Shown in pieces: positions 1-64,000 of a DNA stretch of 64,000 nucleotides. The notes under the pieces were generated by a model. It was not told the DNA's origin. It made no database searches and saw only the letters and a list, made by a program, of their open reading frames with translations. Position numbers and translations under genes: made by a program. Source of the stretch: Rhodococcus sp. KBS0724. Its GTDB lineage: Bacteria > Actinomycetota > Actinomycetes > Mycobacteriales > Mycobacteriaceae. The DNA lies in contig NZ_VCBX02000001.1 in the NCBI RefSeq assembly GCF_005938745.2, positions 6,090,501 through 6,154,500 on the forward strand, read 5' to 3'. Numbering within the stretch: position 1 is the stretch's first letter; the number at the start of each line of letters is the position of its first letter.

Positions 1-1248
1 TCAGTCCCCCGATTCCATCTCACCTGGGGAACTGGCCCCGGAGTCCTCGATGTCTTCCTGACCAAGGTCATTGCCGCCCAGAAACGCGGACTGGTCACGT
101 TCAAGCACCGCCATCAGGTAGACCAACTGGTCGTCACCGACGGTGCTGTCACCGGCGTTCGGGGTACCGTTCTCGAACCTTCGAACACCCTTCGTGGAGT
201 AGAGAGTTCCCGTACCCCGGTCGGCGAATTCGAATTCGCCGCGCAGGCAGTTGTTGTCACCTCCGGCGGCATCGGCGGCAATTACGAACTGGTGAAGAAG
301 AATTGGCCCGAGCGCCTCGGCAAGGCTCCCGATCACATGCTCACCGGCGTACCTGCCCACGTCGACGGCCGCATGCTCGAGATCACCGAGTCGGCCGGCG
401 GCAACATCGTCAACCGCGACCGTATGTGGCACTACACAGAAGGAATCCAGAACTGGAACCCCATCTGGCCGAACCACGGAATCCGCATCATCCCCGGCCC
501 GTCGTCGATGTGGTTCGATGCCACCGGAAAACGTCTACCGGTGCCCAACTTTCCCGGTTTCGACACGATGGGAACCTTCAAGTACATCCTCGACAGCGGT
601 CACGAGTACACGTGGTTCATTCTCGATCAGAAAATCATCGAGAAGGAATTTGCGCTCTCCGGTTCGGAACAGAATCCGGACTTCACCAATCGTGATTTCA
701 AGCTCCTCCTCGAACGCATCAAGAAGGGTGCACCCGGCCCCGTCGAAGCCTTCAAACAGAAGGGCGCGGACTTCGTGGTGCGCAACAACCTTCGCGATCT
801 GGTCGACGGCATGAATGCCCTGACGGATACACCGCTACTCGATTTCGAGGACATCGAGCGCGAAATGATCGCCCGCGACCGCGAGGTGGACAACAAGTAC
901 AGCAAGGATTTCCAGGTCACCGCTATCCACGGTGCCCGTAATCTGCTGGCCGACAAAATCGTGCGCGTTGTTGCGCCGCACAAGATTCTGGACCCGAAGA
1001 ACGGCCCCCTGATCGCAGTCCGGTTGCACCTGCTCACTCGAAAGACCCTCGGCGGCTTGGAAACCAATCTGGATTCGCAGGTCATCAAGGCCGACGGCAG
1101 CGTCTTCGACGGGCTTTACGCAGCGGGCGAGGTTGCCGGCTTCGGCGGCGGCGGTGTCCACGGGTACAGCGCTCTGGAGGGAACCTTCCTCGGCGGTTGC
1201 ATCTTCTCGGGCCGCGCGGCGGGCCGCGCGCTGGCGCGAGACCTGTAG
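1..1248 (+). CDS. FAD-binding dehydrogenase, KstD/fumarate-reductase-like (5' end missing)
   Basis: The reading frame is open from the first base of the window, so the N-terminus with the dinucleotide-binding GxGxxG lies upstream; 415 codons remain. The C-terminal part has the usual flavoprotein ending, with a LYAAGEVAGFGGGGVHGY stretch followed by a Gly/Ala-rich FAD-contacting segment (ALEGTFLGGCIFSGRAAG). This is typical of the FAD-dependent 3-ketosteroid-dehydrogenase/fumarate-reductase superfamily, most like the actinobacterial branch annotated as FAD-binding dehydrogenase (Rv0785 type). Such enzymes desaturate ring or acyl substrates; the substrate here cannot be told. It converges on the metal-transporter gene and is closed by a strong hairpin. 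An internal ATG at 292 is not the true start, because homologous-looking flavoprotein sequence continues upstream of it. Confidence 0.8.
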   Translation, partial: SVPRFHLTWGTGPGVLDVFLTKVIAAQKRGLVTFKHRHQVDQLVVTDGAVTGVRGTVLEPSNTLRGVESSRTPVGEFEFAAQAVVVTSGGIGGNYELVKKNWPERLGKAPDHMLTGVPAHVDGRMLEITESAGGNIVNRDRMWHYTEGIQNWNPIWPNHGIRIIPGPSSMWFDATGKRLPVPNFPGFDTMGTFKYILDSGHEYTWFILDQKIIEKEFALSGSEQNPDFTNRDFKLLLERIKKGAPGPVEAFKQKGADFVVRNNLRDLVDGMNALTDTPLLDFEDIEREMIARDREVDNKYSKDFQVTAIHGARNLLADKIVRVVAPHKILDPKNGPLIAVRLHLLTRKTLGGLETNLDSQVIKADGSVFDGLYAAGEVAGFGGGGVHGYSALEGTFLGGCIFSGRAAGRALARDL

Positions 1249-1259
1249 CGAACCTATTA

Positions 1260-1295
1260 CACCGGCTCCGAGATCGTACGGTCTCGGAGCCGGTG
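1260..1295. terminator. Bidirectional hairpin terminator between convergent genes
   Basis: A perfect 14-bp inverted repeat (arms 1260-1273 and 1282-1295, 8-nt loop) lies between the stop codons of the flavin dehydrogenase (1248) and the convergent transporter (1298). There is no clear T-tract, as is common in high-GC actinobacteria. Confidence 0.75.
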
Positions 1296-1297
1296 CT

Positions 1298-2371
1298 CTA
1301 CAGCGATGTCCCGAACAGCATTCCGAGTAGATACGTTGCCGCCGCAGCGCCGTAACCGATCGCGAGTTGGCGTAGAGCCCGCTTGAAAGGCGGACCGCCG
1401 GAGAGCAGTCCCACGACAATGCCGGTGCTCAGCAGGGCAATACCCACCAGAACCGAAGCCACGATCAGCGCCGTCACACCTTCCAGCCCGAACAGGTAAG
1501 GCAACACGGGAATGATTGCGCCGGAGGCAAAGAAACAGAAACTGGCGGCCGCAGCACCCAATCCGGTGCCGACAGACTCGTGGGTGTCTTCGACTTCCGT
1601 CGTACCGAAGTTGTTGTGCTTCAGTACGTCCGCCGCTCTCACTTCGGCTTCTTCTGCCGTCATGCCGCGGGCCCGGTACACCAGAGCCAACTCGTTGGCG
1701 TCGACGTCGAGCAATCCGACGGCGTCGCGCGCGTCGGCCCCCGGAGTGGATGCCTCCAACAATTCACGTTGCGAGCGGACCGAAACGTATTCACCGGCGC
1801 CCATCGACAGTGCGCCAGCAAGTAATCCGGCCATACCGGTAAGCAACACGATCTGATTCGAGACGCCGCTGCCACTGATACCGAGAACCAGGGCCAAGTT
1901 ACTCACCAGACCGTCGTTTGCGCCGAACACAGCCGCACGGAAGGTCCCCGACAGCCGATTGCGCCCTCGAGTCGCCAGCGCGCGCACCACTTCCTCGTGA
2001 ATCTTTTCGTCGGCACCCATCGAGGCAGTTGCATCGGCGTCGTTCGGGTAAGGCGATCTGGTCTCCGCGCGTTGAGCAAGCGCAAGAACGAAGACCGAAC
2101 CGAATCGGCGGGCGAGGAACCCGAGGATACGAGTGCGTATGTCGCCGGGCATCGGCTTACCGACATGTTCGCCGAGGAGGGCGCGCCAGTGCGCTTCATG
2201 CCGACCCTCCGCTTCGGCGAGTGCAAGGAGGATCTCGCGTTCCTCTCCGGTCCGCCGACCCGCGAGGTCGCGATACACGGCGGCTTCGGCCCTTTCGTCG
2301 GCAAGATAGCGTCGCCAACGCTTGATGTCTCGAGGGTCAGGATCAGGCCTCGCGTCCGGAACTGTCGGCAT
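1298..2371 (-). CDS. VIT1/CCC1 family Fe/Mn transporter with N-terminal ferritin-like domain
   Basis: 357 residues. Residues about 10-95 form a helical, Glu/His-rich segment (DERAEAAVYRDLA, then EAEGRHEAHW) resembling the rubrerythrin/ferritin-like domain found fused to some VIT proteins. From about residue 140 the VIT/DUF125 membrane domain follows, with the signatures FGANDGLVSNLALVLG and SMGAGEYVSVRSQRE and further hydrophobic helices to the C-terminus. The family moves Fe(II) or Mn(II) across membranes, usually out of the cytosol. The ferritin-like part probably binds or oxidises iron next to the pore (inference). It stands alone, transcribed away from the DUF4232 lipoprotein. Confidence 0.85.
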   Translation of the reverse strand: MPTVPDARPDPDPRDIKRWRRYLADERAEAAVYRDLAGRRTGEEREILLALAEAEGRHEAHWRALLGEHVGKPMPGDIRTRILGFLARRFGSVFVLALAQRAETRSPYPNDADATASMGADEKIHEEVVRALATRGRNRLSGTFRAAVFGANDGLVSNLALVLGISGSGVSNQIVLLTGMAGLLAGALSMGAGEYVSVRSQRELLEASTPGADARDAVGLLDVDANELALVYRARGMTAEEAEVRAADVLKHNNFGTTEVEDTHESVGTGLGAAAASFCFFASGAIIPVLPYLFGLEGVTALIVASVLVGIALLSTGIVVGLLSGGPPFKRALRQLAIGYGAAAATYLLGMLFGTSL

Positions 2372-2487
2372 CGAATCTCCTCACGTTCGTCGGGTGAAGT
2401 AGCGCACTCACTTGCCGCATTCCCGCACATCCCAGCCCAGATTCGGATATACCGGACACACATGTCGGCTGGCCGGAGGAACGAACC

Positions 2488-3123
2488 ATGAATCCCACAG
2501 TAATACGTCGGATCGTCGTCCTCGCGGCACCGCTGATGGCAATTGCCCTCGTCAGCGGTTGCGGATCCGACAGTTCGGACACGGCCACGAGCACTACCGT
2601 TTCCACCACTACCTCAGCGCAGCCCACGTCCGCAGCGCCCGGCCCGAGTCCGGCAACAACAACACACGCAACCCATTCGGCTGCATCAAGCACGCAGGTC
2701 AGTCCCGAGAACTGCACGGTCGCAGAACTGAGCGTGACCCTTGGACAGGCAAGCGGCGCCGCCGGTTCCACCGAACTACCGGTGGTCTTCACCAACACCA
2801 GCACACGAACCTGCACCCTCGACGGGTTCCCCGGCGTTTCCTACGTAACCGGCGCGGACGGCAATGAAGTGGGCGCAGCGGCAACGCGCACGGGATCCGG
2901 ATCTGCGGTCTCCCTCGCACCGGGTTCCACCGGAACCGCCTTGGTTCGCGCCACCAACGTCGAGAACTATCCGGCCGACCAGTGCGGTGTCACCGACGTC
3001 GCGGGACTACGGGTGTATCCGCCCAACTCCTACGATGCGGTGTTCCTCCCCTACCCCACCAAAGGTTGCTCGATGACCGGCGCGAATATCAATCAGCTGG
3101 CCGTCGCACCGGTCACCAGCTGA
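2488..3123 (+). CDS. DUF4232 domain lipoprotein
   Basis: 211 residues. The N-terminus is a lipoprotein signal peptide with a lipobox LVSGC, so it should be anchored outside the membrane. A Ser/Thr/Ala-rich linker (about residues 30-75) follows, then a domain of about 130 residues with two spaced cysteine pairs (NCTVAEL, RTCTLDGFPG, DQCGV, KGCSM), the pattern of actinobacterial DUF4232 proteins. Function unknown. ATG at 2488 has a GGAGG-containing ribosome site just upstream. It converges with the ABC permease gene; only three bases separate the stop codons. Confidence 0.8.
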   Translation: MNPTVIRRIVVLAAPLMAIALVSGCGSDSSDTATSTTVSTTTSAQPTSAAPGPSPATTTHATHSAASSTQVSPENCTVAELSVTLGQASGAAGSTELPVVFTNTSTRTCTLDGFPGVSYVTGADGNEVGAAATRTGSGSAVSLAPGSTGTALVRATNVENYPADQCGVTDVAGLRVYPPNSYDAVFLPYPTKGCSMTGANINQLAVAPVTS

Positions 3124-3126
3124 TGG

Positions 3127-4200
3127 TTACGGCTTGAGGCGTCGCAGTCCCCAGAGCGCCGGGATCATGAAGATTCCTGAAAGAACCAGTGCCAGAGCTG
3201 CTTCCGTCAACTGGAAACGCCGGAACTGATCGGCCGAATGGTAGCGGATCTCACGGTGGTCGACGCCCTGTCCTTGCAGGCAGACCTCCATCTCCCGGTC
3301 CCGCTGCGCCTCTAGTTCATCTATCCGGAGCGAGTACTCGGCACCTGTCTCCTCGGGAAGCTGGTCGTACGGGTTCTCGTCGCCCGATCCACCCCACGTG
3401 CACTCGTCGTAGCGAACGTCCACGAAATTGCCGCGAATATCGACGTATCCCTCGTCGATGTCCCAACTCACTCCGGGAAAAGAACCACCCTCCGTAGCCG
3501 TGTAGGTAACTGACCCATTGATGGGAGTTACGTCGACACTCAACGGCGCATAGTGGGGCCTGGCGACAAATTGAAACAGCGCCAGAACGGTGACTGCGCC
3601 GGCAATCGTCAGCGCCATTGCACCGATCGAACTCCGCACCAGCAAGGCAAGAGCCGCCCCGAGCACCAACGCCATGAATGTGTAAGCACCCAAGGCCAAT
3701 CCACTGGACTGGAAGATCGGATAGGACAGGTTCGAGTAGTAGGGGGACATCGAACGGCCGACCACCATTGCGTAATTACGACCTTCGCCTGGTATTCGGG
3801 TCCACTCGAGCACAAAGCCGAGCAACGTCGCAGCAGCAGTCACCGGTACAAAAACCACCAGGACTCTGCTCCAGAACCAGCGCACCCGGCTTACGGATTG
3901 GGTTAACCCCAGAACATGCGTGCGTTGCTCGATGTCGCGAGAAAAGACCGTCACGCCAACCAGCGCCCCTAGAAGCACCGGCAGCATCGTCGCGATAATT
4001 GTCACTGCAGTGAGCGTCGTTGCGGCCAGACAGACGGCACCGACGTCAGCACCGAAACATCCCATTGACCCGAAAGCGTCAGCATAAGGATCGCGTTTGA
4101 CCACAATCCCACTGACTAGTGCTGCAAGAGACAGCGCTGCAATGATTCCCAAGGAGACTACAAGCGACGTCCGATGATGACGCCAGGTTACCCAGATCAT
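3127..4200 (-). CDS. ABC exporter permease
   Basis: 357 residues with about six hydrophobic segments: one near the N-terminus, a group at about 70-220, and one just before the C-terminus, plus a long extracytoplasmic stretch between about residues 225 and 320. This is the topology of ABC-2-like permeases such as those paired with YtrA-type regulators. It is the last gene of a three-gene operon (regulator, ATPase, permease); its start overlaps the ATPase stop by four bases. Substrate unknown. In related GntR/YtrA operons these exporters respond to cell-wall-active compounds, but nothing here proves that. Confidence 0.75.
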   Translation of the reverse strand: MIWVTWRHHRTSLVVSLGIIAALSLAALVSGIVVKRDPYADAFGSMGCFGADVGAVCLAATTLTAVTIIATMLPVLLGALVGVTVFSRDIEQRTHVLGLTQSVSRVRWFWSRVLVVFVPVTAAATLLGFVLEWTRIPGEGRNYAMVVGRSMSPYYSNLSYPIFQSSGLALGAYTFMALVLGAALALLVRSSIGAMALTIAGAVTVLALFQFVARPHYAPLSVDVTPINGSVTYTATEGGSFPGVSWDIDEGYVDIRGNFVDVRYDECTWGGSGDENPYDQLPEETGAEYSLRIDELEAQRDREMEVCLQGQGVDHREIRYHSADQFRRFQLTEAALALVLSGIFMIPALWGLRRLKP

Positions 4201-5066
4201 GCCGGCACCTTCGCTTCCGCGCTCAAATGCCCGAGCACCAAATCGTCCAGAGTTGCATCGTCGAGCGTCCAGCCCGGTCGTTCCTTCGGCCGACGCCCCT
4301 CGACGAGGTGTGAATTCCGGCGGAGTCCTTTATCTGTATGGACAACAGTGCCGACACCCACCACGTCCGACGGATCGCCGTCTCCAACCAATACGTAATG
4401 GGCAGAGACCAATTCATCCAACGATCCGGAGAGTCGAGCATTTCCGTTGCCGAGAAGAAGTAACCTGTCCGAGACGTCGGCCAGTTCGGAAATGATGTGC
4501 GAGGACAGCAATACCGTGGTTCCGTATTCGGCGACATCTTCGAGGAGCGATGAAGCCACTGCTCGCCGTGCGATCGGGTCCAGATCTGCCAGCGGTTCGT
4601 CGAGAAGCAAGAGCCTCGGTCTGCGTCCGAGCGCCAAAGCCAGTGCCACCCTGGTTCGTTGACCGGGAGAGAGCGTCTTGGCCTTCGCGTCGAGTGAAAT
4701 GTCGGCACGTTCCACGAGGCCGAGCGCGTACTTCGCATCCCAATTGTCGTTGGTGTAGGCGCCAAACCGAAGTAGTTCCGCAACAGTGAATTTCGGATAC
4801 AGCGGCTTGTGCTGCGCCAGATAGGCCAGGCCCGGACTGATGCCGTCGCGACTCGGAGTGGCGCCAAGCACGGAAATCGCACCATGATCCGGCGTCGTCA
4901 ATCCCACCGCCAGGGACATGAGTGTGGACTTGCCTGCACCGTTGACGCCGACCAGGGCGGTGATGCTCCCGGCCTCGACTTCGAAGGTGCATGCGTCGAG
5001 CACCTTCTTGCGCCCGAAGCGCTTGTCCACGTCTGCCATGGTGAGCACTGATTCTTGCTCGGTCAC
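4197..5066 (-). CDS. ABC transporter ATP-binding protein
   Basis: 289 residues. Walker A (GVNGAGKST, about residue 38), the signature LSPGQRTRVALA, Walker B (LLLLDEPLADLD) and the switch histidine (LSSHIISE) are all present, so it should be an active ATPase. It overlaps the GntR gene upstream and the permease gene downstream by four bases each, which indicates translational coupling and a dedicated exporter complex. Confidence 0.9.
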   Translation of the reverse strand: MTEQESVLTMADVDKRFGRKKVLDACTFEVEAGSITALVGVNGAGKSTLMSLAVGLTTPDHGAISVLGATPSRDGISPGLAYLAQHKPLYPKFTVAELLRFGAYTNDNWDAKYALGLVERADISLDAKAKTLSPGQRTRVALALALGRRPRLLLLDEPLADLDPIARRAVASSLLEDVAEYGTTVLLSSHIISELADVSDRLLLLGNGNARLSGSLDELVSAHYVLVGDGDPSDVVGVGTVVHTDKGLRRNSHLVEGRRPKERPGWTLDDATLDDLVLGHLSAEAKVPA

Positions 5067-5479
5067 GATGTCTCCCCCTCAATCTCGAACAAATCAGATT
5101 CGATGAACTCACGCTCGAGTTCCATGTCGACAAGTGCCTCGATATCGGTGCGCTCGAGACCAGCGGCCACCGCGTCACGCACCCACCGAGAAAGCTCTGC
5201 CCGCAGAGCGGAGTTCTCCACCATGCCCGGCTTCGCGAGCGACTTGATCACGAACGTCCCCAACCCCGGCCGCGGCGCGACAAGACCGTCTCGCTCGAGT
5301 TCCTTGTAGGCCTTCAGAACAGTGTTGGGGTTGATGGCAAGAGCGCCCACAACATCCTTGGCGGTAGGCAGACGGTCACCGACCTGTAGGTCGCCGAGCC
5401 GCAGTGCCTGCTTCACCTGCACGACCAATTGCACGTAGGTGGGTATGCCGGATCGGCGGTCGATACGGAAGTCGATCAT
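5063..5479 (-). CDS. GntR family regulator, YtrA subfamily
   Basis: 138 residues: an N-terminal winged helix (VQVKQALRLGDLQVGDRLPTAKDV, then NPNTVLKAYKELERDGLV) followed by only a short helical tail. This is the small YtrA-type effector domain rather than FadR or HutC. It is the first gene of the exporter operon and most likely represses it. A candidate operator lies immediately upstream of its start at 5491-5506. Confidence 0.88.
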   Translation of the reverse strand: MIDFRIDRRSGIPTYVQLVVQVKQALRLGDLQVGDRLPTAKDVVGALAINPNTVLKAYKELERDGLVAPRPGLGTFVIKSLAKPGMVENSALRAELSRWVRDAVAAGLERTDIEALVDMELEREFIESDLFEIEGETS

Positions 5480-5490
5480 CCGAACCCTTT

Positions 5491-5506
5491 CACTAGTTCA
5501 TTAGTG
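5491..5506 (-). promoter_or_regulatory. Candidate GntR operator
   Basis: Perfect inverted repeat CACTA-6 nt-TAGTG lying 12 bases upstream of the gntR start codon. The position and the spacing of arms fit autoregulation by the YtrA-type repressor. Inferred only from position and symmetry. Confidence 0.5.
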
Positions 5507-5559
5507 GAATAGATGTTTACCGTGCCTTTGCCGCTCGAGTCAAGAGAGACCGCCCCTGT

Positions 5560-5702
5560 AAAGTGCAGATGCCCCGGATTTCCGGGGTGCCACGCTGCTT
5601 GTGAAGTCCGGTGAGAGCCCGGCACTGTCGACGCAACTGTGAAGTCGTCCGCGTACCCGCGGATGAACGAGTCAGGTCACCCAGTCTCGTGGCGACACGA
5701 TG
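5560..5702 (+). ncRNA. Cobalamin (B12) riboswitch
   Basis: The leader upstream of the B12 importer has the main conserved blocks of the cobalamin aptamer in order: GATGCCCCGGATTTCCGGGG hairpin (5568-5587), GAAGTCCGGTGAGAGCCCGGCACTGTC (5602-5628, a GGTGxxAxxCC-type core) and the B12-box-like CGCAACTGTGAA (5631-5642). A GAGTCAGGTCACCCAGTCT stem (5669-5687) follows. All the downstream genes are cobalamin genes. It should shut off btuFCD when adenosyl- or other cobalamin is plentiful. Confidence 0.88.
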
Positions 5703-5781
5703 GTCCTCGGACGAAGGACGCTCGTGCAGCCCAGCCCTCCGGCCGTGCCGCATGTCGACTTTCTCCGCACTGATGGAGGGG
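5703..5781 (+). promoter_or_regulatory. Riboswitch expression platform and btuF ribosome site
   Basis: After the aptamer comes a small hairpin (GTCCT 5703-5707 / AGGAC 5715-5719), then CCCTCC at 5735-5740, which is exactly complementary to the ribosome-binding GGAGGG at 5775-5780. Pairing of the two would hide the ribosome site, so translational control is likely. The ribosome site is 6 bases upstream of GTG 5787 and fixes the btuF start there. Confidence 0.6.
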
Positions 5782-5786
5782 TGGCT

Positions 5787-6749
5787 GTGAGTATTCGGCC
5801 GACACGCACGTTCCGATCGATCTTTGCGGCGCTGGCGGTGAGTACGGCGCTGCTGGCCGGAGCCTGCAGCAGTTCCACCACCTCCGACGCCCCCACCGCA
5901 TCGGCGGTCTCCGACGGCGTATTCCCCGTGACGGTGGAATCCGGTCCCACCGGCTCCAGCACCGACATCACAATCGAGTCGCGACCGACGTCGATCGTCT
6001 CGCTCAGCCCCAGCGCCACCGAGACGCTCTGGGCCGTCGGTGCGGGCGATCAGGTCAAGGCAGTCGACAACCAGTCCGACTACCCGGCCGGTATCCCGGT
6101 CACCGATCTGTCCGGCTTCTCCCCCAACGTCGAAGCCATCCTCGGCTACGCACCCGATCTGGTTATCGCGTCAGACGACATGAACGATCTTGTGTCCGGG
6201 CTTCAGAAGGCAAAGGTACCGACGCTTTTGCTGCCGGCGGCAACGAGCATCGACGACGTCTACGCACAGATCGAGCGCGTCGCGACCGCAACCGGCCACG
6301 AGGACCAAGGCGCCGAGGTGGTCAGTGACATGCGCACCGAAATCGACGCAGCAGTGGCAAGTGTTCCGGCCCGCCAGCAGCCCCTCACCTACTTCCACGA
6401 ACTCGATTCGTCGCTCTACACGGTGACGAGCACAAGTTTCATCGGCCAGATCTACGGCCTGTTCGGCATGAAGAGCATCGCCGACGCGGCCGCTCAGGGC
6501 GATTACCCGCAACTGTCGGCGGAGTTCGTGGTTCAGGCCAACCCTGATCTGATCTTCCTGGCGGACTCGCAGTGCTGCGGTGTCACCGCGGAAGCTGTTG
6601 CGGCGCGGCCCGGTTGGAATGGAATGACGGCAGTGACCGGCAACCAGATCCATGTTCTCGACGAAGACTTGTCCAGTCGATGGGGACCGCGCGTCACCGA
6701 CCAGGTGAAGGCTGTCGCCGCGATTGTGGCGCAGGTTCCGACGGCCTGA
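5787..6749 (+). CDS. btuF: Cobalamin ABC transporter substrate-binding lipoprotein
   Basis: 320 residues from GTG 5787, chosen because GGAGGG precedes it and because a longer frame from 5700 would begin inside the riboswitch. The signal peptide ends in ALLAGAC, a lipobox-like site. The mature part is a helical-backbone periplasmic binding protein: IVSLSPSATETLWAVGAGDQVKAVDNQSDYP, then FSPNVEAILGYAPDLVIAS, and a C-terminal MTAVTGNQIHVLDEDL. The riboswitch and the linked cobU domain indicate cobalamin or a corrinoid precursor as ligand. Confidence 0.88.
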   Translation: MSIRPTRTFRSIFAALAVSTALLAGACSSSTTSDAPTASAVSDGVFPVTVESGPTGSSTDITIESRPTSIVSLSPSATETLWAVGAGDQVKAVDNQSDYPAGIPVTDLSGFSPNVEAILGYAPDLVIASDDMNDLVSGLQKAKVPTLLLPAATSIDDVYAQIERVATATGHEDQGAEVVSDMRTEIDAAVASVPARQQPLTYFHELDSSLYTVTSTSFIGQIYGLFGMKSIADAAAQGDYPQLSAEFVVQANPDLIFLADSQCCGVTAEAVAARPGWNGMTAVTGNQIHVLDEDLSSRWGPRVTDQVKAVAAIVAQVPTA

Positions 6750-6757
6750 GTTCTCTG

Positions 6758-7792
6758 ATGCCCAAAGCCGGTCTCGCGAACCATCGAACCACCGCGCTGG
6801 TCGGTGCCGCACTCATTCTGTGTGCGGCACTGTTGATCGGCATTCTGGTGGGACCGGCGGGCCTTACCCCTGATCGTGTCATTCTCGAACTGCTCGACGG
6901 GATTCCGGGCGTCGACATCGATTCCGGACTGACCGTTCAACAGCAGGCAATCCTCTGGCAGATCCGACTTCCCCGCGTTGTCCTGGGAGCGCTGGTGGGA
7001 GCGATGCTGGCCGTCGCGGGTGCCGCGTATCAAGGGGTGTTCCGAAACCCGTTGGCAGATCCCTACCTTCTGGGCGTTTCCAGTGGTGCCGGGCTGGGTG
7101 CAACATTGGCCATCGTCTCCGGCGGCGCCCTGGGGATGTTCGGAATCCCCATGGCCGCCTTTGTCGGCGGCGTTCTGGCCGTGTTCATCACCTATGCTCT
7201 GGGCCGCAGTATCGGCGGCGCCCAGAACGCGGTCGTCATCATTCTGGCCGGCGTTGCGGTGGCCGCCTTCACCAACGCCGCCCAAACTTTTGTGCAGCAA
7301 CGGTTCGACGATTCACTGCGCGAGGTCTATTCGTGGTTGCTCGGCGGTCTGTCGACGGACGGATGGTCGGAAGTTCTTGTTGTACTGCCGTACGTGATTG
7401 TCGCCTCGGCAGTCATCCTGATTCACCGACGGGTGCTCGACGTCATGGCTGTCGGCGACGTCGAGGCGGCCAGCCTCGGCGTGGATCCCGCCCGATCTCG
7501 GCTCGTCCTGGTCCTTGCGGCAACACTCGGAACTGCAGCGGTGGTCAGCGCCAGCGGTCTCATCGGCTTTGTGGGAATTGTTGTTCCCCATGCCGTTCGA
7601 CTGGTGGCAGGACCTTCACACCGCCTGCTTCTCCCGCTGTCGCTGATGCTGGGTGCTGCATTCCTCGTCCTCACCGACGTTGCCGCCCGATCATTGATGT
7701 CCCCCGCCGAACTTCCGATCGGCGTGGTGACGGCCATGATCGGCGCTCCGTTCTTCCTGCTTGTCCTGCGCCGCAGCCGAGTGTCGTCATGA
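6758..7792 (+). CDS. btuC: Cobalamin ABC transporter permease (FecCD family)
   Basis: 344 residues from ATG 6758, eight bases after the btuF stop. FecCD family: repeated hydrophobic helices, the motif RLPRVVLGALVGAMLAVAGAAYQGVFRNPLADPYLLGVSSGAGLGA in the first half, and GLIGFVGIVVPHAVRLVAGPSHR in the second. Ten transmembrane helices are expected. It forms the B12 channel with btuD. In-frame codons before 6758 run through btuF and lack a ribosome site, so the longer reading is rejected. Confidence 0.9.
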   Translation: MPKAGLANHRTTALVGAALILCAALLIGILVGPAGLTPDRVILELLDGIPGVDIDSGLTVQQQAILWQIRLPRVVLGALVGAMLAVAGAAYQGVFRNPLADPYLLGVSSGAGLGATLAIVSGGALGMFGIPMAAFVGGVLAVFITYALGRSIGGAQNAVVIILAGVAVAAFTNAAQTFVQQRFDDSLREVYSWLLGGLSTDGWSEVLVVLPYVIVASAVILIHRRVLDVMAVGDVEAASLGVDPARSRLVLVLAATLGTAAVVSASGLIGFVGIVVPHAVRLVAGPSHRLLLPLSLMLGAAFLVLTDVAARSLMSPAELPIGVVTAMIGAPFFLLVLRRSRVSS

Positions 7793-8577
7793 CCGAGTTT
7801 GCCGTTCACTGCCACGACCTTCGGGTTGTTCTGGGTGGCAACAACGTTGTCGACGGAATCGGTCTCGACGTTGCAGTAGGTGAATGGGTTGCCGTCGTGG
7901 GGCCGAACGGCGCCGGAAAAACGACGCTGATGCACGCACTCGCCGGATTGATTCCGTCTGCCGGCCAACTCACCGTCTCCGGCCGTAACCCTCGAGATGC
8001 CGGTCGTAAAGCCATGTCTCAAGTTGTCGCGTTGATGCCACAACGGCCCGTGGTTCCGGAGGGTGCAACGGTCACCGAACTCGTTGCGCTCGGTCGAACT
8101 CCGTATCTACGACGCTTCGGCACGGAGACCGCCGCCGATCGGCTGGTGATCAACAACGTCATTCAGCGCCTGGACCTCACGGAGTTTGCCGATCGGCGGG
8201 CAACCGAACTGTCCGGCGGCGAATTGCAGCGAGTGGTTCTGGCCCGCGCGCTCGCGCAGGAGCCGAAGGTCCTGCTCCTCGACGAGCCGACCAGCGCCCT
8301 CGACATCGGACACCAGCAGCAGGTCCTCGACCTGGTGGAGACAATGCGGTTGTCGGACAACATCACCGTGATTGCCGCGATGCACGATCTCACTCTCGCG
8401 GGCCAGTACGGATCGCGCATCGTATTGCTCGATCGAGGTCGCGTGGTGGCAGACGGACCACCGGTCGACGTTCTCCGGTCCGATCTCCTCGGCGAGATCT
8501 ACGGCGCCCGCGTCGAGGTTCTCGATCGACCGAGCGGACCCGTCGTGGTTCCGATCCGCGAGAAGGACGACCGCTGA
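7789..8577 (+). CDS. btuD: Cobalamin ABC transporter ATP-binding protein
   Basis: 262 residues; ATG 7789 overlaps the btuC stop (ATGA). Walker A GPNGAGKTTL (about residue 39), signature LSGGELQRVVLARAL, Walker B VLLLDEPTSALD and the H-loop AAMHDLTLAGQY are intact. It belongs to the FecE/BtuD group and powers the BtuC channel. Confidence 0.92.
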   Translation: MTEFAVHCHDLRVVLGGNNVVDGIGLDVAVGEWVAVVGPNGAGKTTLMHALAGLIPSAGQLTVSGRNPRDAGRKAMSQVVALMPQRPVVPEGATVTELVALGRTPYLRRFGTETAADRLVINNVIQRLDLTEFADRRATELSGGELQRVVLARALAQEPKVLLLDEPTSALDIGHQQQVLDLVETMRLSDNITVIAAMHDLTLAGQYGSRIVLLDRGRVVADGPPVDVLRSDLLGEIYGARVEVLDRPSGPVVVPIREKDDR

Positions 8578-9896
8578 TGGAACTACTCATGCTGGGCACC
8601 GGCGCCGCCGACGGTTGGCCCAACCCCTTCTGCGAGTGCACATCCTGCACCGCCGCGCTCGCAAGCGGCACCGTCCGAGGTCACACAGCGGCCTTGCTGG
8701 ACAATCGAATCCTGCTCGACTGCGGTCCGGAAGTGCCGCGCGCCGCTTCCCGATCCGGCCGCACTCTCGCCGCAGTCGAACATATCCTGCTCACTCACTC
8801 GCATCCCGATCATCTCGGTCCGATGGCGCTGCTCTTCCGGTCCTGGGCCGGCCGCACCGAACCACTGCAGATCCTCGGGCCACCCGACGCCCTTGATCTC
8901 TGCCGCGACTGGGTGGGGCCACACGACCCGGTCACCTTCACTCCGCTTGCCGCCGGCCAATCGATCACGCTGGGTACGTATGACGTTCGCACTCTCGAAG
9001 CGACACACGAAGTTCCGACCCTGCTCTACGACATCACCGACCAAGCCGGTACCCGCATCTTCTGGGCCACCGATACCGGCCCCCTCGCACCGTCAACAAT
9101 CGCCGAGCTCGCGAACGCCTCGTTCGACGCCCTCTTCCTCGAAGAAACCTTCGGGTTCAAGACCGATCACGACACCGGGCACCACGATCTGCCCAGCTTC
9201 GCCCGGACAGTCGCCGCCCTGCGTGAGGTCGGCGCAGTCACAGACCGAACCGACATCGTGGCCGTCCACCTCGGTCACCACAACCCGCTCGAACACGAAC
9301 TGTCCGCAGAACTCCACCAGTCCGGTGCACGAACAGTTCTCGACGGCGCAGCGCTGCACATCGGCTCGCCGGCGCCTGGCCGCACTCTGGTTACCGGTGG
9401 CGCCCGGTCGGGCAAGTCCACCTACGCCGAAGCACTACTGTCCGGGTACCGGCACGTCACATACATCGCCACCGGAGATCCGGACGACGACGATCCCGAC
9501 TGGACGGAACGGGTCGCGTCACATCGCGCGCGGCGGCCGGCAACCTGGACAACACTCGAAACGGTCGATGTAGTCGAAATACTGAACAGTGCAACCGAAC
9601 CCGTACTGCTGGACTGTCTGGGCACGTGGCTGACCGCACGGATGAATTTCCGCGATGTCTGGATGGACGGCAACACCGCCGCGGTTCGCGAAGACATCGA
9701 TCAGTTGGTGGCAGCCTGGAAGTCCTGCCCTGTCCCGATCGTCGCGGTCACCAATGAAGTCGGCAGTGGAGTTGTTCCGGAAACCAAGTCCGGCCGGCTC
9801 TTTCGCGACCTGCTCGGTATGCTCAATGCCCGCATCGCCGATGCGTCCGAGTCGGTTGTCCTGATGACCGCTGGATTACCCACCCGTCTACGCTGA
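8577..9896 (+). CDS. Fusion: PhnP-like metallo-beta-lactamase domain + adenosylcobinamide kinase/guanylyltransferase (CobU)
   Basis: 439 residues; its ATG overlaps the btuD stop (TGATG). Residues 1-265 are a metallo-beta-lactamase-fold hydrolase with the metal motif H74-x-H76-x-D78-H79 and an N-terminal GTGAADGWPNPFCECTSC resembling the zinc-knuckle start of PhnP phosphodiesterases. From residue 272 comes a full CobU/CobP domain: P-loop GGARSGKS (274-281), the HRARRP motif with H316 as the likely guanylated histidine, and EVGSGVVPE. CobU phosphorylates adenosylcobinamide and turns it into AdoCbi-GDP in nucleotide-loop assembly, so this operon imports corrinoids and rebuilds cobalamin. The hydrolase partner activity is unknown. 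Confidence 0.88.
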   Translation: MELLMLGTGAADGWPNPFCECTSCTAALASGTVRGHTAALLDNRILLDCGPEVPRAASRSGRTLAAVEHILLTHSHPDHLGPMALLFRSWAGRTEPLQILGPPDALDLCRDWVGPHDPVTFTPLAAGQSITLGTYDVRTLEATHEVPTLLYDITDQAGTRIFWATDTGPLAPSTIAELANASFDALFLEETFGFKTDHDTGHHDLPSFARTVAALREVGAVTDRTDIVAVHLGHHNPLEHELSAELHQSGARTVLDGAALHIGSPAPGRTLVTGGARSGKSTYAEALLSGYRHVTYIATGDPDDDDPDWTERVASHRARRPATWTTLETVDVVEILNSATEPVLLDCLGTWLTARMNFRDVWMDGNTAAVREDIDQLVAAWKSCPVPIVAVTNEVGSGVVPETKSGRLFRDLLGMLNARIADASESVVLMTAGLPTRLR

Positions 9897-9900
9897 CGCC

Positions 9901-10695
9901 TCAGATCAGTCCGGTGAGACGCCGAGCGCAATCGAGCAGAAAGCCCACCAACTCTCGGTCTTCCACAGTGACACGCTCACAGGAACCCTGGATACACAGT
10001 CCGCCGGCCACCAGGTCGGCACGATCGCGAATAGGCACCGCCAGCGCCGACCGCCCGAGCCGAGATTCCTGATTCTCGAATGCAAACCCCTGCAATCGAA
10101 CCGAACGCAACTGCTCCGCCAGCTTGTCACGATCACCGATCGTGAACTCGGTGAGTCGACGTAGCTCCAGATCGACAAAAAGCCGCTCGTCGTACGCCAG
10201 CAGGAGTTTGCCCAACGCATTTGCATGGATGTTCTTCGAGAGAGTCGTTATCCCGATTATCTCGTGATCGGGGTCCTTGTCGATGAATCGGAGTCGCCCG
10301 GCGTTGAACGACGCAACATGCAGTCCGTATCTCGTGTGGGTACGCATGTCTTCGACTTGTTCGTGGAGTGACGGCGCCGGGCCACTCGTTGTTGCAGCAT
10401 GCGATAACTCAGCCGTACGACGACCCAATGCAAAGCCGGATAGATCCGGCACCCGGACGAGGAATCCTTCTGCCACCAACAGATTCAGCATGCGATATGC
10501 AGTGGCCGAGGGAACCCCGGCGAAGGTCGCGATCTCCTTCGCGGTTGTTCCCGGTCCCAGATGCGCAACTGCCTCGAGCATCCCGAGTGCCTTTTGAACC
10601 GCTTTGGGCTGCTGCCCACTGAAGTGCGATTCTTCGCTGGTCCGTTTGCCGGGTCTGGTACCGGTGGTGGCGCGGTCGGCGCTCACTCGCCCCAC
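9901..10695 (-). CDS. IclR family transcriptional regulator
   Basis: 264 residues: winged helix at about 30-95 (AVQKALGMLEAVAHLGPGTTAKEIATFAGVPSATAYRMLNLLVAEGFL) and a C-terminal IclR effector domain (about 110-260). It follows the APC permease on the same strand and overlaps its 3' end by 13 bases, so the two are one operon. It probably controls the permease and perhaps the mau-like operon beyond it, since all three face the same intergenic region (inference). Confidence 0.88.
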   Translation of the reverse strand: MGRVSADRATTGTRPGKRTSEESHFSGQQPKAVQKALGMLEAVAHLGPGTTAKEIATFAGVPSATAYRMLNLLVAEGFLVRVPDLSGFALGRRTAELSHAATTSGPAPSLHEQVEDMRTHTRYGLHVASFNAGRLRFIDKDPDHEIIGITTLSKNIHANALGKLLLAYDERLFVDLELRRLTEFTIGDRDKLAEQLRSVRLQGFAFENQESRLGRSALAVPIRDRADLVAGGLCIQGSCERVTVEDRELVGFLLDCARRLTGLI

Positions 10696-12221
10696 TCCGG
10701 TAGGTCACCATCTGTAGCAGAACGATCCGGGACCAGACGGCGTCGGCCGTCGTCGCCGATGAGAAGTGTGCCCGCCCCTGGCAGGAGGTCCGCTGTTTCG
10801 AGGCTGTCGAAAGCCCCCACCGCCGTGAGACTCTCAGGACGCACACGTCGGAGAATTGCACTCCAGATCACTCCGGACACTGCGAGCGCTCCAGCGGCAC
10901 ACGGCAACGCCCAGATTCCGTGGACGACACCGTCGAGAATGATGTACACGAGTAACCCGGCCCCGGCGACGCTGACCGACAGCGTGCACAGCCGGGTCAC
11001 CGATGTGTGCTCGCCGATACGGTGCAAGAACTTCCAGGACGCGAAGGCCACCAACGTGTACGCGCAGACGAGGGCAATTTCCACCACTCCGTCGAAAGAG
11101 CCCGAATCATCTCTCACCGCATCGGAAAACAGAAGAACACCAACTGTGCTGACCGAGACAAACGTGAGGACCGCAATGTAGGGGGTTCGGAAACGACGGT
11201 GCATCCGAGCGAGCGACGACGGCAGCACCCGTTCGATGCCCATGGAGTACAACAGCCTCGAACCCGCTTGTGCGCAACCGAGAGTGCACGCCAGCCACGA
11301 GCACGTCATACCGATCTTCACTGCCAGCACCACCCCCGCGCTGGCACCGGATGCCGTCCCTTGGAAGTACGCGCCGACGATGGTTGCGCCGTGCCCCGTC
11401 ATTGCCGCCCACGCGGCGAAAACGAACAGTGACCCGCAGATGATCGGCGAAATCAGCACTGTGCGTGTGACGGTGATCAACGGGCGCTTGGCCTCGGGCC
11501 CGAAGAAGGCTGCACTCTCGAATCCGGCCATGCTCAGAACAGTCAGCATCGCCAGAAACGGAACCACACTCAAGGACGGATTCGGCAACGACACAGTTGT
11601 GGTCGTGTCGGTGCGGGTTGCCAGCATCACCGCGATGATCAAGATCAGAGAACAGCTTTCGATCACGAGAATCGCCCGGGTGGCAAACCGAACACCTCGC
11701 ACTGCTATCCAGGCAACCGCGAGGGCAATCACAACGGTCACGACTGCCGTCGCGAACGGACCACCGACATTTGTACCGATGAGCGAAATCGTGTCCAACA
11801 GACTGGGAACCGCTTGGGCGAACACCGATATCGAGATACCGAGATATCCAAGGACCAACGCGGCTCCTACCAAAAGCGCGCTTCGTGTTCCGGTACCTTG
11901 GAAAACGAAACTGTAGAGCGAACCGGAAGCCGCCAGCCTGCGGGTGAAGTGCGTGATGCAGAGTGCCACCAGAAAGACCGCCGACGTCGTCGCGGCGATA
12001 GCAGCCAAACCTGCGTACCCGGGGCTGTACGTGATCATCCACAGCGCGATGAACACCATTCCCGTAGCCGGGGCAATGGTAGACAACGATTGGCCGAGAA
12101 GATCGATCGGCGTCAGCCGCCGTCGCCCCAGACCGCGCAACGGCGAATACACCGGATCGCTGCCTTGATCCGCACTCTGTGCTCGCGCGAGTGCCGCGCG
12201 CAACGCCTCCGTCACGGCCAT
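10683..12221 (-). CDS. APC superfamily amino acid/amine permease
   Basis: 512 residues with about twelve hydrophobic helices. The N-terminal region (LGRRRLTPIDLLGQSLSTIAPATGMVF) and the GFESAAFFGPEAKRP segment are typical of amino acid-polyamine-organocation transporters. Transcribed divergently from the mau-like operon with 330 bp between. An amine substrate that feeds or competes with the amine dehydrogenase is an attractive guess, not shown by the sequence. Confidence 0.85.
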   Translation of the reverse strand: MAVTEALRAALARAQSADQGSDPVYSPLRGLGRRRLTPIDLLGQSLSTIAPATGMVFIALWMITYSPGYAGLAAIAATTSAVFLVALCITHFTRRLAASGSLYSFVFQGTGTRSALLVGAALVLGYLGISISVFAQAVPSLLDTISLIGTNVGGPFATAVVTVVIALAVAWIAVRGVRFATRAILVIESCSLILIIAVMLATRTDTTTTVSLPNPSLSVVPFLAMLTVLSMAGFESAAFFGPEAKRPLITVTRTVLISPIICGSLFVFAAWAAMTGHGATIVGAYFQGTASGASAGVVLAVKIGMTCSWLACTLGCAQAGSRLLYSMGIERVLPSSLARMHRRFRTPYIAVLTFVSVSTVGVLLFSDAVRDDSGSFDGVVEIALVCAYTLVAFASWKFLHRIGEHTSVTRLCTLSVSVAGAGLLVYIILDGVVHGIWALPCAAGALAVSGVIWSAILRRVRPESLTAVGAFDSLETADLLPGAGTLLIGDDGRRRLVPDRSATDGDLPEWGE

Positions 12222-12551
12222 GTCTCACCGTCCGTCCGTTATCCGATTCACCGATTTCGGTCAAGTTAGTCCGCATATGTTTCCGCGCAGTTTCCACCGT
12301 GGCGCGCAGTCGCGATTCAAGTGGGAATGCATGCGCCCGAGACAACTCCGCCGGGTACCTCCACAGCGCTACACCAAGCCGGTCCCGCGCCGAAGAAACC
12401 GATTGACCTGCACAGATATCGATTCTCACCCACGTTGCGCATTCCCAGTTGCCAATCCCACGGACGTATCGGTTCCGAAGCATGTTCGCCGCATCACCGA
12501 TGCAGGATGTGTCCCACACACCAGCGCTTGCCGACCTGAAAGGGAGGAATC
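12222..12551. other. Divergent intergenic region, permease / mau-like operon
   Basis: 330 bases with no convincing gene. It must hold the promoters of both operons. I see a ribosome site (AAAGGGAGG, 12539-12547) for mauE and one short dyad at 12508-12520; no clear -35/-10 pair could be assigned. Confidence 0.6.
12508..12520 (+). promoter_or_regulatory. Short dyad upstream of mauE
   Basis: TGTGT-CCC-ACACA is a perfect 5-3-5 inverted repeat 31 bases before the mauE start. It could be a regulator site (for example for the linked IclR protein). It is short and might be chance. Confidence 0.3.
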
Positions 12552-13142
12552 ATGGACTTCACCATCGCTGCCGTATCGGCGATCATCGGGTTTGTCCTAC
12601 TGCTCGCCGGCATCCCCAAGCTGACGGACTACGACGGTGTTCTGCGTTCCGTACGTGGATACAAGGTCCTTCCGAACGGACTGGAAGGACCGGTGGCCCG
12701 GGTACTTCCCATCGCCGAGACCGTGGCGGGCGCACTTCTCGTGACGGGCATTGCCCGGCAGTGGGCGGCCGGCGTTGCCACACTCATGTTCGCGTCGTTC
12801 TTTGTCGGCCTCGTCGTCAACCTTGCGCGGGGTCGACGCGACCTCGATTGTGGATGCTTCGCATTCGGCATCGGCGAGATTCCGCGCATCGGATGGTTCC
12901 ACGCGGTACGTGCCGGAATCCTTGCCGCTGCGTCACTTGTAATCGTGGTGCTCGGCAGCTCCGCGAGCGCGGGCGTGCAGGCAACGGCCGCCGCGCTCGC
13001 ACTCCTCCTGGTTTTGGCGGGCGTCGCCGTCGCGCAGATCCGATCCGTCGTTCATTTCGGCAAGCGCCCGGTCGACGACTACCTCTCGAGTGCCTCCGTC
13101 CGACTGCGTGCCGCCGGCGCCACGTCTCGGTACGGCGTTTGA
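12552..13142 (+). CDS. mauE: MauE-like membrane protein, amine dehydrogenase maturation
   Basis: 196 residues with four to five hydrophobic helices and the motif DCGCF (C100, C102) in a loop, as in the MauE/DoxX-type family. In Gram-negative mau clusters MauE works with MauD to form or shuffle the many disulfides of the amine dehydrogenase light chain. First gene of the operon, with a good ribosome site. The gap to mauD is 43 bases. Confidence 0.82.
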   Translation: MDFTIAAVSAIIGFVLLLAGIPKLTDYDGVLRSVRGYKVLPNGLEGPVARVLPIAETVAGALLVTGIARQWAAGVATLMFASFFVGLVVNLARGRRDLDCGCFAFGIGEIPRIGWFHAVRAGILAAASLVIVVLGSSASAGVQATAAALALLLVLAGVAVAQIRSVVHFGKRPVDDYLSSASVRLRAAGATSRYGV

Positions 13143-13185
13143 CCTTCTCCCTATTCACCGACTGCGCAAAGGCAGGACTTCTACG

Positions 13186-13794
13186 ATGACTACTTTTCTG
13201 CTCGTAGCAACCGTGATTCTCGTGATCGCCGTGGCCGTACTGTTCCTGATGGTTCTCGCACTCGCCCGTGAAATCGGCCGTGTGCAGGTACGTCTCGGCC
13301 CCCTCGGTGCCCGAATGATGGATACCGGCCCCAAGGTCGAACAGGTGGGACCGTCGTTTGCCGGTTTGATCGACCAGGAAGGGCGGACCGTCGGAGTTGG
13401 TGGTCATCGCGACAAGGCGCAGCTCCTGCTGTTCACGGCACCGAGTTGCTCGACCTGCAAGAGCCTGCTTCCCGGCGTGCGGGCCATGGCCAGAGCCGAA
13501 TCCGACCTCGACGTTGTCATCATCTCCGACGGAACCCCGGAAGAGCACCGAGAGTTTCTGGCCGGCAGCGGGATCGGTTCCGAGCTCAGCTACATCGACG
13601 CTCGTGACGTCGGCATCGCCTACCAAGTGGGTACCACTCCGTACGGCGTGATTCTCGACGAGCACGGCAAGATTCGCGGAAAGGGCCTGTGCAACCACAT
13701 GGCCCAGGTCGAGAGCCTGCTCAACGCACTAGAGTCCGGCACCCCCTCACTCCAGCACCTTCATGCGCAGGCTAAGTCGGGCAGTGCGGCCTGA
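13186..13794 (+). CDS. mauD: MauD-like thioredoxin-fold protein
   Basis: 202 residues from ATG 13186, which begins a signal-anchor helix (residues 3-27). A longer reading from 13090 would overlap mauE and start with non-membrane sequence. The exported part is a thioredoxin-like/AhpC-like domain with the redox pair C88-S-T-C91 (TAPSCSTCK). MauD of methylotrophs is needed for stable light chain, which carries many disulfides. Here it sits directly between mauE and mauA, as expected for the same job. Confidence 0.85.
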   Translation: MTTFLLVATVILVIAVAVLFLMVLALAREIGRVQVRLGPLGARMMDTGPKVEQVGPSFAGLIDQEGRTVGVGGHRDKAQLLLFTAPSCSTCKSLLPGVRAMARAESDLDVVIISDGTPEEHREFLAGSGIGSELSYIDARDVGIAYQVGTTPYGVILDEHGKIRGKGLCNHMAQVESLLNALESGTPSLQHLHAQAKSGSAA

Positions 13795-13840
13795 TCACCC
13801 TCAATTCTGCTCGTTCCTTTCACGAATCAGGAGAAAATCG

Positions 13841-14542
13841 TTGGACGACAATGCGTTTCCACAGCACAACATGACAGAGAACCGATATCCGGTGGACGAG
13901 GCAACCGTTCAAGCGCAGGCCGAATGGATGGCGGGTCAAGGCGGTTCCCTGACCAGTCGCACCGGTCGCAAGCTCTCCGAGCGCGTCTCGCGGCGGTCGA
14001 TGATCAGTCGAATCGGTAAGTGGACCATGGGTGTTTCCGGCGTTGCGCTGATCAGCACTCTGCCGGTCACGCGCACCGCGTTTGCCCAAGAAGCCGCCCC
14101 TACCGATCCGGTGCCCGGCCCGGAACCGCTTGTCCCCGTGTACGACGGCAAGGATCCGGCCGAGTGTGAATACTGGCGATGGTGCAACATGGACGGCACA
14201 TCCTGCGCTGCTTGCAACGGCGGCGGTGTCACCACGTGTGCGCCCGGCAGTAAGCCCGGCGCCGAATTCTGGGTTGGATGCTGCACCAATCCCGATACCG
14301 GAAAGACCTACCTGATCGCCTACTACGACTGCTGCGGTGCGCCTTCGTGTTCCAACGCCTTCTGCGGCGAGCCGGATATGCAGGCAGTGATGTACAACCC
14401 GGTTTCCGGCAGCTACGACCAGGAAATCATCTGGTGCGTCTCCGACGAATCTCAGGCGTACACCTGCACCATGGCTCCCATCATCGGTGAGGACTGCCAG
14501 ACCCGTCCGGCAGCACGCCCCAAGGTCGGTGCCGGATCATGA
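13841..14542 (+). CDS. mauA: Methylamine/amine dehydrogenase light chain, TTQ-bearing
   Basis: About 233 residues from TTG 13841, preceded by AGGAG at 13829-13833; ATG 13871 is an alternative. A long twin-arginine leader (SRRSMISRIG) ends near an AFA-Q cleavage-like site. The mature domain closely matches the Paracoccus light chain, as remembered: CEYWRWCNMDGTSC, EFWVGCCTNP, YLIAYYDCCG, EIIWCVS and YTCTMAPIIG. W144 and W198 align with Trp57 and Trp108, which form tryptophan tryptophylquinone; D118 and D163 align with Asp32 and Asp76, and the Tyr/Thr pair near the end is kept. I count 14 cysteines in the mature region. It oxidises a primary amine to an aldehyde and ammonia with the heavy chain. 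Its stop overlaps the next start (ATGA). Confidence 0.9.
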   Translation: MDDNAFPQHNMTENRYPVDEATVQAQAEWMAGQGGSLTSRTGRKLSERVSRRSMISRIGKWTMGVSGVALISTLPVTRTAFAQEAAPTDPVPGPEPLVPVYDGKDPAECEYWRWCNMDGTSCAACNGGGVTTCAPGSKPGAEFWVGCCTNPDTGKTYLIAYYDCCGAPSCSNAFCGEPDMQAVMYNPVSGSYDQEIIWCVSDESQAYTCTMAPIIGEDCQTRPAARPKVGAGS

Positions 14543-15858
14543 GCACCTCACGTACCCGAAAACTCGCCCGGCCTGCCGTCGCGATACTCCCCCTCACCGT
14601 TGTGCTCGCGCTGGCCGGTTGCAGTTCGTCCGACAACGACGAACCCTCCAGCGCAGGTGATGTCACTTATCCCACCGTTCCGTTCACGGCCCCGGGCGAG
14701 GGCATTTCGCTCGGACACGACGATCAGGAAATCGGGGACACCATTCCCGAACCCCTGCACGTCGGCTCGATCACTCCGATTGCCGCTGACCGACTCCTCG
14801 GCGTCGAAGGCGGCTTCGGGGCACTCGAACTCAGCGTCAACGTCATCGATCCGAAAACCGGTGTGGCCGAGAGCCGCATCACCGTCGGACCCGGCATCTG
14901 GGATCCCGTCATCCACGGATTTGTCGGCGACTCCGACGACGATCCGGCAGTGATCGCCGCCGAGGTGTGGCGTCCACGAGGTTCGCGCGGCGCAGCAGAT
15001 TTCACGGTCAGCACCTACTCCGGCAACCTGCTCGAGCCCGCCGAGGTCATGCTCCCGGACGTCGCACGTGTGCATTCCCGCCCCGGCTCCAACGCCGTGA
15101 CTTCCGACGGCAAGTTCTTTGTCACCTGGGACGACGGGCTGTACGGCATCCGCGTTGTCGACTTGGACAAGCAGGAAGCAACCGGAGCTCTTCAGATCGT
15201 CGGATGTGGGCCGTTCACCTGGATGGTCGGGCACGAACTCTACAGCGTGTGTGAGGACACCCGTGAGCTCCTTCAAGTCACGATCAGCGACGACGGAGTC
15301 CCCACCGAGACTGCCCGATCCAAGGTGCTGCCCGACGATTTCGTCTCGGCTCGCAAGGTCACGTGGGCTGCCGACGCGCAGAAAGCGTTGCTGGTCAGTG
15401 AAAACGGTGACGTCTTCGTCTTCGACTTCTCGAACGGACTGCCCAAGGAAGCCGTCAAGCCCATCGGAAACGCGGGTCAGGATTCCGGCCGCTTCTCCGA
15501 GAACGTCATCAACGCCGACGCCACACGTCTGGCAATCGAGTACACCGACAGCGCAATTCATCCGGACTCCGCGCGCGGTGGATCGATTGTCAAGATCGAT
15601 CTCTTCGACGCGGCGACCTTCGCCCCGATCAAGAGCCTCTCGCTCGCAGATCTCGGTCTCACCGATATCGGAAGTACAGCCTTCTCTGTCGACGGCGCCA
15701 CGTTCTACGTACTCGGCACCGGACCAGAGGTCGACGGTTCCGCTCCGCAAAAGATCGTGGGCTACAACGCAACTACCGGTGAGCAGATCAGCTCCGTGGA
15801 CATCTCGGGCAATGTCGGTGATGTCAGTGGGTTGATCACACCAGAAGTGCTCCGATGA
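14539..15858 (+). CDS. mauB: Amine dehydrogenase heavy-chain-like beta-propeller lipoprotein
   Basis: 439 residues with a lipoprotein signal (lipobox ALAGC, Cys28), so it should be anchored to the outer face of the membrane, unlike the soluble periplasmic heavy chain of Gram-negatives. The rest is beta-propeller-like with repeated blades. The order of segments (IVGCGPFTWMVGHELYSVCEDTRELLQV, KVTWAADAQKALLVSENGDVFVFDF, a C-terminal YNATTGEQISSVDISGN) parallels methylamine/aromatic amine dehydrogenase heavy chains. Similarity to known MauB is modest, so the symbol is a best guess. It overlaps mauA and the multicopper oxidase gene by four bases each. Confidence 0.72.
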   Translation: MSTSRTRKLARPAVAILPLTVVLALAGCSSSDNDEPSSAGDVTYPTVPFTAPGEGISLGHDDQEIGDTIPEPLHVGSITPIAADRLLGVEGGFGALELSVNVIDPKTGVAESRITVGPGIWDPVIHGFVGDSDDDPAVIAAEVWRPRGSRGAADFTVSTYSGNLLEPAEVMLPDVARVHSRPGSNAVTSDGKFFVTWDDGLYGIRVVDLDKQEATGALQIVGCGPFTWMVGHELYSVCEDTRELLQVTISDDGVPTETARSKVLPDDFVSARKVTWAADAQKALLVSENGDVFVFDFSNGLPKEAVKPIGNAGQDSGRFSENVINADATRLAIEYTDSAIHPDSARGGSIVKIDLFDAATFAPIKSLSLADLGLTDIGSTAFSVDGATFYVLGTGPEVDGSAPQKIVGYNATTGEQISSVDISGNVGDVSGLITPEVLR

Positions 15859-17444
15859 GTCGTCCCGGATCCGGAGTGGTGATGGGCCGGCGTCGTTTCC
15901 TGAGTTTGGGAGCGCTCGGCGCGGGTGCACTCGGACTCGGTGCAGTGGGGACGATCGCCGGATGCAGTTCCACTGCAGCAACTCCGACGTCCACTGCCGA
16001 TCTCGACTACATTCTGCCCACTGCCCCCGAAGTTGCTGCTGCAGAGTCGGCACGAGCCTGGAACGGAACCACCGCTGCATTTGCCCTGGCTGCCGGATTC
16101 TCGACGGTTGATCTCGGTGGCCGCCTTGTGAACACGTGGACGTACGGGGGCGCTGCGGTGGCTCCGGAACTTCGCCTGAAGTCCGGTGACCGGGTGAATG
16201 TCTCCGTCCAGAACAGTCTCGATGCCGAAACCACCCTGCACTGGCACGGAATTCGAATTCGCAACGACATGGACGGCGCGGCACCCACCACGCAAGCTCC
16301 CATCGCGGCGAACTCGACTTTCGACTACAACTTCGTCGCCCCGGATCCGGGAACGTACTGGTACCACTCGCACAGCGGACTACAGGCCGATCGTGGACTC
16401 TTCGGGGCCATGATCGTCGAAGACCCGAACGACTCCAGCGGGGCCGACGCCGACGCCGTTCTGGTACTCGACGACTGGGTCGACGGATTGGGCACCACGC
16501 CCGATTCCATACTGATGGCACTCAATCCGGCCATTGCCGGCGGTCATGCCGGACATGGCGGGGCCGCATCAACACCCGTCGAGCACACCGAGGGCGACCT
16601 GGCCGTCGCACAGCAGTTGGTGAGCGCCGGCCACGGTTCTTCCGACGTGCTCGGCGGCATGACCCAGCACATCGCGTATCCATTGCACTTGATCAACGGG
16701 CGACCGCCCAACGATCCAGCTGTGGTGACCGCGGCCCCTGGTTCGACCCTGCGACTGCGAATCATCAACGCGGCAGCCGAGACTCCGTACCGATTTGCCG
16801 TCGCCGGTCACGAAATGACAATTGTCGCCACCGACGGTTACGACGTGGAACCGACTCCTGCCGACGCCATCATCGTCGGAATGGCTCAGCGCTACGACGT
16901 ACTCGTGACAGTGAAGTCGGGAACGTGGCCGGTGGTGGCAAAGGTCGAGGGCCGCGACGGATACGCGTCGACGGTCCTGCGCAGCGCCGACGCCTTGACG
17001 CTCTCGAATCCCGACGTGGGTGGTTCGATCTCGGAACTAGATGGCCGACTCGTTCTCGAAAGCGCGCTCCGCCCCGCGGAATCCGCACGCCTCGAGACGA
17101 AGTCACCCGACCGCGACTATCACATCGAACTGATTCAAGCCGGAGATCGTTACGTGTGGGGTATGGCCGGAGCCGATGCGGGCAAGCTCGTGATGAAACA
17201 GGGTGAACGCGTTCGGATCACGATGAAGAACACGTCCACGATGTGGCATCCCATGCACACTCACGGCCATACCTTTGCCGTACCGGATTACGGCGGACTT
17301 CGTCGTGACACCGTCAACGTACTACCCGGGAGCGAACTCGCCATCGAGTTCGACGCCGACAACCCCGGCGAGTGGATGTTCCACTGCCACAATGCCTACC
17401 ACTTCGAAGCCGGAATGACGGCAAATCTGCGTTACGTCCGCTGA
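15855..17444 (+). CDS. Multicopper oxidase, Tat-exported lipoprotein
   Basis: 529 residues; ATG overlaps the previous stop. The signal has the Tat motif RRRFL (12-16) and a lipobox ending at Cys37. All copper motifs are present: H129-W-H131-G, W-Y-H171-S-H173, H465-P-M-H468-T-H470-G-H472 and H510-C511-H512 followed by H516 and M521, giving an intact type 1 site and trinuclear cluster. A Met/His-rich stretch (GGHAGHGGAAS) lies mid-protein. The enzyme should reduce oxygen to water using one-electron donors. Set inside a mau-like operon between the dehydrogenase and cupredoxins, it may be the terminal oxidase for the amine electrons or may help make the quinone cofactor (inference). Confidence 0.92.
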   Translation: MSRPGSGVVMGRRRFLSLGALGAGALGLGAVGTIAGCSSTAATPTSTADLDYILPTAPEVAAAESARAWNGTTAAFALAAGFSTVDLGGRLVNTWTYGGAAVAPELRLKSGDRVNVSVQNSLDAETTLHWHGIRIRNDMDGAAPTTQAPIAANSTFDYNFVAPDPGTYWYHSHSGLQADRGLFGAMIVEDPNDSSGADADAVLVLDDWVDGLGTTPDSILMALNPAIAGGHAGHGGAASTPVEHTEGDLAVAQQLVSAGHGSSDVLGGMTQHIAYPLHLINGRPPNDPAVVTAAPGSTLRLRIINAAAETPYRFAVAGHEMTIVATDGYDVEPTPADAIIVGMAQRYDVLVTVKSGTWPVVAKVEGRDGYASTVLRSADALTLSNPDVGGSISELDGRLVLESALRPAESARLETKSPDRDYHIELIQAGDRYVWGMAGADAGKLVMKQGERVRITMKNTSTMWHPMHTHGHTFAVPDYGGLRRDTVNVLPGSELAIEFDADNPGEWMFHCHNAYHFEAGMTANLRYVR

Positions 17445-17472
17445 CAAGTACGAAGAATCGAGAGGAACTCTC

Positions 17473-17820
17473 ATGAAGAAGCTCGTTCCCGCTTTCCTCG
17501 CCGCCTGTGCGGCTTTGAGTCTCACCGCCTGCAGCAGCAGCGACAGTTCGACGTCGGACGAACCTGCCGTCGTGATCGAGGTGAAGAACATGGCTTACAC
17601 ACCGGCATCGGTCACTATCGAGAAGGGCCAGACCGTCGAGTGGAAGTTCGACGACAGCGGACTCCCCCACGACGTAGTCGGCAACGGTGAACTCGAAGGG
17701 AAACTGAAGAGCGAGTTACTTACCGAGGGAACCTTCTCGTTCACGTTCGACGACGCCGGTACCTTCACCTACCACTGCACGCCCCATCCGATGATGGTCG
17801 GCACCGTGATCGTTCAATAG
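17473..17820 (+). CDS. mauC: Amicyanin-like cupredoxin lipoprotein
   Basis: 115 residues with a lipobox LTAC (Cys20). The mature part is a small blue-copper domain whose end, YHCTPHPMMVGTVIVQ, closely matches amicyanin (YHCTPHPFM...). Copper ligands are H66, C102, H105 and M108. Amicyanin accepts electrons from the quinone of methylamine dehydrogenase, so this should be the direct electron acceptor of the mauA/mauB product. A ribosome site (GAGAGGAA) precedes ATG 17473. Confidence 0.87.
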   Translation: MKKLVPAFLAACAALSLTACSSSDSSTSDEPAVVIEVKNMAYTPASVTIEKGQTVEWKFDDSGLPHDVVGNGELEGKLKSELLTEGTFSFTFDDAGTFTYHCTPHPMMVGTVIVQ

Positions 17821-18143
17821 TGAGGAGGTGGATCGCCGGCTTCGGCCTTGCCGTCGCAGCAACGTGCGTTCCTGCTTGCGGCACAGAAGATCCCGCCCCC
17901 GACGTCGTGGTCGAGATCAGCAATGTTCAGTTCAGCCCGATGGACGTCACCGTCGAGCACGGCGGCACCGTCGAGTGGCGTTTCGACGACGGCGGACTTC
18001 TGCATCACGTGGAATCACCCGGACTGTTCGACAGCGGCATCACCGGAGACGGTACCTTCCGGCACACGTTCGAGAACGCCGGTGTCTACGAGTACTCGTG
18101 CTCCGTGCACCCGTACATGATCGGAGTCATCACAGTGTTGTGA
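17820..18143 (+). CDS. Second small cupredoxin, lipoprotein-like
   Basis: 107 residues from GTG 17820, whose first base is the last base of the preceding stop (TAGTG), so translation is coupled. A hydrophobic leader ends in VPAC (Cys20). Blue-copper ligands can be placed at H62 (or H63), C94, H97 and M100 (SCSVHPYM). It is a clear paralogue of the amicyanin-like protein before it, with the shared pattern VEWxFDD-GLxH. Two in-line electron carriers in one operon suggest a relay to the multicopper oxidase or another oxidase (inference). Confidence 0.82.
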   Translation: MRRWIAGFGLAVAATCVPACGTEDPAPDVVVEISNVQFSPMDVTVEHGGTVEWRFDDGGLLHHVESPGLFDSGITGDGTFRHTFENAGVYEYSCSVHPYMIGVITVL

Positions 18144-18205
18144 CTTTTGGGTTGCGACTTCTGACCCATCACTTTTCGTGAACTACATACAATTCGGAGG
18201 ATCTG

Positions 18206-19042
18206 ATGACTACCGTTCTCTCTCACGGCCCACTCCAGACCGATGTCCCTGACATTCGGCCGACCCTTCACGGCTCGGTCGGCACCGCTACTCGCGCCGG
18301 CTTGATCGCGGCAGGTGCAGCAGCGGGTGCCGGCATCGCGCTCGTGGCGGCACCTTCTGCTACAACAGCTTTGACCACTGCGGTTGTCGGAGCCGGACTG
18401 GTTACCTCACTGGCTGCCAACTGGTCGACGTGCGGAATGTCGGTTGCCGGAGTTGTTGCCGCACCGAAGCAACCTGACCGCAAGGGATCTTCGACTCCGG
18501 TACGCCGACTCGGTTGGCACGCCCTGGGTTCCGTCACTACGGGAGCCGTCACCGGCGCCCTGATCGGCGCTCTCAGCGCGGCGGTGTCGGGTTACATCCC
18601 GATCGGCTGGGCGTTGGGCGCCTGGGCCGTTGTGGCACTCGCATATGGTCTGCACGAGCTGGGTGTTCTCACGATGCCGACTCCGATGCGGCGCCAACAG
18701 CTTCCGCGCCATCTGCGCCGCACCATGGCGCCGTGGAAGGTCTCACTGATCTTCGGTGCGATCATCGGGCCCGGATTCCTGATCTTCATCCGCTCGAGTG
18801 CGTACTATCTCTTGGCGCTCGGCGTCATCGCCTCGGGTTCACCGGCTCTCGGCGCTGCACTGTTCACCGTCGTTTCCCTCGGCCGCTGCATGCCGAGCCT
18901 CGCGGCAATCGTGCACACCAAGCGCGGTGGCTCGATGCCCGGTTTCCTCTCGATCATGTGCGTCGTGGACCGTCGAGTGCAGAGCATCACGGGCGCTGCG
19001 CTGATCGCACTGGGAGCGTTTGCTGCCTTCGCGTTGATCTGA
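18206..19042 (+). CDS. mauF: MauF-like polytopic membrane protein
   Basis: 278 residues with about six hydrophobic helices; the N-terminal 35 residues are cytoplasmic-looking. A cysteine (NWSTCGMSVAG) near the end of the second helix, a Gly/Ala-rich GAVTGALIGALSAAVSGYIP helix and the loop ELGVLTMPTPMRRQQLPRHLRR resemble MauF of methylamine-utilisation clusters. MauF is needed for amine dehydrogenase assembly, by an unknown mechanism. Last gene of the operon; an AATTCGGAGGATCTG ribosome region precedes ATG 18206. Confidence 0.72.
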   Translation: MTTVLSHGPLQTDVPDIRPTLHGSVGTATRAGLIAAGAAAGAGIALVAAPSATTALTTAVVGAGLVTSLAANWSTCGMSVAGVVAAPKQPDRKGSSTPVRRLGWHALGSVTTGAVTGALIGALSAAVSGYIPIGWALGAWAVVALAYGLHELGVLTMPTPMRRQQLPRHLRRTMAPWKVSLIFGAIIGPGFLIFIRSSAYYLLALGVIASGSPALGAALFTVVSLGRCMPSLAAIVHTKRGGSMPGFLSIMCVVDRRVQSITGAALIALGAFAAFALI

Positions 19043-19054
19043 GTTTCCGTCGAA

Positions 19055-19096
19055 AGTAGTGTGGCCGGTGAGCATTTGCTTACCGGCCACACTACT
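19055..19096. terminator. Strong terminator closing the mau-like operon
   Basis: Perfect 15-bp inverted repeat (arms 19055-19069 and 19082-19096, 12-nt loop that can pair a further three bases). It lies between the mauF-like stop and the convergent SDR stop at 19117, and probably acts both ways. Confidence 0.8.
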
Positions 19097-19116
19097 GTGC
19101 GTAGTTCCGTTCGTAT

Positions 19117-19932
19117 TCAGTAGGTCGATGCACCCGCATCGACCGCGAGGTGCTGGGCCGTGACGAAGGAAGCCTCGTCGGAGGCCAGGAACAGCACCGC
19201 ATTGGCCTGATCTGCCGGCTGCGTCAGGGAATCCTGCGTCGACGTGATGAGCATGCCACCGACCGAAGGATTGCCCTCGATCGCCGGACCGAAGTGTGCC
19301 TGCGCACTCGCATCTCCCATCGCGGTTTCCACGCCGCCGGGGTGAAGACTGTTGACACGAATCTTGTGCTGGGCCAACTCATGCGCAAGGGCTTCGGTCA
19401 TGCCGGTCAATGCATGCTTACTGGCCACATAGGGCAGCAGAAACGGCAGCCCTTTCAGTCCCGCAACCGAACTGGTCAGAATGATCGACCCGCCACCGTT
19501 CGCAATAAGGTGAGGAGCCGCAAGACGAATCGTATTCCATGTACCGGTGAGGTTCGTGCTGATGGTCTCCTCCCAGATCTCAGAAGTGACCTGATCCCAT
19601 GGCGCGATGTAACAGACGCCGGCATTACCGACAACGATGTCGAGATGCCCGAAACGGTCGACACCCCGGTCAATGGCAGCGCCGAGCGCCGGCGCGTCGC
19701 GGATATCGACAGCCGCCGATTCGATGCTGCGCCCGGTCTTCTCGACCAGACGGACAGTCTCAGCGAGGTCGTCGACGGTCGCATGGGGGTACTGAAGGCC
19801 GGGTATGGGCCCGGCGATGTCGACAGCGATAATGTCGGCGCCCTCCTCGGCGAGTCGCAGCGCATGCGCGCGGCCCTGACCTCGAGCGGCTCCGGTAACG
19901 AGGGCCACCTTGCCTTCGACACGACCTGTCAT
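19117..19932 (-). CDS. Mycofactocin-coupled SDR oxidoreductase
   Basis: 271 residues, classical SDR: NAD-binding VTGAARGQGRAHALRLAEEGADIIAVDIAG, NAG motif (VVGNAGV), catalytic S-Y-x3-K (SSVAG ... YVASKHA). The ARGQGRAHA signature and long insertion after the first beta-alpha unit are typical of carveol-dehydrogenase-like enzymes that keep their NADH bound and need mycofactocin for turnover. Substrate unknown, probably a secondary alcohol. It lies 42 bases downstream of a paralogue on the same strand. Confidence 0.87.
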   Translation of the reverse strand: MTGRVEGKVALVTGAARGQGRAHALRLAEEGADIIAVDIAGPIPGLQYPHATVDDLAETVRLVEKTGRSIESAAVDIRDAPALGAAIDRGVDRFGHLDIVVGNAGVCYIAPWDQVTSEIWEETISTNLTGTWNTIRLAAPHLIANGGGSIILTSSVAGLKGLPFLLPYVASKHALTGMTEALAHELAQHKIRVNSLHPGGVETAMGDASAQAHFGPAIEGNPSVGGMLITSTQDSLTQPADQANAVLFLASDEASFVTAQHLAVDAGASTY

Positions 19933-19974
19933 GATTAATCTTTCCTTTCCAGTGTTGTGAACCCGTGCCGTCGG

Positions 19975-20802
19975 TTAGAGCTGACCACCCGCGTCGACGG
20001 TGTGCGTGGTTCCCGTGACATAGCGTCCGCTGTCTCCGGCAAGGTAGAGCACGGCTTCAGTGATGTCGGACGATTCGAGCGCTGGCACCGGCAGAGTATT
20101 GAGCGTCAAGGCGGCTTCCTCGAAGTCGGCCCGTGTCGGCTGGGTGAGGTCCGGCCGGAAGAGTTGGTATGTGGCGTCGTTGAGGATCATGTCGGTGGCG
20201 ACGGTTGTCGGATGTATCGTGTTCACTCGGATATTCTGCGGCGCAAGTTCTTTGGCGAGCACCTTCATGAAGCCGACCAGACCCGCCTTGGCTGCCGAGT
20301 AGTGTGCGGTATTCGCGTTTGCTTTCAGAGCCGCGAGTGAGCTCGTGATCACGACAGAACCGCCGCGACCACCCGCGATGATGTGCGGTACGGAAGCAAC
20401 GCAGGTCTTCCACACTCCGGTGAGATTGACGTCGATCATCGTCGACCAGGTCTCCTCGGACATCTCGAGCGTCGGAGCCGGCACCGAGATACCGGCATTG
20501 GCGAGCACGATATCGAGCCGACCGAGCTCGTCGATACCAGCATCGACTGCTGCTTTGAGACCGTCGAGATCCCGCACGTCGACTTCGCGGGCGACAATAC
20601 GCCGACCGAGGGCTTTGACCTCCCGCTCGGTCTCGGCGAGGTCGTCCGCAGTGGCGGTCGGGTACGGCACGGTGTCGACCTGACGACAGACGTCGATCGC
20701 GATGATGTCGGCACCTTCTTGTGCGAGCCGTAATGCATGGCTGCGTCCCTGGCCCCGGGCAGCACCGGTGACGAATGCAACCTGACCATCGAATTGCCCC
20801 AT
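19975..20802 (-). CDS. Mycofactocin-coupled SDR oxidoreductase (paralogue)
   Basis: 275 residues from ATG at 20802 (GAAAGG ribosome site upstream; a 15-codon longer reading lacks one). VTGAARGQGRSHALRLAQEGADIIAIDVC, LANAGISVPAP and the catalytic Ser/Tyr/Lys (SSLAAL ... HYSAAKAG) are visible. Very like R. erythropolis carveol dehydrogenase in motif spacing and C-terminal end (ITEAVLYLAGDSGRYVTGTTHTVDAGGQL). Upstream gene of a two-SDR operon divergent from the TetR regulator. Confidence 0.88.
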   Translation of the reverse strand: MGQFDGQVAFVTGAARGQGRSHALRLAQEGADIIAIDVCRQVDTVPYPTATADDLAETEREVKALGRRIVAREVDVRDLDGLKAAVDAGIDELGRLDIVLANAGISVPAPTLEMSEETWSTMIDVNLTGVWKTCVASVPHIIAGGRGGSVVITSSLAALKANANTAHYSAAKAGLVGFMKVLAKELAPQNIRVNTIHPTTVATDMILNDATYQLFRPDLTQPTRADFEEAALTLNTLPVPALESSDITEAVLYLAGDSGRYVTGTTHTVDAGGQL

Positions 20803-20865
20803 GAAAGAAAACCTTTCGGCACCTGCAGCGCCGACCTTGTGCGGCACCGCCTCGTACCACGCAGG

Positions 20866-20886
20866 TTATGTCACTCAATGACAAAA
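20866..20886. promoter_or_regulatory. Candidate TetR operator between SDR operon and tetR
   Basis: TGTCA-CTCAA-TGACA (20869-20883), an inverted repeat extended by two further paired T/A positions on each side after one mismatch. It lies in the divergent region, the expected place for a TetR-family operator. Confidence 0.5.
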
Positions 20887-20981
20887 CATGCCGTTTTCGA
20901 GAAAACTCCCACCGACGCGATATCCGATCGTTACGGGCAACCTGCCGATGTCCGAAGCCGCGCCCGAACCAACCTGGAACG

Positions 20982-21623
20982 ATGGACCGCGTGATCAGTA
21001 CCGATAACCGAATCGACCGCGGAGGACGGCCCGCAGCGACAACTGCGCACCACCTCGCCGCCGTCGCCCAGCGACTGTTCGTCGAGCGCGGCTTCGACCG
21101 AACCAATGTCGAAGACATCGCGCAAGAAGCGGGTATCAGCACTCGAACCTTCTTCCGGTACTTCCCGACCAAAGCCGATGTCCTGTGGGTCGAATCGGAT
21201 GCCGAGATCAGTCGACTGCGACAAGCGCTCGCCGACAGCGCAGCGACCGAACCGTACGAAGCCGTTATGGTGCGCGCCGTGGTCACGGCAATGGCCTTCC
21301 CCGACGACCAGATCGAATGGGCCAGACACCGGGCCCAACTGGTCCTGACGGAACCCGCCGTGCAAGCACAGGCCTCGCAACGTCACACCAGGTGGCGAGC
21401 CGCTGCCACCGAATTCGTGAGCACTCGTACCACTGACGGATTCTTCGCAATTGCGGTGGGACACGCAGTACTCGCCGCCACACAATCGGCACACGAGTAC
21501 TGGGTCACGCACGCCGACACCCACCTCGCCGACCACCTCGAGCAGTCGCTACTCCTACTGCTCCCACCCCTGCCCGCCGATACCGAGATGCTCGCCGACG
21601 ATCGCTCCGATCTGCGGGGGTGA
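20982..21623 (+). CDS. TetR family regulator (MftR-like)
   Basis: About 213 residues from ATG 20982 (GTG 20991 is also possible; neither has a strong ribosome site). N-terminal HTH at about 25-65: AVAQRLFVERGFDRTNVEDIAQEAGISTRTFFRYFPTKADVLW. The sequence resembles the mycofactocin-system regulator MftR (FFRYFPTKADV, then a region with HRAQLVLTEPAVQA). Divergent from two mycofactocin-type SDRs, it probably represses them, with a fatty acyl-type ligand possible. An upstream ATG at 20868 lies inside the candidate operator and is not used here. Confidence 0.82.
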   Translation: MDRVISTDNRIDRGGRPAATTAHHLAAVAQRLFVERGFDRTNVEDIAQEAGISTRTFFRYFPTKADVLWVESDAEISRLRQALADSAATEPYEAVMVRAVVTAMAFPDDQIEWARHRAQLVLTEPAVQAQASQRHTRWRAAATEFVSTRTTDGFFAIAVGHAVLAATQSAHEYWVTHADTHLADHLEQSLLLLLPPLPADTEMLADDRSDLRG

Positions 21624-21751
21624 AAGGCATACGGAAACTGTCATCGAAACTACCGGCTTGGGTTACCACCAGCTGAGGTAATCCCTTACGGACTGCGCAG
21701 CAAAACGGATGGCCATTCCGCCGGGCGCACCTCGACATGCTGGAGGTTCCG

Positions 21752-22942
21752 ATGCCTGAACCCGAAAACCCCACGTTCGGAGAGGCGGAACCTGCCCACG
21801 ACGACGCAGTCGGTCAACCCCACACCGAAGCCGAGGGCCAGCCCATCATCGCCGCCGAACAGGACGCAGCACGGATCAGCTCGCCCGCACACCCGCTTGG
21901 TGAGCCCGGCCCCCGATTCAACCGCAAGTCCCCGTTCATAATTGGCTTGACCGCGGCAGCGGGTGTCGCGGTGACCTACGGCGGAATCGAGTTGCTGATC
22001 GCCGCCAGAGGAGTTCTCATCCTCATCGTCATCGCCGCCTTCCTCGCGGTCGGCCTCGAACCCGCGGTGTCCTGGTTGGTCCACCGCCGAATTCCCCGCT
22101 GGGCGGCCGTGACCGCTGTCTTCCTCGTCGCCTTCGGCTTGCTCGCCGGATTTCTCGCGGCCGCGATCCCGCCACTCGTCACCCAAGGCACCGCACTCGT
22201 CGACAACGCCCCGGATTATCTGCACCACCTCCAACAGCGCTACCCCACCATCGACCAACTCAACAGTCGATTCCACCTTCAGGACAAGCTCCAAGAGACA
22301 ATCGGCGGCGAGAATGTTCCGAGCGTCCTCGGTGGGATCGTCGGTGCAGGCAAGGTCGTGTTCAGCGCGATCAGCGGTGCCGTCATCGTATTCGTCCTCA
22401 CCGCCTATTTCCTCGCCAACTTCCCCCGGATCCGCGCCTCGCTCTACCGACTTGCACCCCACTCCCGCCGCCCGCGGACAATTCTGATCGGCGACGAAAT
22501 TTTTGCCAAAGTCGGCGGATACGTGCTGGGTAACCTCCTGATCTCGCTCATCACCGCCGTCCTCACCTTCATCTGGCTGATCGCATTCGGGGTGCCATAC
22601 CCACTACTGCTCGCGGTATTGGTCGCAGTACTGGACCTGATTCCGATTATCGGATCGACACTTGCCGGTATCGTCGTCGCCTTGGTGGCTTTGACTGTGT
22701 CACTACCTATTTCACTCGCTACAGTCGTCTTCTTCATCGCGCTCCGACTTATCGAGGACTACCTGCTCGTGCCACGCATCATCGGCCGAACCGTCCAGGT
22801 ACCACCCCTCGTCACGGTCGTCGCAGTCCTGCTCGGTGGGGCACTGCTCGGAATTGTCGGTGCACTACTCGCCATCCCGATTGCCGCCGCGATCCTGCTT
22901 CTCGCGCGCGAAATACTCTTCCCGCAGCTGGACCGTCGATAA
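21752..22942 (+). CDS. AI-2E family transporter
   Basis: 396 residues from ATG 21752, five bases after GGAGG (21742-21746). A hydrophilic N-terminus of about 55 residues is followed by eight hydrophobic helices in the AI-2E/PerM/YdiK layout, with the conserved tail regions LIPIIGS and LRLIEDYLLVPRIIGR. The family includes AI-2 exporters and Na+/H+ antiporters; the substrate of this one is unknown. Single-gene unit. Confidence 0.87.
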   Translation: MPEPENPTFGEAEPAHDDAVGQPHTEAEGQPIIAAEQDAARISSPAHPLGEPGPRFNRKSPFIIGLTAAAGVAVTYGGIELLIAARGVLILIVIAAFLAVGLEPAVSWLVHRRIPRWAAVTAVFLVAFGLLAGFLAAAIPPLVTQGTALVDNAPDYLHHLQQRYPTIDQLNSRFHLQDKLQETIGGENVPSVLGGIVGAGKVVFSAISGAVIVFVLTAYFLANFPRIRASLYRLAPHSRRPRTILIGDEIFAKVGGYVLGNLLISLITAVLTFIWLIAFGVPYPLLLAVLVAVLDLIPIIGSTLAGIVVALVALTVSLPISLATVVFFIALRLIEDYLLVPRIIGRTVQVPPLVTVVAVLLGGALLGIVGALLAIPIAAAILLLAREILFPQLDRR

Positions 22943-22970
22943 CAGCTGGAGCGCAGTCGAACCCGAGATC

Positions 22971-23987
22971 TCACGGAATGAGCATGGCCTTGATGGAGCG
23001 TCGCTCGTCCATCGCTGCATACGCCTCGGCGACCTGGTCGAGCGGAAGCGTCAGATCGAAGACTTTGCCCGGCTGGATCTGCCCGTTCCAGACACGGTCG
23101 AGGAGATGGTCGAGGTAGGCCCGCACCGGTGCCGGTCCACCGCGCAAGCCGACGTTCTTCCAAAACATGTGCCGCTGAGGAAGATCCGCGACATGCGGAA
23201 CACCGACCCAGCCAACCATGCCGCCGGGGCGCGCGGACCGCAGGGCCTGCTCGACGGAATCGTGAGTACCGACGCACTCGAACACCGAATCGGCTCCGAT
23301 TCCGGAGGTGAGTTCCTTGACCCGCTCGACGCCTACGTCGCCGCGCTCCGCAACGATCTCCGTGGCACCGAATTCCAGTGCGAGACGCTGCCGATCCTCA
23401 TGACGGCTCATTGCAATGATCCGCTCCGCACCCAACTCTGCTGCCGCAAGAACACCGGACAGGCCTACCGCGCCGTCACCCACAACCACGACCGTGCTTC
23501 CGGGCTTGACGCCTGCGCTGATCGCCGCATGCCAGCCGGTACACATGACGTCGGAGAGCGCCAGAATGTTCGGGATCATCGCCTCGTCCGGCAGTTCGGG
23601 TGTGGCGACGAGTGTCCCGTCGGCGTTCTGGACGCGGATCAGTTCTGCTTGACAGCCGTCGTATCCGGTGCCGTGGAGGCAGTTCGCGTGGGCGCCGACC
23701 TTGCAGAGCGCGCACGTGTTGTCACTGGTCAAAAATCCGCCCACCACAAATTGTCCAGGCTTCACGGTGGTGACGTCACTTCCCACCGCTTCGACGATGC
23801 CGACGTATTCGTGACCGATGGGCGTCGGCTTGGCGACTTCCGCGATACCGCGGTATCGCCACAGGTCCGAACCGCACACGCACGCAGCCACGGTGCGAAC
23901 TATCGCATCGGTGGGCTCGACGATCACCGGGTCTGGGCGATCCTCGAATCGGATGTCATGGGGACCGTAGATGATTGTGCCTCGCAT
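22971..23987 (-). CDS. Zinc-dependent alcohol dehydrogenase
   Basis: 338 residues from ATG at 23987, which has AAGGAG upstream; a longer reading to 24059 would overlap the neighbouring gene. Medium-chain dehydrogenase: catalytic zinc region CVCGSDLWRYRG and GHEYVGIVE; a structural-zinc-like loop CALCKVGAHANCLHG; NAD(P) fold VVVGDGAVGLSGV. It is a close paralogue of the enzyme at 35786-36823 (same MRxTIxYxxxDxRxExxPDP start). It follows the DUF2255 gene after 31 bases. Confidence 0.88.
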   Translation of the reverse strand: MRGTIIYGPHDIRFEDRPDPVIVEPTDAIVRTVAACVCGSDLWRYRGIAEVAKPTPIGHEYVGIVEAVGSDVTTVKPGQFVVGGFLTSDNTCALCKVGAHANCLHGTGYDGCQAELIRVQNADGTLVATPELPDEAMIPNILALSDVMCTGWHAAISAGVKPGSTVVVVGDGAVGLSGVLAAAELGAERIIAMSRHEDRQRLALEFGATEIVAERGDVGVERVKELTSGIGADSVFECVGTHDSVEQALRSARPGGMVGWVGVPHVADLPQRHMFWKNVGLRGGPAPVRAYLDHLLDRVWNGQIQPGKVFDLTLPLDQVAEAYAAMDERRSIKAMLIP

Positions 23988-24018
23988 GAAAAACTCCTTC
24001 GCTGCTGCTCGTCGCGTA

Positions 24019-24417
24019 TCAGGCGGGGAAGACTTCGAGAGTGGCTGAACGCGGACCACTTTCGATCAGGTGGTCGACGATGCTCGGGTACTGGCGGTAC
24101 TTCGTCCGGTAGGCACTGTCGACCGTCGGAAGGTCTGCGTCGCCGGCTTCGACGAATTTCACGTCGTACACCGTGCCATCGGAGATGATCTGCCCGGTTC
24201 CTGTCGTGATCGCACTCGTGAACCAGGCTGCCGGCCGGCCGTTGGTGGATCGGATGAAGATCCGATCACCGTCGCCGACGATCCAGATTATTGTCGGCTT
24301 TCTCAGCGAACCGTCCGCCCGCGCGGTCACGACCTGCACCTCCTGAGGGTTCGTGATCGCCGCTACCTGATCTTCGCTCCAGCCCGCCATGGCATGCACC
24401 CCTTGCGTCGACGACAT
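24019..24417 (-). CDS. DUF2255 family protein
   Basis: 132 residues. The core (IIWIVGDGDRIFIRSTNGRPAAWF ... DVKFVEAGDADL ... YRTKYRQYP) fits DUF2255, a small split-barrel-like family related to flavin/F420-binding nitroreductases. Start uncertain: ATG 24417 (AAGGAA close upstream) or ATG 24390. Probably co-transcribed with the alcohol dehydrogenase. Confidence 0.8.
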   Translation of the reverse strand: MSSTQGVHAMAGWSEDQVAAITNPQEVQVVTARADGSLRKPTIIWIVGDGDRIFIRSTNGRPAAWFTSAITTGTGQIISDGTVYDVKFVEAGDADLPTVDSAYRTKYRQYPSIVDHLIESGPRSATLEVFPA

Positions 24418-24506
24418 GTTCCTTCAGCCAACCCCAGATCCGCCCGGAGCGCGAGGGCCGGAGATTACCGGTAATGCCAGTGCTCCCTTGGGCACTCAAC
24501 ACCCCC

Positions 24507-24536
24507 TTGATACGCAAGCCTACGCTTGCCTATAGT
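24507..24536 (+). promoter_or_regulatory. Promoter with embedded operator for arsR-type gene
   Basis: TTGATA (24507-24512) and TATAGT (24531-24536) are 18 bp apart. Between them is the perfect dyad GCAAGC-CTAC-GCTTGC (24514-24529). The expected start site is at or next to GTG 24543, so the transcript should be leaderless. Confidence 0.65.
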
Positions 24537-24542
24537 GGTGCC

Positions 24543-24836
24543 GTGGTCACCATCTACCGTGCTCTCGACGACGAGACGAGGCGCATCATCCTCGACGAAC
24601 TCGCGGCACATGACGGCCAGACCCTGTTCGAGATCTGTTCACTGCTCACGATGCGGCACGGTCTTGGCTTCACGCGTCAGGCCATCTCTCAGCACCTCGG
24701 CGTACTCGAGTCGGCTGGACTAGTCGTGACGGAGCGGCGCGGACGTTCCAAATTCCACTACTTCAATCCCGAGCCACTTGCCGAAATCACCCGGCGATGG
24801 CCTGTCGAGACAGGAACACAATGCAAATCAAACTGA
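24543..24836 (+). CDS. ArsR-type winged-helix regulator
   Basis: 97 residues from GTG 24543. Winged helix: ALDDETRRIILDELAAHDGQTLFEICSLLTM, recognition region GFTRQAISQHLGVLESAGLVVTERRGRSKFHYFN. Metal-site cysteines typical of SmtB/ArsR are absent, so it belongs to the PadR/ArsR-like group that often precedes SRPBCC or VOC genes. Its 3' end overlaps the VOC gene by 16 bases. It probably represses its own promoter through the embedded dyad. Confidence 0.85.
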   Translation: MVTIYRALDDETRRIILDELAAHDGQTLFEICSLLTMRHGLGFTRQAISQHLGVLESAGLVVTERRGRSKFHYFNPEPLAEITRRWPVETGTQCKSN

Positions 24837-25216
24837 CAAGCCTCTTCGTCGACGATCAGCGAGCAGCACTCGCCTTCTACACCGACGTGCTCGGTTTCAC
24901 GAAGCATCACGACATCCCGCTGGGCGAAGACTCGTGGCTCACGGTCATCTCACCGGAGGCTCCCGACGGCCCGCAACTCCTACTCGAACCCGCAAAGCAC
25001 CCGGCGGTGAAACCGTATCGCGATGCACTTGCCGAGGAGGGCATCCCACTCGCTCAGTTCGCCGTCGAGGACGTCGAAGCCGAGCATGCACGTCTCACCG
25101 AGAAGGGTGTGGTGTTCACGCAGCCGCCGACAGATATCGGCACTGCCGTCGTGGCCGTTTTCGACGACACATGCGGCAACCTCATCCAGATCATCGCGGA
25201 GAAGCCTGCTCAGTGA
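24821..25216 (+). CDS. VOC family (glyoxalase-like) protein
   Basis: 131 residues from ATG 24821 (CAGGA upstream). Paired beta-alpha-beta-beta-beta modules: LFVDDQRAALAFYTDVLGF at the start and FDDTCGNLIQIIAE at the end. Used as lyases, dioxygenases or binding/resistance proteins; no specific function can be given. Co-expressed with the ArsR-type gene that overlaps it. Confidence 0.85.
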   Translation: MQIKLTSLFVDDQRAALAFYTDVLGFTKHHDIPLGEDSWLTVISPEAPDGPQLLLEPAKHPAVKPYRDALAEEGIPLAQFAVEDVEAEHARLTEKGVVFTQPPTDIGTAVVAVFDDTCGNLIQIIAEKPAQ

Positions 25217-25222
25217 CGCTCT

Positions 25223-25270
25223 TGCTGTGCGCCTTTATTAACCGCCCGCGGTTAATAAAGGCGCACAGCA
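25223..25270. terminator. Long perfect hairpin, bidirectional terminator
   Basis: 22-bp perfect inverted repeat (arms 25223-25244 and 25249-25270, 4-nt loop). It lies directly after the VOC gene; the TAA stop of the convergent YdcF-like gene (25252-25254) is inside the right arm. AT-rich centre next to the loop, GC-rich base. Confidence 0.8.
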
Positions 25271-25893
25271 GATTTGACCGAATCCTCCGGCGGGCTCGTG
25301 ACCTTCGCATCGCGACCGGACAGCATGTCGATTGCCGCTTTGGGCTTGGCGAGAATCCATTCTCGGGCAGCATTTTTGATCAACGTCGGTGTGGAGCACC
25401 CACAATCACTGTTCACCCCGTCCGCATCGATCCCGGCGTCACGGCACAACGCGACCGCGCGGGGCACGTGGTAGCCCTGGGTGACGATCAACGCCTTCGA
25501 CACACCATACGTATGTATTGCCCTAGAGCAGGTGTCATACGTGTCCAGGCCGTACGGATCCCCGACGATACGACGCTTATCGATCCCCTGCTCCACCAGG
25601 TAATTTGTCATCGCGGCGATCTCGTCACCCGAAGCCCCACTGGCATCCCCCGACACCAACACTGCGCTCGCCTTGCCGTCCTCGACCAGTTGGACGGCCG
25701 CGTCGAGGCGCCCTTTCAGGAACGCCATCGGCTTGCCGTCCTTGATCTGAGCACCCAGAACGATCACCACCGGAGCCTCGGGCGCATCCGCGACGTCGGA
25801 GGTGTGCCCCGACGCGGCGACGGATATCCAGAGGACGGACCCCACATAGGCAACTACGCCGAGTGCAACGAGACCCGCAATCCATCGCTTCAC
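25252..25893 (-). CDS. YdcF/SanA-like DUF218 protein, membrane-anchored
   Basis: 213 residues with an N-terminal signal anchor (5-27). DUF218 motifs: VVIVLGAQIKDGKPMAFLKGRLDAAVQLVEDG, LVSGDASGASGDEIAAM, and VTQGYHVPRAVALCRDAGI. SanA-type proteins are linked to envelope barrier function; the reaction is unknown. The GTG start shares a base with the preceding lipase stop (TAGTG on the minus strand), so the genes are coupled. Confidence 0.85.
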   Translation of the reverse strand: MKRWIAGLVALGVVAYVGSVLWISVAASGHTSDVADAPEAPVVIVLGAQIKDGKPMAFLKGRLDAAVQLVEDGKASAVLVSGDASGASGDEIAAMTNYLVEQGIDKRRIVGDPYGLDTYDTCSRAIHTYGVSKALIVTQGYHVPRAVALCRDAGIDADGVNSDCGCSTPTLIKNAAREWILAKPKAAIDMLSGRDAKVTSPPEDSVKSAVRLY

Positions 25894-27062
25894 TAGCGGA
25901 AGAGGTTCGCGACAAACGGAATTGTGTCGGCCTGCGATTCGATCAACGCGCCACTGTGGTCGGTGTTGTAGGTCTTGAAGGTCACGGGTTCACCATTCGC
26001 GACCAGTGCCGCGACAAGCGAAAGTGCCGACGGGGCAGGAACATCCACGTCCAGCAAGCCTTGGCCGATGAAGATAGGCCGGTCGTAACCGCTGGTCGGT
26101 ACACCCATGTAGTCGTTCAGGAGACCGTAGAAGTTCGGTATTTCGTTGAGCGGACGCGACAACACGTCACCAAGCACCAGCTTCTTCGATGCTTCTTCCA
26201 AGTCTGCGGCGCATAGCTTTTCGGCCAGATCGACCTGCTCGCGCCCCAGCGGAGTCAGGTACGAGTTCACGTCGATTTCCGGGTGCGCTTCGCGCAGACC
26301 CGCCAGAATGTAGAGGGCGTACGACGTCAAGCCTCCACCGAGTGCGACGGGCGGAAATCCGGGGCCGGCCGGCAGGAAGACCAGTTCTATGTTGGCCGGT
26401 ACACCCGTCCCCACACCACCGCGGTAGTCGAGGGAATCCCCACCGTATTCGGTTGCGTATCGCGCGGTCGTGATTGCCGCGCCGCCGCCTTGCGACTGCC
26501 CGACCACTGCCCAGCGATTCGAGATCGAAGAATCGAGGGCGCGAGCAGCTTTCACAGAGTCGACGACGCTGTGCGCCTCCACTTTTCCGTCGAGGTACGG
26601 CATGAGTCCCGGAGTTCCCAGTCCGACGTAATCGGTTGCGACCACGGCGTAGCCTTCGGCAAGCCAGCGACCCAGATATGGGTAATCACGTTCCGGGAGT
26701 CCTGGCCCCACCAGGGAGGGCGCACAGGAGTCGTCGAGGCCGGTGGTTCCGTGCGCCCACGCGATGACGGGCCAGCCGCCTTCGGGGGCAGGCCCGGCCG
26801 GTACGTAGTACGCGCCGCTACTGAGGGCAGGGCTTCCGTCGGAACCGATGGTCCAGTACGTGAATCGAGTAGCGTCGGCCGTCCCCGGAATCCAGAGATC
26901 CCGCGGTAGCGGTTCGCTCGAGACAACAGTTCCGGTTGCAACCGAGACGCCGGGCGCCTCCGCCGACGCCATAGGCGCCAAGGCCACCGAACTAATCGCC
27001 GCAGCACACAGCGCCGCAATAATCGACTTCGACTGGAAATTCACGTCCCCACAACCCCTCAT
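25893..27062 (-). CDS. Secreted lipase / alpha-beta hydrolase (LIP family)
   Basis: Up to 389 residues. A Sec signal (IIAALCAAAISSVALAPMASAEA) is followed by an alpha/beta hydrolase of the fungal-type secretory lipase (LIP) family found in mycolate actinobacteria: oxyanion region WAHGTTGLDDSCAPS, nucleophile elbow GQSQGGG, and a late NTDHSGAL with a likely catalytic His. It should hydrolyse esters outside the cell. Start uncertain: ATG 27062 or GTG 27044. Confidence 0.83.
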   Translation of the reverse strand: MRGCGDVNFQSKSIIAALCAAAISSVALAPMASAEAPGVSVATGTVVSSEPLPRDLWIPGTADATRFTYWTIGSDGSPALSSGAYYVPAGPAPEGGWPVIAWAHGTTGLDDSCAPSLVGPGLPERDYPYLGRWLAEGYAVVATDYVGLGTPGLMPYLDGKVEAHSVVDSVKAARALDSSISNRWAVVGQSQGGGAAITTARYATEYGGDSLDYRGGVGTGVPANIELVFLPAGPGFPPVALGGGLTSYALYILAGLREAHPEIDVNSYLTPLGREQVDLAEKLCAADLEEASKKLVLGDVLSRPLNEIPNFYGLLNDYMGVPTSGYDRPIFIGQGLLDVDVPAPSALSLVAALVANGEPVTFKTYNTDHSGALIESQADTIPFVANLFR

Positions 27063-27077
27063 TCCGATGCACTGGAG

Positions 27078-28511
27078 TCATCGTAGGACGTGGTTCCGAT
27101 CGGCGCGGCTGATTGTCACGGCTGCGACGACTACGCCGATCACCACCCCGATGAGAGTGTCCGCGACCCGAGCGAGCGCCGCACTGGTCTCGATCGGTGC
27201 GCTGAGACCGATGAGCACCAAGGCCATCGGCGTCACGGCAACAGACGTCAACGCGTAGTTCTTGACGACAAACAGTTCCGCCGCGGTCTGCAAGATCACC
27301 ACTGCAACAACAGCCTGCCAATAGCCGAGTGTCAGGGCGATCAGAGCGGCAGCGATGACTGCTCCGCCGACGTTGCCGACAAGCCGTTGGATTCCGCGTT
27401 GAACGGTCTGCTTGTAGTTCAGTCCCTGCATGGCCGCCATCGCACCCATCGACGCCCACAGCGGATGCTCGAGCCCGGCGGCTGCGGCGACCCATCCGGC
27501 TAATGCCGACGCCACGACGATACGAACGGCATTCATCACGACGGCGCGCGAGTACAGGTGCCGCAGACCTGCGATGACGTAGTTCTCCGGCGCGGGCAAT
27601 TCCGATGCAGGTTCGAGCGAGTGCTCGATCATGCTGGAGCGCTTCATCTTACGAAGCTCACCCTCATGCAATGCAATATCGCGAATCAGCGACGGATCGC
27701 CCTGCTCGCTCCACAATCGCACTGCGGCATCCGCTTCGCCGAGCACCGCCATCAGTTCGCGTCCATGACCCATCGTCGACTTGATCCGACTACTCGACGC
27801 GATAACCGTGCGCGCATGCGCAATCGACGCCTGCGCTGCGGCGACTGCAGAATCACCGCCGGCCTCTAGCCTCCCGACGTTCGCCAGCGCCCGGGCAACA
27901 GCCAGTCGGGCGGGGCCCATCGGCAACGCAAGCGCGGGAAGCATCGCCGCGGCCCATCCGATCAGGACACCGACCGTTCCTGCGATGACCAGCCGAACCA
28001 GATCCGAAACACTCGTGGCAAAGCCGGCCGCACCCGTCGCGGCGAAGACGAGAATCACGGGCCCTGGCCCAGTGATGCGGAAACCGGAGATGAAGCAGTA
28101 CGCCGCGCCGGCCGCCAGCGAGAGAACACCGATCTGCGCCCAGACCGGCACACCGAGCACTCCCATTGCCGCACCGAAGGCGATGAACACGATCAGCGCT
28201 GCGCCCACCATCGCGAGTTTGCCCGCCAACCGGGGGTATGGCTCGTACCGTCCGAACGCCGCGCTCAGCGCGCCCAGCGCCGCAAATCCCGCCAGCTCTC
28301 CGTGCCCGAGCACACCGCCCAAAATCAGGACTACCGCCGTTGCCAAGCCAACTCGTATCGCCGGGGCAATTCCGGCGTCGGCGGAACCGAGCCGGAAAGC
28401 TGCTCGCCACGTCTGCGCTGACACCGAATGCGCAATTGCTCCGCTCGAATGGCGGAGTCGGCTGGGGGTCGCGGAGAGAGTCGGAGTAGGCGTCACCAAT
28501 CCACCATACAT
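27078..28511 (-). CDS. FUSC family membrane protein (aromatic acid exporter-like)
   Basis: 477 residues: two blocks of about six helices (about 45-175 and 330-470) separated by a cytoplasmic helical domain, as in FUSC/YccS/AaeB-type efflux proteins. ATG 28511 is used, but GTG 28496 after GGTGGA is possible. Divergent from a MarR regulator with a near-perfect palindrome in the shared promoter, so efflux of an aromatic or weak-acid compound is likely. Confidence 0.83.
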   Translation of the reverse strand: MYGGLVTPTPTLSATPSRLRHSSGAIAHSVSAQTWRAAFRLGSADAGIAPAIRVGLATAVVLILGGVLGHGELAGFAALGALSAAFGRYEPYPRLAGKLAMVGAALIVFIAFGAAMGVLGVPVWAQIGVLSLAAGAAYCFISGFRITGPGPVILVFAATGAAGFATSVSDLVRLVIAGTVGVLIGWAAAMLPALALPMGPARLAVARALANVGRLEAGGDSAVAAAQASIAHARTVIASSSRIKSTMGHGRELMAVLGEADAAVRLWSEQGDPSLIRDIALHEGELRKMKRSSMIEHSLEPASELPAPENYVIAGLRHLYSRAVVMNAVRIVVASALAGWVAAAAGLEHPLWASMGAMAAMQGLNYKQTVQRGIQRLVGNVGGAVIAAALIALTLGYWQAVVAVVILQTAAELFVVKNYALTSVAVTPMALVLIGLSAPIETSAALARVADTLIGVVIGVVVAAVTISRADRNHVLR

Positions 28512-28515
28512 TTAT

Positions 28516-28538
28516 TTCACTAGTAAATTACTTGTGAA
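28516..28538. promoter_or_regulatory. Candidate MarR operator
   Basis: TTCACTAGTAA-A-TTACTTGTGAA is a 23-bp palindrome with one mismatched pair. It sits five bases from the FUSC start codon and 33 from the MarR start, where a repressor would block both. Confidence 0.65.
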
Positions 28539-28570
28539 GTACTGTGAAATCGATCGCTAGGATGTGTGCC

Positions 28571-29086
28571 ATGGATCAGGCCAACAGTCCCGAAGACGAC
28601 TTCATCGACAAAGTCCGTCGTGAATGGAATCGCGCCTACCCTGAGATCGACACCTCCCCGGTCGAGGTGATGGGACGGATCACCCGCATCAGTTCGCAGT
28701 CCCTTCACCAACTTGATCGCGCCCTGGCGCCCAGCGGTGTCTCCCGCGCCGAATTCGACGTGATGAGCGCACTGGCACGCAGCGATCGACCACTACGCGC
28801 CAGCGAGGTCACAGCAGTCACTATGTTCAGCGGCGCTGCCACCACCAAACATGCCGATCGACTGGCCAAGCTCGGACTGGTGGAGCGTCAACGGTTCGAA
28901 CGTGACGGACGCGTCGTACTTCTCCAATTGACCGAAGCCGGAAGAGCTTTGGTCGAATCAGAGTTTCCGCGCCGAGTCGAACGCGACCGCCGGTTGTTAT
29001 CCGGACTGACCGAGGACGAGAAAGTGCAACTCACCGCACTCCTCAAGCGGATCTCGGTCAACATCGACGCCGGGCTACCGGACTGA
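28571..29086 (+). CDS. MarR family regulator
   Basis: 171 residues from ATG 28571 (AGGA eight bases upstream; ATG 28562 or 28544 also in frame). Winged helix: LHQLDRALAPSGVSRAEFDVMSALARSDRPLRASEVTAVTMFSGAATTKHADRLAKLGLVERQRFERDGRVVLLQLTEAG. A 30-residue N-terminal extension precedes it. Probably represses the divergent FUSC exporter and itself. Its stop lies one base from the stop of the convergent thioesterase. Confidence 0.87.
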   Translation: MDQANSPEDDFIDKVRREWNRAYPEIDTSPVEVMGRITRISSQSLHQLDRALAPSGVSRAEFDVMSALARSDRPLRASEVTAVTMFSGAATTKHADRLAKLGLVERQRFERDGRVVLLQLTEAGRALVESEFPRRVERDRRLLSGLTEDEKVQLTALLKRISVNIDAGLPD

Positions 29087-29087
29087 G

Positions 29088-29492
29088 CTACTTCGGCAAC
29101 GGAACGTTCTGCAACCGAACCTGTCCACGCGCCACTTCTTTTCCCGTTTCGGGGTCGGTGATGACAACCGACCACAACTGCTGAACGCGGCCCTGCTGAA
29201 TCGGAAGTGCCACGACGTCCACGCGTCCACCGGTGCGCGCTCGCAAGAAGTCGGTTCCGTTGTGAACGCCGACCGCAAATTCTCCGCGGTCCGCAACAGC
29301 GGTACTCGCACCGATACTGGCCGCAGACTCCACCGCCGTTGTGTAGACGCCGCCGTGCACCACACCCCAAGGCGTGTGATGAGCGTCGGACAGATCGATG
29401 TGTCCGACGACTTTGGTGCCGGACACCTCGTCGAGTTGTAATCCTGCGGCGCTCACGAAAGCGCTCGATGCTTCAAGATCTACATCGGCCAC
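29088..29492 (-). CDS. PaaI-like hotdog-fold thioesterase
   Basis: 134 residues. The HHTPWGVVHGGVYTTAVESAAS motif is the hotdog helix of PaaI/YdiI acyl-CoA thioesterases, with the Glu as likely catalytic base. Cytoplasmic acyl- or aryl-acyl-CoA hydrolysis is expected. Divergent from an HxlR regulator with two matching dyads between them. Confidence 0.86.
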   Translation of the reverse strand: MADVDLEASSAFVSAAGLQLDEVSGTKVVGHIDLSDAHHTPWGVVHGGVYTTAVESAASIGASTAVADRGEFAVGVHNGTDFLRARTGGRVDVVALPIQQGRVQQLWSVVITDPETGKEVARGQVRLQNVPLPK

Positions 29493-29513
29493 GTCATGCT
29501 CCTCATCTTGTCG

Positions 29514-29581
29514 GTTGGATTTCCCAACTCACACTGCGGCATAGATTTCGTACCGTCAAGTGCTAAGTTGGATTTCGCAAC
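29514..29581. promoter_or_regulatory. Twin HxlR-type operators
   Basis: GTTGGATTTCCCAAC (29514-29528) and GTTGGATTTCGCAAC (29567-29581) are nearly identical dyads whose starts are 53 bases apart, about five helical turns. They flank the divergent promoter region of the thioesterase and HxlR genes. Confidence 0.65.
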
Positions 29582-29619
29582 CCACTGTCGAGCGTGACAC
29601 GTAGTCGATCGGAGTGACC

Positions 29620-30060
29620 ATGACGCCTAAAGGTCGTAACTGCTCGATCGCCAAAGCCTTGGATCTTGTCGGCGAGAAATGGTCGCTTCTGATCCTGCGT
29701 GAAATCGTCCTCGGGCAACGACGCTTCGACGCCATCGCGCGGGGAACCGGCGCCAGCCGCGATATTCTTGCCGCCCGGTTACGCACTCTTGTCGACGCCG
29801 ACGTGCTGACAAAACGCTTGTACGAGGACCATCCCCCACGCTACGAATACGTCGCCACCGAATCAGGGAAAGCGCTGTACCCGATTCTGATGGCGATCAT
29901 GGAATGGGGAGACACCTACGCGATCGACGGCCCGCCGCCGACCGTCGTCGAACATCGGTGCGGCGAGCAACTGCACGCGCAGGTCGTGTGTGCCCATTGC
30001 AACGAACCACTCGAGGCACGGGATGCGACCGTCGTTCATCTCTCCCCGACTGCTCCTTAA
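29620..30060 (+). CDS. HxlR family regulator
   Basis: 146 residues from ATG 29620 with GGAG five bases upstream (GTG 29614 also in frame). HxlR winged helix: CSIAKALDLVGEKWSLLILREIVLGQRRFDAIARGTGASRDILAARLRTLVDADVL. The C-terminus has four cysteine/histidine residues (EHRCGEQLHAQVVCAHCNEPL), a possible metal or redox site. Likely controls the divergent thioesterase. Its stop overlaps the convergent PPOX gene stop. Confidence 0.87.
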   Translation: MTPKGRNCSIAKALDLVGEKWSLLILREIVLGQRRFDAIARGTGASRDILAARLRTLVDADVLTKRLYEDHPPRYEYVATESGKALYPILMAIMEWGDTYAIDGPPPTVVEHRCGEQLHAQVVCAHCNEPLEARDATVVHLSPTAP

Positions 30061-30512
30061 CGCTCCGGTGGAAACCCGCCCGTTGCGATCGGTCCCCATG
30101 AATCGACGGTGACGCGGATCAGGCTCTTGCCCTGTTTGTGCATCGCTTGCCGGTACTCGTCCCAGTCTGGATGATCGCCGGCAATCGAGCGGTAGTAGTC
30201 GACCAGAGGCTCCACGGATTCCGGCAGGTCGATGAGCTCAGCCGTTCCGTTCACCTGCACGTACGGCCCATTCCACTCGTCGGAGTGGATACACAGCGAC
30301 ACGGCGGGAGTACGACGCACATTCACCGCTTTCGCTCGCTCCGGGTAGGTGGAGATGACGATGCGGCCTTCGTCGTCGACGCCACAGGTGACCGGCGAAA
30401 TCTGGAGTTCACCGGACTTGCGGACGGTCACGAGGGTGGCACGGTGGCGTGGTCTGATGAATTCGAGCAACTCGGCGTGCGAAACCCGGTCTGCACTCGC
30501 GATTTTCGACAT
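30057..30512 (-). CDS. PPOX-class F420-dependent oxidoreductase
   Basis: 151 residues, split-barrel flavin/F420-binding fold: HRATLVTVRKSGELQISPVTCGVDDEGRIVISTYPERAKAVNVRRTPAVSLCIHSDEWNGPYVQVNGTAEL. This matches the actinobacterial Rv1155/Rv2607-like group, many of which use F420H2. Substrate unknown. Confidence 0.83.
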   Translation of the reverse strand: MSKIASADRVSHAELLEFIRPRHRATLVTVRKSGELQISPVTCGVDDEGRIVISTYPERAKAVNVRRTPAVSLCIHSDEWNGPYVQVNGTAELIDLPESVEPLVDYYRSIAGDHPDWDEYRQAMHKQGKSLIRVTVDSWGPIATGGFPPER

Positions 30513-30545
30513 ACCACCAGCCTAGGTGCGTTTACGTCCCGATGC

Positions 30546-31040
30546 TCATGGCATCTCGATGGTCTGAGCGCGCGCGATTTCGCCGATCGCGGTGGTGATG
30601 TACGCCGTCAGCGGTTTCTTGACGACCGCGGACAAGTTACCGATCACGAGCACCGCCGAACGTAGGTACGCACCGTGCCCGATCCGGAACGAGTCGTCGT
30701 CGAGATCTGTAATTCCGAGCGCGCCGGTGTACACGGCGGCGAGGGCTTGGACGTCGAGGTCGGGAAGCCACACGATGGTGGCCTTGGCGCAGGCAGTGAG
30801 CGCGTCCTGCACGTCTTCACTCGACAGTCCGTCCGGATGGGTGTCCTCGAGAAGTTCACGAACGATAGCCGCGTGCACCGATGTGACCTGTTCGAACGAC
30901 AGCGCGCGCAGTTCCTCCACCGCTTCAGTCAACGCATCGCGATTGGCCGCTCGCACCGCAGCCAGGGCGTCTGTCGTGACAGCGGCGATGTCGCGGGCAA
31001 CCTTCGGCCACTCGGTGGGCCAACTCTGCTCGGGGTTCAC
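30546..31040 (-). CDS. Hypothetical helical protein
   Basis: 164 residues from GTG 31040, chosen for AAGGAG seven bases upstream; a longer reading to 31082 lacks this. Mostly predicted alpha-helical and acidic (WPKVARDIAAVTTDALAAVRAANRDALTEAVEEL...), without signal or transmembrane helix. I do not recognise the family. Separate from neighbours by short gaps on the same strand; no function is suggested. Confidence 0.65.
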   Translation of the reverse strand: MNPEQSWPTEWPKVARDIAAVTTDALAAVRAANRDALTEAVEELRALSFEQVTSVHAAIVRELLEDTHPDGLSSEDVQDALTACAKATIVWLPDLDVQALAAVYTGALGITDLDDDSFRIGHGAYLRSAVLVIGNLSAVVKKPLTAYITTAIGEIARAQTIEMP

Positions 31041-31115
31041 GTTCGGTTCTCCTTGTATCGCGCGCACGGTTCGCACTCGCATGTGAGCTTGCCAGGTAAC
31101 ACCGACAGCCCGACG

Positions 31116-31931
31116 TCAGGTGAAGCGGGCCAGGAACGCCATCGCGTTGTGTGGCGCAAAACCCTTCATGTCGTTGTCGAAGTACACATACACGTCGAGT
31201 CCGTCGCTCATCCAGTCCCGAGCGCGTTCGGACCAGCTGTCCAGAGCTTTGTCGGTGTAACCGCTTGCATACAGTTCCTTGTCGCCATGCATGCGCACAT
31301 AGACAAAATCGCTGGTCGGCGTAGTGATCTGGGGGTATCTCCCAGCGGTATCGGCGACAACAAACCCGATGTCGTGCTCGCGCATCAGTTCTACTGCTTC
31401 CGGCACGGCAAAGCTCGCATGCCGCGCCTCCACCGCATAGCGAATCGGGAGTTCGATCTCTGCGTGCGCCAACACCCGGTCTTCGGTCAGCTTCTCGTCG
31501 TGGTGGGCTGCAAGCTCCGCAGCGTCCGTGGTCGTACGCGGTAACTGTTCGAAAAAGCTCGACAACCGTTCGGGCTCGAACTGCAAAGTGGGCGGCAACT
31601 GCCAGAAGATGGGTCCGAGTTTCGGCCCCAGTGCAAGAACTCCCGCCGCAAAGAAGTTCGCCAGACCGGCATGCGTGTCGAGCAGGCGCTTCATATGCGT
31701 GATGTATCGACCCCCTTTGAGGGCAAACACAAAATTTTCGGGTGTTTCACTGCGCCACTTCGCGAAACTCTCCGGTTTCTGAAGCGCATAGAACGAGCCG
31801 TTGATTTCGATCGAAGTCAATTTCTCTGCGGCATAGGACAATTCCTTGCGATGTGCAAGGCCGCTCGGGTAGAAATCCCCACGCCAGGCGGGATACGTCC
31901 ACCCTGAGATACCGACTCGGATATCTGCCAC
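31116..31931 (-). CDS. DUF72 (YecE) family protein
   Basis: 271 residues: IRVGISGWTYPAWRGDFYPSGLAHRKELSYAAEKLTSIEINGSFY at the start, KGGRYITHMKRL and VYVRMHGDKELYASGY later, all classic DUF72 TIM-barrel motifs. Function unknown in all organisms. Confidence 0.88.
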   Translation of the reverse strand: MADIRVGISGWTYPAWRGDFYPSGLAHRKELSYAAEKLTSIEINGSFYALQKPESFAKWRSETPENFVFALKGGRYITHMKRLLDTHAGLANFFAAGVLALGPKLGPIFWQLPPTLQFEPERLSSFFEQLPRTTTDAAELAAHHDEKLTEDRVLAHAEIELPIRYAVEARHASFAVPEAVELMREHDIGFVVADTAGRYPQITTPTSDFVYVRMHGDKELYASGYTDKALDSWSERARDWMSDGLDVYVYFDNDMKGFAPHNAMAFLARFT

Positions 31932-31940
31932 CGCTTCAGA

Positions 31941-32132
31941 CTAGACGCCCGATACGCCGGCACTGAGTGCAACGGACACCGGCACGACGGTCAAGCACAC
32001 CACGGCTGCCACAAACAACCCGATGACGAGCCGACGATCCCACTTTCCGCGGGCGCCGCTTGCCGCGAGCATGAAGATCACAAAACCCACACAGACAGAC
32101 ACGATCGTCACGATCACCGGAGTACCAACCAT
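31941..32132 (-). CDS. Small two-helix membrane protein
   Basis: 63 residues from ATG 32132 (AGGGGA upstream). Two hydrophobic helices (about 3-25 and 37-60) with a basic loop RGKWDRR between them. A much longer in-frame reading to 32324 overlaps the divergent GYD gene and is rejected. Function unknown. Confidence 0.6.
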   Translation of the reverse strand: MVGTPVIVTIVSVCVGFVIFMLAASGARGKWDRRLVIGLFVAAVVCLTVVPVSVALSAGVSGV

Positions 32133-32205
32133 GGGTTGATTGTCCCCTACCACTTTGTGGGTATACCCCTCGGAGGTGAAGACCCCTGCCGAGCAAGGAG
32201 CGGAC

Positions 32206-32529
32206 ATGCCGAAATACCTCTGGCAAGTGACGTACACACCGACCGGAGCCGCCGGTCTCCAGAAGGAAGGGGGCACCGCCCGCCGCGACGCAATAACCCG
32301 CATGGTCGAAAGTGTGGGTGGCACAGTCGAATCCTGTCACTTTGCACTCGGCAGTCACGACATGTTTGTCATCGGCAATCTTCCCGACACGGTTGCAGCC
32401 GCGGCACTGAGCATTCGCACCACCGCTGAGGGAGCGGCCCGGTCCGAATCCGTCACCCTGCTCACCCCGGAGGAAATCGACGAAGCAGTCAATCGCCCGA
32501 CCGACTACCGTGTGCCCGGCGCGGAATAG
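32206..32529 (+). CDS. GYD domain protein
   Basis: 107 residues from ATG 32206, five bases after AAGGAG. YLWQVTYTPTGAAGLQKEGGTARRDAITRMVESVGGTVESCHFALGSHDMFVIGNLPD is the ferredoxin-like GYD domain. Function unknown; such proteins often sit near oxidoreductases, here an LLM-class F420 enzyme 29 bases downstream. Confidence 0.85.
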   Translation: MPKYLWQVTYTPTGAAGLQKEGGTARRDAITRMVESVGGTVESCHFALGSHDMFVIGNLPDTVAAAALSIRTTAEGAARSESVTLLTPEEIDEAVNRPTDYRVPGAE

Positions 32530-32558
32530 ATCTCGATCACACTCGGGTTACCACCACC

Positions 32559-33407
32559 ATGACTGACGCGACGCAGACACCTGACCTGGGCACCTACGGA
32601 ATCTGGCGAGGAGCCGCCGGATTGAAACCGGATTTGGGGGCAGCAATCGAGAAACTAGGGTTCGGCACCATCTGGATCGGCGGTTCACCGCGCGCGGATC
32701 TGCTGGTGGCCGAGAAGCTACTCGACGCGACGGAACACATCACCGTGGCTACGGGGATCGTCAACGTGTGGTCATCACCGGCTGCCGAAGTTGCCGAGTC
32801 GTACCACCGACTCGAAGCCAAGCACCCCGGACGATTCCTCCTCGGCATCGGCATCGGCCATCCCGAAGCCACCGGCGATTACTCGAAGCCGTATGCCACC
32901 TTGGTGTCGTACCTCGACGAACTCGACGCGGCTCGAGTTCCGGAATCTCGTCGTGTCCTCGCCGCTCTCGGCCCCAAGGTATTGAAGCTGTCGGCTGATC
33001 GTGCTGCCGGAGCACATCCCTATCTGACAACTCCCGAACACACTGCCGAAGCTCGCAGCATTCTCGGCCCGTCGAAAATTCTTGCGCCCGAACACAAAGT
33101 TGTTCTCGAGACCGATCCGGACAAGGCGCGAGCGATCGGCCGTCCGGCTGTGGCCAACCCCTATCTGCACCTGCGCAACTACACGACCAATCTCGAGCGC
33201 CTCGGTTTCGCACCCGACGAAATTGCGAACGACGGAAACGACCGTGTCATCGAGGCCCTGGTGGCCTACGGGACCGCCCGTTCCATCGCGGACAGATTGC
33301 GCGAACATGTTGCGGCCGGTGCCGACCACGTTGCGATCCAGTCGCTTCCGGCTGACGGTGATCCGATTGCGACGTACGAAGCATTGGCCGCTGAACTATT
33401 CCACTGA
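32559..33407 (+). CDS. LLM-class F420-dependent oxidoreductase (TIGR03620-like)
   Basis: 282 residues, luciferase-like TIM barrel: GTYGIWRG start, LGFGTIWIGGSPRADL, VATGIVNVWSSPAAEVAESYHRLEAKHPGRFLLGIGIGHPE, and a C-terminal GADHVAIQSLPADGDPIATYEAL. The sequence type is the actinobacterial F420-using branch rather than FMN. Substrate unknown; co-oriented with the GYD gene. Confidence 0.85.
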   Translation: MTDATQTPDLGTYGIWRGAAGLKPDLGAAIEKLGFGTIWIGGSPRADLLVAEKLLDATEHITVATGIVNVWSSPAAEVAESYHRLEAKHPGRFLLGIGIGHPEATGDYSKPYATLVSYLDELDAARVPESRRVLAALGPKVLKLSADRAAGAHPYLTTPEHTAEARSILGPSKILAPEHKVVLETDPDKARAIGRPAVANPYLHLRNYTTNLERLGFAPDEIANDGNDRVIEALVAYGTARSIADRLREHVAAGADHVAIQSLPADGDPIATYEALAAELFH

Positions 33408-33424
33408 CAAGTCGACAACCCTTG

Positions 33425-33472
33425 ACTTGGATAAGTTATATCCGAGTATACTTGGACACGACTTATCCGAGT
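33425..33472 (+). promoter_or_regulatory. Two tandem 9-5-9 dyads upstream of the NmrA-like gene
   Basis: Dyad 1: ACTTGGATA-5 nt-TATCCGAGT (33425-33447). Dyad 2: ACTTGGACA-5 nt-TATCCGAGT (33450-33472). The starts are 25 bp apart, and the second ends just before the AAAGGAG ribosome site (33473-33479). Likely operator for the Rrf2 regulator encoded by the next gene. Confidence 0.65.
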
Positions 33473-33485
33473 AAAGGAGAAAAGC

Positions 33486-34235
33486 ATGAAGATCGTCATT
33501 TTCGGTAGTGGGCTCATCGGCAGTCAGGTCGCGTCGAAACTCGGTGATGCCGGACACGATGTGAAGGCACTCGGTCGTGCAGACGGTATCGATACAACCA
33601 CGGGCAAAGGCCTCCTCGAAGCCGTGACCGGCGCAGACGTCGTCGTGGATCTCACCAATTCCCCCTCCTGGTCGGACGACGACGTCCTGGCATTCTTCCG
33701 CGACGGGACCAGCAATATCCTCGCGGCGGAGGAGAAGGCGGGCGTCGGGCACCACGTCATCCTGTCCATCGTCGGTGCCGACCGGCTGCCTGATTCCGGG
33801 TACATGCGAGCCAAGGTCGCCCAGGAAGACCTGGTCAAGGCCGGGCCGATCCCCTACTCGATAGTCCGCTCGACCCAGTTCTTCGAGTTCATCGCCGGAA
33901 TCGCCGATGCCGGAACCGTGGACGGCACAGTCCATGCAACCCCGGCTCATCTTCAGCCGATCGCGTCGCGGGACGTCGTATCCCACGTCGCAGAGGTTGT
34001 GACCGGCTCTCCCCGGAATGGCACGGTTGAGATCGCCGGGCCCGAACCGCTGGGTATTGACGAACTGGTACGGCGCCTGTTCTCCGTCACCGGAGACAAG
34101 CGCTCGGTGACACCCGACCCGGAGGCCGGATACTTCGGCGCGAAACTCGACAGCGCCGCACTCACCCCCACACCGGGAGCCAACGCCTGGATCGCACCGA
34201 CCACACTGGACGAGTGGTTGGCTTCCCAGGCCTGA
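33486..34235 (+). CDS. NmrA/atypical SDR NAD(P)-binding protein
   Basis: 249 residues. N-terminal GSGLIGSQVASKLGDAGHDVKALGR nucleotide-binding motif, then HHVILSIVGADRLPDSGYMRAKVAQEDLV with a YxxxK-like pair, and a C-terminal half typical of NmrA-like atypical SDRs. Could be a quinone/NADPH reductase or a redox sensor. Followed by an Rrf2-family regulator. Confidence 0.83.
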   Translation: MKIVIFGSGLIGSQVASKLGDAGHDVKALGRADGIDTTTGKGLLEAVTGADVVVDLTNSPSWSDDDVLAFFRDGTSNILAAEEKAGVGHHVILSIVGADRLPDSGYMRAKVAQEDLVKAGPIPYSIVRSTQFFEFIAGIADAGTVDGTVHATPAHLQPIASRDVVSHVAEVVTGSPRNGTVEIAGPEPLGIDELVRRLFSVTGDKRSVTPDPEAGYFGAKLDSAALTPTPGANAWIAPTTLDEWLASQA

Positions 34236-34292
34236 AAAACGCCATCGATATCCGCCCCAAACCGTTTTCCACGGCGTCGATAGAGTCCTTGC

Positions 34293-34754
34293 ATGAAGCT
34301 TTCCGGAGGTGTGGAGTGGTCACTCCACTGCTGCGTGGTCCTCAGCCAGGCTGAAGGTCCGGTTCCCACAGCCAGACTCGCCGAACTGCACGGGGTGTCG
34401 AAGACATACCTGGCAAAACATCTGCGAGCGCTGGCACAGGCCGGCCTTGTCAACCCGACCGAGGGCCGCGACGGTGGATACGTCCTGACCCGGCCGCCCG
34501 AGAGCATCACAGTCCTGGACGTCGTGCAGGCCGTCGACGGTAAGGAACCCGCGTTCCGGTGCACGGAGATTCGGCAACAAGGGATCCTCGCCGCGCCACC
34601 GGAGCAGTGCCTCGTCCCGTGCGGAATCGCCAAGGTCATGGCCGACGCCGAAAAGGTATGGCGTGCTTCACTGTCGGGAGTCACCATTGCGGACCTTGCG
34701 GCAACTCTCGATCTCCCCGCCCTCAAGAAAATTCTGGCGGCGCAGCCGAACTGA
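34293..34754 (+). CDS. Rrf2 family regulator
   Basis: 153 residues. N-terminal winged helix (EGPVPTARLAELHGVSKTYLAKHLRALAQAGLVNPTEGRDGGYVLTRPPESITVLDVVQAVDG). Three cysteines in the dimerisation region (FRCTEI, EQCLVPC) could hold an iron-sulfur cluster as in NsrR/IscR/RsrR, though the spacing (15 then 3 residues) is not that of NsrR. An NmrA-like gene next to an Rrf2 gene recalls the RsrR target pair of Streptomyces. Confidence 0.86.
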   Translation: MKLSGGVEWSLHCCVVLSQAEGPVPTARLAELHGVSKTYLAKHLRALAQAGLVNPTEGRDGGYVLTRPPESITVLDVVQAVDGKEPAFRCTEIRQQGILAAPPEQCLVPCGIAKVMADAEKVWRASLSGVTIADLAATLDLPALKKILAAQPN

Positions 34755-34764
34755 GCGTGAGTTC

Positions 34765-35649
34765 CTACCGAGAGGATTCACTGTCGTTGGCGGGATCCAC
34801 TTGATCCTGGGTAGCTGCCCAACTCGCCAAGAGCTTCAGCGCATCAGCCGTTGGAGTATCCGGCGCCGCTGTGTAGACCAGCAGCGTCAGTCCGGGATTG
34901 GACGGTAGTTCCATCGCCTCGAAGTTCAGCTCGAGGTCTCCGACAACAGGGTGATGGACCTTCTTGAAACCTGTTCGATGAAAGCGCACATTGTGTTTCG
35001 CCCACCGCGTGCGGAATATCTCACTGCGCGTAGCTAATTCACCGATCAGTTCGGTGAGGGCCTTGTCGTGCGGGTTCTTCCCCGCTTCAGATCGGAGCAT
35101 TGCCGCAATATCATCGGCAGCACGTTCCCAGTCGGTGAAAAATTCCTGCGAAGCCGGGTCGAGGTACACGAAGCGCGCATTGTTGGCCGGACGACGTGGA
35201 TCGGCCAATACCGGTGAATACAGCGCCCGGGCCATGCGATTGGCGGCCAACATATCGTGACGGGCGTTGCGGACCCACGCCGGAGCATCGGTGATGGCGT
35301 CGAGTATCTGCTGAATGGCCGGACTCACACCTTTGGGTGCTGATCGGCGCTTCGGCGGAGCCGACGCACTTGCGGTCTTCGCCAGGTCGAACAGGTGGTC
35401 CTGCTCAGCCTCGTCGAGTTGAAGTGCCCGGGAAAGACTTTCGAGCACCGAGTCAGATGCTCCGGCCAGATTGCCGCGTTCCATGCGCACGTAGTAGTCG
35501 ATGCTGACACCAGCGAGCAAGGCAACTTCTTCTCGGCGTAATCCTTTGACCCGGCGGTTTCCGCCGTATGCGGGAAGCCCCGCCTGCTCGGGAGTGATGC
35601 GCGCACGGCGGGAGCTGAGGAACTCACGGATCTCGGCTCGGTTGTCCAT
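34765..35649 (-). CDS. XRE-type regulator with MmyB-like ligand domain
   Basis: 294 residues. N-terminal HTH: RRVKGLRREEVALLAGVSIDYYVRMERGNLAGASDSVLESLSRALQLDEAE. C-terminal PAS-like MmyB domain: WVRNARHDMLAANRMARALYSP ... FVYLDPASQEFFTDWERAADDIAAMLRSEAG. These regulators often sit divergent from an oxidoreductase or MFS operon and bind a small hydrophobic molecule; here the divergent operon starts at 35786. Confidence 0.88.
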   Translation of the reverse strand: MDNRAEIREFLSSRRARITPEQAGLPAYGGNRRVKGLRREEVALLAGVSIDYYVRMERGNLAGASDSVLESLSRALQLDEAEQDHLFDLAKTASASAPPKRRSAPKGVSPAIQQILDAITDAPAWVRNARHDMLAANRMARALYSPVLADPRRPANNARFVYLDPASQEFFTDWERAADDIAAMLRSEAGKNPHDKALTELIGELATRSEIFRTRWAKHNVRFHRTGFKKVHHPVVGDLELNFEAMELPSNPGLTLLVYTAAPDTPTADALKLLASWAATQDQVDPANDSESSR

Positions 35650-35785
35650 GACGATTACGTTACTCGAGTCGTCGGACCGCAGGGAGGTACTGCCGGTACC
35701 TGGAACAACAGGAACTCCCGCCAGGATGATTCGGACGGTTCACTGGGTATCGACACTGCGAACCGAACAACCAAGAGGATTCATC

Positions 35786-36823
35786 ATGCGCGCAACCATC
35801 ATGTACAGCGCCGGAGACGTTCGCGTCGAGAACGTGCCGGATCCGACACTGCAACAGCCGACGGACGCTCTGGTGCGCATCGTTCGAGCGTGCGTCTGCG
35901 GATCCGACCTGCATCCGTACCACGACATGCCTGCCACACCGGGTGGCACTCCGATGGGCCACGAATTTGTCGGCGTCGTCGAGGAGGTCGGCGGCGACGT
36001 GGCCACGCTGAAGAAGGGCGACTTTGTCATCGCCCCGTTCGCGTGGTCCGACGGAACCTGCGAGTTCTGCCGTGAAGGACTGCAGACGTCGTGCCGCCAC
36101 GGCGGATTCTGGGCCGGCGACGGCATCGGTGGCGCACAGGCGGAGGCCATCCGCGTGCCACTGGCAGACGGCACCCTGGTCAAAGCACCCGTCGGCGAAG
36201 ACTCGGAACTGCTCCCCTCACTTCTCACCCTGTCCGACGTCCTGGGCACCGGCTACCACGCTGCCGTCAAGGGTCGTGTGAACGAACGCACCTCGGTCAC
36301 CGTCATCGGCGACGGCGCAGTCGGCCTCATGGCGGTTCTCTCCGCCAAACGACTTGGCGCCGAGCGGATCATCCTCATGGGCCGTCATAAGTCGCGCACC
36401 GATCTGGGCATCGAATTCGGAGCCACCGATGTCGTCGCCGAGCGCGGCGACGAGGGCATCGCCAAGGTCCGCGAACTGACCGGCGGTGACGGCACCCATG
36501 TTGTACTCGAAGCCGTGGGCCACATGCCCGCCTACGAGCAGGCGATCGGTGTCGTCCGCCCCGGCGGTGTCATCAGCCGCGTCGGTGTACCTCAGTACGA
36601 GGTAGCGCCCGTCGGTTTCGGCAGCCTGTTCGGACCCAACGTCACACTCACCGGTGGCCCGGCTCCCGTGCGCGCGTACATCGAGGAGCTCATGCCAGAC
36701 GTGCTCGACGGAACGATCCAGCCGGGCAAGGTTTTCGACCGGACCGTCAACCTCGACGAGGTACCGGACGCCTACCGCGCGATGGACACTCGTGAGGCAC
36801 TCAAAGTTCTTGTTCGGCCGTAA
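35786..36823 (+). CDS. Zinc-dependent alcohol dehydrogenase
   Basis: 345 residues from ATG 35786; the much longer open frame upstream overlaps the divergent regulator. MDR family: CVCGSDLHPYHDM, GHEFVGVVEEVG, CEFCREGLQTSCRHGG, NAD(P) fold VTVIGDGAVGLMAVLSAKRLGAERIILMGRHKSRTDLG. Paralogue of 22971-23987. First gene of a four-gene operon with an exporter, a cupin and a quinone reductase. Confidence 0.88.
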   Translation: MRATIMYSAGDVRVENVPDPTLQQPTDALVRIVRACVCGSDLHPYHDMPATPGGTPMGHEFVGVVEEVGGDVATLKKGDFVIAPFAWSDGTCEFCREGLQTSCRHGGFWAGDGIGGAQAEAIRVPLADGTLVKAPVGEDSELLPSLLTLSDVLGTGYHAAVKGRVNERTSVTVIGDGAVGLMAVLSAKRLGAERIILMGRHKSRTDLGIEFGATDVVAERGDEGIAKVRELTGGDGTHVVLEAVGHMPAYEQAIGVVRPGGVISRVGVPQYEVAPVGFGSLFGPNVTLTGGPAPVRAYIEELMPDVLDGTIQPGKVFDRTVNLDEVPDAYRAMDTREALKVLVRP

Positions 36824-36826
36824 CCC

Positions 36827-38269
36827 ATGACCACCGTCGACACTCCCCGGATCGGTCGCGTCAATTCCACCGCGATCCTGGCGATCATTCTGATCAGCTA
36901 CTTCATGATTCTGCTCGACAACTCCATCATCTTCACCGGGCTGCCGAGCATCGCAGCCGAGATGGGGTATTCGGCGACCGGTTTGTCCTGGGTGCAAGAC
37001 GCGTACACCCTCGTATTCGGCGGACTGCTCCTCCTCGGCGCGAGACTCGGAGACATCTTCGGGCGTCGCCGCATCTTTGTGGCCGGGTTGGCGATCTTCG
37101 CGGCCGCGTCGTTCCTGGTCGGGGTTGCTCCCAATGGTTGGTGGCTCATCGCGGCCCGCGCCTTCCAAGGCGTCGGCGCCGCGGTGGTCGCGCCGGCGTC
37201 ACTGTCACTGCTGACGGCAAGCTTCCCTCCGGGGCGCGAACGGACACGCGCGGTTGCCTGGTACGGCGCAGCCGCCGGGATCGGCGCGAGCCTCGGCCTG
37301 GTGATCGGCGGCGCCCTTGCCGATTGGGTTTCCTGGCGCGCAGGATTTTTCATCAACGTCCCGATCGGCATCGCGATGATCGTTCTGGCACCGCGGTTCA
37401 TTCCCGAAACGAAGCCGAGCACAGGACGTTTCGATGTAGCCGGCGCCGTCTACGCCACACTTGGAATGGCCGCATTGGTCTTCGGCATAGTCAACTCCGC
37501 CGAAGCCGGCGCGGCATCACCGACGACCTTCCTGCCGCTGACGCTCGGTGTGGTTCTCCTGGCTCTGCTGGTTCGAAATGAATCGCGCGCGGAGCAACCC
37601 ATCATGCCGCTTCGACTCTTCCGCTCTCGCGAACGATCCGGCGCCTACGCCGCCCGCATGCTGTATCTAGGCGCCATGATCGGCTTCTTCTACTTCACCA
37701 CTCAACTTCTCCAGGGCGTAATGGGATTCAGTGCTTTCCAAGCCGGTGTGGCCTTCTTCCCGATGACGGTCGTCAATTTTGCAGTTGCACTGCTGATTCC
37801 GCGATTGACCCCTCGATTCGGGAACGCTCCGTTGCTCGCCGCAGGAGTGGCACTCACCTTGGTGGGTATGACCTGGCTCAGCTTCGTGCATTCGGGCAGC
37901 ACTTATCTGAGCGGCGTTGCATTACCGATGATCTTGATCGGCGCAGGCCAAGGTCTCGCGTTTGCGCCGCTCACCGCTGCCGGAATCTCCGGGGTGAGTG
38001 CCGACGACGCCGGAGCCGCGTCCGGACTGGTCAACACAGCACACCAACTGGGCAGCGCACTGGGACTCGGCATTCTCGTTGCGATCTCAGCCGGGGCCGG
38101 ATCCGCTGCAGAATCCCCGAAAGAAGCACTCACCGAGCATGTCTCGACTGCACTGACCGCAGGCGCCGGCCTCCTCGCCGGTTGCCTCGTCATAGTTCTT
38201 GTCTTCATCGTGCCGTCAGCGGGTAAACGAAGACAGGTAGACAGTCATCCGAAAATCGTTCAGCCATAA
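36827..38269 (+). CDS. MFS transporter, DHA2 (14-helix) drug:H+ family
   Basis: 480 residues, about 14 helices. The start ILLDNSIIFTGLPSIAAEMG and the motif WVQDAYTLVFGGLLLLGARLGDIFGRRRIF are those of EmrB/QacA-type exporters. Three bases after the dehydrogenase stop, so co-transcribed. Substrate unknown. Confidence 0.88.
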   Translation: MTTVDTPRIGRVNSTAILAIILISYFMILLDNSIIFTGLPSIAAEMGYSATGLSWVQDAYTLVFGGLLLLGARLGDIFGRRRIFVAGLAIFAAASFLVGVAPNGWWLIAARAFQGVGAAVVAPASLSLLTASFPPGRERTRAVAWYGAAAGIGASLGLVIGGALADWVSWRAGFFINVPIGIAMIVLAPRFIPETKPSTGRFDVAGAVYATLGMAALVFGIVNSAEAGAASPTTFLPLTLGVVLLALLVRNESRAEQPIMPLRLFRSRERSGAYAARMLYLGAMIGFFYFTTQLLQGVMGFSAFQAGVAFFPMTVVNFAVALLIPRLTPRFGNAPLLAAGVALTLVGMTWLSFVHSGSTYLSGVALPMILIGAGQGLAFAPLTAAGISGVSADDAGAASGLVNTAHQLGSALGLGILVAISAGAGSAAESPKEALTEHVSTALTAGAGLLAGCLVIVLVFIVPSAGKRRQVDSHPKIVQP

Positions 38270-38283
38270 CATAAGGAGTTCCC

Positions 38284-38697
38284 ATGGAGATTCTGAAGCA
38301 ACCGCAGACGAGCAAGGCTCCCGCAGACTGGTTCACCGGTGACGTCTGGTGGGACGTCATCTACGCAGGTCAAGAACCGTCACGCATGCGCGCCAACATG
38401 GTTCGCTTTGCGCCGTGCTCACGCACAGACTGGCACTCCCACGCGCTGGGGCAGACCTTGCACATTGTGTCCGGCACCGCCCTGATTCAGGCTCGCGGCG
38501 GCGAGATCATCGAGGCCCACCCCGGCGACACCGTCTACACACCACCCGGCGAAGAACATTGGCACGGTGCGGCACCCGACCACTTCATGACCCATCTCGC
38601 GTTGTGGGAAGGTCCCGGCGACGGCAGCACGGAAACCACTTGGGGCGACAAAGTCACCGACGAGGAATACAACGCCCCTCGTAGCAATCGCCGGTGA
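38284..38697 (+). CDS. Cupin domain protein
   Basis: 137 residues. One cupin domain with metal motifs: DWHSHALGQTLHIVSGTALIQARGG (H-x-H) and PGDTVYTPPGEEHWHGAAPDHFMTHLALWEG. It resembles the carboxymuconolactone/mandelonitrile-lyase-like small cupins found beside dehydrogenases. Likely a metal-dependent small-molecule enzyme; reaction unknown. Confidence 0.83.
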   Translation: MEILKQPQTSKAPADWFTGDVWWDVIYAGQEPSRMRANMVRFAPCSRTDWHSHALGQTLHIVSGTALIQARGGEIIEAHPGDTVYTPPGEEHWHGAAPDHFMTHLALWEGPGDGSTETTWGDKVTDEEYNAPRSNRR

Positions 38698-38724
38698 AGT
38701 CCGAATATCAAGGAGCGCAACATC

Positions 38725-39705
38725 GTGACTGAGACCATGACTGCACTGTTCGGTGGGCAGGGCCCGGACTGGGTGGCCCGCGACGTTCCAGTTCCCGAGC
38801 CTGGCCCCGGACAGGTTCTTGTGCGCACTCATGCCGTCGCACTGAACAACGCCGATCCGCAGATGCTCGCTGAGTTCGACACACCGGGCTCCGACAACGA
38901 GTACGTCGCCGGATACGAATTTGCCGGTGACATAGCAGCACTCGGCCCCGGTACGCACAACCTCACAGTGGGCGATCGTGTCATGGGAACTGCGCCGAGC
39001 AGTTTCGCGCAGTTCGTCCTCGCGGATTACCGGCACGTCATAGCCATGCCCGACAACCTGCAATACAACGAAGCCACAGCCCTGCCGACTGCACTACTCA
39101 CCGAACACGGGGCTCTGATGCTCGCCGGCTACACGCCGGGACAGACGGTACTCATCACGGCGGCCACGTCAGGCATCGGCCTGCTGGGAGTTCAGATCGC
39201 GAAGGCGCTGGGCGCAGCCGCCGTCATCGGCACCACACGATCTCCGGGCAAGGAAGACGTATTGATCAAAGCCGGCGCAGACACCGCTGTCGTCACGACG
39301 AATCGAAATCTCACGGACGCCGTACTCGAAGCAACAGAAGGTCGAGGAGTCGATGTCGTACTCGACCACGCCGGCGGGCAGACTCTAGCGGCCTGCTTAC
39401 CCGCCACCCGAGACGGCGGGCACCTCGTCAATATCGGACGCCTCGACGCCGCGCAGTCCACGATCGACCTGGACGCGCTCTCCTACCGCCATCTTCACCT
39501 ACATGGAGCATCATTCGGCTTCGGTCGAGCAGAAGAACTCGGGAACGTGATTGCTGCCCTCGCCAACGAGGTCATGCCTGCTGTCGTCGACGGTCGGATA
39601 CGTCCCGTCATCGACAGCATCTACCCCTTCGTGGAAGCGTCCGACGCGGCACACCGCATGCGTAGCGGCAATACCGTCGGAAAGATCGTGATGCCGATGC
39701 CCTGA
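38725..39705 (+). CDS. NADP-dependent quinone/enone oxidoreductase (MDR, zinc-free)
   Basis: 326 residues from GTG 38725 (AAGGAG nine bases upstream; ATG 38737 also possible). Medium-chain reductase without structural zinc cysteines: GYEFAGDIAALGPGTHNLTVGDRVMG and NADP motif VLITAATSGIGLLGVQIAKALGAAAVIGTTRSPGK. Typical quinone oxidoreductase. Last gene of the XRE-linked operon. Confidence 0.86.
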   Translation: MTETMTALFGGQGPDWVARDVPVPEPGPGQVLVRTHAVALNNADPQMLAEFDTPGSDNEYVAGYEFAGDIAALGPGTHNLTVGDRVMGTAPSSFAQFVLADYRHVIAMPDNLQYNEATALPTALLTEHGALMLAGYTPGQTVLITAATSGIGLLGVQIAKALGAAAVIGTTRSPGKEDVLIKAGADTAVVTTNRNLTDAVLEATEGRGVDVVLDHAGGQTLAACLPATRDGGHLVNIGRLDAAQSTIDLDALSYRHLHLHGASFGFGRAEELGNVIAALANEVMPAVVDGRIRPVIDSIYPFVEASDAAHRMRSGNTVGKIVMPMP

Positions 39706-39775
39706 CCGATCTGTACGTCGCACCCCAACAGGATGAATGGTTCGTTTTCGGTCTGACTCATGGCACGCTGATCCC

Positions 39776-40234
39776 ATGGAGCCACTCGAACCGATGCGGC
39801 CGGTGAGCGTTCAAGCGCCGATTCAGACGTCGACCCCGAGGTGGAAATCCGCGGCGGTCTTGCTGGGAACGATGTGCGTCTTTGCGTATGCCCTGCTCTC
39901 GACGAGAACCGGACCCGGCCCGGTCGCGGCGGGAGTTGCCGTCGGCATTGTCGGCGTAGGGCTCTACGCAATGTCGGTAGTGCGCACCCTCCGAGAGAAC
40001 TCGGGCAAACGGATACCTTTGTGGGGCGATGCTCCGGTGTCTCCGCGCGAGATGGACCTGCTTGCCGGAGCCGGTATGCCGTTGTTGACAGCCGGAGTCT
40101 TGACCGCGATCCGTGCGTCGGGATTGACCTGGCCGTATCTCTTCTTCGGGTTGTTTGCGACGGTTGTGGTCCTGGCTTTGATTCTTCCTGTCCTCATACA
40201 TAATTCACGCGTAAAACGGTCACCGGCAGCGTGA
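39776..40234 (+). CDS. Membrane protein, unknown
   Basis: 152 residues from ATG 39776. Four hydrophobic helices, the first two at about 25-70 and the last two at about 95-145, with a short polar loop (NSGKRIPLWGDAPVSPREMD). No family recognised. Convergent with the AlkB-like gene; five bases between. Confidence 0.65.
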   Translation: MEPLEPMRPVSVQAPIQTSTPRWKSAAVLLGTMCVFAYALLSTRTGPGPVAAGVAVGIVGVGLYAMSVVRTLRENSGKRIPLWGDAPVSPREMDLLAGAGMPLLTAGVLTAIRASGLTWPYLFFGLFATVVVLALILPVLIHNSRVKRSPAA

Positions 40235-40239
40235 GAGAC

Positions 40240-40890
40240 TCACCGCATTCCGGTATCCCGGAGAGTGATATTGAGCCGACCGGATGTCAATCCACTGTCC
40301 GTATCTGCGCTTCCTGCAATCACTTTCGGGACACCGTGGTAGGCGAATCGTGAGGCTCCACCAAAAACGAAGAGATCGCCCGACTGAAGTTCGATGTCGG
40401 TGTACGGCCGGTTCCGATTCTCCGTGTTCCCGAATCTGAATACGCAACTCTGGCCGATGCTCAGTGACACGACGGGGGCCTCGCAACGCTCGTCCTTGTC
40501 CTGATGCATGCCCATCCGGGCGCCGTCGTCGTAGAAGTTGATCAGCGCGGTGTCGGGTGTGTAGGTCTGACCCGGATCTCCATAGGCTTCTCTCACTGCT
40601 TTACGCCCCAACTCGATCAGCCAATCGGGCAGTGCGGCCACTGCCGCCCCGTTCACATCGTCGGCCGTGCGCGTGTATTTGTATGGTTGCCAATGCCAGC
40701 CGAGGCACACGGTTTGGACCGACATCTTGTGTCCGCCGGCAACCACCGCCGAGCGCATCGGGACCGGGGCAGTTGCCCACCGTCGACATTCGGTCACGAG
40801 CATGCGCTGTTGGGCAAGGCCGAGCCAATCCGGAATATGGACAGCGCCCGGGGCTACCTCCATCCGCGGGCGCGGGATCAGCGCGTTCAT
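40240..40890 (-). CDS. AlkB-like 2-oxoglutarate/Fe(II) DNA dealkylase
   Basis: 216 residues from ATG 40890; an upstream extension to 41079 would overlap the divergent ArsR gene. AlkB motifs: NFYDDGARMGMHQDKDE (H-x-D iron ligands), the second His in FAYHGVPKV and the 2OG-binding RLNITLRDTG at the C-terminus, plus LGWHWQPYKY before them. It should oxidatively remove methyl lesions (1-meA, 3-meC) from DNA or RNA. It sits close to an Ada-type zinc domain gene and a second 2OG oxygenase. Confidence 0.88.
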   Translation of the reverse strand: MNALIPRPRMEVAPGAVHIPDWLGLAQQRMLVTECRRWATAPVPMRSAVVAGGHKMSVQTVCLGWHWQPYKYTRTADDVNGAAVAALPDWLIELGRKAVREAYGDPGQTYTPDTALINFYDDGARMGMHQDKDERCEAPVVSLSIGQSCVFRFGNTENRNRPYTDIELQSGDLFVFGGASRFAYHGVPKVIAGSADTDSGLTSGRLNITLRDTGMR

Positions 40891-40948
40891 GATTTCCAGG
40901 CTAATAGGCACCGAGGCATTGACACTCCCTACCTCGACTCGTATCGTA

Positions 40949-40962
40949 ATCAATGAATTGAT
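40949..40962 (+). promoter_or_regulatory. Candidate ArsR operator
   Basis: ATCAAT-GA-ATTGAT, a perfect 14-bp palindrome 22 bases upstream of the arsR GTG start, in the usual place for autorepression by ArsR-type proteins. Confidence 0.6.
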
Positions 40963-40984
40963 TGATAAAGGAGATGGTTGACAA

Positions 40985-41335
40985 GTGATCGTGGATCCCG
41001 GGGCCGATGATCGTCTCGACAAAGCATTCATGGCACTTGCCGATCCGGTGCGACGACGGATCATCGCCCGCCTGAGCACCGGACCTCAGACGGTCAACGA
41101 GCTCGCGGAGCCGTTCGAGATCACGAAACAGGCCGTCTCCAAACATATTCAGGTACTCGAGGCAGCGGGGCTTGTCACTCGCAGCCGTGACGCCCAGAGA
41201 CGTCCGGTGCATCTGAACGCCGCAGCGCTCGAGGCTTTGACGGCCTGGATCGACCGCTATCGACTGGTCCACGAACAACAGTTCCGAAAACTTGATCACC
41301 TACTGCACACCACACAGAAGGAGACGCAGTCATGA
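40985..41335 (+). CDS. ArsR family regulator
   Basis: 116 residues from GTG 40985 (AAGGAG about 12 bases upstream). Winged helix: LDKAFMALADPVRRRIIARLSTGPQTVNELAEPFEITKQAVSKHIQVLEAAGLVTRSRDAQRRP. No metal-binding cysteines; this is the group normally encoded before an SRPBCC/AHSA1 gene, which overlaps it here (ATGA). Confidence 0.9.
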   Translation: MIVDPGADDRLDKAFMALADPVRRRIIARLSTGPQTVNELAEPFEITKQAVSKHIQVLEAAGLVTRSRDAQRRPVHLNAAALEALTAWIDRYRLVHEQQFRKLDHLLHTTQKETQS

Positions 41336-41814
41336 GCACCACCAATCCCGTCACGATCACCGCTCCCGAGGGCGTTCCGTTCATCGACATCACACGTGAG
41401 TTCGACGCACCCGTGAGTGCCGTGTTCGCGGCCCACTCGAATCCCGAACTGGTCAAGCAATGGCTCGGCCCCAACGGTTACGAGATGGACATCGAGGAAT
41501 ACAACTTTGTCAGCGGCGGTCGATACAAGTACATCCACCGCAATCCCGAGGGTGACGAGTTCGCGTTCAACGGCGTTTTCCATGTGGTTCGCGACAACGA
41601 ATTTGCCATCCAGACCTTCGAATACGAAGGCTTTCCCGATGTGGTCAGCATCGAATCCATGACGTTCGAAGATCTGGGCAACGGGCGCACCCGTCTCTCC
41701 GGCCATTCGGTCTATCCGAGCCTCGAGGCGCGCGACGGCATGATCGAGAGCAATATGGAGCGCGGCGTCGTCGAAGGTTACGAGCGCCTGGACAAGATCG
41801 TCGCTCAGTCCTGA
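41332..41814 (+). CDS. SRPBCC (AHSA1/START-like) protein
   Basis: 160 residues: ITREFDAPVSAVFAAHSNPELVKQWLGPNGYEMDIEEYNFVSGGRYKYIHRNPEGDEFAFNGVFHVV is the helix-grip ligand-binding fold. Start overlaps the ArsR stop, so the two are coupled. Ligand unknown. Confidence 0.88.
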   Translation: MSTTNPVTITAPEGVPFIDITREFDAPVSAVFAAHSNPELVKQWLGPNGYEMDIEEYNFVSGGRYKYIHRNPEGDEFAFNGVFHVVRDNEFAIQTFEYEGFPDVVSIESMTFEDLGNGRTRLSGHSVYPSLEARDGMIESNMERGVVEGYERLDKIVAQS

Positions 41815-41854
41815 GCACCTGTTTGCCCGATTACTCACTGCGGAAGGCACTCCC

Positions 41855-42283
41855 ATGGATTGGACCCTCGAAGTAGTCATAGTCCCCGTCAGCGATCTCG
41901 AGCGCTCCATTGCGTTCTATCGCGAACAGGTCGGATTCAATCTCGATCACCACACCGTGAACGAGCATATGACGGTCGCCCAGCTCACGCCACGGGGATC
42001 GGGTTGTTCCATCGTCATCGGCAACCTGCCGTCACAATCCGAGATGGCTCCCGGCTCGTTGAAGGGCCTGCAGTTGGTTGTGTCAGACGCGGCAACGGCC
42101 AGACAGGAGCTCATCGACCGCGGCGTCGACGCCAGCGAGGTCACCGTCTTCGACGAGCGTGACGGCGGCACCTTCTTCGGATTCTCCGATCCTGACGGCA
42201 ACACCTGGGCGGTTCAGCAGCTGAAGGTTCGCGGCGAGAAGCCCCTCATTCCGAAGGCGTACCAGGACCGTTTCGGCGCGTAG
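41855..42283 (+). CDS. VOC family (glyoxalase-like) protein
   Basis: 142 residues: VIVPVSDLERSIAFYREQVGFNLDHH and FGFSDPDGNTWAVQQL are VOC repeats with likely metal residues His and Glu partly replaced. Co-oriented 40 bases after the SRPBCC gene. Its 3' end overlaps the convergent Ada-type gene by 38 bases. Confidence 0.86.
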   Translation: MDWTLEVVIVPVSDLERSIAFYREQVGFNLDHHTVNEHMTVAQLTPRGSGCSIVIGNLPSQSEMAPGSLKGLQLVVSDAATARQELIDRGVDASEVTVFDERDGGTFFGFSDPDGNTWAVQQLKVRGEKPLIPKAYQDRFGA

Positions 42284-42539
42284 CGGCCGCCTTCCACGCG
42301 GCATAGTCCTCGGGCAGACAGACAGCGCACGGGCGATAGCCGGCCGCAATCGCGGTCGGCTCATCGGCGAAGAACACCCGACTGGCGACATATCCACCAC
42401 GCGCGATTGCCTGCGCCGCCCCTCGACAGTCGAGTCGGCCGTAGATCTTCGTTTTCCGGTGCCCGCCAAGCACACCGGGCGTCTGACTTTCGTAGGGTTT
42501 GTTGCGGGCGTCGCGGAGTATGTACGTCTTATTCGGCAT
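42246..42539 (-). CDS. Ada-type metal-binding domain protein (stand-alone)
   Basis: 97 residues from ATG 42539. The segment KIYGRLDCRGAAQAIARGGYVASRVFFADEPTAIAAGYRPCAVCLPEDY follows the Ada N-terminal zinc domain (first Cys, then RPCxxC), but the second cysteine of the first pair is missing (DCRGAA instead of CxxxC), so only three of four zinc cysteines remain and methyl transfer is doubtful. Starts within the 3' end of the upstream 2OG oxygenase gene. Confidence 0.75.
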   Translation of the reverse strand: MPNKTYILRDARNKPYESQTPGVLGGHRKTKIYGRLDCRGAAQAIARGGYVASRVFFADEPTAIAAGYRPCAVCLPEDYAAWKAAATRRNGPGTPSE

Positions 42540-43248
42540 CGTGAAGCACCAATCCCAATGTTCGACGCGTACCCGAGTGCACCACGCTGACACCATGTCG
42601 CACAGGGGCTCTGGACCACCCACGCGAACTCTGGACCGGCCGATCCCGCGTGGTGAAGATCAATGCGTGACCTTGTTCGAGTACCGTGACCGTCCCTTTC
42701 GACTGGGCGCGCGAACGCTGTTCGACGAGCAAGAACTCTCCCCCGGCGTGATCGAGGCGAGGTCTGTCGAGGCCGATCACCACCTGTAAGGGAAACACCA
42801 ACTCTCCATACAGGTCCCGATGCAGTGCATTCCAGTCACCAGGGCCGTAGGACAGAAGAATCGGAGTAGGCCGCTTCTGTCCGGCGGTGTGGCACTGATC
42901 GATCCATTCTTCGAAAGTGTCCGGCCACGATGCCCTGTCCCCCAGCTTGAACGCCCACTCTCTCGCTACGGGCAGCAGCTGTCGGTAGAAGGTGGCCCGC
43001 ATAGCCGTGATCGGCTCGGGTACCGGATCACCGAAGTACCGGTACTCCCCTTGGCCGAAGCGGTACCGAGCCATGTCGATCGTGCTTCGAAATCGGTCGA
43101 CGTCCGTGTACCAGGAAGCGATCTCGCGACACTCCGATTCGTCGAGTAGCGGTGTCGTCTGAGCACACCCACTGGAGTTGATTCCCTCGATCAGCGCAGG
43201 CCAATCGAGGGAATCGACACGAGCAGGCAGATCGGTGAACTGGTCCAT
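42529..43248 (-). CDS. 2OG-Fe(II) oxygenase (COG3826-like)
   Basis: 239 residues. GDWNALHRDLYGELVFPLQVVIGLD carries the H-x-D-like iron pair, RHGVSVVHSGTRRTLGLVLHDA the distal His and 2OG-binding Arg. FYRQLLPVAREWAFKLG is also typical of this group. Overlaps the Ada-type gene by 11 bases and is encoded near AlkB, so a role in alkylation repair is possible but unproven. Confidence 0.8.
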   Translation of the reverse strand: MDQFTDLPARVDSLDWPALIEGINSSGCAQTTPLLDESECREIASWYTDVDRFRSTIDMARYRFGQGEYRYFGDPVPEPITAMRATFYRQLLPVAREWAFKLGDRASWPDTFEEWIDQCHTAGQKRPTPILLSYGPGDWNALHRDLYGELVFPLQVVIGLDRPRLDHAGGEFLLVEQRSRAQSKGTVTVLEQGHALIFTTRDRPVQSSRGWSRAPVRHGVSVVHSGTRRTLGLVLHDAE

Positions 43249-43269
43249 ACGTCGTAGACGACGCGAAGG

Positions 43270-44289
43270 TCAGGAATGTGAGAATGCCAAGAGTTGGTCA
43301 GCCAGAGCGTTGTACGTACGGGCGATCCCGGCATAACTGAGCACTGGTTCCGGATTCCAGGTGCCGATCTTCCCTGCCTTCACCGCGGGCAAGTTGGACC
43401 ACGCAGGATTGGTGCCGAGCGTATCCAGTTGCAAACTGGACGGGCGGTCGTCGAGGAAGATCATGTCGGCCGGATAGTGGTCCGCCATCTCCCAGGCCAG
43501 CTTCTCGACGTAGACCGACGATCCCTCGGCCGGATCGACGACGGCAAGACCCAAACCTGCCAGGTCGGCGAGGATCGGAAATCCGGAACGACTGACACGC
43601 ATCGTGTCCGGATCTGCGGAGGCGAATAGAACGTGTGAATTCTTCAGTGAAGAAGCGACTTCGGAGATCCGCTCGCGCGCAGCGTCGTGGTCTTTTCGCT
43701 GCGCGTCCATATCTGATTCCGCTCCGATTTCCACGGCCAGTTCCACGATCTCTTGCACAGTTCGGTCGATGGTTCCCGCTGCCGTCTCCACGAACAGTAC
43801 TGTCGACAAGCCTTTCACTGCATCCAAATTCGCCTCGTCGAGTAGAGCCGAACCACGCAACTGAGGGACTATGACGACGTCCGGCTCCAGCGCAGCGATC
43901 TTCTCGAGTTCCACCTGTCCCCAGAGCTGCCCGACCATGTCGGTCTTCGAGAAATCCAAGTTGCCGGAGATGCTGGTGTCCGTCGATCCCGGCGACCGTG
44001 TCGGCGCCCCGAAAACACCGACAGGCACCAGTCCGTAATCCCACAGAGCCCCCGCGATTCCGGTGTAAGTGACAAATGTTCGTGGCGGTGAATCCAATTC
44101 GATCAGGGTTCCGCGATCGTCGGTGAAGGACCAACCGGCATCGCGTGTGCCGCCGGCATCTGCGTCGGAACGCGAGCAACCGGCCGCTGCCAGCGCAGCA
44201 GCCAATCCTGCTGCTGCGCCGAGGAACCTGCGACGGTTCCAGTCCATCTCGAGGCGTCTGTGCGGTCGTGGAGTGAGCAGCGTGGTCAT
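43270..44289 (-). CDS. Iron-siderophore substrate-binding lipoprotein, Tat signal
   Basis: 339 residues from ATG 44289, which overlaps the MFS gene stop (ATGA). The leader combines a Tat motif (NRRRFLG) with a lipobox AAAGC. The mature part is an FepB/FhuD-type binding protein: GIAGALWDYGLVPVGVFGA, LEKIAALEPDVVIVPQL, and WSNLPAVKAGKIGTWNPE. No FecCD permease or ATPase is nearby, so it may serve an importer encoded elsewhere. Confidence 0.85.
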   Translation of the reverse strand: MTTLLTPRPHRRLEMDWNRRRFLGAAAGLAAALAAAGCSRSDADAGGTRDAGWSFTDDRGTLIELDSPPRTFVTYTGIAGALWDYGLVPVGVFGAPTRSPGSTDTSISGNLDFSKTDMVGQLWGQVELEKIAALEPDVVIVPQLRGSALLDEANLDAVKGLSTVLFVETAAGTIDRTVQEIVELAVEIGAESDMDAQRKDHDAARERISEVASSLKNSHVLFASADPDTMRVSRSGFPILADLAGLGLAVVDPAEGSSVYVEKLAWEMADHYPADMIFLDDRPSSLQLDTLGTNPAWSNLPAVKAGKIGTWNPEPVLSYAGIARTYNALADQLLAFSHS

Positions 44290-45662
44290 GTGTGTGCCCT
44301 TTCGGCGATTGATTGAACTGTTGCAGGAGTAGACGAACGAGAAAAGAGAAGGATCGATACGAAACCCGTGAGCATTCCGACGCCGGCGCAGAAGATCAAC
44401 GGCCACAGCAAGGCGAACTCGTCGGATCCGGTGAAGAGCGAGCCGCACAGGGCAATTCCGACGGCGAGCCCGAATTGGCGCGATGAGTTGGCTGTTGCCG
44501 AAGCCGTCCCGGCGTTCTCTGCCGGGGCGTCCGACATCGCGGCGCTGGGCAGCACCGGCGACACCATCGCCGAACCAACGCCGGTCAGAATCAGCCCGGC
44601 GATCAGCGCCGGCCAGATCGGCGCGACGAGAACGTACAGCATGGCGAGGCAACCGATTCCGCAGAGGACCGTCCCGAATCCGAGCGAGAATCGAAGATCA
44701 GCTCGCTGAAGCCGTGATCCACACAGGGCCGACACGAAGACAAAAGCGAGCGGTCGAATCGAGAGCACAAGTGCAGCCGTCGACGCCGACAACTCCAACG
44801 AGTTCTGCAGCCACAGTGAAAGAACTACGAGCGGGCCGTAAGCCGCGAGGTAGTAACCGAAAGCCGCGACAAGGACGCCGTCGAATTTCAGACATCGGAA
44901 CAACGCCGGATCGAGCATCGGACGGCTGCTTCGACGCTGCCAGGACACAAACGCCATCAGCGCAACGATTGCGATCACGAAGGCAAGAGCTGTCGACGAC
45001 GAAGTCCGCCCGGCGTCGCCGCCCCACGTCACGCCCAGAACCGCGGCAACGGCAGCGAGAGTGAACAAAACGATTCCGGCACAGTCGATATTGCCCTCGC
45101 CGCGCTCACTTTCGGCGAAACAGAAAACAGCCAGTACGAGCGCCACTACGGCCACGGGGATTCCGAAATAGAAGACCGCACGCCAGTCGAAGAACTGCGT
45201 CAGCAGCCCTCCTGCAACGTTTCCGATTCCGGCTGCCAATCCAGCGACAGCGCCCCACGCGGCAAAGGCGACGTGACGATCACGGCCTGAGTACGCGTCG
45301 CCGAGCAGAGGCAAGAGCGTCGCAAACATCGCCGCACCGGCAATTCCTTGCGCGCCGCGAGCAGCGACCAGAACCGTGACGTCCGGAGCACCAGCGCACA
45401 AGGCCGTCGCCACCAGGAACACGACCAGACCGCAGACATAGAGACGCTTGCGTCCCCAAGCATCGCCGAGCGCGCCCGTCCCCACCAGAAGCGCAGCAAG
45501 AGCCAGCGTGTAGGCGTCGACGACCCAGGACATCGCGCCCGTACTGCCGTCCAAACCGACGGCGATGGCCGGCACCGCGATCGTTGTGATCGTGGCGTAT
45601 GTCAGTAAGAGGAAAGTTCCGATGCATGCGGCGATGAGCGGCAGCCATCGTCGTGCCGACAT
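44286..45662 (-). CDS. MFS transporter (drug:H+ / siderophore export-like)
   Basis: 458 residues from ATG 45662, six bases after GGAGG. About 12-14 helices with the MFS motifs WVVDAYTLALAALLVGTGALGDAWGRKRLYVCG. Encoded between a MerR regulator and a siderophore-binding lipoprotein, so siderophore export or drug export are both possible. Confidence 0.85.
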   Translation of the reverse strand: MSARRWLPLIAACIGTFLLLTYATITTIAVPAIAVGLDGSTGAMSWVVDAYTLALAALLVGTGALGDAWGRKRLYVCGLVVFLVATALCAGAPDVTVLVAARGAQGIAGAAMFATLLPLLGDAYSGRDRHVAFAAWGAVAGLAAGIGNVAGGLLTQFFDWRAVFYFGIPVAVVALVLAVFCFAESERGEGNIDCAGIVLFTLAAVAAVLGVTWGGDAGRTSSSTALAFVIAIVALMAFVSWQRRSSRPMLDPALFRCLKFDGVLVAAFGYYLAAYGPLVVLSLWLQNSLELSASTAALVLSIRPLAFVFVSALCGSRLQRADLRFSLGFGTVLCGIGCLAMLYVLVAPIWPALIAGLILTGVGSAMVSPVLPSAAMSDAPAENAGTASATANSSRQFGLAVGIALCGSLFTGSDEFALLWPLIFCAGVGMLTGFVSILLFSRSSTPATVQSIAERAHT

Positions 45663-45697
45663 GGTCAACCTCCGAACAGGGCAGTAAGTGCGCCCTA

Positions 45698-45728
45698 ACT
45701 ATGGAGGTTCAAGTCAACTTGAAGTCAA
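45698..45728 (-). promoter_or_regulatory. MerR-type promoter with 19-bp spacer
   Basis: On the minus strand: -35 TTGACT (45723-45728), a 19-bp spacer, -10 CATAGT (45698-45703). The dyad TTCAAGT-TG-ACTTGAA (45708-45723) lies in the spacer. Over-long spacers holding a dyad are the hallmark of MerR-activated promoters; this one drives the MFS/siderophore-binding operon and overlaps the merR stop codon. Confidence 0.78.
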
Positions 45729-46128
45729 GCGCCGCTTCGACGCGGATGTCGAGCTGCTCGAGCAGCCACGGACACTGCATCGGACGCTCTTGCCGACACG
45801 TCAGGTGATGCTCGAGAATCAGTTTCGCTCTCGTAGCGGCGGCGATCTGTGCCTCGAGCATCGAAACTTGATCCGTGAGAACCGCGGAGAACTGCTCGGA
45901 CGTGGTGTCGGCTTCGATGAAGGAGCGCACCTGCTCCAAGGACATTCCCGTCTCGGTGTACATCCGGATCAACGCCAGCCGACGCAGCTCACGACGCCCG
46001 TACCAGCGTTTGCCGCCGGTTCGCGATCGCGCGGACAGCAAGCCTTCGTCCTCGTAGTAACGCAAGGTCGATGCCGCGATTCCGAACGATTTTGCAACCT
46101 CGCGGATCGGGATCAAGTGCTCACGCAT
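45709..46128 (-). CDS. MerR family regulator
   Basis: 139 residues. IPIREVAKSFGIAASTLRYYEDEGLLSARSRTGGKRWYGRRELRRLALIRMYTETGMSLEQVRSFIEA is the MerR HTH; a coiled-coil and a short tail with two cysteines (LTCRQERPMQCPW) follow. No SoxR-type cluster. The gene is immediately upstream of the MFS gene and its stop lies inside the operator. Confidence 0.9.
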   Translation of the reverse strand: MREHLIPIREVAKSFGIAASTLRYYEDEGLLSARSRTGGKRWYGRRELRRLALIRMYTETGMSLEQVRSFIEADTTSEQFSAVLTDQVSMLEAQIAAATRAKLILEHHLTCRQERPMQCPWLLEQLDIRVEAALDFKLT

Positions 46129-46260
46129 TCATCGATCGTAGGCTGAGCGCGTAGGCGGTTCCGGCAGTTATGTGTAACTTGGCATACTGACTAACGGAAG
46201 GGGTCGCGCAAGTGATCTCACAGCAAAATGCTGTATGCGCTCGTTGAACGAGGGAGAGCC

Positions 46261-47670
46261 ATGCTGGATCCAACGCGACGACCTGTCGGGCCGTACTCGT
46301 CAGGGGTGCCCCAAGGCGCTCTCGACGTCCGTATGCCTGACCTGGAACGATTCGGCCTCCCCCAGTTATGGCGATCGGCGGTCATCGCGGTCGTGCTGTC
46401 CACATCGATCATGATTGCTCTGATCGTGTGGCCGTTCCGCAGACGCGGACGCACCGTCGTGGACGCGGCATCTGACGGCGTGGTGGATGGCTTCATCACT
46501 CTCGGTCCGACGTTCGTGAAGCTCGGACAGTTAGTTGCGTCGTCGTCAGGGATTTTCCCCGCGCCGCTGGCCAATGCCTGCCTTCGGTGCCTCGACGATG
46601 TGCCACCGTTCCCGGCGGACCAGGCTCGCAGCGTCGTGGAAGCGGACCTCGGATACTCGATCTCCGAAATTTTCGCGAGCTTCGACGATCAACCGCTGGC
46701 GGCTGCGTCGGTGGCGCAAGTGCATGCGTGCGTTCTGCACGACGGACGTGAAGCCGTCATCAAGATTCAGCGGCCGGGTATCTATGCCCGCATGCTTATC
46801 GACCTCCGGGCGGCATATCGCGGCGCGCGGATTCTCGAGAAGTTCGTCGAGTTCCTACGAATAGCCAACGCGACGGCCATTATTCGCGACCTGCATACCG
46901 CCACGATGACGGAACTGAACAGTGCCGTCGAAGCCGATCGGCAAACAACGTTCCGGAATAACATCGGCGCTTTCGGCGACAACAAGGGCGTGACAACGCC
47001 CGAGGTGTACTGGGATTACTGCGGGCCTCGGGTGATCTGCATGGAGCGTATGCGGGGTGTTCCTCTCGATCGCTTCGTCGCGAGTCCTGACGGCATCGAC
47101 GAAGCCCGCATGCTGATCCGGCGCGGTGTGAAGGTATGGCTCGAATCGGTCATTGTTCACGGGCCATTTCACGGTGACGTGCACGCTGGAAATCTCTGGG
47201 TACTCGATGACGGCCGGATCGCGATGCTCGATTTCGGAATTGTCGGAATTCTCCCTGAAACGTGGCGAACGATTCTCACCGACTTGTTTCGCGCGACATT
47301 GATCGACGGAGATTTTGCCCGGGTCGCCCGCGGTATCCGTGCTTTGGGATACGCCACCGACTACGAGGTGGACGACGATCAACTCGGCCTGCAGGTAGCC
47401 ACGGCATTGGCGCCGATTCTGGGCCGAGACCTGGGAGAACTCAAGTTGAGTGAACTCATCATGGCGCTGATCCAGTTAGGTAGGCAATGGGGTGTGGCCA
47501 GCCCTGAGGAATTGGTTCTGTTCGGCAAGCAGCTCGGCTATTTCGAGCGGTATGCCACTGCGCTCGCACCTGGCTGGGTTATCGGTCAGGACCTTTACCT
47601 TTTCAAGAATATGTTTCCCGACGAAGTAACGGCCAAAGCGCACAATTTGGGAATCACCCTTCCGGAATAA
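46261..47670 (+). CDS. ABC1/AarF (UbiB) atypical kinase family protein
   Basis: 469 residues from ATG 46261 (GGGAGAG five bases upstream); an earlier ATG at 46228 lacks a ribosome site. A hydrophobic helix at about 40-57, then kinase motifs of the UbiB family: GPTFVKLGQLVASSSGIFP (KxGQ), AAASVAQVHACVL (Ala-rich loop), EAVIKIQRPGI, HGDVHAGNLWV and LDFGIVG. Roles in quinone or lipid metabolism are typical; the specific one is unknown here. Confidence 0.87.
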   Translation: MLDPTRRPVGPYSSGVPQGALDVRMPDLERFGLPQLWRSAVIAVVLSTSIMIALIVWPFRRRGRTVVDAASDGVVDGFITLGPTFVKLGQLVASSSGIFPAPLANACLRCLDDVPPFPADQARSVVEADLGYSISEIFASFDDQPLAAASVAQVHACVLHDGREAVIKIQRPGIYARMLIDLRAAYRGARILEKFVEFLRIANATAIIRDLHTATMTELNSAVEADRQTTFRNNIGAFGDNKGVTTPEVYWDYCGPRVICMERMRGVPLDRFVASPDGIDEARMLIRRGVKVWLESVIVHGPFHGDVHAGNLWVLDDGRIAMLDFGIVGILPETWRTILTDLFRATLIDGDFARVARGIRALGYATDYEVDDDQLGLQVATALAPILGRDLGELKLSELIMALIQLGRQWGVASPEELVLFGKQLGYFERYATALAPGWVIGQDLYLFKNMFPDEVTAKAHNLGITLPE

Positions 47671-47747
47671 ATCTGCCTAACTTAACTACTACGACAATCC
47701 AGGCGCGGGGATTAATCTGAAGCAACCCCCTGCGCAAGGAGCACGCC

Positions 47748-49472
47748 GTGCAAACAGCATCCGCCACGATTGCCGAGCAGAAGTCCGCAGACAACTTCAT
47801 CACCGGAACGACCCCTGCCACCACCATTGGCACGCTCATCGCGTCTTTCGACAGTTCCGTCATCGAATTACTCGTCAGTCCCGGTGGGCTCGACGTCGAC
47901 ATTCGATCAATGGCGCTCCTCGAAGATTCCGATATGGACGGCATGGAATCCGGGGGCGCACTGTCCGACGTGTATCTACCGGTCGGAGTTCCGATTGATT
48001 CGGTGATCGACTGGCTGGTCGCGTCGGAGCACCATCCGCACAAACCGAAACTGCTGCTCGTCAAGAATGCCGACAACGAAGGTCCATTGCGGGCAGCCGC
48101 GGAAAGATCAGGAATCGCGCTCGCCTCGGTACATCCGAAAGCCAGCTCGGGGCATATCTACTCGCTGATACAGCAGTTGCTTCTCAAGAACGCATACCGC
48201 CGACGCGCCACCCCTCAAGGCTCTGGTTTTGATCCCACCGGCGACTCCGACTTGTTCGGGCTCGCGGAGACCATCGCCGAATTGACCGGTGGCCTGGTCA
48301 CGATCAACGACAATGCCCAACACATCTTTGCCCATTCCGCCGGACACGCGAATGAGGACGAACTACACCAACGCTCGGTGCTCGGCCGCGAATGGCCGAG
48401 TGGCTACAGCGAATGGCTGCAGAAGCGAGGCACGTTCGAACATCTACGACGCTCGGACGAGATCATCGACATCCCGGCCGCGCCGGAGTTCGGCGCGGCG
48501 CATCGGTTGGCCGTCAGCATTCGGCGCCGCGGCACAAGCGTCGCCACGTCCGGAGTGCACCAGCAGCATCTCGGAACCATCTGGGTTCAGACCGCGGGAA
48601 CACCACTTCACGACGGTTCCGACGAGGTGCTTCGCGGCGCAGCAGAAGTGGCCTCACGCATCGTGATCCGGATTCTCGACGCGTCCCGCCGGGAGAGCGA
48701 CCAAATCCAGCGACTGTTCGGCGCTCTGGGCGGCGGTGTCGATATCACCTCCTTGGCGGATTCACTCTCGCTATCCCTCGACGGACCCGCCGCGGTGGTG
48801 GGATTCGCAACCACCGAGCAGCCGCCGGCCGAGCTGCGGCGGATGACGAACTCACTGCGCCTGCACGCCAGCGCTTTCCGGCGTGACGCCGTCACCACTG
48901 CGATAGTCGACCGGATATACGTGCTCTTCCCTCACGCAGAAGGAGAATCGCTGATCAGCGACTGGGCCGCAGACACAGTTCACTATTTGGAAGGTTCCTC
49001 GGATATCGTCGCGCGGGCTGCGGTCGCAGTGATGATTCCCCGACTGTCCGGGGTTCCCGAGGCCCGCAGAGAAGTCGACCGGGTACTCGACGCTCCCGGC
49101 GACACGTCTTCCCCCGTCACAACGCTGGCTGCATCGCGCACCGCAGTGCTACTCGGCGAAATCCTCGACCTGATCGGCGATCACGACCGACTTCGGGATC
49201 CCCGAGTTGATCGTTTGCTGTCTTACGACGACAAGAACTCGTCGGACATGCAGTCCACGCTCACGAGCTATCTCGCAGCGTTCGGCGATGTGAAAAAAGC
49301 TGCGGCCCTGCTGAAAGTGCATCCCAACACGTTGCGGTACCGCGTCCGGCGCGCTGAACAGATCATGGGAATCTCACTCGACGAGCCGGACACACGACTG
49401 CTGACAGAGCTTCAACTGGCACTCGTGAGCCGGGAACCGTCTGAACCGGAGCGGCTGACACCCACCAACTGA
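47748..49472 (+). CDS. PucR family transcriptional regulator
   Basis: 574 residues from GTG 47748, six bases after AAGGAG. N-terminal PucR ligand region, a central GGDEF-like/CdaR domain and a C-terminal HTH (DMQSTLTSYLAAFGDVKKAAALLKVHPNTLRYRVRRAEQIMG). Directly upstream of, and co-oriented with, an NDMA-dependent alcohol dehydrogenase that it probably activates. Confidence 0.86.
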   Translation: MQTASATIAEQKSADNFITGTTPATTIGTLIASFDSSVIELLVSPGGLDVDIRSMALLEDSDMDGMESGGALSDVYLPVGVPIDSVIDWLVASEHHPHKPKLLLVKNADNEGPLRAAAERSGIALASVHPKASSGHIYSLIQQLLLKNAYRRRATPQGSGFDPTGDSDLFGLAETIAELTGGLVTINDNAQHIFAHSAGHANEDELHQRSVLGREWPSGYSEWLQKRGTFEHLRRSDEIIDIPAAPEFGAAHRLAVSIRRRGTSVATSGVHQQHLGTIWVQTAGTPLHDGSDEVLRGAAEVASRIVIRILDASRRESDQIQRLFGALGGGVDITSLADSLSLSLDGPAAVVGFATTEQPPAELRRMTNSLRLHASAFRRDAVTTAIVDRIYVLFPHAEGESLISDWAADTVHYLEGSSDIVARAAVAVMIPRLSGVPEARREVDRVLDAPGDTSSPVTTLAASRTAVLLGEILDLIGDHDRLRDPRVDRLLSYDDKNSSDMQSTLTSYLAAFGDVKKAAALLKVHPNTLRYRVRRAEQIMGISLDEPDTRLLTELQLALVSREPSEPERLTPTN

Positions 49473-49586
49473 ACCGCTCCGGTTGCACGCTCCGTCCGAT
49501 CAACGAGACATATCGCCTACCGCACGGCAAATGCGCGGTACACAACACTCGTCAATGAATCGAACACGTCTAACTCAGGAGCACCC

Positions 49587-50702
49587 TTGAGAACTCGCGG
49601 AGCCGTCATCCGTCAAGCGCCCGGCAAGTACGAGGTCGTCGACCTCGAACTCGATTCACCTCGTACCAATGAACTGACCGTCAAGATGGTTGCTTCCGGC
49701 CTGTGCCATTCGGACGACCACATCGCCAGCGGCGATCACGCAGTGGGCCGGTACCCCATCTGCGGCGGCCACGAAGGCGCGGGTGTTGTGGTCGAGGTCG
49801 GCCCGAACACCGAGGGCTGGACCGAAGGTGACCACGTCATCTTCTCCTTCCTTGCCGCCTGTGGCCGATGCCGTTGGTGCGCAAGCGGAATTCAGAACCT
49901 GTGCGACAACGGCGCAGCAATCATGACGGGTAGCCGCCCCGGCGACACCGAGAGCTATCGCATGACGTTGGACGGCGAGCCGGTTTCACAGACCTGCGGC
50001 CTCTCCACCTTCAGCGAATACACTACGGTCAGTACGCTCTCCGCCATCAAGGTGGACAAGCATCTCCCGCTCGAGACGCTGTGTCTGCTGGGTTGCGGCG
50101 TCGGCACCGGTTGGGGTGCTGCCGTCAACTCCGCCCAGGTGTACCCGGGCCAGACCGTGATCGTCATGGGCGTCGGCGGCATCGGCATCAATGCCGTTCA
50201 AGGTGCAGCACACGCCGGCGCCGCACACATCATTGCCGTGGATCCTGTCGAATTCAAGCGCGAGAGTGCCCTGAAATTCGGTGCCACCCACGCAGTGTCC
50301 ACGATGGAAGAAGCAACCGACATCGCTCGGTCCTTCACCAACGGCCAGGGCGCTGATTCCGCGATCGTCACCGTCGGAGTGACCACTGGAGACCATGTGG
50401 CACAGGCTTTCTCATCCATCCGCAAGGCCGGAACCTGCGTCGTCACCGGACTGGGCAAGATGACGGACATCGGCATTCCGGTGAGCCTGATGGAACTCAC
50501 GCTCTACCAGAAGAGAATTCAGGGATCGCTCTTCGGTGCATCCAACCCGACCGCCGACATCCCGTGGATGGTCGATCTCTACACGAGCGGAAAGCTCAAC
50601 CTCGACGGCTTGATCACCAACCGCTACTCCCTCGATCAAATCAACGAGGGCTTCGCGGACATGCATGCCGGCCGTAACCTCCGCGGCGTTATCACCTTCT
50701 GA
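49587..50702 (+). CDS. NDMA-dependent (mycofactocin-linked) alcohol dehydrogenase
   Basis: 371 residues from TTG 49587 (AGGAG upstream). Group III MDR enzyme: VASGLCHSDDHIASGD, GGHEGAGVVVEVGPN, zinc loop CGRCRWCASGIQNLCDNGA, and VIVMGVGGIGINAVQGAAHAGAAHIIAVDP. The long insertion ESYRMTLDGEPVSQTCGLSTFSEYTTV matches the NDMA-dependent family that carries a tightly bound NAD and uses mycofactocin as external electron acceptor. Oxidises primary alcohols or formaldehyde adducts. Confidence 0.89.
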   Translation: MRTRGAVIRQAPGKYEVVDLELDSPRTNELTVKMVASGLCHSDDHIASGDHAVGRYPICGGHEGAGVVVEVGPNTEGWTEGDHVIFSFLAACGRCRWCASGIQNLCDNGAAIMTGSRPGDTESYRMTLDGEPVSQTCGLSTFSEYTTVSTLSAIKVDKHLPLETLCLLGCGVGTGWGAAVNSAQVYPGQTVIVMGVGGIGINAVQGAAHAGAAHIIAVDPVEFKRESALKFGATHAVSTMEEATDIARSFTNGQGADSAIVTVGVTTGDHVAQAFSSIRKAGTCVVTGLGKMTDIGIPVSLMELTLYQKRIQGSLFGASNPTADIPWMVDLYTSGKLNLDGLITNRYSLDQINEGFADMHAGRNLRGVITF

Positions 50703-50708
50703 GCTAGT

Positions 50709-50745
50709 TCTCTCCGGACTTGACCAGTGCGCAAGTCCGGAGAGA
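50709..50745. terminator. Terminator after the alcohol dehydrogenase
   Basis: 14-bp perfect inverted repeat (arms 50709-50722 and 50732-50745, 9-nt loop) seven bases after the stop codon, before the convergent HbpS-like gene. Confidence 0.78.
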
Positions 50746-50840
50746 TCCCCGCATCGGACACACCAGGCATTCACGGTGTCGAGGATCAGGCGAATCGAGT
50801 TGGCGAAAAACACAATTCACGAAGCATCCTGTGCGCTCAC

Positions 50841-51431
50841 TCAGCCGAGCGACGAAGCGATCGCATCTCGCCCCGCAGCAGCACACGCTTGGTCCTGCAT
50901 TCCGTCCGGAGCGCCACCGACACCGATGCCGGCGATCGACGCGGGTCCAGCCTTCACTGTGACTCCACCGGCAAGGAAGAGAGTGCCGGGAAGGTCGGCG
51001 ATGGTGGATCCGTCACCCTTCGTTCGCTGCGTGAGGTCACTGGTATCGGCCCCGAAAGCTGCAGAGGTGTATGCCTTCTCGCGTGAAGCCTCCACAGTGT
51101 GCTGGGCTGCGTTGTCGCCGCGCACCATGGCGATGACATTGCCTGCACGGTCGACGACGGAGACGGTGACGAATCCGAGTCCGTCGGCACGGCATTTCGC
51201 CAGGGCCGCACCGGCAGCCTTCACTGCTGCGTCGGCGCTGAGTCGATTCTGAGTGACAACCGCCGAATCACCGGTCGCAGCAGGCTGCTGCGTGGCAGAA
51301 ATCGATGTCGTGCTCGACATGTTCTCCACGGGTGTGTCGGTACTCGAGCAGGCCGCGCTCGCAAGGATCGCGACAACCGGAATGGCGACAGCCAGGGTGC
51401 GTGGCAGTCGTGTGTAAATGCGGTGGTTCAT
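50841..51431 (-). CDS. HbpS/GlcG-like (DUF336) heme-binding lipoprotein
   Basis: 196 residues from ATG 51431 (GTG 51440 possible). Lipobox ASAAC, Ser/Thr linker, then a DUF336 domain: LSADAAVKAAGAALAKCRADGLGFVTVSVVDRAGNVIAMVRGDNAAQHTVEASREKAYTSAAFG and a C-terminal GGVTVKAGPASIAGIGVGGAPDGMQDQACAAAG. In Streptomyces reticuli the homologous HbpS binds heme outside the cell and signals to the sensor kinase SenS. Here the gene is divergent from a kinase/regulator pair. Confidence 0.86.
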   Translation of the reverse strand: MNHRIYTRLPRTLAVAIPVVAILASAACSSTDTPVENMSSTTSISATQQPAATGDSAVVTQNRLSADAAVKAAGAALAKCRADGLGFVTVSVVDRAGNVIAMVRGDNAAQHTVEASREKAYTSAAFGADTSDLTQRTKGDGSTIADLPGTLFLAGGVTVKAGPASIAGIGVGGAPDGMQDQACAAAGRDAIASSLG

Positions 51432-51600
51432 GATGGGCACACTTTCAGTCGAGTGGTTCGAAACCGTCCACTACAGCGTCGCTTCTCCGCGGCAACCAGC
51501 ACATCGGGCACTCAGGTGGCGAACCGTGCCCCCTCTGGTTATCGAGATGTCATCCGAATGGTTGATCCGAGGACCAGGCGCACTCCGTAACATTCGAGGG

Positions 51601-52782
51601 ATGAGCACTGGAGCCACGACGAGCGCCGAACTCGGACTACGCGGCCCGTTGTCGTATGCGATCCACGCGTCGTTCTTCGTGCTGCTGTCCACGTCCGGCG
51701 TTCGGTACGTCGCGGTCCACGGCACCAGCGGACGGTTCGGGGTAGTACTCGTCCTGGCCGTGGTGCTCGCCGTGCTCTACGCCGTCATGGCTACGGCGTC
51801 CTCGCGAGATGTCGTTCGCCAGCGGCTGTGGATGTGGCCGGTGCTGAGCACCTGGGCGGCGCTCGTCTGGCTTGCACCGAGTTTCGCCTGGTGCGCATTC
51901 CCTGTTCTCTTCCTCTGCATTCGCCTGTACCCGAGCAAGATCGCCTACCCCATCGTCGGGACCCTGGGCGTCCTCGCCGGTATCGCGTTCTACCGGGTCA
52001 CCGGGCGCGCCGAATTGGTGACCCTACTTGGACCTCTGTGCACGGCTGCACTGGTCGCGGCAGCGTACGGGCAGATGGAACGAGATGCCCGAGAACGCCT
52101 TCGGCTTCTGCGTCAGGTGGCGGAAGCTCAGTCTGCATTGGCAGATACCGAACGTGCTGCCGGTGCGGCGGCCGAGCGCGAGCGCCTCGCTCGCGAGATT
52201 CACGACACGGTTACCCAGGGCCTCGCGAGCGCCCTTCTTCGACTCGAGGCGGCCGAACAAACTTGGAATACAACGGGTTCACCGTCCCGAGCCGATATCG
52301 ATGCCGCGGCAGTGAATATTCGTACAAGCCTGATGCAAAGCCGCGACCTCGTCCACGACCTTGCGCCGACCAAAGACGGAACGGGCGACTTCGACGCCCT
52401 GGTCGTGGCCGCCGCCCGCCAGTTCGTCCCGACCGTTCGGGTCCGCACCGTCGGTGAATCCGTCAGCCTTCCCCCGGACGTAGCTCACGCCATCGTGCGC
52501 GTGGTCTCGAGCGCGTCGTCGAACATCGCCCGCCACGCACACTCTGAAACGGCAGGCGTGACCATCACCTACCTCGACGACACCATCTCCGTCGACATCT
52601 TCGACGACGGCGTCGGTTTCGATCCGGAAAAACTCAGCGACCATTCTCGGTACGGTGGGTACGGCCTACGCGCGATGCGAAGCCGCGTCGCGCAGCTCGG
52701 CGGATCGTTCACTGTGGAAAGCGCACCGGGAGACGGCACCGTCGTCGCGGCCCAGTTCCCGCTCGAACGGAGGATCCGGTGA
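51601..52782 (+). CDS. Sensor histidine kinase (SenS-like, NarL-partner type)
   Basis: 393 residues from ATG 51601 (a longer frame starts inside the HbpS-like gene). Five hydrophobic helices (about 15-155), then a coiled linker, the HisKA_3 phosphoacceptor EREREIHDTVTQG-type motif with H201, and a HATPase end (DIFDDGVGFDPEKLS, GGYGLRAMRSRV). The five-helix input region without extracellular domain fits a kinase that needs a partner protein to sense; the HbpS-like lipoprotein next door could be it. Confidence 0.86.
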   Translation: MSTGATTSAELGLRGPLSYAIHASFFVLLSTSGVRYVAVHGTSGRFGVVLVLAVVLAVLYAVMATASSRDVVRQRLWMWPVLSTWAALVWLAPSFAWCAFPVLFLCIRLYPSKIAYPIVGTLGVLAGIAFYRVTGRAELVTLLGPLCTAALVAAAYGQMERDARERLRLLRQVAEAQSALADTERAAGAAAERERLAREIHDTVTQGLASALLRLEAAEQTWNTTGSPSRADIDAAAVNIRTSLMQSRDLVHDLAPTKDGTGDFDALVVAAARQFVPTVRVRTVGESVSLPPDVAHAIVRVVSSASSNIARHAHSETAGVTITYLDDTISVDIFDDGVGFDPEKLSDHSRYGGYGLRAMRSRVAQLGGSFTVESAPGDGTVVAAQFPLERRIR

Positions 52783-53408
52783 CCACCACCATTCGCGTGT
52801 TCCTCGTCGACGATCATCTGGTCGTGCGAGCCGGGCTGAGAGCGCTACTGGACACTCAGCCGGACGTCGAGGTGGTCGGCGAAGCATCGTCCGGAGAGGA
52901 AGCTGCCACAGCAATACCGTCTGCCTCGCCGGATCTGGTGATGATGGATCTCGACATGGGTACCGGAATGCACGGCGCAGAAGCGATCAAACGGCTTCGA
53001 AACGACGGTGTCGACGTTCCCGTACTGGTTTTCACGACGTATGACACCGACGCCGACGTCGTGCGGGCCGTGGACGCCGGTGCCATCGGCTATCTACTCA
53101 AGGACTCGACTCCCGACGAGATCTTCGGCGCGGTGCGCGGCGCGGTTGCCGGGCGTAGCGTTCTCTCCCCTACCGTGGCCTCCCGTCTCGTTCAGCAGAT
53201 GCAGCGCCCGCAGGAAGCGCTCACCGCGCGTGAGTCCGAACTGCTCAGCCTGCTCGCCGAAGGAATGACCAACCGCGAGCTGGGTAAGGCACTCTTCATC
53301 AGCGAAGCGACGGTGAAAACCCATCTCGGGCACATCTACGCCAAGCTCGGCGTCGATACCCGCTCTGCCGCAGTGTCCGTCGCACTACGTCGCGATGGAA
53401 TACGCTGA
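52779..53408 (+). CDS. NarL/LuxR-type response regulator (SenR-like)
   Basis: 209 residues; GTG 52779 overlaps the kinase stop (GTGA). Receiver domain (IRVFLVDDHLVVRAGL, phosphoacceptor D57 in VMMDLDMG, TTYDTDADVVRAVDAGAIGYLLKD) and a C-terminal HTH (LTARESELLSLLAEGMTNRELGKALFISEATVKTHLGHIYAKL). Cognate of the overlapping kinase. Confidence 0.92.
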   Translation: MTTTIRVFLVDDHLVVRAGLRALLDTQPDVEVVGEASSGEEAATAIPSASPDLVMMDLDMGTGMHGAEAIKRLRNDGVDVPVLVFTTYDTDADVVRAVDAGAIGYLLKDSTPDEIFGAVRGAVAGRSVLSPTVASRLVQQMQRPQEALTARESELLSLLAEGMTNRELGKALFISEATVKTHLGHIYAKLGVDTRSAAVSVALRRDGIR

Positions 53409-53429
53409 CCTCGGTGGCGGCCGAACAGC

Positions 53430-53795
53430 TCAGCCGCCCATCGCCTTACGCACTCCGTCGATCAGTTCGAGGAATTCGGCCTTCGGAGCGAAGTCCACGT
53501 ACTCCGAGTCCTCGATCGCGCCGGGAACGTGACCGGGTGCCCAGTAGAAGACCTCCCCCGCATTGTAGATCTGCCGACCCGATTCGGAATCTGTGTAGAT
53601 CCTGCCTTTCAAGACGTATCCGTAGTGCGGACATTGACAGCGCCCACCTTCCAAATGCGCGAACGGTTCGGCAAAGTTGGCTCCGGCAGGCATTTTGACG
53701 AAGTTGACGATCATGTCGCCTTCTTCTCGCATTCGCAGTTCGAATTCGCCGTCCTGCAACACGACGGGAAGCTCGTGAGCCGAGATGGTGTGCAT
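53430..53795 (-). CDS. Small cupin protein
   Basis: 121 residues from ATG 53795 (AAAGGA upstream). Conserved cupin strands (NFVKMPAGANFAEPFAHLEGGRCQCPHYGYVLKGRIYTD, AGEVFYWAPGHVPGAIEDSEYVDF). Lies 17 bases downstream of the aldehyde dehydrogenase on the same strand; probably part of its operon. Reaction unknown. Confidence 0.78.
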   Translation of the reverse strand: MHTISAHELPVVLQDGEFELRMREEGDMIVNFVKMPAGANFAEPFAHLEGGRCQCPHYGYVLKGRIYTDSESGRQIYNAGEVFYWAPGHVPGAIEDSEYVDFAPKAEFLELIDGVRKAMGG

Positions 53796-53812
53796 CGGAG
53801 TTCCTTTCGACT

Positions 53813-55276
53813 TCAGAACGGGAAGGTCTGGGCGGCGGGCCGGCTGGTTCGCCACTGCCAGGTGGTGAATTCGTCCCAGCTGCTTTGAGTTCCGAATCTC
53901 GCGCCGTTTCCGGAGGCACCCGCACCGCCGAATGGTGCATAGGCATCGTTGTTCAACGTCTGATCGTTGATGTGCACTATGCCGGTCCGCAGACGGTCCG
54001 CGATCCGCTCGCCGCGTTCCACCGATCCTGTTTGAATGGCCGCTACCAGACCGTATTCGCTGTCATTGGCAAGTCTGACGGCCTCGTCTTCGTCCTTGAC
54101 GACCACGACGGGCGCCACGGGTCCGAAAATCTCTTCGCGGAACGCGGGCATGTCCGAGGTGACACCGGCCAGGACGGTCGGCTGATAGAACAGCCCTTCG
54201 TAGGTTCCACCGGCGCGGATTTCGGCGCCGGCCGCCTTGGTGCCCTGGACGATTCGATCGACGTTGGCAATCTGCCTCGCGTTGATGAGCGGACCGAGAG
54301 CGACGTTGCCTGTATTGGGATCCCCGACGGGTAGGACCGAGGCACGCTTGGCCAGCAGGTCCAGGTACTGATCGGCGACCGACTCCAGCACGATGTGTCG
54401 GCCCGCGGTCATGCAGACCTGGCCCTGATGCAGGAACGATCCCCACGCACCCGCCGAACTCGCGGCATCGAGGTCTGCGTCGTCGAGGACGATCAGAGCA
54501 TTGTTCCCGCCCAGTTCGAGCGAGACACGCTTGAGCGTGCGTCCGGCCGTTGCTCCGACCTGACGGCCGACGGCGGTCGAACCCGTGAAGGACACCATCG
54601 CGATGTTCGGGCTCTCGCACAATGCCTGACCAGGCTCCGCGTCACCGGCGAGCACATGCAGGAGACCTTCGGGAAGACCTGCTGCCGTGAACAATTCCGC
54701 GATGACCGCGCCACCGCTGATCGCAGTTTGAACGTCCGGTTTGAGAACGACGCCATTTCCGAGCGCCAAGGCGGGTGCGACAGCGCGCATGGCGAGGAGC
54801 AGCGGGAAGTTCCACGGGCTGATCACGCCGACCACGCCCAGGGGCACCCGGCGACCGATGCTCGTACGCCCCTCCTGGCTGGCAGGCAGGAGGTGTCCGA
54901 ACGGCTGTGTCGGTAGTGCCGACGCCTCCCACAGTTCGGAGATGACAAGATCAACTTCGAACGCGGCTTTCCCTGGTACGGAGCCACCTTCACGAATCAA
55001 CCAGCGCTCCACCTCGGCTCGCTCGGCTTCCAGAATCTGCGCCGCCTTACGGATCACCGAAGCTCGGGCCTGCCCGATCGTGGCCGCCCACGACGGCTGC
55101 GCGGCCGACGCGATGTGTGCCGCTCGATCGATATCCGCAACAGTCGCCGTCCCGATCACACCGAGCACCTCGCCGGTAGCCGGTTCGACGGACTCGACGG
55201 TGTCACCGCCCCCGTCGATCCATTGGCCGTCGAAGATCTTTCCGTGCCATTGCTGATGAGCGAGCAGATTCGTCAT
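53813..55276 (-). CDS. Aldehyde dehydrogenase (benzaldehyde dehydrogenase-like)
   Basis: 487 residues, complete ALDH: SPWNFPLLLAMRAVAPALALGNGVVLKP, FTGSTAVGRQVGATAGRTLKRVSLELGGNNALIVLDDADLD (catalytic Glu), and HQGQVCMTAGRH (catalytic Cys). The sequence style is that of benzaldehyde/vanillin dehydrogenases. Its position beside cat/ben genes supports an aromatic aldehyde substrate. Confidence 0.87.
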   Translation of the reverse strand: MTNLLAHQQWHGKIFDGQWIDGGGDTVESVEPATGEVLGVIGTATVADIDRAAHIASAAQPSWAATIGQARASVIRKAAQILEAERAEVERWLIREGGSVPGKAAFEVDLVISELWEASALPTQPFGHLLPASQEGRTSIGRRVPLGVVGVISPWNFPLLLAMRAVAPALALGNGVVLKPDVQTAISGGAVIAELFTAAGLPEGLLHVLAGDAEPGQALCESPNIAMVSFTGSTAVGRQVGATAGRTLKRVSLELGGNNALIVLDDADLDAASSAGAWGSFLHQGQVCMTAGRHIVLESVADQYLDLLAKRASVLPVGDPNTGNVALGPLINARQIANVDRIVQGTKAAGAEIRAGGTYEGLFYQPTVLAGVTSDMPAFREEIFGPVAPVVVVKDEDEAVRLANDSEYGLVAAIQTGSVERGERIADRLRTGIVHINDQTLNNDAYAPFGGAGASGNGARFGTQSSWDEFTTWQWRTSRPAAQTFPF

Positions 55277-55429
55277 GAGTTCCTCAATTCGTAGCTTCCG
55301 CTGCGGCCCTCGCTGTTCGCGGGCCTGAGCTCTTCGCGAGCTTGAAAAGCGATCTGGAACACACTCTGCCCCGGTATTCGGGCTCCGAGTTGTCGTGATC
55401 GGACACGTTTGTTGTTCGGATGCGACAGA

Positions 55430-56329
55430 TCAGTGACGTACTTCCGACGGCGCCGTACCGAATTCCGCTTTGAACGCACGCGAAAACGCCGGTGCGTCAT
55501 GGAAACACCATCGCGCGGCCAGGACGGAGATCGAGTGATGGCGCAGTGAGACGTCGGTGAGATCGCGGCGTACACGGATCAACCGTTCTCGACGGATCAG
55601 CGCGTTGAGGGTCAGACCCCCGTCTCCGAAATGACGCTGAATTGTTCTCGGCGACATGTGCAGCGCTCCGGCGATCGACGCGACCGAGAGGTCCGGTGCA
55701 TCCAGATTCCGAAGCACGTATCGCAAGATCTCCTCACGCGTGGAACTTCCGGGTGTCGCGGGCGCAAAGCCTTGCACCAGGACTGCCGCAGCGAGATTGA
55801 CTCCGGCATCTCCGAGAAGCCCTGCGGCGCTGCCGTCTACCTGCGATGCAACAGCGCCCGAGATGAAGTTCTGCAGCAATGCACCGGATCCGCGCCGGCC
55901 GTCGTGGATGCGCGCGAGCGCGCAATTCAGTTCTCGTTCGGTCAGACTCATTGCGCCGCGCGGTACGGTCATGACGGTGCACGACCAGTGGCCGTCGAAA
56001 CGCAACGCGTACGGACGCTCCACGTCGTAGAGAATCATCGCGCCGGACGGGGCCGTCAATTCGCGGTCGGATTGGCGCAGGATCGCTCGCCCGGTTCGGA
56101 CCGTGCAGATCTTGAGCAGATCGCTACCGTGTCGCTTTGCTGCGCGCGTGCTCCGCCGCAGTATCTGAGGTGAACCGGAGATATCGAAAGCGCCTACGTC
56201 CCCGAGGCTTACGCCGCTGACGGTGCCTACAGGCACGCTATCGACGGAACTCTCGGGGCACAGGCCACCGAACGTCTCCGACATCTCGCAGTACCACTGC
56301 TGCACAGATTCCGGATTGCTCGAAGACAT
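55430..56329 (-). CDS. AraC family regulator with cupin-like N-terminus
   Basis: 299 residues. The N-terminal ligand domain (AraC-binding-like) contains LYDVERPYALRFDGHWSCTVMTVPRGAM; the C-terminal HTH pair is LSVASIAGALHMSPRTIQRHFGDGGLTLNALIRRERLIRVRRDLTDVSLRHHSISVLAARWCFHDAPAFSRAFKAEFG. Upstream of the aldehyde dehydrogenase and downstream of catC on the same strand; probably controls the dehydrogenase. Confidence 0.86.
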   Translation of the reverse strand: MSSSNPESVQQWYCEMSETFGGLCPESSVDSVPVGTVSGVSLGDVGAFDISGSPQILRRSTRAAKRHGSDLLKICTVRTGRAILRQSDRELTAPSGAMILYDVERPYALRFDGHWSCTVMTVPRGAMSLTERELNCALARIHDGRRGSGALLQNFISGAVASQVDGSAAGLLGDAGVNLAAAVLVQGFAPATPGSSTREEILRYVLRNLDAPDLSVASIAGALHMSPRTIQRHFGDGGLTLNALIRRERLIRVRRDLTDVSLRHHSISVLAARWCFHDAPAFSRAFKAEFGTAPSEVRH

Positions 56330-56344
56330 CGGAGACGTGGCCGA

Positions 56345-56626
56345 CTACTTGATCGAAGATCCGTGCTGCGTCAACGGCATGACCTCGATGCTCATGTACG
56401 GGAACAGAGGGAGATTCCAGAGAATCTCGTGCAGTTCGTCAGCCGACTCGACGTCGAAAATGCTGATGTTGCTGAACTGACCCACAATTCGCCACAAATG
56501 AACCCACTTGCCCTGGCGCTGAAGGTCTTGTGAGTACGCCTTCTCCGTTGCGACGGTATCGGCGCGAACTTCCGGATCCAGGTCGCGCGGAATATCGACG
56601 TCCATCCGAACGTGAAAGAGTGCCAT
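56345..56626 (-). CDS. catC: Muconolactone delta-isomerase
   Basis: 93 residues, the normal length. ALFHVRMDVDIPRDLDPEV ... KWVHLWRIVGQFSNISIFDVESADELHEILWNLPLFPYMSIEVMPL is the CatC core. It converts muconolactone to beta-ketoadipate enol-lactone in the ortho-cleavage pathway. Third gene of catABC, 13 bases after catB. Confidence 0.93.
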   Translation of the reverse strand: MALFHVRMDVDIPRDLDPEVRADTVATEKAYSQDLQRQGKWVHLWRIVGQFSNISIFDVESADELHEILWNLPLFPYMSIEVMPLTQHGSSIK

Positions 56627-56639
56627 GTTCCTTTTTCCT

Positions 56640-57761
56640 CTAGTTCCTGGTCCAGGTCTTGACGGCGTCCATGTTCAGTTCGACTCCCAAGCCAGGCCCG
56701 GCGGGGAGGTGCAACTGACCCTCGGAATACTTCAACGGTTCCTGAAGCAATTCCTCGCTGAAGAGCAGCGGGCCGAAAAGCTCTGTTCCGAAGTTGATTC
56801 CCGGCTCGGCGCACGCGAAGTGCAACGAAGCCGCTGTGCCGATCGGCCCTTCGATGGACGTCGCACCGTGGCACGCAATACCCGCGGCCTTGGCAATCGC
56901 GACGATCTCGCGGCTGCGCTGGAGGCCACCGCACTTGGTGGTCTTGAGGGCGATGACATCGGCGGCGCTCCGGCGGGCGATTTCCAACGCGTCGTGTGGG
57001 GTCTGGACGCTCTCGTCGGCCATGACCGGAATCGGTAGAAGCCTACTGAGTTCGGCGAGGACCTCGATTTGGTCTGCCGGAGTGGGCTGTTCGATCAGTT
57101 CGACTCCGCCCTCGGCGAGTTGTGGCAGGTACCGCAGTGCTGTGAAGCGATCCCATCGCGCGTTGACGTCGACGCGGACGCCGGCATGACCGTCGAGCGC
57201 CTGCGCAATCCTGACGATGCGCGCGACGTCGACCGCTGGATCGAGTGCACCCATCTTGAGTTTGAAGCTGAAATTGAGCCGGGATTCCAGCTTTTCGTGA
57301 GCTTCCTCGATGATCTCGTCCGCCGGCGCAGCACCCAGTGCCCACGTCACGTCGACGCTCTCGCGGAAAGCCCCGCCGAGCAGCGTGTGCACGGGGACTC
57401 CCAGGCTACGAGCCCACGCGTCGTGCAACGCGACGTCGACGGCGGCCTTCGCGAATCGTGCATTGGCAACAACTTTTTCGATGTCGGCCATGATCGCGGT
57501 GATCTGATCCACGCGCCTGCCGACCACCACCGGCGCGATGTACTTCTCGATGATGACCTGCATCGTCTCCACCGATTCGCCGCCCCACCACGGACCGCCC
57601 GGTACGACACCTTCGCCGTATCCGATCACTCCGTCGGAGGTGCGGATCGCGACCAGCAACAACGGCTGCGCCGTCATCGACGTAGTGGCGAACTTGTGGG
57701 GGCGAACCAGAGGAACGTCGAGGATGGTCGTCTCCAAGGAGAAGATCGACAGGTCTGTCAT
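56640..57761 (-). CDS. catB: Muconate cycloisomerase
   Basis: 373 residues from ATG 57761 (AAAGAAAG upstream); longer readings overlap catA. Enolase-superfamily lactonising enzyme: FKLKMGALDP (KxK acid/base), DVNARWDRFTAL, ELIEQPTPADQ and MADESVQTPHDA metal ligands, and ALKTTKCGGLQRS. Converts cis,cis-muconate to muconolactone. Second gene of catABC. Confidence 0.93.
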   Translation of the reverse strand: MTDLSIFSLETTILDVPLVRPHKFATTSMTAQPLLLVAIRTSDGVIGYGEGVVPGGPWWGGESVETMQVIIEKYIAPVVVGRRVDQITAIMADIEKVVANARFAKAAVDVALHDAWARSLGVPVHTLLGGAFRESVDVTWALGAAPADEIIEEAHEKLESRLNFSFKLKMGALDPAVDVARIVRIAQALDGHAGVRVDVNARWDRFTALRYLPQLAEGGVELIEQPTPADQIEVLAELSRLLPIPVMADESVQTPHDALEIARRSAADVIALKTTKCGGLQRSREIVAIAKAAGIACHGATSIEGPIGTAASLHFACAEPGINFGTELFGPLLFSEELLQEPLKYSEGQLHLPAGPGLGVELNMDAVKTWTRN

Positions 57762-57790
57762 CAGATCACTTTCTTTCGAGCAGTTGTGGA

Positions 57791-58746
<956 letters not shown>

Positions 58747-58829
58747 CGCTTGTACTGTGCGCCCAGTCACAAGGTTTGTCAACCTTCGAAGGCGTCGATC
58801 GGGCATACCCGCAGATGAAAGGCCATTCC

Positions 58830-59600
58830 GTGAGCGAGAACGATCGCGATTACATCCAGAGCATCGAGCGTGGATTTGCTGTGCTGACTGCCTTCGACGA
58901 GAAGAATCCCAACCCGTCGCTCGCCGATCTTGCCGCCGAAACGGGTCTCTCCCGCCCCGCGGTCCGGCGCATCCTCCTCACGCTGCAGAAGCTCGGATAC
59001 GTCACCGGCAACAACAGTCGGTGGTCGCTCACCCCACGCGTTCTGAGCATCGGGCAGCACTTCTCTGCATCACATGCTTTGACGCAGGCGGCGCTCCCTC
59101 GTCTGTTGGAGATCGCAGAACACACCCACGAGTCGGCGTCGCTCGGGGTGCTCGACGGCGTCGACGTGGTCTACGCCGCGCGTGTACCCGTCCGGCGGAT
59201 CATGAGCATCAACGTCAGCGTCGGCACCAGAGTGCCTGCATATGCCACCTCCATGGGTCGGGCCCTGCTAGCCTGGGCGCCAACGGAAATCGTCGACAAC
59301 GTCATCGCGAATTCCACGTTCGACGCCCTCACCCCCACCACGATCACCGACGAAGGCGCATTCCATACCGCCCTTCGGGTGGTACGCGAGCAGGGATACG
59401 CGCTCACGTCCGAGGAGCTGGAAGATGGCCTGATTTCCCTCGCTGCTCCCGTCCGCGACGCCGGCGGAAGCGTCGTCGGCGTGACAGCGTGTTCGACCTC
59501 GGCGGGGCGCACGACCCCGGAAGCCTTCCGCGCCGACGTCGCGCCTTTCCTCGTCGAGAAGGCAAATCAACTCAGCGCGGACATGGGGTACCGAAGCTAA
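58830..59600 (+). CDS. catR: IclR-type regulator of the cat operon
   Basis: 256 residues from GTG 58830 (AAAGG eight bases upstream); ATG 58815 is in frame without a ribosome site. IclR winged helix (SIERGFAVLTAFDEKNPNPSLADLAAETGLSRPAVRRILLTLQKLGYV) and C-terminal effector domain (SLGVLDGVDVVYAARVPV ... GYALTSEELEDGLISLAAPVRDAGG) of the PcaR/CatR group. Divergent from catABC with tandem palindromes between them. Its stop overlaps the convergent AraC-type gene. Confidence 0.9.
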   Translation: MSENDRDYIQSIERGFAVLTAFDEKNPNPSLADLAAETGLSRPAVRRILLTLQKLGYVTGNNSRWSLTPRVLSIGQHFSASHALTQAALPRLLEIAEHTHESASLGVLDGVDVVYAARVPVRRIMSINVSVGTRVPAYATSMGRALLAWAPTEIVDNVIANSTFDALTPTTITDEGAFHTALRVVREQGYALTSEELEDGLISLAAPVRDAGGSVVGVTACSTSAGRTTPEAFRADVAPFLVEKANQLSADMGYRS

Positions 59601-60535
59601 CGCCGCAACACTTCGGAAGGCAGCAAGCCGTACTTCCGCCGAAAGGAAGACGCGAACCGTCCGGTGTGCGTAAAACCCCATCTCACAGCGACATCGGTGA
59701 CCGTCGTCGAGTCGTCGGCGTCCACCAGATCTGCATGGACCCGCTCGAGACGGATGTCGAGCAGGCATTCCGACGGACTCCGGCCCACGTACTGCCGAAA
59801 CCCTTCTTGCAATCTCCGTACGCTGACACCGGCCACTTCGGCCATCTCCGCTGCGGTCCACACGCGGGCCGGGTCGTCGTGTATCTCGTCGAGCACCCGC
59901 TTGACGATGCGTGGCCTGGCGTGTCGCACCGCATCCTCACTTTCGGGCATTGCTGCAAGGACGAATGCCGTGACCACGGCGCCGGAGAGCTGACCCGCCA
60001 CCAGTTCGTTGTGCAGCAGTCCGACTGGGCCGAGTATCTGATCCGACAGTGAGCGAACAAATTTCAGCCATCTGGCTCCGTCGTCTCCCCGAAGATCCAC
60101 CTGATCAGGCAAGTGCATTCCGGGCCTGCCGAGAACCTTCTCCATCTCACGGTCGAGGTACTCGCGGTCCATCCGGACTCCGACGATCTCGCAGTCCGCA
60201 CTCCACCGCGTGATTCTTGTGGTGATGTCGGGCGGACATACCGTCGCAACCCCCTGCGTCGAGAGCACGTGGGAGCCCGCGAAGACCGACTCGAGCTCAC
60301 CCGAGAGCGGGATGTTCACGCCATAGGCGCCGGGATGATCGGATTCGACGGCGACGTCTGCTCCCCACCGAATATGAGCGATCCTCAGCGGTCCCAACTC
60401 GGTGGTGCACACCCCGACTCCACTGGCCGCATGCCGCGACAACGGCGTCAGCGTGTGCGGAAAATAGGCGTCCGAAACCGCATGACACGCCTCGTCCCAG
60501 TCGCGGGGAGCTGTACCGATCATGGAGTCGACCAT
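59597..60535 (-). CDS. pheR: AraC family regulator of phenol hydroxylase
   Basis: 312 residues from ATG 60535 (GAAGGA upstream). N-terminal AraC-binding-like domain (YFPHTLTPLSRHAASGVGVCTTELGPLRIAHIRWGADVAVESDHPGAYGVNIPLSGELE) and C-terminal HTH (VWTAAEMAEVAGVSVRRLQEGFRQYVGRSPSECLLDIRLERVHADLVDA ... VAVRWGFTHTGRFASSFRRKYG). In R. erythropolis the AraC-type PheR lies divergent from pheA2A1 next to catRABC, which is exactly this layout. Confidence 0.86.
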   Translation of the reverse strand: MVDSMIGTAPRDWDEACHAVSDAYFPHTLTPLSRHAASGVGVCTTELGPLRIAHIRWGADVAVESDHPGAYGVNIPLSGELESVFAGSHVLSTQGVATVCPPDITTRITRWSADCEIVGVRMDREYLDREMEKVLGRPGMHLPDQVDLRGDDGARWLKFVRSLSDQILGPVGLLHNELVAGQLSGAVVTAFVLAAMPESEDAVRHARPRIVKRVLDEIHDDPARVWTAAEMAEVAGVSVRRLQEGFRQYVGRSPSECLLDIRLERVHADLVDADDSTTVTDVAVRWGFTHTGRFASSFRRKYGLLPSEVLRR

Positions 60536-60810
60536 CGTCCTTCTTCACCTTCCAAACCCGTGACCAGCCACATTGCCGAGCAAGGGCGCTGAACATCATT
60601 GAACACTGTGTCCCCGGTCACTTCCAAGAGAAAACGGGTACGGGCCGCGATCGGGTGCGCAATCCGGATAGCCACCGCGCTGTACGGATCGACCGAAGCC
60701 TGCGCCCGCCGTACGTTCGTCTTCACTCCCGGCGCGAGTCGTCGACTACTTCCGCCTCCCGCACTTCGCGGCACTCTCACTCACCCGCCATCCGAATAGG
60801 AGGTCCGGTC
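60536..60810. other. pheR / pheA2 divergent regulatory region
   Basis: 275 bases with no gene. A ribosome site AGGAGG (60798-60803) serves pheA2. CGGAT occurs at 60665-60669 and 60685-60689, exactly 20 bp apart, which might be AraC-type half-sites, but this is weak. Confidence 0.4.
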
Positions 60811-61380
60811 ATGGAACAAAATCAGCTTCGAGGAATCTTCGGTCAATTCGCGAGCGGCGTCACCGTCATCACCTGCACCAATGCCGACGGCCAACCGCAC
60901 GGAGCCACCGTCACCGCATTCACGGCCATTTCCCTGGAACCGCGACTGTGCCAGATCACGATGACTCGCAAGTCCAAGGCATGCGGCTACCTCGGCAACG
61001 CGCCGTTTGCCGTCAACATCCTTGCCTCCGACCAAGTGGACACGGCCATGCATTTTGCCGGCCGACCGCAGCGCACCGAACCGAGGTGGATCGACGGACC
61101 GACCGCTCCCTTGCTCGACGGCGCCGCAGCAACCATCTCGTGCGTCCCGTGGAACGAGTACGACGGCGGTGACCACATCATCTTCATCGGCGAGATCGTC
61201 GACGCACAGTCGAGCGGCAAGGATCCACTTCTGTTCTACCGAAGCACTTTTCACGATCTAGGCGCCACCTCGTCGACCACAGTCTGGAACGGCAGTCAGG
61301 ACGACCCCCACAGCGGGTGGTTCGACGCCACCACCTCGTTCACCCCGATTCATCTTCAGCCCGCACCCCAAACGATCTGA
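60811..61380 (+). CDS. pheA2: Flavin reductase component of phenol hydroxylase
   Basis: 189 residues from ATG 60811, seven bases after AGGAGG; longer reading rejected. HpaC-like flavin reductase: [66 protein letters not shown] and [13 protein letters not shown]. It supplies reduced FAD to PheA1. 11 bases before pheA1. Confidence 0.9.
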
Positions 61381-61391
61381 AAGGCTTTGCC

Positions 61392-63020
61392 ATGACGACC
61401 ACCGAAATCCCTCCCACCGGCGTCGACCCCACAGATTCCGGAGCGCCACAGGTCAATCCGGCCGCCGACTGCGAAGCCAACCGCACGAAGAACTTCGCCA
61501 CCCGGCCCATGACCGGCGACGAGTACATCTCGAGCCTGCAGGACGGTCGCGAGATCTGGCTTCACGGTGATCGCGTCAAGGACGTCACGACGCACCCCGC
61601 GTTCCGGAATCCGATCCGCATGACCGCAAGGCTGTACGACGCTCTACATATGGGCGAGCACGTTGACGCTTTGACCGTTCCGACGGACACGGGCAACGGC
61701 GGTGTCACGATGCCGTTCTTCCGCACTCCGACGTCGTCGGCTGATCTGCTCAAGGAACGCGACGCCATCGCGACGTGGGCACGTATGACCTACGGCTGGA
61801 TGGGCCGCTCCCCCGACTACAAGGCAAGTTTCCTGGGAACCCTCCACGCCAACAAGGAGTTGTACGCGCCGTTCCAGGACAACGCCGAACGCTGGTACCG
61901 CGAATCGCAGGAGAAGGTTCTGTACTGGAACCACGCGATCATCAATCCCCCGGTGGATCGCCAACTTCCACCGGACGAGGTCGGCGACGTCTTCATGAAG
62001 GTGGAGAAGGAAACCGACGCCGGTTTGATCGTCAGCGGCGCCAAGGTGGTCGCCACCGGATCGGCGATCACGAACTACAACTTCATCGCTCACTACGGTC
62101 TGCCGATCAAGAAGAAGCAGTTCGCCCTGATCTGCACGGTGCCGATGGACGCACCGGGTGTGAAGCTGATCTGCCGCACCTCGTACACCGAACATGCTGC
62201 GGTGATGGGCAGCCCATTCGACTACCCGCTGTCGAGCCGCATGGACGAGAACGACACCATCTTCGTCTTCGACAAGGTGCTGGTTCCGTGGGAGAACGTC
62301 TTCATGTACGGCGACGTCGACCGGATCAACGCATTCTTCCCCCAATCGGGTTTCTTGCCGCGCTTCACCTTTCAGGGCTGCACTCGCCTGGCCGTCAAGC
62401 TCGACTTCATCGCCGGACTGTTGATGAAGGCACTCGAAGCCACCGGCGCCGGCGGCTTCCGCGGAGTCCAGACCCGTGTCGGTGAGGTGATCGGGTGGCG
62501 AAACCTCTTCTGGTCGTTGACCGAATCGATGGCACGCGATCCCGAACAGTGGGTCGGCGATTCGGTGATCCCGAAGCTCGAATACGGACTCACCTATCGA
62601 ATGTTCATGATCCAGGGGTACCCGCGGATCAAGGAGATCATCGAACAGGACGTCGCGTCGGGCCTGATCTACCTGCCTTCGAGTTCACTCGACTTCAAGA
62701 GCCCGGAGGTGCGTCCGTACCTCGACAAGTACGTTCGTGGTTCGGACGGCATCACCGCCGTAGACCGCGTGAAAGTCATGAAAGCGCTCTGGGATTCGAT
62801 CGGAACGGAGTTCGGCGGCCGACACGAACTCTACGAGCGCAACTACTCCGGCAATCACGAGAACGTCAAAGCGGAACTGCTGTTCGCAGCCCAGAATCGT
62901 GGACACGCAAGTTCCATGAAGGGACTGGCCGAGCAGTGCCTGAGTGAATACGACCTCGACGGCTGGACGGTCCCTGACCTCATCGGCAACGACGACGTCT
63001 CGTTCTTCAAGAACCGGTAG
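61392..63020 (+). CDS. pheA1: Phenol 2-monooxygenase, large (oxygenase) component, HpaB family
   Basis: 542 residues from ATG 61392. 4-Hydroxyphenylacetate 3-hydroxylase family, FADH2-dependent: [56 protein letters not shown], and [32 protein letters not shown] core. In R. erythropolis this protein with PheA2 turns phenol to catechol, which the adjacent catABC products cleave. Followed by a hairpin at 63036. Confidence 0.9.
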
Positions 63021-63035
63021 CCCACTCGGCGGGTA

Positions 63036-63063
63036 GGGCGGACTCGCGATGTCGAGTCCGCCC
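63036..63063 (+). terminator. Terminator after pheA1
   Basis: 11-bp perfect stem (arms 63036-63046 and 63053-63063, 6-nt loop), 16 bases after the pheA1 stop; no T-tract. Confidence 0.7.
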
Positions 63064-63129
63064 TGGTCGTCGTCTTCAGCAGGCATGGCCCATCAGCAGA
63101 ATTCGACGAACACTGGACCCTTGGTCAGG

Positions 63130-63147
63130 ACTAGGCAATTGCCTAGT
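63130..63147. promoter_or_regulatory. Perfect 18-bp palindrome upstream of benA
   Basis: ACTAGGCAATTGCCTAGT, fully self-complementary, centred about 143 bases before the benA start. A regulator binding site is likely; the regulator is not encoded in view. Confidence 0.6.
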
Positions 63148-63280
63148 GTGACCCGAGACACACGATGTCAAGGTGAATTCAGTACCGGACGCAGCCCCGT
63201 CCGGAAAGCGGGTCCCACCGATTCTGTCCGACAGCCCTCGGATTTCTCGGTCGGCGCCCACTCTTATCTGGAGGACACCC

Positions 63281-64000
63281 ATGACGGATATGTTGGACGC
63301 TGCCCGCGGCACCGACCAGTTCGCGAACATCCGCGCTGCCCTCGACGACGCGCTCGTCGAGGACCCGGAGACCGGCCGCTACCAGGTGCGGCGCAGCGTC
63401 TTCACGGACGAGCAACTGTTCGAGCTCGAGATGACGCACATCTTCGAGGGCAATTGGATCTACCTCGCGCACGAGAGCCAGATCCCGAACGTCGGCGACT
63501 ACTTCACCACGTACATGGGCCGTCAGCCCATCGTGCTCACCCGCAACAAGGACGGCGAATTGGGTGCGCTGATCAACGCATGCAGCCACCGCGGTGCGAT
63601 GCTGTGTCGCCGTAAGACCGACAACCGAACCACCTTCACCTGCCCGTTCCACGGCTGGACCTTCAACAACAGCGGAAAGCTCCTCAAAGCCAAGGACGCT
63701 CGCACCGGTGGCTATCCGGAGCAGTTCAACAAGGACGGCTCACACGACCTGACCAAGGTGGCGCGGTTCGAGAACTACCGCGGCTTCCTCTTCGGCAGCC
63801 TCAACCCCGACGTCCTGCCGCTCGAAGAGCACCTCGGTGACACCACGAAGGTCATCGACATGATCGTCGATCAATCACCCGACGGACTCGAAGTCCTGCG
63901 CGGCGCATCCACGTACACCTACGACGGCAACTGGAAGCTGCAGACCGAGAACGGTGCCGACGGCTACCACGTGTCCTCGACGCACTGGAACTACGCCGCC
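63281..64000 (+). CDS. benA: Benzoate 1,2-dioxygenase large subunit (3' end missing)
   Basis: 240 codons in view, cut by the window edge; ATG 63281 has CTGGAGG six bases upstream. Rieske centre C101-x-H103 ... C121-x2-H124 ([22 protein letters not shown]), with the catalytic domain beginning [22 protein letters not shown] (iron ligands follow). The order of motifs and the start fit BenA. It makes benzoate cis-diol, which BenD converts to catechol for catABC. benBCD are expected beyond the edge. Confidence 0.9.

Follow-up and report, generated by a model that had tools for sequence, protein, structure and literature searches.

A predicted TTQ amine dehydrogenase operon with copper proteins and without MauG in Rhodococcus sp. 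KBS0724

The window, i.e. the whole stretch of 64,000 nucleotides analysed from Rhodococcus sp. KBS0724, carries eight genes on the same strand (+, 12552..19042). An earlier note had described them as linked, which was borne out by the intergenic spacing of -4 to +62 bases and by family matches. The first gene, mauE (12552..13142), encodes a membrane protein of 196 aa of the MauE/DoxX family (PF07291, 7.7e-26) and was found in 37 of the 38 actinobacterial loci; the exception, L047, is truncated by its contig end. MauE is also common elsewhere in the genus (28/28 genomes) and is thus uninformative on the substrate. The second gene, mauD (13186..13794), codes for a thioredoxin-like, membrane-anchored protein of 202 aa that is 42% identical to Paracoccus MauD (tblastn). 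It matches TIGR02661 (1.6e-48, search frame beginning one codon earlier at 13183) with 164.7 bits, compared to a cut-off of 188.6.

The TTQ light chain (13841..14542) comprises 233 aa from a TTG start codon at 13841, which is preceded by a ribosome-binding-like AGGAG; an alternative ATG at 13871 would yield 223 aa. Its leader is long and contains SRR. The protein matches PF02975 (1.1e-31) and TIGR02659 (5.7e-35), the latter with 120.8 bits and hence below the equivalog cut-off of 196.85. Of the controls, the AADH light chain of L053 also scored below this cut-off (167.2 bits) and that of Paracoccus above it (399). As light chain and MauD both fall below the NCBIfam cut-offs, both are divergent. 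Numbered from the TTG, the residues D118, W144, D163 and W198 named in the earlier note are correct, and each has its counterpart in the alignment with solved methylamine dehydrogenase light chains. Alignment against solved MADH/AADH light chains likewise placed the active-site aspartates and the two tryptophans, which we take to be the TTQ-forming residues. All four motif tests were passed by 36 of the 38 actinobacterial loci, with tryptophans, aspartates and 14 cysteines kept; L046 deviates only by GYYD instead of AYYD and L049 by a frame ending ahead of the last motif. Alignment A1 (light chain) includes P0040, a protein row in which one stretch is visibly shifted; because this row was retained, W188 is only nearly invariant in A1. 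In the light-chain tree, calculated without L049, the actinobacterial sequences form one clade (support 100/100), the branch to which measures 3.5 substitutions. Public databases already label Gram-positive members 'methylamine dehydrogenase light chain'.

The adjacent gene (14539..15858) encodes a lipoprotein of 439 aa, the predicted heavy chain with a beta-propeller of the MADH/AADH type. No Pfam or NCBIfam family matched it, and neither did PF06433, though this profile finds AADH-type chains down to 9.9e-27. Its relatives in public entries are nearly all annotated as 'hypothetical protein' and have no domain. The comparison with MADH and AADH structures proposed earlier matched the propeller fold (Foldseek ranks 1-27, VIA-align ranks 1-22), and profile comparison with this type gave a probability of 98. 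The last gene of the operon (18206..19042) codes for a mauF-like membrane protein of 278 aa, again with no Pfam or NCBIfam family match. In a single pairwise comparison it is 30% identical to Paracoccus MauF over 84 residues (E 1e-12). Its structure model is helical (pLDDT 78.4) and matched no PDB fold at 0.001. The mauF frame of L043 contains one stop and was left out of alignment A5.

Three genes for copper proteins separate the heavy-chain gene from the mauF-like gene. The multicopper oxidase (MCO; 15855..17444, 529 aa) has a Tat leader with lipobox and three Cu-oxidase domains, and matches the Cu-oxidase families with 1.1e-39 at best. The four copper motifs (T1, T2 and T3 ligands) are complete in 35/35 MCO relatives, all of which have Met as axial ligand of the T1 copper, and 35 of 36 testable actinobacterial clusters encode an MCO whose copper ligands are all in place. 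Cupredoxin 1 (17473..17820, 115 aa, CTPHPMM) and cupredoxin 2 (17820..18143, 107 aa, CSVHPYM; PF13473, 2.2e-6) are lipoproteins; the cupredoxins match PF00127/PF13473. The best 14 of 39 matches of cupredoxin 1 among solved proteins are amicyanins, its ligand motifs are present in 36/36 loci, and it scores 54.3 bits with the NCBIfam amicyanin model (cut-off 110.2). An amicyanin-like electron acceptor, a mark of the classical cluster, is thus encoded here. The cupredoxin 2 motif C-x2-H-x2-M occurs in all 32 loci that have this protein as a separate frame; L042 carries an MCO with just one cupredoxin.

The surface location suggested in the earlier note, with lipoprotein leaders on heavy chain and cupredoxins and a Tat/lipobox leader on the oxidase, is reflected in the relatives. 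Regular expressions detected lipobox-like leaders in the heavy chain (38/38), cupredoxin 1 (36/36), cupredoxin 2 (29/32 separate frames) and the MCO (31/35), and a twin arginine in 34/35 MCO leaders. The gene-order survey that had been suggested revealed that order and leaders are conserved across 38 actinobacterial loci, so that chance is ruled out; the lack of synteny that the earlier note had given as a refuting outcome was not observed. Synteny extends to a divergent amino-acid/polyamine-type permease (10683..12221, -; PF13520, 2.4e-11) and an IclR-type regulator (9901..10695, -; PF01614, 2.3e-17), which adjoin the cluster in 31 of 34 loci with a long enough upstream flank. The solved relatives of the permease are weak only (cationic amino acid transporter 1, 4.6e-5). 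The G + C content of the mau cluster (0.62-0.63) is like that of the 64-kb window (0.59-0.64), and a recent foreign origin was therefore rejected.

Sequence and model comparisons support the assignment of a TTQ-type light chain, a MADH/AADH-type heavy chain, MauE/MauD accessories, a MauF-like protein and Tat/lipoprotein leaders. That a Mau-like cluster is present in an actinobacterium, as had been claimed, was confirmed by family, profile and fold comparisons, and the operon very probably encodes a TTQ amine dehydrogenase.

The mau cluster of Paracoccus denitrificans (NC_008688, L052) is arranged as mauR-FBEDA-amicyanin-J-G-MN and includes the diheme MauG. Its mauF, B, E, D and A and its amicyanin gene all have counterparts in Rhodococcus, whereas G, J, M and N are lacking there and the gene order differs. 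The Rhodococcus cluster adds the MCO, the second cupredoxin, lipoprotein leaders and the permease and IclR neighbours; the MCO and the second cupredoxin, absent from the Paracoccus cluster, were rightly placed outside the classical set. The picture implied by the earlier note, of a classical mau set with copper proteins added on, is nevertheless not supported, since it overlooks that the cluster has no mauG and the genome no member of the MauG family. PF03150 (MauG family), which detects Paracoccus MauG at 8.2e-45 and to which the absence result refers, had no match in the whole genome of the window (100% complete), and Paracoccus MauG, MauJ, MauM and MauN had none in the window (tblastn, 1e-3). 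To our knowledge, TTQ formation in known systems depends on MauG. The cofactor must consequently arise by another route here.

Among the 38 actinobacterial light-chain carriers, some of whose assemblies may be incomplete, PF03150 was found in none (0/38); the single match over 39 carrier genomes is a Klebsiella-labelled bin. A missing MauG was, however, rejected as a mark of Actinobacteria only, because 3 of 11 proteobacterial carriers (G519, G651 and G720) lack PF03150 as well. This count is based on 13 genomes with a light-chain match minus the marginal G725 and G756. A MauG match lies near the light chain in just one of 21 proteobacterial loci (Paracoccus), while a heme-type CxxCH frame adjoins it in all 21 (20 distinct, L051 and L093 being the identical place), the one in Paracoccus being MauG itself. 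The same rule identified 1 of 38 actinobacterial loci (L033), where the CxxCH upstream of the MCO start codon is a chance motif. The aau-type clusters of Proteobacteria, e.g. L053 on a Pseudomonas aeruginosa plasmid, share the B-E-D-A core and likewise have no MauG match, but one or two CxxCH frames directly follow their light chain (cytochrome c-552 in L053). Distinctive for the actinobacterial loci is the lack of a c-type heme frame in combination with the MCO. The quinohemoprotein amine dehydrogenase (1jju) is likewise a tryptophylquinone enzyme with a beta-propeller subunit. In the mostly openly accessible literature, nothing was found on actinobacterial TTQ enzymes or on an MCO paired with TTQ.

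We slightly favour a surface-anchored TTQ amine dehydrogenase wired by copper proteins only, with electrons passing to cupredoxin 1 and probably on to the MCO. The enzyme would be anchored on the outward-facing side of the cell's single membrane. The light chain would be exported folded, MauD and MauE would form its many disulfides, and the Trp-Trp quinone would arise outside the cell, made without MauG. A primary amine would then be converted to aldehyde and ammonia, with electrons flowing from TTQ via cupredoxin 1 to the MCO in most lineages, where oxygen would be reduced to water. Cupredoxin 2 may act as a relay between cupredoxin 1 and the MCO.

For the MCO as electron acceptor, the sequence data leave the chances about even. 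Light chains were found in 12 of 28 Rhodococcus genomes, and the same 12, but no others, have an MCO with ≥76% identity; the best MCO in the remaining 16 reaches 46%. This co-occurrence (12/12 versus 0/16) exceeds what general copper defence would predict. It argues against a reading in which cupredoxin 1 hands its electrons to the usual respiratory chain and the MCO serves as a copper-handling cuprous oxidase that protects or loads the copper proteins of the operon, which we regard as unlikely, though the least so of the rival readings. The operon also lacks genes for a copper exporter, chaperone or copper regulator. Distances over 33 loci (excluding L043 and L047) correlate for MCO and mauA (0.879) and MCO and mauB (0.888), with 0.923 for mauA and mauB. 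Linkage of this kind does not by itself prove electron transfer. The MCO nevertheless scores with the copper-resistance subfamily TIGR01480 (4e-76; 256.7 bits, below the cut-off of 478.95), and its His-rich loop GGHAGHGG is nearly conserved in alignment A4. It shares all four copper motifs with three-domain MCOs of the CueO/CopA/laccase type, and its PDB matches are laccases, FET3 and CueO; unlike these, it is a Tat lipoprotein within an amine dehydrogenase operon with adjoining cupredoxins. The respiratory route is further favoured by Planctomonas deserti (L046), in which mauE-D-A-B-cupredoxin-mauF with all TTQ residues is present, cupredoxin 1 included. Its cluster contains neither MCO nor second cupredoxin, and the only MCO in its genome is a distant one (E 1e-6). 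Electrons there must take another path, and the MCO is thus not a universal requirement. A search of 398 genomes of its family for further MCO-less relatives matched only Planctomonas. Its light chain is the first branch inside the actinobacterial clade, but with a support of just 87/73, loss of the MCO and its never having been gained are indistinguishable.

The Planctomonas genome, with its intact light chain, also has no PF03150 match, which speaks against the MCO taking over from MauG, wholly or in part, the six-electron oxidation of the precursor tryptophans to TTQ. The consistent lack of PF03150 in the window's genome and the actinobacterial carriers, the near-universal presence of the MCO in testable clusters and its being the only dedicated O2-using enzyme of the cluster suggest such a role, yet we consider it improbable. 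The proteobacterial carriers without PF03150 indicate that MauG-free TTQ formation is not bound to the MCO. Moreover, a paralogous MCO (61%) is found in three genomes of the genus at an ABC-transporter locus without mau genes. A cupredoxin (~52%) adjoins it in two retrieved copies and in L124, but none was found within the short flanks examined of 16/16 more distant MCO loci, so the pair recurs as a unit, which also speaks for the favoured reading. A T1 copper with axial Met has a potential of roughly 0.3-0.5 V. Tryptophan oxidation by MauG lies at ~1 V according to passages of PMC6405878, a further point against the MCO in this role. Marginally less probable still is a heme-free, O2-reducing surface amine oxidase complex in which MCO and cupredoxins both do the work of MauG and accept the electrons of the finished enzyme. 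The missing MauG, the long branch and the scores below equivalog cut-offs could also mean that the light chain has no TTQ, the cluster having been recruited to another redox task or the cofactor being a different crosslink. With the conserved tryptophans, aspartates and cysteines and MauD, MauE, MauF and the amicyanin-like protein retained alongside, this appears very improbable.

Taken together, Rhodococcus and some other Gram-positives have copper proteins in place of the heme proteins of known Gram-negative systems. The heavy chain, annotated almost throughout the public entries as 'hypothetical protein', can now receive a name. Joining a quinone dehydrogenase to an MCO may provide a heme-free route by which amines are oxidised at the cell surface, with water as the end product. 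As conserved TTQ-type dehydrogenases without the MauG family occur in culturable Gram-positives, an alternative biogenesis of the Trp-Trp quinone becomes testable by single-gene deletions.

Eight genes occupy positions 12552-19042 on the plus strand, separated by gaps of -4 to +62 bases: mauE (12552-13142), mauD (13186-13794), the mauA-like light chain (13841-14542, TTG start with an alternative ATG at 13871), the mauB-like heavy chain (14539-15858), a multicopper oxidase (MCO; 15855-17444), cupredoxin 1 (17473-17820), cupredoxin 2 (17820-18143) and a mauF-like gene (18206-19042). MauE, the light chain, the MCO and both cupredoxins match Pfam families, while mauD and the light chain match NCBIfam mau models below the equivalog cut-offs. 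Upstream of the operon, and divergent from it, are genes for a permease (10683-12221) and for an IclR regulator (9901-10695). The genome is 7.25 Mb in size (3 contigs), and the named loci close to it belong to Rhodococcus globerulus and R. erythropolis. Adjoining the cluster on the minus strand (19117-20847) are two tandem SDR enzymes, both above the TIGR03971 (mycofactocin-coupled SDR) cut-off. At 8577-9896, immediately after an ABC ATPase frame, a single frame carries both a metallo-beta-lactamase-fold domain (PF12706) and a CobU cobinamide kinase domain (PF02283).

One scan of genome contigs yielded 39 light-chain loci, 38 of them actinobacterial (Rhodococcus, Prescottella, Nocardia, Actinacidiphila, Kineococcus, Microbacterium, Corynebacterium, Planctomonas and Dietzia) and one of proteobacterial type in a bin labelled Klebsiella pneumoniae. 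This bin (G066; L051/L093, L090, L092) holds four different PF02975 places, to our knowledge unlike any known Klebsiella, and is probably mislabelled or mixed. The eight-gene operon described in the earlier note is borne out more strongly than stated there. Its order (E-D-A-B-MCO-cup1-cup2-F) recurs among the actinobacterial loci. The MCO is found in 35/36 loci with a contig extending beyond the heavy chain, cupredoxin 1 in 36/36 and mauF in 35/35 testable loci, cupredoxin 2 as a separate frame in 32/35 (L045 has a different, weak cupredoxin frame), and permease plus IclR in 31/34 with sufficient flank. In Kineococcus (L043), mauF sits between the light- and heavy-chain genes; its frame contains one stop. 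The system is rare across the phylum, with 1/396 genomes of an even draw above the family cut-off (the genome studied here), as opposed to light chains in 12/28 genomes of the genus.

The catalytic part of the light chain aligns to solved methylamine and aromatic amine dehydrogenase light chains (best E 1.3e-32). Of 38 actinobacterial light chains, 36 keep all four motifs that surround the two tryptophans and the two aspartates; Planctomonas deserti (L046) has GYYD for AYYD, so its aspartate is present, and the L049 frame breaks off early, hence its one failure. Fourteen cysteines occur in all 38 except L049, and the leader SRR in 38/38. Actinobacterial light chains form one clade (support 100/100) on a long branch, for which the tool gives a long-branch warning.

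The MauG family model PF03150, which recognises Paracoccus MauG at 8.2e-45, had no match in the genome studied here or in those of actinobacterial carriers (0/38). It was found in 8/11 proteobacterial carriers from a draw of 398 genomes. The three PF03150-free genomes (G651, G519, G720) carry proteobacterial TTQ loci (L083, L086, L091) in which the light chain has a neighbouring frame with a single CxxCH; TTQ may thus form without MauG also in Proteobacteria. A same-strand CxxCH frame lies near the light chain in 21/21 proteobacterial loci (20 distinct), and four such frames match cytochrome c families in Pfam, the L089 frame below cut-off. The same rule retrieved only 1/38 actinobacterial loci (L033), whose motif falls upstream of the MCO start codon. 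The actinobacterial clusters have thus exchanged heme for copper.

We infer substrate, cofactor and electron path of the enzyme. The encoded parts would permit electrons to pass from an amine via TTQ to cupredoxin 1, which would hand them on either to the MCO, and so to O2, or to the respiratory chain. All 35 of 35 MCOs have the full set of four copper motifs, axial methionine included, with twin arginines in 34/35 leaders and a lipobox-like site in 31/35 (L047 partly masked). Mau-type MCOs (at least 76%) occur in exactly the 12/28 genus genomes with a light chain; in the other 16 the best MCO reaches at most 46%. A 61% paralog is present in three of the 12. At one paralog locus (L124 2685-9165; G012, same genus), within a few kilobases of the mau cluster, a periplasmic-binding-protein-type lipoprotein, the Tat lipoprotein MCO, a lipoprotein cupredoxin and two ABC transporters of exporter type follow in a row. 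This arrangement resembles a locus for siderophore or metal uptake that has an MCO-cupredoxin pair of its own. Among 30 MCO loci compared, 12 are mau-linked with cupredoxins and two are the 61% paralog with a cupredoxin; the remaining 16, with more distant MCOs, show no such cupredoxin inside the short flanks examined. The MCO is favoured as electron acceptor by its co-occurrence with the light chain across the genus and by the repeated pairing of MCO and cupredoxin.

As the sole dedicated O2 enzyme of the operon, the MCO could act as TTQ maturase. We consider this improbable, because the potential of a methionine-type T1 copper site falls short of roughly 1 V, and because the MCO is absent from Planctomonas. 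Roughly 1 V is the value given for tryptophan oxidation by MauG in PMC6405878. The Planctomonas cluster (E-D-A-B-cup1-F) is of TTQ type without an MCO, and its genome has only a distant one, which shows that an acceptor other than the favoured MCO must be possible.

The mau-like identity proposed earlier holds, but the notion of a classical mau set with additions does not. The cluster is instead a divergent variant, free of MauG and of heme.
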